This document shows positions 1-21,982 of a DNA stretch of 21,982 nucleotides, one piece after another. Location of the stretch: positions 1-21,982 of IMG/VR virus record IMGVR_UViG_3300035145_002962. The stretch is one strand, 5' to 3'. The position numbers and the translations under genes are program-made. Numbering within the stretch: position 1 is the stretch's first letter; each line of letters starts with the position of its first letter. The notes beneath the pieces are model-generated. The model made no database searches. It saw only the letters and a list, made by a program, of their open reading frames with translations, and was not told the origin of the DNA. This DNA comes from a virus.

Positions 1-3000
1 CAGGTTCTTTAATTGTAAAACTATCAGTTACTGCAAATACTTGTTTATGTTCTTTTATTAAATTACCTTGACCATCTAACTTAGTTATATATGCGAATCC
101 ATTCTGTGCAGTTATACCTGCTAATCCATTAGTTAAATTATCTGTATCTATTCCAACTTGAGATTGTGCACCTAATACTTCAAATTGTCTTAATAATTTA
201 TCAACTACCTTTGAATCCGTAATCGTACCATCAATTAAATCATAAGTTGATACAAATGTTGGAGATACATCTCTTAATCTACCAATTAAATCTTGGAATG
301 TACCTTGGAAGTTTGGATTTACGTTTGTAATAAAAGAATCATATTGGTCTTGTAAACCAGATAATCTTACTTGTTCTTTTAATCGTAAATCAGCCGGCCA
401 TTGAGATATTGGTACCATTGCTAGTTGGTATGCTTCTCTCGCATCAAGAACACCATCTTGAAACTTAGAGCCATAATCTACTGCTTGGGGTTTTGTTCTT
501 TGTACTTTATTTCTTTCAAGTAAGTGTGGTTCAATTAATAATCCACTTGATACAATTGCTCTTGCAGGTACTAATGATTCTAATACTTCAAACAATGATT
601 GGTCAATATATCTTACTAATTGAATGTATTCATATAAATTTAAATTATATCTTTCAAAATAATAATTTCTTAATACTCTTAAATCTTTATACTCGTTTCT
701 ATATTCATCAGATGGGTCACCAATATAATCATCAATTTCAAATTGACCTATTGATTTCAGTATATCTAAATTAATCTCTTTTATTGGTGAGAAAAATAAT
801 CCTAATTGATTTGAATCAATAGGTGAAGTATCAAATGATTTTTTAGTAGAACGTTCTCTATAAGAAAGAGTCAATCCATCATCAATATCTTCATTTAAAC
901 CTTGTTGTTCTTCAAATCTAAATTTCTGAGAAACATTAAATCCACTAGAAGGAACATTTGCTGTTACAGTTCTTTCGTATGTTGTGTAATGATATGGATA
1001 ATCTGATATAGAATCAAATCCACTTGCAGTTGCAAATGATTCTCCATATCCTTCATTTATAGATACATTTTTAATGTAAGGGTCATTATCTCTATCTTTT
1101 GGATATTCAAAATCTAATCTAAATATTAAATCTTCAGTAGATGATGAGTGGTGGTTACCATCAATTGCATCTGGCATCAATGTGTGGTTATCCATTCTTG
1201 ATTCAGATAATGGAGTAGTCCATAATCTAAATTCATCTATTGAACCTGTAAAAGTATCACCACCTAATCTTAAGGTTGTATCTGTTTGCCAAATGTGATT
1301 TTCAACTTCTATTGATGCTGAAACTTCACTTCTAATTCTTTCTTGGAATGCTTCTTTACCATATACATTAAATGTATTACTATCTTTTGTTACAATAATT
1401 TGAGTGTATTCATCATTATAGAACGGAAATGCTGAAGATGTTACAGAATAAACAGATGTGTTATCTGCAACTGATAGTTTTAATTTACCTTCATTACCTT
1501 TAAAATGAACTACATCAACACTCCAAAGTGAACTCGAAACTACATTTTGAGTTTGTCTCTTATCAGAATTAATTCTTACCTCAATACAATTTGGGTAATC
1601 AGATGTTTCAGTATATTCTTTCCATGGAATTAAAACTTGTTGAGAACCACTTACATTTAATGCAGCTGTTCTATCTTCAAACGAAAACTTAGTTGTACCA
1701 CCATCTGCATTTCTTGGTCCACCAAATTCCATTATTGTTAACATAGAAGAAGGTACACCATAACAAGCAAGTGCTGCTTTTACTGCTCTACTCGAACCTT
1801 TGTGTTTTAGTAAGTAAGGTAAGTTATTTAATACTCTTCTCCATATTTGGTTTTGCATTTCCTTACCTGTCATTGAATTAACAGAAGTACCATCCGATGT
1901 TTCACCGAATGCATATTCCCAAAGTGATTGAGCTTTAGCAGGAACTTTAGTATCCCAACTTAAAGATTTTAACATTTGAGATAATAAGGAATCTTTTATA
2001 CCTAAATTATACTTGTGTTCTAATTTTTTCTTTTCAGATATTGCTTTTGTATATGAATATAAAACATCAAAATGATGCCCCATCATATTAAAGAATGTTT
2101 TAAATTGTTCAGAATCTTGAGAGTTCTGTACATGAAGTGGTAAATTATTAATTAAGAAATCTTTATTGTAATAATCATAATTTCTTGCAGATGTTACAAT
2201 TGAATTATACCATCCTTCACCTTCACTTGAATCTGAAGCAGATACAGAACTACCTCCGGCTCCTGGATAAGTCAATCCATCTATTGAGGAAGAAGTAAAT
2301 AGAAATGTTTCAAATGCATCAAAGTTATCTTTTACTTTTTGTATTGATTCTGAGTTTTGGTTGATTTCGTTTCTTAATGTTAATGAACCAGTGTGGAATG
2401 AGCCAGATTCTAATTTATCAATTTTATCTTGATAAAATTCCATTAACTTTATTTTATACATAAAGTTATCAACTCTTTCTTCTGCAGAAGAATATTTTAC
2501 AAAATTATCCCATCCCCATGTATGGTTATTTTCAATAATAACAGAACCACTTACTTCTTTAGAAGCACTCGCAAAGTTTATATCTAATTTTTTTAAATCA
2601 AAACCACTACCACTAACATACTCTGTTAAAAGTTTTGTAGATGAAGAAGAACCACTTGCAATTAAATCATCATATAATTGGAATCCAATATTTTCTCCAC
2701 ATACATCTGTTCCGAAGTTTGGTACAAGTTCTTTACAATCTTCGATAGATTCGTTTACAATAGTTACTTGTTCTACATAAGGAATTGATTGTATTTTAGA
2801 TACCCAAATCTGTTGGTTTGGTTGTATATCTCTTTTTAAAGGTTCGTATAATTTGAATACAAGAGTTTTTTCTTCATGTACTTTTATTCTTTCACCAGTA
2901 TCTTCCTTAAATTCGTATTCTGAAAAAGTTTCGTAATCCGTATCCCAAGATGCGATAACTTGATTATCTGCTTCACCAAAGTGCATTAAGTGAGTTAAAT

Positions 3001-5017
3001 ATTTAGATGAATCACCACCTAAAACACTTGTATCAAATACATCACATATTGCCTCTTTAATATCTCTTAAAACTTCATCTCTTCTTAATTTGATATTACC
3101 TTTATCAAATCTAATTTGAATAGTTTCAGTTTTACCTGCTGTTTTTGCATCTCCTTCTTCGTTGTATGGAATAAATAATAAATCAAATACAACTGCATCA
3201 ACATCTTCATTTAAAGTATCACCTGCTTTTTTAAGGATATCTCTAATGTTCCACATTTGAGAACCATCAGCAGGTCTTTTAGATGCTATTTTTTTCTTAT
3301 CTGTTACATCATTAATGTAGATATCAACATAGTTTGTATTAACAGATGTCCATGATGTTTCAAACTCAACATTGTATCCTTGATAATCAGCACCATATAC
3401 TTCATTAGGATAATCAATTGTTATAATATCAGGACCTGGTAATAAATCTTTTCTTACTGCTGTGAATTTTATTGGTACAATATCACCTGTACCATCAGTT
3501 TGAGACCTACCTTGAAAATAAACTGTATAGTTACCTGCTCCATTAAATAAATCATCATCATTTAATGATACAGTACCAGATGGTTTTAAAACTTGTTTTG
3601 TTTTTCCAATAGTGAATATAACTTCATCTGCATTTGTAGATGTATAAGTAATATCAATAGTTTGAAAAGTACCATCAGCTCCATCACCAAAGTTGATTAT
3701 ATTATCACCTTGTAATTTTGGTGTAACAATTACTGATTTAGGTCCTGATGCAACTGAACCTCTTGTTTCTGTTCCATCTACATAATATCTTTCTTTTCTG
3801 TATATGTAATTTGGATTTGGTCCATCGGTAACAATATCAACTACTTTTTTTGATTTAGTAACGGTAATTTTTAAAATATAATCAATACCTTTAACTAAAT
3901 TTTTCGTACTAAAGTTTTTAGTAGTAGCATTATCTACTTTTTTATTACCTTTATAAAGTAAGTATTGATAGTTACAAGTATCATCAGTACCACTTAAATT
4001 AACATTTATCGTACCTGTACTATCAGGTGGAGCAGTAATCGTTGTATCTTCAGAATTTACAACTGTTTCTGTTGTACCTCCAACATTTACTGTTGCTGTT
4101 ACTCCACTTGGTAACTCTGGATCCACTTTTACCACAAATGGTATTGGTGGTGGGTCAATTTGTCTTTTCTTAAGATTGAATTTAATTTTTCCAGTATATC
4201 CGCTAGTTATCGTTGATACTATTTGTCCGTTTCTTTTAATAACAATTTCATAGCTCTCTTTTAAACCACCACCCATATATTGAGAAACAGGATTAGTTTT
4301 TGTTTGTCTATGTACTGTAAAGAAATCTTCAGAAAAATATCCATTCGCATCTAATACTGCGAATTTTTTCATTGTACTAAATTCAGCAGATGAATATCTT
4401 TTATTATGTGGAGCTTGGATAGTTCCTCCTAAGCCCTTAACATTGAAAGTACCAATATTTGGACTTGATGTAATGTTAAGAGTAAACATAAAATCTTTAG
4501 CTGGGAAGCGATTATTATTATTGATATCTCTATATACATCATCAAATGCATTACCACCAATATTAGGAGTATTATCTTGTGATGGTACTATTCCAGGAAA
4601 ATTGGAATTATTTTCAACAATAGCCTTTCCTCTTGTAATCTCAACTACATCATCTACAAAATTATCATCAGTATCTACTATTGGTGTTGTTTTTATTTGC
4701 TGAGTAGGTTGAGTCTTTGGTGTAGATTTAAATTGAATCGTACCACCACTACTTCCTGCACCAACGTAAGTACCATCAGTTTTTTCAATTCCAGCCGAAA
4801 CAGCTTTCATGTTTTGACCGAATTGACTTTCGGATATTCCTTTTTTTATGGCATCTGCATCTATTTGTATAGGTGCAAAATTAAGATTAATCGCAGGTGC
4901 TTTCAGGTTCATAAGACCATCGAGATTAATCCATGTCTTGGTAAAATCAGACCAAGTCCACCCATTGACCTTTTCTCCGTTGAATGCTCCGTTTCTATTT
5001 GGTTTTACTCCTGCCAT
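1..5017 (-). CDS. Giant tail/baseplate protein with LamG-like domain and gpI/gp7-like core (C-terminus outside window)
   Basis: A single open frame runs from ATG at 5017 to the left edge without a stop: 1672 complete codons, C-terminus missing. The start follows AGGAGA, which overlaps the TAG of the upstream gene. Seen: an N-terminal region of about 250 aa; Ig-like beta-rich segments with a Pro-rich joint (about 280-620); a helical region (about 850-1050); the motif NLPYLLKHKGSSRA around 1066-1079, with Trp1059 just before it; then a concanavalin/LamG-like jelly roll (about 1105-1275) ending in GSIDEFRLW with Trp1266. Known: P2 gpI/T4 gp7 wedge proteins carry a comparable KGT-type helical core, and LamG domains often bind glycans. 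Inference: this gene follows gp6 and the accessory tail genes, so it may combine the gp7 wedge role with a receptor-binding appendage. Exact function is uncertain. Confidence 0.85.
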   Translation of the reverse strand, partial: MAGVKPNRNGAFNGEKVNGWTWSDFTKTWINLDGLMNLKAPAINLNFAPIQIDADAIKKGISESQFGQNMKAVSAGIEKTDGTYVGAGSSGGTIQFKSTPKTQPTQQIKTTPIVDTDDNFVDDVVEITRGKAIVENNSNFPGIVPSQDNTPNIGGNAFDDVYRDINNNNRFPAKDFMFTLNITSSPNIGTFNVKGLGGTIQAPHNKRYSSAEFSTMKKFAVLDANGYFSEDFFTVHRQTKTNPVSQYMGGGLKESYEIVIKRNGQIVSTITSGYTGKIKFNLKKRQIDPPPIPFVVKVDPELPSGVTATVNVGGTTETVVNSEDTTITAPPDSTGTINVNLSGTDDTCNYQYLLYKGNKKVDNATTKNFSTKNLVKGIDYILKITVTKSKKVVDIVTDGPNPNYIYRKERYYVDGTETRGSVASGPKSVIVTPKLQGDNIINFGDGADGTFQTIDITYTSTNADEVIFTIGKTKQVLKPSGTVSLNDDDLFNGAGNYTVYFQGRSQTDGTGDIVPIKFTAVRKDLLPGPDIITIDYPNEVYGADYQGYNVEFETSWTSVNTNYVDIYINDVTDKKKIASKRPADGSQMWNIRDILKKAGDTLNEDVDAVVFDLLFIPYNEEGDAKTAGKTETIQIRFDKGNIKLRRDEVLRDIKEAICDVFDTSVLGGDSSKYLTHLMHFGEADNQVIASWDTDYETFSEYEFKEDTGERIKVHEEKTLVFKLYEPLKRDIQPNQQIWVSKIQSIPYVEQVTIVNESIEDCKELVPNFGTDVCGENIGFQLYDDLIASGSSSSTKLLTEYVSGSGFDLKKLDINFASASKEVSGSVIIENNHTWGWDNFVKYSSAEERVDNFMYKIKLMEFYQDKIDKLESGSFHTGSLTLRNEINQNSESIQKVKDNFDAFETFLFTSSSIDGLTYPGAGGSSVSASDSSEGEGWYNSIVTSARNYDYYNKDFLINNLPLHVQNSQDSEQFKTFFNMMGHHFDVLYSYTKAISEKKKLEHKYNLGIKDSLLSQMLKSLSWDTKVPAKAQSLWEYAFGETSDGTSVNSMTGKEMQNQIWRRVLNNLPYLLKHKGSSRAVKAALACYGVPSSMLTIMEFGGPRNADGGTTKFSFEDRTAALNVSGSQQVLIPWKEYTETSDYPNCIEVRINSDKRQTQNVVSSSLWSVDVVHFKGNEGKLKLSVADNTSVYSVTSSAFPFYNDEYTQIIVTKDSNTFNVYGKEAFQERIRSEVSASIEVENHIWQTDTTLRLGGDTFTGSIDEFRLWTTPLSESRMDNHTLMPDAIDGNHHSSSTEDLIFRLDFEYPKDRDNDPYIKNVSINEGYGESFATASGFDSISDYPYHYTTYERTVTANVPSSGFNVSQKFRFEEQQGLNEDIDDGLTLSYRERSTKKSFDTSPIDSNQLGLFFSPIKEINLDILKSIGQFEIDDYIGDPSDEYRNEYKDLRVLRNYYFERYNLNLYEYIQLVRYIDQSLFEVLESLVPARAIVSSGLLIEPHLLERNKVQRTKPQAVDYGSKFQDGVLDAREAYQLAMVPISQWPADLRLKEQVRLSGLQDQYDSFITNVNPNFQGTFQDLIGRLRDVSPTFVSTYDLIDGTITDSKVVDKLLRQFEVLGAQSQVGIDTDNLTNGLAGITAQNGFAYITKLDGQGNLIKEHKQVFAVTDSFTIKEP

Positions 5018-5025
5018 TTTATCTC

Positions 5026-7077
5026 CTATAGTCCAAATTTACCTCCTACACCAGTACCATCATCAAACACTTGATTTCCACCACTACCTCCTCCATATCC
5101 AATATTTCTTGGTGCAGATTCCTGATACAAATAATGTCTACTTTCAATACCATCACCAGATTTTATTGTTATATAACCTCTGTTTGGATTATTCTGAGAA
5201 TTTCTTACACATCCTTCAAATGAAATAATTGCATTTCCTCTACCACTACTTGAGTTTGGTCTATAATAAAGTCCTGGTATACCAGTTACACTAAATGACC
5301 AAGTATCAGTAGTAGTAATTCTAATTATATCTTGTCCACTTACCGCACCAGTCCAACTAAAATTAATAGTTTGTGGGCCATTTGTTCGAAATGGTTTTTT
5401 AGCAGGTGGTGTTGGAGGTGTTGGTTCTGGGTCTGGTGGAGGGGGTAATATTTTTGCCCCAGCCGCTTGTACAATTCTTAATGTTGCAGTACCATATTTT
5501 GTTCTAGCTGTGATTGTAGCTGAACGAGCAGCTCCTGTATCGTTTGCTCCTATATTATACCCAACATCTCTACTAGCAGAACTATTAACTCTACTTTCAC
5601 CAGTTGAATCTGCATTTAACCAACTTGGATTACCAGAAATACTCCAACTGTAACCGCTGAATAGACCCGAAACATTTACATAAAATCTTCCTCTTTTACC
5701 TCCTGCTGGAATTGATAGAGTTTCGCTTACTTTACCAACTTTAGATGCACTTGATAAATTAATTAATGTTTTTCTACTTGGTGCTGCGCCTGAACTTCCT
5801 GTTGATGTTGATGTTGATGTTGAAGTATTTTTTGTTTTTTTAGGTGCACGATAACAATCTCCTTTTTTTCCATAAAATCTATTACCAACTTCCCAACATC
5901 TTTTTACATAAACACAATCACCATCTTTACCTTTATTTTCTGCTTTTGAATCGTTACAAACTTTTACATCTCTATATTTTGCAACTTTAATATCATATAC
6001 ACATTGAGAAGCAATAGTTGCTTTAGGATTATAGTTTTTAGCCTTACTATCCATACATCCTCTAATCTGAGCACCAACACTTGCGGGTCTTGTAGAGGTG
6101 TAACTTTCATTTGAATTAACAGTTAATAATATATCTTTTAATTTATCAATAGTTTTAGATTGTGCTAAATTTTTTGCTGTATTGATTCTTATATCTTGTT
6201 TTGGTAAAGAATATTCTGCTGCATTAGATGCCATTTCACATACCTCATCAAATACTTTTGCTATATCAAACTCAACACCAAATGTATCACCAGTTGGTTG
6301 ACCATAATTTGCTTCAAATGGATTGTAGTACCTATTCATGCGATAGTTATCTATAATCTCTTGGAATAATTTTTTTACTTGAGTTAAATAAACTTCGAAA
6401 TTTACTAATTTAAATTCTTGTTCAATAAGTTTTATATAATCTTGACCATCAGATATTCTACCTTTTTTCATTAACATATTTCTAACAACCTTTGCAACAT
6501 CCATTTGAGTTACAAACTCATCAAAAAATATTAAAACATCTGCGGTAAATGTACCACAATTTACAAACGTATCATATCTTGCTTGTAAATCTGAGTTAGG
6601 TATTGATGTACCATCTTCTACAACAGGTAAAACTCTTACCTCTGTTCTTGATGGTGATATCTCATGAATCCAAACTTTATCAAACAATCTTGGTTCAGAA
6701 CCCAATCTTCTGTTCAATAAAGTAATTTGAGTTTTGAATACTCCATTTGAATATCCAGCTTCTTTTAATAATTTTTCGGTATCAATAAAATACTCTTGTG
6801 CATTATTAGATTTTTTATTGAATTTATTTTCAGGTACTTTATCAAAGTATTTTTTTATATTCTCATCAGTATAAGAAATATATCTTACTTTTTTACCATC
6901 AACGGATTCTTGTGGTAATTGATTATCGGAGGCATCATAGATTACAAACTCGATGATATCACCAACATCAAATCCGAAATATCCGCGCTTGATTTCTTTT
7001 TCAAAGATTTTTCTATCTTTGTCATCAAGTCGGTATCCCTTCTTTTCTACTACTTGTTTAAATCCTTTTATTGCCAT
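5026..7077 (-). CDS. Tail surface protein with Cys-rich repeats and two BACON-like domains
   Basis: 683 aa. The N-terminal part (about 1-320) is a virion-type region carrying IHEISPSRTEVRVLP (137-151), a motif I associate with tail/baseplate proteins of marine T4-like phages. Residues 340-409 hold three consecutive Cys-rich units: GCMDSKAKNYNP...CVY, a degenerate VCNDSKAENKGKDGDCVY, and RCWEVGNRFYGKKGDCY. A Ser/Thr run (418-427) leads to a BACON-like beta domain (about 437-538: SIPAGG, SWSISGNPSWL, ANDTGAARSATIT, IVQAAG). A Pro-rich linker (545-560) leads to a second one (about 567-655: DTWSFSV, NNPNRGYITI, LYQES). BACON domains are typical of Bacteroidetes and their phages and are thought to bind carbohydrate or mucin. 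Inference: an adsorption or fibre component on the baseplate. The domain calls are by eye. Confidence 0.85.
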   Translation of the reverse strand: MAIKGFKQVVEKKGYRLDDKDRKIFEKEIKRGYFGFDVGDIIEFVIYDASDNQLPQESVDGKKVRYISYTDENIKKYFDKVPENKFNKKSNNAQEYFIDTEKLLKEAGYSNGVFKTQITLLNRRLGSEPRLFDKVWIHEISPSRTEVRVLPVVEDGTSIPNSDLQARYDTFVNCGTFTADVLIFFDEFVTQMDVAKVVRNMLMKKGRISDGQDYIKLIEQEFKLVNFEVYLTQVKKLFQEIIDNYRMNRYYNPFEANYGQPTGDTFGVEFDIAKVFDEVCEMASNAAEYSLPKQDIRINTAKNLAQSKTIDKLKDILLTVNSNESYTSTRPASVGAQIRGCMDSKAKNYNPKATIASQCVYDIKVAKYRDVKVCNDSKAENKGKDGDCVYVKRCWEVGNRFYGKKGDCYRAPKKTKNTSTSTSTSTGSSGAAPSRKTLINLSSASKVGKVSETLSIPAGGKRGRFYVNVSGLFSGYSWSISGNPSWLNADSTGESRVNSSASRDVGYNIGANDTGAARSATITARTKYGTATLRIVQAAGAKILPPPPDPEPTPPTPPAKKPFRTNGPQTINFSWTGAVSGQDIIRITTTDTWSFSVTGIPGLYYRPNSSSGRGNAIISFEGCVRNSQNNPNRGYITIKSGDGIESRHYLYQESAPRNIGYGGGSGGNQVFDDGTGVGGKFGL
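5801..5824 (-). repeat. Six-base tandem repeat coding for the Ser/Thr linker
   Basis: Plus-strand GTTGAT repeats three times, then GTTGAA; on the coding strand this gives alternating Ser-Thr (STSTSTST) in the linker before the first BACON-like domain. Such a repeat can change in length in steps of two residues without breaking the frame. Confidence 0.8.
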
Positions 7078-7086
7078 CTTTATCTA

Positions 7087-8355
7087 TTAAGGTCCACTAT
7101 CTTTATTTTTTCTAAGTTTCCATTTGTAACTCTTTGAAATCGTTGCACCATCAGAATATTTAATCGTTAGTTCAAAATTACCAGTATGGGTTTTTGCATC
7201 TCTTGATGGGAATCCCCATGACTTACCATGTAAATCTTCAGATGGTTCTACTTGATTAGAACCACCATTTTGTCCATGAATCCATGATTCAGCTACAAAA
7301 GTAACACTTCCTCTTTCACCTCTTGCAATGTTTGGTTGAGAAGAAGGTTTAAACCAATTCTTAGAACCTCTCCATTTACCACCACTTTGTGAAGTTACTC
7401 TGACTGTTACTCCAGTAACCGAAGGAGCATTTCCATCTGCATCTGCATCTTTAAGGTTTTGTATTTCTAAAGTTTCACCACCATACCACCTACCAGGTCC
7501 ACTATACTTTTTACATTTAGTTGCAATTGAAATTGGTCCATCAAAATTAGCATCATCGGGACTAAATTTAATATAGGTATCACCATCACCCATATCTTGG
7601 AATCCACCTGCAACTGCTGTTTGAGTTGCTTGAGTACCTGATATTTGAGATGCTGCAGCTGCCTGTTGTGCTTCTAAAATATCTAATTGAGTTTGTACTT
7701 GCCCTTGTAGAGAAGCAACTAACTGTCTTAATTGTACAATCTGTTCTCTTAATGTATCCTTTTGTGCAGTTAAACCTTCTACTTGTGCGTTTAACGAAGT
7801 TCTTTGAATCCCTTCTTTTGTTGATTTGATAATGGCAGTTGAAAACTTAGAAAGTAAATCAGCGTACTTTATATTAGTTTGTTGTGCTTGATTTTCTGCT
7901 ATTGCCTGAGCAACTCTTGCTGCATCTAATTGAGTTTGTAATGCTTGAACCTGTCCTTGTAGTGAAGCAACTTGAGCTTCTAATTCTCTAATTCTATCGT
8001 TAGCTATACCTAAATCTTCAATAGCTTGATTGTATCTTTCTAGTAAATCATCATAAACAGGTTTAGGTACAACCTCAGGGTCAGGTGGTAATGGAGGTAA
8101 AATTAACTCATCGATTTCTGTATCAACTGCTTTTTTTAGTTGTTCTTCATCGTACTTTGGTTTTTCAATGAAGTTAGTTAATTCACCATCTCTTTCACCT
8201 TCAATATGGTCATAAGGTTCAGTTGCAGACTCAGATACGAAAGCAGTACCACCATCCAAAAACGTATGTGTTTTTGTAAGCGGGTCCTCAGAGATGATTG
8301 CTCGTGAACCACTCTGTACTAACTCCGATACTCTAAGTTTGTTATCTAATGCCAT
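7087..8355 (-). CDS. Coiled-coil tail fibre/structural protein
   Basis: 422 aa, starting 1 bp after the stop of the upstream gene (TAAAATG). An N-terminal region (1-85) and a Pro-rich joint (86-99, PPLPPDPEVVPKP) precede a long heptad-rich, Gln/Ala-rich coiled coil (about 100-235). The coil contains the segment VASLQGQVQ twice (129-137 and 213-221), apparently by internal duplication. A C-terminal beta-rich domain (about 255-415) has many Gly/Trp residues (GPGRWYGGE, GGKWRGSKNWF, ESWIHGQNGG). This architecture fits a trimeric fibre or whisker-like attachment protein. I do not recognise a named family. The place in the baseplate operon, between the DNRLRE-like and BACON-like proteins, supports a virion role. 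Confidence 0.8.
   Translation of the reverse strand: MALDNKLRVSELVQSGSRAIISEDPLTKTHTFLDGGTAFVSESATEPYDHIEGERDGELTNFIEKPKYDEEQLKKAVDTEIDELILPPLPPDPEVVPKPVYDDLLERYNQAIEDLGIANDRIRELEAQVASLQGQVQALQTQLDAARVAQAIAENQAQQTNIKYADLLSKFSTAIIKSTKEGIQRTSLNAQVEGLTAQKDTLREQIVQLRQLVASLQGQVQTQLDILEAQQAAAASQISGTQATQTAVAGGFQDMGDGDTYIKFSPDDANFDGPISIATKCKKYSGPGRWYGGETLEIQNLKDADADGNAPSVTGVTVRVTSQSGGKWRGSKNWFKPSSQPNIARGERGSVTFVAESWIHGQNGGSNQVEPSEDLHGKSWGFPSRDAKTHTGNFELTIKYSDGATISKSYKWKLRKNKDSGP
7681..7976 (-). repeat. Internal duplication in the coiled-coil gene
   Basis: Two copies of a segment coding for VASLQGQVQ...TQLD lie at about 7681-7722 and 7925-7976 and are near identical at DNA level (plus strand AATTGAGTTTGTA ... 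CCTTGTAG[A/T]GAAGCAACT). One copy has a 9-base insertion (ALQ). The distance between copies is about 250 bp. It indicates growth of the coil by duplication. Confidence 0.7.
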
Positions 8356-8356
8356 T

Positions 8357-9418
8357 TTATTTCTCTATCGTAAAAGTTAAATCCTTATCTTCAAAGTATT
8401 CTATTACACCATTCCTATCTACTTTAACTTCAATATAATAATCTCTATTATATTCCCAATTTGTTAAATCTAATTTAAAGTAGTTACCACTTGAATCACA
8501 CGAAACTTTTGTGTAATCTCCAAATGGAACAATTACATCTTCTGTTACTACATCTTTTACTTGATAATAAGTTGAAGATGGTAAATATTTTACATCTGTG
8601 TAAGAGTATTGATTGGTATATGTTTTGAGAGGATATTTCTCTCTTCCGAAAACTCTGATTTCAGGTTTACTTCCACGCTTGTATCTAGTCTTTAATCTTT
8701 TGAATGTTACATGAATATCATCAGCGGTAAGTTCTGTTAAAGAACCAGTAGAGAACGAAGAATCATCCCAACCAATTCTTAATTTAGGTTGGTATATAGT
8801 GTTTGTTTCTTTTGAGAAGAATTTTAATTGTCCATAATCATTTACATCATTTTCTAATGATGATGTATATTTTAGTATAAATCCTTCATTTGGTAAAGAA
8901 CCACTAATCCAACTATCCATAGTGGTTTTAACATCCATTTCAATATCGGATGTTTCATATGAAAATGATTGTGTTGAATAAGAACCAGTAAACCAAGTAC
9001 CACCCTTACCATTAAATGAACCAGTTGTATCAGCTGAATGTTCTTCTAATGATAACCAATTAACTCCTGTTCTAACTTTATTCCAAGTAACACCATCAGT
9101 AGTAATCTCATCAAAACGAGTACCAATACCCATCTCCCATGATTGAGTTACTGCATATGCATATATTGTATAATCAATTGGAATTTCAGAGGATTCACAT
9201 TCTCTCATAACTAAATCAGCCGAACTCATAGTTATATCTCCACTTACAATTGATTCAGATACTGCGTTTGTATCAAACTTTATAAGAGAACGAGCAATAT
9301 CCTTCAAACTTCCATAGTAAGTTTTCGAGATTTCTAATATCTCATCTCTACCTGTATTTTGGGTAGGTTGTTGTAAGTAAATCGTTGCATCTTTTGATGC
9401 TGTTACAAAATGATACAT
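8357..9418 (-). CDS. Tail structural protein with DNRLRE/CBM96-like N-terminal domain
   Basis: 353 aa. Its ATG overlaps the TAA of the gp6-like gene by one base (TAATG), indicating translational coupling. Residues 5-225 resemble the DNRLRE/CBM96-type jelly roll: DATIYLQQP then NTGRDEILEI, a SLIKFDTNAV strand, ADLVMRECE, YTIYAYAVTQSW, and a following WFTGSYSTQSFSYETSDI strand. The C-terminal part (230-353) looks like one or two Ig-like beta domains (RGSKPEIRVFGREKYPLKTY; RDYYIEVKVD). DNRLRE modules occur in secreted carbohydrate-active proteins. Here the module is probably a virion surface or wedge-decorating domain. The domain call rests on pattern only and could be a generic beta sandwich. 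The virion role is well supported by position. Confidence 0.8.
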   Translation of the reverse strand: MYHFVTASKDATIYLQQPTQNTGRDEILEISKTYYGSLKDIARSLIKFDTNAVSESIVSGDITMSSADLVMRECESSEIPIDYTIYAYAVTQSWEMGIGTRFDEITTDGVTWNKVRTGVNWLSLEEHSADTTGSFNGKGGTWFTGSYSTQSFSYETSDIEMDVKTTMDSWISGSLPNEGFILKYTSSLENDVNDYGQLKFFSKETNTIYQPKLRIGWDDSSFSTGSLTELTADDIHVTFKRLKTRYKRGSKPEIRVFGREKYPLKTYTNQYSYTDVKYLPSSTYYQVKDVVTEDVIVPFGDYTKVSCDSSGNYFKLDLTNWEYNRDYYIEVKVDRNGVIEYFEDKDLTFTIEK

Positions 9419-11457
9419 TATACAATTCTCCCTTTTATATCTTTACCTGGAAATTTCAATTCGAACACCGATGGGTCAATTGATGGGAAAACCATTTTTC
9501 CTTTGGTAGCATTTTTAATATTATATTTGTGTTTAGAATATGCACCACCACATTTGTTAACTATCTCACATTTTGGTACTGATTGTACACCTTCTACTGA
9601 TGCTATGATTAATTCTAATTCAGAAATATTGATTGATTGATTAAATGTCCAATTATCTATGTTAAAGAAATTTTCGATTTCAGTAATACATTCTAATAAT
9701 ACTTCTCTTTTATTATATGAGTTAAATACTCTAATTTCAAAATCAACCCCAACATTAATCACAAATCCATCTAATAGATTTACTCCATCTGTTAACATTC
9801 TATATTCTGATAGATATGTTTTTAGGTTTTCTTTTACTGCTCTATTCATATTAGATAAATTCTTATTAGAATTATATCCAAGAACATATAGATTAATAGC
9901 AAATGGATTGTTTTTTTCATTTGCTGTTCCTTTTTTGTTACCTAAATATTTTTGAAGTTCAGTTTTTAATTCTGTTTCTGTTAAATCTCTATCTTGTAAG
10001 TCCAATACTAATCCTGCGAATTCATCTAATGAGTCTGGAGAAGATAATATTGATGATGGTGAATTATTATCTAATTGTCCATCTGGTGCACAATATGCTT
10101 TTGCTATCCCACCATACTTAGCAGGTAATGTTAATGCTCTTACTTGATAATCTTTTCTTGTTACTGCTCTATTTTGTGAACCAAACATAGCTAAAGCATT
10201 TTCTCTAATCTCATCAATAGTTTCTTCACCTCTACCACCAGTAGAAGGAGCTTCATTATCAACTGCTATTGAGTTTTTACAAAATCTGTAAAGTGATAAT
10301 TCATCATCATCGAACAAAGATAAATCTTCATCAAATTCTATTGCATCAACTTTTGTTAAATCGTTTACAGGTACATTTGCATTAACACCACCACCAGTAA
10401 AATAAGTCACTGTTAGTTCTGTATTAGCAGGTGCTTGTCCATATGATTTTGATTTTAAGAAGTTAGCCGGGTCAAATGATGCACCTAATCTATCTATTGA
10501 GTTACTTAATCCTAATCCTACATTTTTAAAATTTGGTAGAAACGTTTCATCAGATGCAGTAGAATTACCTGCTCCAAAAACTAAAGTTGTTGTATTATCT
10601 GCGTTTACTTGTCTTACAAATCTTCTTGATGTTTTTGTTACTTTTAAAATTTGAGGAACTGTTTCTTTAAATTGTGCTAAATCTTTATCATTAGATTCTA
10701 TATTAGCATAATCAGTATAAACTAATTCTTGTGCTAAGTAAGGAACCTCATACCACTTATTACCATTAGAATCTCTTACATCGTAAATATCTACAACGTT
10801 TGTATCAGATAAATCTATTTTTGAAAATTGTTGTGGAGACCCAAATGATACAGTCACACTTTGTTCTTCAGCTGATATTACATTTACATATTTTTTGATT
10901 AGATAATAAACTGGTTCACTAAATTCGTTTCTTTCATATACACTAACTTCTCTTTCCGTTACATCTGAAAAATCCACTAACTCTGTTGTAATAAAAGTAA
11001 GACCAGTAGAATCAGATGTAATATTCATTCCTTGTTTAATTCTTAATAAATAATTTTCATCCAACTCAAAACGATTATCACCATCATATAAATCACCACT
11101 AGCTTTTCTTTTACTTGGTACAAGTTGATATACGGATAACCTCGTTAATGAAGGTGATGTAACTTTTGGTTTATATCCTAAGAAGTTTGCAAGAGCAACA
11201 ACGTTACTTCTATCTTCAGCTGAATGTAACATCGATTCCTTCAAAGTATCATCAATATAATATCCAAGAACATCTCCTAAGTAGGATGCCATCTCGATGA
11301 ACATCATACCTGGCGATGATTCGTTGAAATCTGAGTAAGTTGTTGGGAAATATGTTTTAGCATATTCAACAAGGTTATCTCTGAATTCAGAAAAATCCTT
11401 ATTAAGATATTTTATATCTCTACCCTTTGTTCTTATGTTTCCTTTATTAAGTGCCAT
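9418..11457 (-). CDS. 6: Baseplate wedge protein, T4 gp6-like (gpJ family)
   Basis: 679 aa, close to T4 gp6 (660 aa). The N-terminus has the gp6 pattern of marine T4-like phages: RDIKYLNKDF, YAKTYFPTTYSDF, SSPGMMFIEMASYLGDVLGYY (about residues 15-67), then LANFLGYKP. The middle carries FTGGGVNANVPV and TRKDYQVRALTLPAKYGG, the latter typical of the gpJ-like core. The C-terminal part (about 560-620) is the gpJ-type domain with FVINVGVDFEIRVFNSYNKR. In T4, gp6 dimers join wedges into the inner baseplate ring and bind gp25 and gp7. The gp25 homologue lies directly upstream, 6 bp away (CAGGGGTAATAATATATG). The assignment is firm. It is expressed late with the rest of the baseplate operon. Confidence 0.95.
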   Translation of the reverse strand: MALNKGNIRTKGRDIKYLNKDFSEFRDNLVEYAKTYFPTTYSDFNESSPGMMFIEMASYLGDVLGYYIDDTLKESMLHSAEDRSNVVALANFLGYKPKVTSPSLTRLSVYQLVPSKRKASGDLYDGDNRFELDENYLLRIKQGMNITSDSTGLTFITTELVDFSDVTEREVSVYERNEFSEPVYYLIKKYVNVISAEEQSVTVSFGSPQQFSKIDLSDTNVVDIYDVRDSNGNKWYEVPYLAQELVYTDYANIESNDKDLAQFKETVPQILKVTKTSRRFVRQVNADNTTTLVFGAGNSTASDETFLPNFKNVGLGLSNSIDRLGASFDPANFLKSKSYGQAPANTELTVTYFTGGGVNANVPVNDLTKVDAIEFDEDLSLFDDDELSLYRFCKNSIAVDNEAPSTGGRGEETIDEIRENALAMFGSQNRAVTRKDYQVRALTLPAKYGGIAKAYCAPDGQLDNNSPSSILSSPDSLDEFAGLVLDLQDRDLTETELKTELQKYLGNKKGTANEKNNPFAINLYVLGYNSNKNLSNMNRAVKENLKTYLSEYRMLTDGVNLLDGFVINVGVDFEIRVFNSYNKREVLLECITEIENFFNIDNWTFNQSINISELELIIASVEGVQSVPKCEIVNKCGGAYSKHKYNIKNATKGKMVFPSIDPSVFELKFPGKDIKGRIV

Positions 11458-11463
11458 ATATTA

Positions 11464-11892
11464 TTACCCCTGTATTGTAAAAGTTACACTATCGGTTTCA
11501 ACGTTATCTCCTACTGAGAATTTTATATCCATTCCTACTTGATTTTTATCCTTCATTTCATCAGTCAATTCAACATTTATTTCATCAATATTGATATATG
11601 GTAACCAAAAGTTTACACTTTCAGTTATTGTATCAACCAACCTATCTTCAAAATCATCTCCTATTTGTTCAAAGATGAGTTCATGTAAACCAGTACCAAA
11701 TTCTGGTTGCATTATTCTTTCACCCTTTGCAGTAAGAAGAAGGTTTCTTAAATTAGTTTTTGCAGCCTCATATGATGTATAGGTAGGTTCAAATATAGAA
11801 CCACCATTAGTAGGATATTGAAAACCATAAGCATGGTTATCAAATTCTACTTCGGTATCCTTTATTATTTTTTTACCTAAAATGTATGCCAC
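11464..11892 (-). CDS. 25: Baseplate wedge protein, T4 gp25-like (gpW family)
   Basis: 142 aa with a GTG start, placed there by GGAGGATAAGAAGTG just upstream; the GGAGG lies at the end of the preceding microprotein gene. Family signature GERIMQPEFGTGLHELIFEQ (57-76) follows the helix YEAAKTNLRNLLLTAK, as in gp25/gpW (lysozyme-like fold without lysozyme activity). T4 gp25 is 132 aa. gp25 forms part of the baseplate inner ring with gp6 and gp7 and helps nucleate sheath assembly. The gene order gp25 then gp6 matches that of contractile tails. Assignment is firm. Confidence 0.95.
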   Translation of the reverse strand: MAYILGKKIIKDTEVEFDNHAYGFQYPTNGGSIFEPTYTSYEAAKTNLRNLLLTAKGERIMQPEFGTGLHELIFEQIGDDFEDRLVDTITESVNFWLPYINIDEINVELTDEMKDKNQVGMDIKFSVGDNVETDSVTFTIQG

Positions 11893-11895
11893 TTC

Positions 11896-12015
11896 TTATC
11901 CTCCACATTGACAGTTTCCACATCCACAATCACCAGAACTTTTCTTTTTTAAAGTTTTGGTAAGAACGAATACTGAAGCTCCCAACATTACTAATATAAT
12001 TAATCCTTGTATCAT
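11896..12015 (-). CDS. 39-aa Cys-rich single-pass membrane microprotein
   Basis: A 39-codon frame whose ATG overlaps the TAA of the 188-aa gene (TAATG) and which ends 3 bp before the GTG of gp25. It therefore sits exactly in the operon with no slack. Sequence: a hydrophobic helix of about 18 residues (MIQGLIILVMLGASVFVL), a basic stretch TKTLKKKSS, then a Gly/Cys tail with four cysteines (GDCGCGNCQCGG). This layout resembles the short FeoB-associated Cys-rich membrane proteins (TM, Lys-rich, CxC..CxC). The Cys tail could bind metal or form disulfides. No function is known to me. Its tight coupling suggests it is translated. Its 3' end carries the strong ribosome-binding site of gp25, so the sequence also serves the next gene. 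Confidence 0.75.
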   Translation of the reverse strand: MIQGLIILVMLGASVFVLTKTLKKKSSGDCGCGNCQCGG

Positions 12016-12581
12016 TATCTTTTAAACTTTTTAACTAATGCAGAGTTATCTCTGTTTAGAATTCTATCTAATCCAGCTAATCCTGTCTGAACACCCAAAC
12101 CATCTTTCTTAGCTCCACTCACTCCAGGCATATCTCCATACCCCATCTGTGCTGCCATTTGAGCCCTCATTCCACCCAATCCGGCTTGTGCTCCTTGTTG
12201 GTTAAATGAAACCGTCTTATCCATAGTTTCATTTACTGGTTGTTGAAATGAATCTAAAATAGATTTTGTTTGTTGTGTACCACCTGCTCTCTGTTCTTTA
12301 GTAAATGGTTTTGTTTTATTTAGTACCTCATTCAAGACGTCATTTTTTGATAATTGTCTTTGAGGTTCTTCTCTTTCTTCTTGTAAAGCAAGTTCTGCTT
12401 GTTTGAATGGGTCTACCTCTGTTATTGTATCCTCTACAATTGTCTGGGTTGGGTTCATTCTACGAGCTACCTCTTCCTCTAATATTTTAGGAAAAGTTTT
12501 TGTTAGAAATTGTTCGTGTCTCTTAGCCACTTCAGCTTCTACTATTGTTTTTATTACTTTTACTAATTTTTTTGAATCCAT
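12015..12581 (-). CDS. Baseplate-operon protein of unknown function (188 aa)
   Basis: 188 aa, charged and probably helical over the first 100 residues (EAEVAKRHEQF, ILEEEVARRMN, AELALQEEREE). A Gln/Gly/Met-rich segment follows (GGMRAQMAAQMGYGDMPG, about 135-152), and the tail is basic (KKFKR). No signal peptide or membrane segment. There is only a weak AT-rich ribosome-binding site. A TATATTTATA element lies 26-35 bp upstream of the start, so this gene may head a transcription unit. The location between the spike module and gp25 suggests a baseplate assembly factor or minor hub component, but I recognise no family. Confidence 0.8.
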   Translation of the reverse strand: MDSKKLVKVIKTIVEAEVAKRHEQFLTKTFPKILEEEVARRMNPTQTIVEDTITEVDPFKQAELALQEEREEPQRQLSKNDVLNEVLNKTKPFTKEQRAGGTQQTKSILDSFQQPVNETMDKTVSFNQQGAQAGLGGMRAQMAAQMGYGDMPGVSGAKKDGLGVQTGLAGLDRILNRDNSALVKKFKR

Positions 12582-12606
12582 TGTAATTTGTTTTCTTTTA
12601 TCTTAA

Positions 12607-12616
12607 TATAAATATA
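12607..12616 (-). promoter_or_regulatory. Candidate late promoter, TATATTTATA
   Basis: On the minus strand the sequence is GATATATTTATATTAAGA, in the 54-bp gap between two structural genes. The ten-base core is identical to three other copies in the window. There is no TTTG 19-21 bp upstream, so it is not a full host-type promoter. Late-promoter function is inferred from the shared core and position. Read on the plus strand the core contains TATAAATA, but no plus-strand gene follows. Confidence 0.5.
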
Positions 12617-12635
12617 TCTTTGTTAGTTTTATGGT

Positions 12636-13568
12636 TTATCTACAATCAACACAACACTTATCTCTTTCTCTAATTAATTCTTCTCGTATTTGTGCTAATG
12701 ATTTATTAATTTCTTTTCCAGCTTTACTCTCTTCAACTATTTCTGCTAAAGTTTTTAAATTTCGTTCAGCTTCTGTAAAGAATCTTTCATTTCCTAATCT
12801 ATCTTTTTGTAATTCAGCATCTAATATAGCTTGTATCTTTTCTTCGTTATTATCAGTAGAACTTAGAAAAGAAGCTAAGTTATTATCAATATCTGCAGAT
12901 TCTCCACTTTGTTGTCCACTTTGTATTGGTGGAAATATACTAATATTTAAATTATCCAAGTCATCATCACTATTACTTTTTGGTAAACCAGGAAAAGGTA
13001 TCTTTGGAATTGTATATGCTGTCCAATTAACTACACCAGGTGCCGCAATAGGTGAAGGGGCAGATGGATATAATGAAGTTGTAAAATACAATCCCTTTAA
13101 AGTTAGTAAATGAATTTGCATAAATAACACCATTGCATTTATAAATGTTAAACAAGATTTTGTTGGGATTTCAAATGGAACATTTGGCCATTTACCTGAA
13201 TCGGTAACTAATGCTTGATTGATTATAAGGTTTTGTACTGCTCCACTTGCAGGTATTGGAGTTACTGGGAATGGTATAAGAGTTGCTCCGGTCCAATATG
13301 CTTTTACCGCTTGACCAACATCTTTTAAAAATGCGTGTTGACCAGGTGTACCCTTACCCAAAGCTTGTAAATGAGCTACTACCATCATTTGAGTAAACAA
13401 AGCTGGATTACCTACCATGACTGGGTTTTTACTTATAAGCTCCCCACCTCGTCTCATACACATATCGTACTCTAATGCAAGTTTAGCAGCATATTGTGCA
13501 AATGAAACAACACCTGTCGGATTGTTCATGTACATTAACATATTTACTTTGAACAAGTTCCAAGACAT
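12636..13568 (-). CDS. Tail/baseplate-associated protein of unknown function (310 aa)
   Basis: 310 aa. The start ATG follows GGAGTAATAAATC; the GGAG overlaps the stop of the spike gene. The N-terminal two thirds are hydrophobic and helix-rich, with two membrane-like stretches (about 50-70 and 139-160, CLTFINAMVLFMQIHLL) and Pro/Gly-rich turns (LIPFPVTPIPASGA). The last 95 residues are acidic and charged, ending CCVDCR with three closely spaced cysteines. There is no clear signal peptide. It sits directly after the gp5-like spike in the operon, which suggests a hub or tail-tip component, perhaps one that contacts membrane. I do not recognise the family. Confidence 0.8.
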   Translation of the reverse strand: MSWNLFKVNMLMYMNNPTGVVSFAQYAAKLALEYDMCMRRGGELISKNPVMVGNPALFTQMMVVAHLQALGKGTPGQHAFLKDVGQAVKAYWTGATLIPFPVTPIPASGAVQNLIINQALVTDSGKWPNVPFEIPTKSCLTFINAMVLFMQIHLLTLKGLYFTTSLYPSAPSPIAAPGVVNWTAYTIPKIPFPGLPKSNSDDDLDNLNISIFPPIQSGQQSGESADIDNNLASFLSSTDNNEEKIQAILDAELQKDRLGNERFFTEAERNLKTLAEIVEESKAGKEINKSLAQIREELIRERDKCCVDCR

Positions 13569-13574
13569 GATTTA

Positions 13575-14858
13575 TTACTCCGTAAAATTAAGTGTAGATT
13601 TTATAGTATCTAATTCTGCTCTAATTGCTTCAAACTCTGCTACATTAAGTGGGCCCTTTGCAGTTGGTCCAGATGGTGTTGCATATATCTGATTTGTTAT
13701 TGCTGTTATTAACTTATCCAATGTTTGAACTAAAGTTTCTCCTCTTGCAAATGGTTCTTTTTGACCTGTGGTTTTTGATTCACCATTATCATTTGTATTT
13801 ACCCAAACATTTCCTTTACCTGTTTTGATATAAAAGTTTGAGTTGTTTCTATCTGTGGTAATGTTTACTTCTCCACCGAAATCTAAATCAGCTCCTTGTT
13901 CTCCATTATCTATTGTAAATTTACCATCAGATATAAATCCATAGTTACCTTTGGAGAAGAACATCATCTCATTTGCTTTAGATGATAAAATTATTCTTTC
14001 TGAATTTATTAGGATTTGGTCTTGACCTACATACTCTTCCGGTAATTCAAATTTAATTGGAGTTGTTTTAAAGTTAGATGAACCACCATCATCAATTAGA
14101 CCTGGCTGAAATGGTATCTTATAATCTTGTGAGGTTATTGCGATTATAGAACCATCTTTATTTAAATCTTCTTCAACTAAATCAAAGGGTTTTAAATTAT
14201 TAAGTGATTCATCGTTTTGCCTGTTTCTTATTATTAAAGAAGGTGAATAACTATTTTCTTCATTGTTATATGCTGAAAATCTTATCGATTGTCCAAACCT
14301 CGATTGAAGAATGGAATCACCTTCATAAAATTTTAATTTATTTACTTGTTGTGGTTCAAAGTGTTCACCTAACTTTGTACTTCTATCACTTGATGAAGAA
14401 CTGTTTGTTGTACCTGTTTGAGATACAGTCGAGTAATCACTACCACCTTTTGATTTTTCAGTTTTACTATAAAGTTGTTTATTAGCATCTATTACAGCCC
14501 CACCTGTGTTTATATCAAGATGAGTATATCTTCGATAATATTTAACATTACCTATGTTATAAATTTCAACAGTTTCCCCAATAAGTGGTAGTTCTAATAA
14601 CGATGGATTTAGTGGTTGATATGTAAATAATTGATTTTCACTACTTGTGTTATCACTTAAAGGTCTGATTATTGCACATCCAACTATATCTGTTTCTTTT
14701 TCAGTATATAATTCTTTAGAATCATCATCTACCTTTAATAACTTGGAATGAGTATCATCTAATATTACATCAACAACAACACCACTACTAATTCTATTAA
14801 TGATTGGTATTTTATTAGTTTGTAAAGAATTGTATGATTGTTGTAATCTTCTACTCAT
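13575..14858 (-). CDS. 5: Baseplate central spike/hub protein, gp5-like, without lysozyme domain
   Basis: 427 aa, starting 8 bp inside the upstream gene. The N-terminal region (about 15-115) looks like the OB-fold of gp5/gpV/VgrG spikes (GVVVDVILDD, VGCAIIRPL, PLIGETVEIYNIG). After a Ser-rich loop (140-161) comes FYEGDSILQSRFGQSIRFSA (177-196) and SPSLIIRNRQ, a pattern I associate with gp5-type proteins of marine phages. A repetitive beta region follows (about 280-356: ILINSERIILSSKANEMMFFS, GGEVNITTD, FYIKTGKGNVWVNT), consistent with a short beta-helix needle. A helical tail ends the protein. T4 gp5 (575 aa) has an internal lysozyme domain; none is visible here. The role is to form the membrane-piercing spike under the tail tube. 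The family call is strong; symbol by analogy. Confidence 0.85.
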   Translation of the reverse strand: MSRRLQQSYNSLQTNKIPIINRISSGVVVDVILDDTHSKLLKVDDDSKELYTEKETDIVGCAIIRPLSDNTSSENQLFTYQPLNPSLLELPLIGETVEIYNIGNVKYYRRYTHLDINTGGAVIDANKQLYSKTEKSKGGSDYSTVSQTGTTNSSSSSDRSTKLGEHFEPQQVNKLKFYEGDSILQSRFGQSIRFSAYNNEENSYSPSLIIRNRQNDESLNNLKPFDLVEEDLNKDGSIIAITSQDYKIPFQPGLIDDGGSSNFKTTPIKFELPEEYVGQDQILINSERIILSSKANEMMFFSKGNYGFISDGKFTIDNGEQGADLDFGGEVNITTDRNNSNFYIKTGKGNVWVNTNDNGESKTTGQKEPFARGETLVQTLDKLITAITNQIYATPSGPTAKGPLNVAEFEAIRAELDTIKSTLNFTE

Positions 14859-15264
14859 CGCTTACCTTTTGTTTTAACTCTTCTATTTCGTTAGTAAGTT
14901 CATCAACTTTATGTTCGTGTTCATCAACAACTTCTTTAGCTGTTTCTTCGAGTTGTTGAAGCAATTGTTCTTTTTCAACATCTGTTAAGAAACCAGTATC
15001 ACCTTCTGATTTATCTTTTGATGCTATCATTCTTTGTGCAATTGCTGCCATTTTGATTAGTGATTCATCATTTCTTACTGAAGTATCAACTAAATCTTTT
15101 ATGATTGGGCCAATAACTGCCATATCACCAGCATGTCTGATGATTTTTTTCATTTCTGCGATTAACTCTGATATCCTTGATTTTTTATTTTGTTGATTAT
15201 CGTAGATATCTTTGAACAATCCACTTAAATCTTTGCCAGGAAATAATTCAAAATTCGTACTCAT
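14851..15264 (-). CDS. First gene of the baseplate operon, coiled-coil protein (137 aa)
   Basis: 137 aa, hydrophilic and helical. Residues about 97-135 form an acidic coiled coil (LLQQLEETAKEVVDEHEHK, ELTNEIEELKQKV). An internal segment (38-60, MKKIIRHAGDMAVIGPIIKD) is more hydrophobic. It overlaps the gp5-like gene by 8 bp (GATGAGTAG), so the two are probably translationally coupled. A TATATTTATA element lies 23-32 bp upstream, directly below a strong terminator, which makes this the likely first gene of the long late operon. It may act as a spike chaperone or small hub component, but no family is recognised. Confidence 0.8.
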   Translation of the reverse strand: MSTNFELFPGKDLSGLFKDIYDNQQNKKSRISELIAEMKKIIRHAGDMAVIGPIIKDLVDTSVRNDESLIKMAAIAQRMIASKDKSEGDTGFLTDVEKEQLLQQLEETAKEVVDEHEHKVDELTNEIEELKQKVSDE

Positions 15265-15286
15265 AATTTTTCCATATTATGTTGTA

Positions 15287-15296
15287 TATAAATATA
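15287..15296 (-). promoter_or_regulatory. Candidate late promoter, TATATTTATA, of the baseplate operon
   Basis: Minus strand CTATATTTATATACAAC, 23 bp upstream of the first baseplate gene and 11 bp below the stem of the preceding terminator. No TTTG is present at the -33 position (that region is the terminator arm). This suggests recognition by a factor needing only the -10 region, as T4 late promoters do with gp55. Confidence 0.55.
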
Positions 15297-15301
15297 GTAA
15301 A

Positions 15302-15327
15302 TAAAAAAACCTCTCCGAAGAGAGGTT
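15302..15327 (-). terminator. Rho-independent terminator with UUCG loop
   Basis: On the minus strand AACCTCTC-TTCG-GAGAGGTT forms a perfect 8-bp stem with the extra-stable cUUCGg tetraloop, followed directly by a T-run. It lies after the small ORF ending at 15334 and before the baseplate operon promoter. Confidence 0.9.
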
Positions 15328-15333
15328 ATGTGG

Positions 15334-15411
15334 TTATTTCTTCGTCTCTTCTTGGAGAGCTTGAAGATGACCTTGATTTGGTTCAAGTGCCATTAAATAT
15401 TCATTGCTCAT
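15334..15411 (-). CDS. Small ORF (25 aa) in an isolated short transcription unit
   Basis: ATG at 15411 has a good ribosome-binding site (AAAGGATTGAT before ATG). The 25-aa product is MSNEYLMALEPNQGHLQALQ followed by EETKK, polar and probably helical. The frame stays open upstream to a GTG at 15504, which would give 56 aa. That GTG lies only a few bases below the expected transcription start, so it would be nearly leaderless. The unit is bounded by a terminator-promoter block above and a UUCG terminator below, giving an RNA of about 200 nt. It could encode a small protein, or the RNA itself may be the product. Function unknown. Confidence 0.45.
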   Translation of the reverse strand: MSNEYLMALEPNQGHLQALQEETKK

Positions 15412-15512
15412 ATCAATCCTTTCTTTTAAAGGTTCAACATATGCAACGTTTGTTTCGGATGCGTTCACTCCACCCGCGACTGTATTGTAAAGACCAGTCC
15501 ACACGGTCTACA

Positions 15513-15522
15513 TATAAATATA
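15513..15522 (-). promoter_or_regulatory. Candidate late promoter, TATATTTATA, of the small unit
   Basis: Minus strand TTTTTATATTTATATGTAGACC. The element merges with the T-run of the preceding terminator, so termination and re-initiation occupy the same 40 bp. No -33 TTTG. It has the same ten-base core as the other three copies. Confidence 0.5.
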
Positions 15523-15550
15523 AAAAACCCCCACATTTCTGTGAGGGTTT
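15523..15550 (-). terminator. Rho-independent terminator with GAAA loop
   Basis: Minus strand AAACCCTCACA-GAAA-TGTGGGGGTTT forms an 11-bp stem with one G-U wobble and a GNRA tetraloop, followed by a T-run. It closes the unit of the 76-aa membrane protein. Confidence 0.9.
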
Positions 15551-15586
15551 AGTTCTTAACGCGTTCTGAAAATTAATAAGTAGTTC

Positions 15587-15817
15587 TTACTTCTTAATTA
15601 TGTGGTAAAGTACGAAAGCACCAACCAGTCCTAATAGACCCTCAGCACTCAAACTTCCTAAAATGCCCATAACGTTATCAACTACTGATACCTCTGGCCA
15701 AAATGGGATGTTTGCACCTTTGAATAATACTTCAAGTACAACTCCTAAGGCGATGATACTAATACCGATTTTTGTTAGTTCATCAGCCCAAGAGCCGATT
15801 TTCTTTAAAAAATCCAT
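15587..15817 (-). CDS. Small two-segment membrane protein (76 aa)
   Basis: The start is placed at ATG 15817 because AAAGGAGAACTAT lies just before it. A longer frame to 15865 adds 16 residues without a better site. The product begins MDFLKKIGSWADELTKIGI and has a first hydrophobic segment at about 17-36 (IGISIIALGVVLEVLF) and a second at about 55-73 (AEGLLGLVGAFVLYHI), with a short basic end (IKK). It lies in its own unit between two terminators. Size and two-segment topology are compatible with a holin-like or other phage membrane protein, but no signature proves it. Confidence 0.75.
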   Translation of the reverse strand: MDFLKKIGSWADELTKIGISIIALGVVLEVLFKGANIPFWPEVSVVDNVMGILGSLSAEGLLGLVGAFVLYHIIKK

Positions 15818-15952
15818 ATAGTTCTCCTTTGTTTTAATTAAGAAAATAACTTTTCCATATTCCAAAACAGCGGATATCCATAAAATAACTATGTAAAGTT
15901 GATAAAAAAAATAGTGAATATATATTGAATCCTCAATTAGAAGTGTATATTG

Positions 15953-15962
15953 ATAAAATATA
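15953..15962 (-). promoter_or_regulatory. Weak promoter-like element TATATTTTAT
   Basis: Directly after the terminator T-run, the minus strand reads TTATATATATTTTATC, which resembles the TATATTTATA core but is not identical. It could drive the 76-aa membrane protein gene, whose start is 136 bp below. The surrounding AT-rich tract makes a chance match likely. Confidence 0.25.
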
Positions 15963-15990
15963 TATAAAAAAACCCCACAATAGTGGGGTT
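15962..15990 (-). terminator. Rho-independent terminator
   Basis: Minus strand AACCCCAC-TATT-GTGGGGTT gives a perfect 8-bp stem followed by seven T. It lies 30 bp after the stop of the 125-aa secreted protein gene. Confidence 0.9.
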
Positions 15991-16019
15991 GAAACTGTAC
16001 TAATCACTTTGAATTACGA

Positions 16020-16397
16020 TTAGGGCATATAACTTGCCAGTTTATTTTCTAAGAACTTAATACGAGCTTTCATTTGTTCGTACTCTATCTGTTCATAAGT
16101 ATAACGAGGTTGTCCTTTAGGTTTAATCCAAACCAACTTTCCTTTGTTATACAAAGCCTTTGTTCCTACATCATCACTCCAATAAGAATGAGTTACTAAT
16201 TTACCATCTTCAGTTTTGATGTATGTTCCTTTTTGGTGTATAGAACCATCTTCGTTAAAAGCTCTATACTCGTAAAGATTGTTGTCTACCTGTGTAATAA
16301 CTTTGGATTGTTGTCCGAAGAGCGGAATGGTACACAGAGAAAATAATAGGATTGCTATTATTTGAACAATCTTTACTTTGAATAATTGTTCATTCAT
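16020..16397 (-). CDS. Secreted protein with signal peptide, MORN_2-like repeats (125 aa)
   Basis: 125 aa. The N-terminus has a basic start, a hydrophobic core (IVQIIAILLFSLCTIPL) and a probable cleavage site near FGQ-QSK (about residue 29), typical of Bacteroidetes signal peptides. The mature part has short Tyr/Gly/Asp repeats (YEYRAFNEDGSIHQKGTY, TEDGKLVTHSYW, ALYNKGKLVWI) reminiscent of MORN_2/YwqK-type repeats. The C-terminal helix is charged (YEQMKARIKFLENKL). The start has a strong GGAGG 4 bp upstream. The gene forms its own unit, with a promoter at 16412-16446 and a terminator at 15962-15990. Periplasmic or cell-surface action is inferred; it could be host-derived. Function unknown. 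Confidence 0.75.
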   Translation of the reverse strand: MNEQLFKVKIVQIIAILLFSLCTIPLFGQQSKVITQVDNNLYEYRAFNEDGSIHQKGTYIKTEDGKLVTHSYWSDDVGTKALYNKGKLVWIKPKGQPRYTYEQIEYEQMKARIKFLENKLASYMP

Positions 16398-16411
16398 AAT
16401 TCCTCCTTTAG

Positions 16412-16446
16412 TATAAATATACCAATGTTAAGAAATTGTTACCAAA
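16412..16446 (-). promoter_or_regulatory. Bacteroidetes-type promoter overlapping the TATATTTATA element
   Basis: Minus strand TTTG (16446-16443), 21 bp, TATATTTA (16421-16414), followed by TACTAAAGGAGG. This matches the Bacteroidetes sigma consensus TTTG/TAnnTTTG with the last G replaced by A. The ten-base TATATTTATA core shared with the candidate late promoters is included, so it may serve both holoenzymes. The leader is only about 10-12 nt. Confidence 0.65.
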
Positions 16447-16454
16447 TTATTAAA

Positions 16455-18161
16455 TTAAAGTATCTTTTTTTTGATAATGTAGTTGTGAATCACCAATATA
16501 TCCATTTCACAATTTAGAAAAGTTTCGATTGCTGATTTGGGGTCTAACACCATTGTTTGGTCTTTGAGATTAAATGATGTATTAAGTACAATTGGATAAT
16601 CATTTATTTTATGTAGTTCTGTTAATAACTGATACATCCTTTTGTGTTGAGGTTGTTTTAAACTTTGTATTCTAGCAGAACCATCTACATGCGTGATTGC
16701 AGGTAAGTTCTTTCTGTGTTCTTCTTTTACCTGAACTACTTGATTCATATAAGGAACTGCCTTTTCATAATCAAAGTATTTTGTTTGTTCTTCTAGCTTT
16801 ACAATAGGAGCAAATGGTCTAAACCCTTCTCTTTTTTTAATCACACGATTCATTCTTGATTTCATCTGTGGGTCACATGGGTTTCCTAAGATAGAACGAT
16901 TTCCTAATGCTCTAGCACCAAATTCCATTCTACCTTCAAACCAACCCACTACATTTCCATTCTTAATATGTTTAGCTATAACTGGTATAATCTCTGAATG
17001 ATTTAATTTAGTAAACCAAACATCAACTTCCATTTCATTTAAAACCTTCTCTACATCATCATTGGTATAATGAGGTCCAAGATATGGACTTGTATTGTTT
17101 TCTTTTTTATCACCACCTCTTTCATAATAAACATGAAGTGCGGCACCAATAGCAGAACCAGCATCAGATGGAGCTGGTGGAATCCAAACATTCTTAAAAT
17201 TAGATTTAGTTAGAATCTTTCCATTTGCCGTTCCATTGTATGCACAACCACCACTTAAACATAAGTTGTTAGAAGAGCGTATAGCAAATAATCTATCTAC
17301 CAATCTAAAGAATAGAAATTCGTATTCGTGTTGTAAAGTTGCTGCTAAATCTTTGTGTGGTTGATTTAAATTATCTTCAGGTAATCGATTTGGAATACCT
17401 AAGAGTTGTCCTAACTTCTCGTTAAACATATGAGTATCCGACCACTCAAACGTAAAGTATTCCATATTCAGTTTAAATCCACCATCATCTGTGAGGGTGT
17501 ATAGTTTCCTAAATTTATTAAGAAACTTTTTTGGGTCACCATATGGAGCCAAACCCATAACTTTGTACTCACCTTCATTTGGTTTGAAACCAAGAAAGGC
17601 AGTAAAGGTTGAATAAAGCATTCCCAATGAATGTGGGAATTCTATTTGTTGTATCTTTGCAATCTTATTTCCTTCACCATACCAAAGAGTAGTTGTTTCC
17701 CATTCACCAACACCATCTACTGAAAGTATAGATGCTTTATCATAGGGTGAGGTATAGTATGTATATGCGGCATGTGATAAGTGATGGTCTGAATAAAATA
17801 TTTCTGTTTTTGGATTCGTAATACCATAAATTTGATTTTCAAATTTTTTGTATTTTTCTATATTTCTTTTTACAATACCATTTCTTTTAAAGTACTGAGA
17901 TATAGGTCCTTTAGTAACAGATTTTTTTATCCTATCTATTTTGTTATCTGGATTATCATAAAATGCAACAGCTGTAATATCTTCTCCACTAATTTTAAAT
18001 TCATCATACAACCAATTGATTGTATTGATAGGAAAAGATGAATCATGTTTTATACCAGTGAACCTTTCTTCTTCCACTGCTCCTAAAACTTTTCCATCTT
18101 TAATTAGTGCTGCTGCACTATCGTGATACCCACACGATATTCCTAAAATATAACCTTCCAT
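16455..18161 (-). CDS. NodU/CmcH-family carbamoyltransferase
   Basis: 568 aa, typical family length. N-terminal Kae1/TobZ-like ATPase half: ISCGYHDSAAALIKDGK (8-24), VEEERFTGIKHDSSFP (29-44), SDHHLSHAAYTYY with His126, His127 and His130 (124-136), SVDGVGEW (147-154), GEYKVMGLAPYG (197-208), CLSGGCAYN (301-309). C-terminal carbamoyltransferase half: GWFEGRMEFGARALGNRSIL (406-425), FRPFAPIV (447-454), VLNTSFN near 535. Family reaction: carbamoyl phosphate and ATP give a carbamoyl-adenylate, and the carbamoyl group is moved to a hydroxyl on a sugar, antibiotic or Nod factor. Some T4-like marine phages carry it. The substrate here could be a modified nucleobase, a virion glycan or a host glycan. 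It is last in the operon, 5 bp below the late sigma gene. Confidence 0.93.
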   Translation of the reverse strand: MEGYILGISCGYHDSAAALIKDGKVLGAVEEERFTGIKHDSSFPINTINWLYDEFKISGEDITAVAFYDNPDNKIDRIKKSVTKGPISQYFKRNGIVKRNIEKYKKFENQIYGITNPKTEIFYSDHHLSHAAYTYYTSPYDKASILSVDGVGEWETTTLWYGEGNKIAKIQQIEFPHSLGMLYSTFTAFLGFKPNEGEYKVMGLAPYGDPKKFLNKFRKLYTLTDDGGFKLNMEYFTFEWSDTHMFNEKLGQLLGIPNRLPEDNLNQPHKDLAATLQHEYEFLFFRLVDRLFAIRSSNNLCLSGGCAYNGTANGKILTKSNFKNVWIPPAPSDAGSAIGAALHVYYERGGDKKENNTSPYLGPHYTNDDVEKVLNEMEVDVWFTKLNHSEIIPVIAKHIKNGNVVGWFEGRMEFGARALGNRSILGNPCDPQMKSRMNRVIKKREGFRPFAPIVKLEEQTKYFDYEKAVPYMNQVVQVKEEHRKNLPAITHVDGSARIQSLKQPQHKRMYQLLTELHKINDYPIVLNTSFNLKDQTMVLDPKSAIETFLNCEMDILVIHNYIIKKKIL

Positions 18162-18166
18162 TTATT

Positions 18167-18934
18167 TTAAAGATATTCATTATCTAAGTATGGGTTTTCT
18201 TCTTCAGGTGTATCGGGTTCCCAAAATCCTTTTCTATTTGGTTCTCTGAACTCACCATACTCAAGATATTCATTTAACATTTTTCTCTGATGTTGTTTCA
18301 TTACATTTACAACTTTGGTAATGTAATGAGTTTTACAATCCGTCATCTCTCTAATAAGTAGATACAAGTGTTTTTTGTTAAAATTTTCTATATGCTCACT
18401 TCTTCTAAATAATTCTAATACTGCATCAGCAATTTGTAAATCTCTTTTCTTTGTAAAAATAAAGTTTAAATTCTTATCCCAATAAGTAAGCATTATATTT
18501 TTAAATTCTTTAAACTCACCACTTTCTTCTACATGATAAAAATCATTTTCAGGATTCCAAGTTTGTGGCATCTCTGAAAGAAGTGCGTTTTGTTTCCACC
18601 TTTTGTAGTTACCATTGTTCTTTAAAATCAAATGGTTTTTTGCAATAATAGTAAAGTAAGAAAAGGCTCTACCTTTCCCTTCTTTAAACATATGCATTTT
18701 TTCTACCATTGTAGAAACTACTTCTGTTTGTATATCTTTCTTTGGTACATCAAAGTAAGTAAACTTAAATGTGTTTATTACGTTCTCTGCTAATTTTTCG
18801 AAAGGATACTTGATTCTTTCTTCGTAAATCTTAGACCTTTTCTTTGGGTCTTTACATTTATTATATTCGATAATTGCTTCTTGAGCAGGTGTACCAAAAT
18901 ATATTTTTGATTTTTTTCTTCTTGGTCTTGGCAT
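18167..18934 (-). CDS. 55: Late-transcription sigma factor, T4 gp55-like
   Basis: 255 aa, longer than T4 gp55 (185 aa). The basic N-terminus (MPRPRRKKSKIYF) leads to a sigma region 2-like helical block (about 45-118): PFEKLAENVINTFKF, DIQTEVVSTMVEKMHMF, GRAFSYFTIIAKNHLI, YKRWKQ. This fits marine gp55 homologues. After an acidic spacer, residues 165-222 are helical and include LLIREMTDCKTHYITKVVNV, which resembles a helix-turn-helix as in sigma region 4; T4 gp55 lacks this. The acidic/hydrophobic end NPYLDNEYL recalls the clamp-binding tail of T4 gp55 (LDFLYE). The role is to direct host RNA polymerase to late promoters. It lies 1 bp below the 91-aa membrane protein gene. Confidence 0.85.
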   Translation of the reverse strand: MPRPRRKKSKIYFGTPAQEAIIEYNKCKDPKKRSKIYEERIKYPFEKLAENVINTFKFTYFDVPKKDIQTEVVSTMVEKMHMFKEGKGRAFSYFTIIAKNHLILKNNGNYKRWKQNALLSEMPQTWNPENDFYHVEESGEFKEFKNIMLTYWDKNLNFIFTKKRDLQIADAVLELFRRSEHIENFNKKHLYLLIREMTDCKTHYITKVVNVMKQHQRKMLNEYLEYGEFREPNRKGFWEPDTPEEENPYLDNEYL

Positions 18935-18935
18935 T

Positions 18936-19211
18936 TTATAAATCTTCGTTTAATTCTTCAACAACCTTTTTAAGTTCTGTAAAGGAAGCACCAACTTCAT
19001 CATCCTTTTCAAATGCTTGTTTGTAATCAAGTTGTCTCATTCTATCTAAAGAAGCTTGAACTTTTGCTTTCACGAATGCATTAGTTTCTACCAAAGTATC
19101 TTCTAATTGCTCGTTCTGTCTTAATAAGTTTCGTACTCCTACTAAGAGTACAATATTAAGTACCACTAAAACTCCCACAATAATATTGTAGGTTGTAAAT
19201 ATTTCTAACAT
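18936..19211 (-). CDS. Small membrane-anchored protein with acidic DDEVG tail (91 aa)
   Basis: 91 aa. There is one N-terminal membrane helix (about 9-27, NIIVGVLVVLNIVLLVGV), then a helical linker (NLLRQNEQLEDTLVETNAFV) and a conserved-looking tail (RMRQLDYKQAFEKDDEVG...FTELKKVVEELNEDL). The pattern D..AFE.DDEVG..F..LK is one I associate with a small protein family common beside gp55 in marine T4-like phages, with no known function. It starts 1 bp after the lysozyme-like gene and ends 1 bp before the sigma gene. It could in principle be a gp33-like co-factor, but the membrane helix argues against that. Confidence 0.75.
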   Translation of the reverse strand: MLEIFTTYNIIVGVLVVLNIVLLVGVRNLLRQNEQLEDTLVETNAFVKAKVQASLDRMRQLDYKQAFEKDDEVGASFTELKKVVEELNEDL

Positions 19212-19212
19212 T

Positions 19213-19797
19213 TTAATCTAAGTTTAATTTATATCCGCTGAATTGTGTAAGGTACGAAGTTAATTTAGTACCATTACCATCTTTAAAATCCTTACCTTTC
19301 TTCAAGTATCTTTTAACATTACCTGGTCCAGCCAAGTGTGCTGCAGCAAGTATTCCACTTTCTGTAATTACTTTACCATTTATTTTTTTACCATCCCAAT
19401 ATTCAATATAATTGTTAAGTATTTTTTTATTATGAATAAGTAAATCTAACATTGCCTGTTCTTGTAAGTAAGGTGAACTAAGAAACTCTTTTTTTGAAAC
19501 ATTATATCCTAATGCTTTTAGAGTTCTCTTACCGAATTGGTATTTTCCCATATAACCCCAACCATTTACTACATCGTATCTGTTTGAGGATTCTCGGTGT
19601 CCTATTGCATCTAAAAACATATCGTGTTGATTTATTTCTATTTCAATAGGTTCTATCTTTATTTCAATTGTTTCGATTGATTTAGCTTCTAAATTCGAAA
19701 CTTCTACGTTTTTTGGTTTTATTACATACGCTGTAAATGAAACCAAGAATAATGAGGTACATAATGTGAATAGTACCTTTAGTATGTTTTTTCTCAT
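19213..19797 (-). CDS. Membrane-anchored or secreted lysozyme/transglycosylase-like protein
   Basis: 194 aa. An N-terminal signal anchor (about 5-25) is followed by a repetitive beta stretch (ETIEIKIEPIEIEI, 42-55). Then comes a lysozyme-like domain (about 57-190): FLDAIGHRESSNRYD with the probable catalytic Glu69, GWGYMGKYQFGKRTL (79-93), and ILAAAHLAGPGNVKRYL (149-165), then GNGTKLTSYLTQFSGY. The REss.N.Y...GYmGkYQfG pattern matches soluble lytic-transglycosylase/lysozyme-like folds found in flavobacteria. Role: peptidoglycan cleavage in the periplasm, as endolysin or for remodelling. The start has AAAAGGAG upstream. It is the first gene of the sigma/carbamoyltransferase operon, with its own Bacteroidetes-type promoter. 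A host origin is plausible. Confidence 0.8.
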   Translation of the reverse strand: MRKNILKVLFTLCTSLFLVSFTAYVIKPKNVEVSNLEAKSIETIEIKIEPIEIEINQHDMFLDAIGHRESSNRYDVVNGWGYMGKYQFGKRTLKALGYNVSKKEFLSSPYLQEQAMLDLLIHNKKILNNYIEYWDGKKINGKVITESGILAAAHLAGPGNVKRYLKKGKDFKDGNGTKLTSYLTQFSGYKLNLD

Positions 19798-19828
19798 AGG
19801 GATTTCTCCTTTTGATTTCTTCTATGTA

Positions 19829-19860
19829 AATATACGAAAAATTTTCGATATTTCCAAATT
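19829..19860 (-). promoter_or_regulatory. Bacteroidetes-type promoter of the lysozyme-sigma-carbamoyltransferase operon
   Basis: Minus strand TTTG (19860-19857), 20 bp, TATATTTA (19836-19829), then CATAG. One base off the TTTG/TAnnTTTG consensus. It shares the flanks TTTGGAA and TTTTCGTA with the promoter at 21748-21779. It sits in the only intergenic gap before the operon. Confidence 0.7.
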
Positions 19861-19873
19861 TTTAGAGAGTTTT

Positions 19874-20170
19874 TTAAGCTTCTCCAACAGGACCGAAGTA
19901 AAGCCCTTGAAATAACTCAACATCATCTCCATCAAATATATCATCTAATTTTGATTTAATATTAACTTTGATTGAAGAAGTTGTTTTATTTCGTAGTTCT
20001 TGAATTTGTTTGTGTTGTGATTCAAGATTTTCTTTTATCATATCTTCTAAATCTTTGTGAGTAACTACACCAGTATCTACTAATAAATCACATAGTGTTT
20101 CTACTACAACCGATTGCATTAACAATCGTTCATTTAGATTTTTTATAATTTCCTTTGATGTTAAGCTCAT
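19874..20170 (-). CDS. Small protein of unknown function (98 aa), last gene of the deformylase operon
   Basis: 98 aa, mostly helical and acidic (SVVVETLCDLLVDTGVVTHK, LEDMIKENLESQHKQIQEL). The compact C-terminus is ELFQGLYFGPVGEA. The start at 20170 overlaps the upstream gene by 41 bp but has AAGGAACTATTAG before the ATG; a later in-frame ATG (residue 18) has a poorer site. No membrane segment. The GPxGEA ending looks conserved-type, but I cannot name a family. Confidence 0.75.
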   Translation of the reverse strand: MSLTSKEIIKNLNERLLMQSVVVETLCDLLVDTGVVTHKDLEDMIKENLESQHKQIQELRNKTTSSIKVNIKSKLDDIFDGDDVELFQGLYFGPVGEA

Positions 20171-20393
20171 CTAATAGTTCCTTTAATGTGTTTGCATCAT
20201 CTTCCCCATAAATCAAATCTCCAAATGCTTTTTGAATAGATTTATCTGTATATCCCAAGGCTGATGCCATTCTTACACACATAACTTTGAATTCATTCAT
20301 ATCCATATCATCTGGTACTGTGAATTCAATTTCTCTTGCTTCTCGGTTAGCTTCAACTAACTCATCTGTATATCTAAATATAAGTTTTCCCAT
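20130..20393 (-). CDS. Small protein of unknown function (87 aa)
   Basis: 87 aa. The N-terminal beta-type segment (KLIFRYTDE, REIEFTVPDDM) is followed by helices (EFKVMCVRMASALGYTDKSI, TLKELLDELNI). The Lys-rich end overlaps the next gene by 41 bp in another frame. It follows peptide deformylase by 12 bp. It is plausibly a small early/middle phage protein. No motif for an enzymatic role is visible. Confidence 0.75.
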   Translation of the reverse strand: MGKLIFRYTDELVEANREAREIEFTVPDDMDMNEFKVMCVRMASALGYTDKSIQKAFGDLIYGEDDANTLKELLDELNIKGNYKKSK

Positions 20394-20405
20394 TTTAAAC
20401 GTAAG

Positions 20406-21020
20406 TTATAAGATTTCAGCACCTTGTGTTAACAAAGGTTCTGCCTTCTTGTATTTCATAAATTCAGTATCACCATTTGGTAATTTTACCATCACCCTAT
20501 CGTTTCTACCATACTTTTTTTCTCTAATAATAGTTGTAGTGTATCTTCTTTTAGAATCAGTTATTAGAACTCCGTTAAGGTGGTCTATCTCATGTTGAGC
20601 ACAAACACACTCTAATAGACCTGCATCAGAAAAGAATTCATTAGAATCCTTGTATGGTTCTTTCTGGTCTGGTGAAAATATAACTGTTCCTAAATTATCA
20701 CACTCTATTGTAAATGATTTATGTCTTACTGTTTTAACTGGTTTACGCATTGATTTTGGGATTGATAAACATTGTTCTACATAAGCAACTGTATCTTGTG
20801 ATACTTCGGTTACTCTTGGATTTATCAATACCAATGGTTCTTTAACATTGATTACACAGGCACGAACATCCAAACCAATTTGATTTGCAGATAATCCTAT
20901 ACCTCCATGTTTTGTAAGTTCCTGCAAAAGAGTTGTTGATATCTCATCAACTTCCTTTTGGCTCATTGGTTTTGGTTCAATAACCTTTTTAAGTTTATTT
21001 GGTTCTTTTATCAATCTCAT
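20406..21020 (-). CDS. def: Peptide deformylase
   Basis: 204 aa. All three family motifs are present: motif I GIGLSANQ (40-47), motif II EQCLS with metal ligand Cys84 (82-86; usual form EGCLS), motif III QHEIDHL with His143, Glu144 and His147 (142-148). The reaction removes the N-formyl group from nascent proteins in the cytoplasm, using Fe2+ or a similar metal. The C-terminal extension (about 160-204) is basic. Deformylases are recurrent in marine phages, where they are thought to sustain maturation of host or phage proteins. The start overlaps the stop of the 78-aa gene (GAATGAG), a translational coupling. The Gly-to-Gln change in motif II does not remove a catalytic residue. Confidence 0.95.
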   Translation of the reverse strand: MRLIKEPNKLKKVIEPKPMSQKEVDEISTTLLQELTKHGGIGLSANQIGLDVRACVINVKEPLVLINPRVTEVSQDTVAYVEQCLSIPKSMRKPVKTVRHKSFTIECDNLGTVIFSPDQKEPYKDSNEFFSDAGLLECVCAQHEIDHLNGVLITDSKRRYTTTIIREKKYGRNDRVMVKLPNGDTEFMKYKKAEPLLTQGAEIL

Positions 21021-21253
21021 TCGAATAAATTTAATTGTGATTTATCTTTTACTAATTTTCTTTCTGATATATCAGAACCAAAAGGTCTTTCATAAATAGT
21101 TTCGCCACCATCAGGTGATTCATAGATTGTACCATCCCATTTATCGAGTTGGTTAATCTTATCTATTCTATCCCAATATATCTTTCTAATTTTTTCACCC
21201 AATTCCATATCATTAGGTGTACTCTCTACTAAGGGTTTAATATCTACATTCAT
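21017..21253 (-). CDS. Small protein ending in a clamp-binding-like QLNLF motif (78 aa)
   Basis: The start is placed at ATG 21253 because GGAGTAAAAAAT precedes it. A longer frame (to 21295) lies inside the upstream gene. The 78-aa product has a helical part (ELGEKIRKIYWDRIDKINQL) and a segment DKWDGTIYESPDGGETIYER-PFG (38-59). The pattern 'dGgeTiYeRpfG....R.l' is one I associate with small uncharacterised proteins of T4-like marine phages. The C-terminus is KSQLNLFE; QLNLF fits the bacterial sliding-clamp-binding consensus QL[S/D]LF, exposed at the very end. Its last bases overlap the start of the deformylase gene by 4. No known function. Confidence 0.75.
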   Translation of the reverse strand: MNVDIKPLVESTPNDMELGEKIRKIYWDRIDKINQLDKWDGTIYESPDGGETIYERPFGSDISERKLVKDKSQLNLFE

Positions 21254-21258
21254 ATTTT

Positions 21259-21729
21259 TTACTCCGCTATATTTAAATATTTTTCTAATAACCATGATGA
21301 AGATTGTACTTTATCTCCTAATCCCCATACTGATTCTATTCCATATGAATTACAAACATCGTTTTCTGGTGTGGTTGTTTCGGTTCTATCACCACCATTA
21401 CCAAATGCCATTACACCTTTTGGTAAATCACCATTTTCGTTTATATACTTTCTTCTTGCATGGTCGATGAAATCGATTGCTGTATCATCGTTGTGAATAA
21501 GTGGATTCATAATATAAACGTAATCCACATCTTTTATATTTTCCATTATGAAAGCCCTTTCGTGTTCTTTCATAAATGATTTTCCTTTTTTTCTATGTAG
21601 CCAACTATCGTTGTTTAATCCTACCCAAACTTCATCTGCTAACTTTTTAGCATTTTGGATACATTCTATATGTCCTTTGTGTACCGGGTCAAATCCTCCA
21701 CTAATTAAAATAACTTTATATTTTTTCAT
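21259..21729 (-). CDS. HxGH-type nucleotidylyltransferase (cytidylyl-/adenylyltransferase-like)
   Basis: 156 aa. The ATG at 21729 is chosen because the alternative upstream TTG (21750) lies inside the promoter -7 element. Motifs: SGGFDPVHKGHIECIQNAK (10-28) with the HxGH nucleotide-binding signature, WVGLNNDSWLHRKKGKSFM (35-53), HERAFIM (56-62), FGNGGDR near 113-119, and KVQSSSWLL near the C-terminus, in place of the isomerase-type STT/SSS loop. The family transfers NMP from CTP or ATP to a phosphorylated sugar, glycerol or cofactor (TagD, RfaE/HldE C-domain). Substrate unknown; sugar-phosphate activation is the most likely. It is the first gene of the deformylase operon. Confidence 0.88.
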   Translation of the reverse strand: MKKYKVILISGGFDPVHKGHIECIQNAKKLADEVWVGLNNDSWLHRKKGKSFMKEHERAFIMENIKDVDYVYIMNPLIHNDDTAIDFIDHARRKYINENGDLPKGVMAFGNGGDRTETTTPENDVCNSYGIESVWGLGDKVQSSSWLLEKYLNIAE

Positions 21730-21747
21730 TTTGAAATATTCTTTATA

Positions 21748-21779
21748 CAAAGATACGAAAATAATTTTATAATTCCAAA
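21748..21779 (-). promoter_or_regulatory. Bacteroidetes-type promoter of the deformylase operon
   Basis: Minus strand TTTG (21779-21776), 20 bp, TATCTTTG (21755-21748), an exact match to the Bacteroidetes primary-sigma consensus TTTG/TAnnTTTG. The start codon of the nucleotidylyltransferase lies 19 bp below. Confidence 0.8.
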
Positions 21780-21806
21780 TTATTTTGAATAAAAATATAA
21801 TTCATA

Positions 21807-21917
21807 TCAATTTACTAAACTCTGTTGTAACTTTTGTATCTTTTGTTTTAATTCTTGTGTTTGTGGTTTTATAAGTTTAAGTTTTACAATTTCTGTTATA
21901 ATTTGTTCGTTTGTCAT
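21807..21917 (-). CDS. Small Lys/Gln-rich ORF (36 aa)
   Basis: ATG at 21917 lies 2 bp after the thymidylate synthase stop (TAATTATG), and the frame ends at 21809-21807. Product: MTNEQIITEIVKLKLIKPQT, then a Lys/Gln coiled-coil-like helix (QELKQKIQKLQQSL). No Shine-Dalgarno is obvious. The tight spacing to the stop suggests translational coupling, but the short length and AT-rich composition leave doubt. Confidence 0.5.
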   Translation of the reverse strand: MTNEQIITEIVKLKLIKPQTQELKQKIQKLQQSLVN

Positions 21918-21919
21918 AA

Positions 21920-21982
21920 TTAATTACTTAAAGGTGCTTTAATTGTTGGTTGTGATTGATATCCGATAATCTCGTAATCAAA
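21920..21982 (-). CDS. thyA: Thymidylate synthase, C-terminal 20 codons (5' part outside window)
   Basis: The last 20 codons before TAA at 21922-21920 read FDYEIIGYQSQPTIKAPLSN. This matches the ThyA C-terminus (E. coli ends FEGYDPHPGIKAPVAI), including the invariant IKAP that closes over the active site. The frame is open to the right edge. Enzyme role: dUMP and methylene-tetrahydrofolate give dTMP, supplying the AT-rich phage genome. T4-like phages commonly carry thymidylate synthase. Only the tail is visible, so completeness cannot be judged. Confidence 0.8.
   Translation of the reverse strand, partial: FDYEIIGYQSQPTIKAPLSN

Follow-up and report, generated by a model that had tools for sequence, protein, structure and literature searches.

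The 683-aa protein encoded at positions 5026 to 7077 on the minus strand of the DNA analysed here (a 21,982-base fragment of a virus record, below called the window) is most likely a rapidly diversifying, baseplate-anchored surface-contact protein. It consists of an N-terminal adaptor that is nearly constant among its relatives, followed by Cys-rich repeats and by a highly variable tip of two BACON-like domains. The protein and its neighbours are laid out as follows.

2..5017, minus strand: large tail protein with a Laminin_G_3 domain (PF13385, E 1.2e-6); runs off the window
5026..7077, minus strand: 683-aa baseplate-cluster protein (adaptor, Cys-rich repeats and two BACON-like domains), whose parts are the next seven lines
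5029..5109, minus strand: Gly-rich C-terminal tail, residues 657-683, low confidence
5110..5400, minus strand: BACON-like domain 2, residues 560-656; modelled at pLDDT ~84-92, closest in the PDB to the BACON domain of 3zmr, weak PF13004 match of a homologue
5401..5451, minus strand: Pro-rich linker, residues 543-559
5452..5781, minus strand: BACON domain 1, residues 433-542 (Pfam core 477-538); PF13004 above the gathering score, family profile matching 3zmr
5782..5847, minus strand: Ser/Thr-rich linker, residues 411-432; Pro-rich in several relatives
5848..6060, minus strand: Cys-rich repeats of the GCxDxxAxNYNPxATxxxxC type, residues 340-410; present in almost every relative, whether or not it has BACON
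6061..7077, minus strand: N-terminal adaptor, residues 1-339; pairwise identity averages ~85% within the clade
7087..8355, minus strand: coiled-coil protein of 422 aa, with which several relatives align over the N-terminal ~230 aa only
8357..9418, minus strand: 353-aa conserved baseplate-cluster protein; 33-36% identity to phages immuto and Mel-JY01
9418..11457, minus strand: gp6-like baseplate wedge protein (phrog_219, E 3e-24); 36-40% identity to Flavobacterium and Microcystis phages
11464..11892, minus strand: gp25-like baseplate wedge protein (PF04965, E 6.4e-13)

The gene and its neighbourhood

The open reading frame is real, because independent IMG/VR contigs encode full-length relatives (~60% identity to the 683-aa protein; one further contig is identical) and the gene order of the baseplate cluster is kept across them. 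Upstream of the BACON gene lie the genes for the gp25, gp6-like, 353-aa and coiled-coil proteins, and downstream lies that for the Laminin_G_3 protein, which is 1672 aa long in the window and 1795 aa in the relative L002. By its wedge genes for gp25 and a gp6-like protein, this cluster is identified as that of a contractile-tail baseplate of the T4 type. The sequence-only reading had placed the protein in such a baseplate operon and called it T4-like; the location is borne out, and the term T4-like holds for the baseplate wedge genes only.

Other features of this region deserve mention. The Laminin_G_3 (ConA-like lectin) domain occupies residues 1124-1273 of the protein encoded at 2-5017, making it a second candidate for glycan contact. 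The C-terminus of the 422-aa coiled-coil protein (7087-8355) may vary in the way the BACON tip does. Genes for a carbamoyltransferase (16455-18161), a peptide deformylase (20406-21020) and a cytidylyltransferase-like protein (21259-21750) adjoin the tail genes. Among the matches listed, the best phage carbamoyltransferases share ~30% identity with that of the window and come from Pelagibacter phages and cyanophages.

Two BACON-like domains

Two beta domains at residues 437-538 and 567-655, joined by a Pro-rich linker, had been proposed from the sequence; the linker is real and the borders are correct to within a few residues. By its Pfam match, domain 1 is a BACON domain. It scored 31.7 bits against PF13004 (E 3.3e-9) in the genome search, and 25.8 bits within the whole protein or 30.5 bits as an isolated domain by hmmscan, the curated cut-off being 25 bits. 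All 8 homologous domain-1 sequences scanned matched PF13004, and 2 of the 8 domain-1 relatives matched PF19190 (BACON_2). The best PDB sequence for the domain-1 family profile was BoGH5A (3zmr, E 0.0018), followed by the GH16 entry 8va4 (E 0.07). The conserved hallmarks of BACON are a W, an N, an R and a C-terminal Q (PMC6949934). PxW, N, R and Q persist throughout the domain-1 family, with W54, N80, R86 and Q105 invariant in alignment A1. The motifs pointed out earlier (IPAGG, a W followed by SWL, N..R and a final Q) are all present in the window, but only some of them extend across the family. In the predicted model of residues 430-683 domain 1 is all-beta, at a pLDDT of only ~45-73.

Domain 2 has diverged beyond the reach of Pfam: in the window it has no Pfam match, even at E<=10. 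Its homologue in L006 matches PF13004 weakly (1.4e-4, 15.5 bits, below the cut-off), and one of 6 members does so at E 0.012. W and Q are invariant in this family, and N and R are not conserved. However, domain 2 is the better modelled of the two (pLDDT ~84-92), and its best PDB match by VIA-align is the BACON domain of BoGH5A (3zmr; Z 10.2 over 89 residues, 2.5 A), about 2 Z units above the rows that follow. The other solved entry, 4zmh, which is listed as containing BACON (PMC11216935), ranks fourth at Z 8.1. Many other Ig-like proteins match domain 2 at Z 7-8; therefore the fold is a common one, and it is the order of the top matches that favours BACON. With Foldseek alone, the two-domain model retrieved mostly unrelated Ig-repeat proteins at the top. 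The BACON likeness of domain 2 is thus a similarity of predicted fold, which is no proof of descent. Taken with the Pfam match of domain 1, it agrees with the earlier claim that both domains are BACON-like. A simple recent duplication of the two domains is unsupported, since their profiles show no significant similarity in hhalign.

Constant adaptor and variable tips

The adaptor has no Pfam, PHROG or PDB match. Its model (pLDDT 68) found no PDB entry above Z 5, and its only strong match in BFVD is an uncharacterised phage protein. Its fold being unrecognisable, only gene position suggests that the adaptor docks to the baseplate. The GCxDxxAxNYNPxAT repeats (5848-6060 in the window) follow the adaptor in almost all relatives, in one to several copies, whatever the tip.

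Within the window clade, mean pairwise identity falls from 85% in the adaptor to 63% in the Cys-rich part, 30% in domain 1 and 33% in domain 2. The window protein and that of L006 share 92% of the adaptor, 31% of domain 1 and 29% of domain 2; for L004 the corresponding values are 81%, 23% and 52%. In 105 pairwise comparisons among 15 proteins, identity in the adaptor did not predict identity in domain 1 (rank r 0.09). L004 and L037 are only 55% identical in the adaptor, yet 71% identical in domain 1. Rapid divergence alone is insufficient to explain this pattern, because distant adaptors share close domains. On the tree of 39 adaptors, the distribution of BACON requires two changes, such as a single gain and a single loss. 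The seven-member adaptor clade is rejected by the domain-1 tree (AU p 0.00043), although in that tree the window and L006 sit on very long branches, which carry a risk of long-branch artefact in this test. Since domain-1 similarity does not track adaptor similarity and the two phylogenies conflict, the simplest reading of these comparisons is that tips have probably been exchanged between phage lineages. A diversity-generating retroelement was also considered as the source of variation, and no reverse transcriptase was found in the 25 records, many of which are fragments.

Relation to known BACON proteins

Both domains can be compared with the BACON domains of BoGH5A (3zmr) and GH115 (4zmh): domain 1 passes the gathering score of the PF13004 family, and domain 2 has the same predicted Ig-like fold. 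In bacteria BACON is often N-terminal on lipoproteins or enzymes, whereas here it lies at the C-terminal end of a protein from a phage baseplate cluster. The crAss-like and other gut phages are known to carry BACON domains in tandem near their tail genes (PMC6949934). The crAss-like BACON (PF19190) resembles the present case in being tandem, near tail genes and part of a poorly conserved C-terminus, but crAssphage has eight copies against two here, and crAss-like phages are a different lineage. The suggestion that BACON is shared by unrelated phages is therefore upheld. Predicted gut myoviruses with BACON have already been published (PMC13370021). Those near 'Flandersviridae' carry modular BACON/PKD adhesins and have predicted Bacteroidota hosts; they share with the window BACON and its modular combinations, but they are gut phages with PKD, and the window protein has no PKD match. 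BACON also occurs in marine 'Helgolandviridae' contigs, of which the isolate Leef is siphoviral (PMC8776804). BACON on phages, including predicted contractile-tailed ones, is thus already known, and the window adds a well-supported new example.

Possible function

We consider it likely that the 683-aa protein is a baseplate-anchored appendage with an exchangeable BACON contact tip, which diversifies to follow host surfaces. The conserved adaptor (residues 1-339) would dock to the baseplate, the Cys-rich repeats and linkers would form a stalk, and the two Ig-like BACON domains would be the exposed, exchangeable tip. This tip may contact the host envelope or its glycan coat at adsorption, and its fast divergence and swapping between lineages would enable the phage to keep pace with changes in the surface of its hosts. 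The analysis itself shows what the domains are, that the adaptor is constant and the tip variable, that their phylogenies disagree, and which genes lie around; we infer that the protein is present in the virion, docked, exposed and in contact with a surface. A glycan is a plausible ligand of the tip and one possibility only; a direct carbohydrate-binding role of BACON was unproven in 2019 (PMC6949934). The sequence-only reading, which had invoked glycan adsorption, is confirmed in its observation and partly supported in its interpretation.

Several data are consistent with a contact tip. In other tails, different domains are placed after the same adaptor. BACON tandem repeats are linked with tail proteins (PMC6949934), and BACON-containing proteins confer adhesion when displayed (PMC13370021). 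Against it, the 1672-aa neighbour, whose Laminin_G_3 domain scores above the cut-off, competes as a candidate for receptor contact; moreover, the passage of PMC9853417 that cites Larsbrink 2014 reports that the BoGH5A BACON domain bound none of the substrates tested, and this domain has been described as a spacer (PMC11216935). The same points would suit BACON domains that are inert spacers or decorations extending the appendage, while a different tail protein, for example the one with Laminin_G_3, contacts the receptor. We regard such a passive role as unlikely. In the window clade BACON is the C-terminal end, and nothing folded lies beyond it to be spaced apart; the BACON domains also vary more than any other part of the protein, whereas domains that served only as spacers would have no need to pass from one lineage to another.

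Less likely still is a tip that adheres loosely, without host specificity, to mucus or polysaccharide particles, concentrating phages near their hosts (BAM-like) and not recognising them. This idea draws on phage K1F, on which displayed gut-phage proteins with BACON and other Ig-like domains raised mucin-dependent adhesion to epithelial cells (PMC13370021). However, the proteins displayed were from gut phages and nothing places the window in a mucosal setting, while a gene located in the baseplate cluster is easier to reconcile with contact to the host than with decoration of the capsid.

The exchangeable contact tip may have a wider meaning, which we put forward tentatively. The adaptor could define a family of tail adaptors, not described before, from uncultured phages with contractile tails; like a socket, this family would accept interchangeable tips (pairs of BACON domains, BACON with self-processing Hint domains, or other domains), and recombination of BACON tips could change host-surface specificity. 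The present data assign BACON domains a definite place next to the genes for baseplate wedge proteins, and the comparison indicates that BACON is the variable and probably exchanged part of the protein. Because related phages can have almost identical adaptors and differ chiefly in their tips, the binding of phage BACON to host surfaces becomes a testable question.

Nearest isolates and host

For the gp6-like, 353-aa and 255-aa proteins, the nearest isolates are Flavobacterium phage vB_FspM_immuto and Microcystis phage Mel-JY01, at 33-40% identity. Like the window, both have homologues of the gp25, gp6-like, 353-aa and large proteins in the same order; unlike it, neither whole genome has a match to the adaptor or to BACON. 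Compared with these two phages, the window therefore has the appendage as an extra feature. The host may be a member of the Bacteroidota. Relatives of the adaptor were not found in GTDB genomes. The carbamoyltransferase was rejected as a pointer to the host, its relatives being spread over many phyla.

Other tips behind the same adaptor

Among 45 distinct tails following the adaptor, BACON was found in 15, the Hint model and the intein-splicing model each matched 4, and Peptidase_S74 matched 2. In the sister clade, a Hint-type C...HN block follows one BACON domain in seven relatives (L012, L014, L031, L036, L037, L038 and L040), and in L042 such a block is present without BACON. All eight of these adaptor relatives, among them those at L012 (6025-8229) and L014 (6658-8919), end in a Hint/intein-like domain (GCLVGNT...LTHN). 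The Pfam Hint and Intein matches of these tails are weak. In the Hint tails that were read, the residue after HN is not C, S or T, which would suit self-cleavage over splicing. The Hint tails of L038 (7001-9481) and L040 (7001-9496) apparently also have a C-terminal Peptidase_S74 intramolecular chaperone: the motif SDRRLKKNI was read in both, and Peptidase_S74 was matched by two members.

Finally, contig G003 (L175, from the record of L005) encodes at 13065-15170 a second BACON-like protein of 701 aa (PF13004, 22 bits, below the cut-off), adjoining a 1603-aa tail protein that ends in S74. Beyond its tail genes, at 404-10247, the same contig has a run of similar open reading frames with FCxxKW/CxxPW-like starts; one of them encodes a radical SAM protein, and a methyltransferase gene lies nearby.
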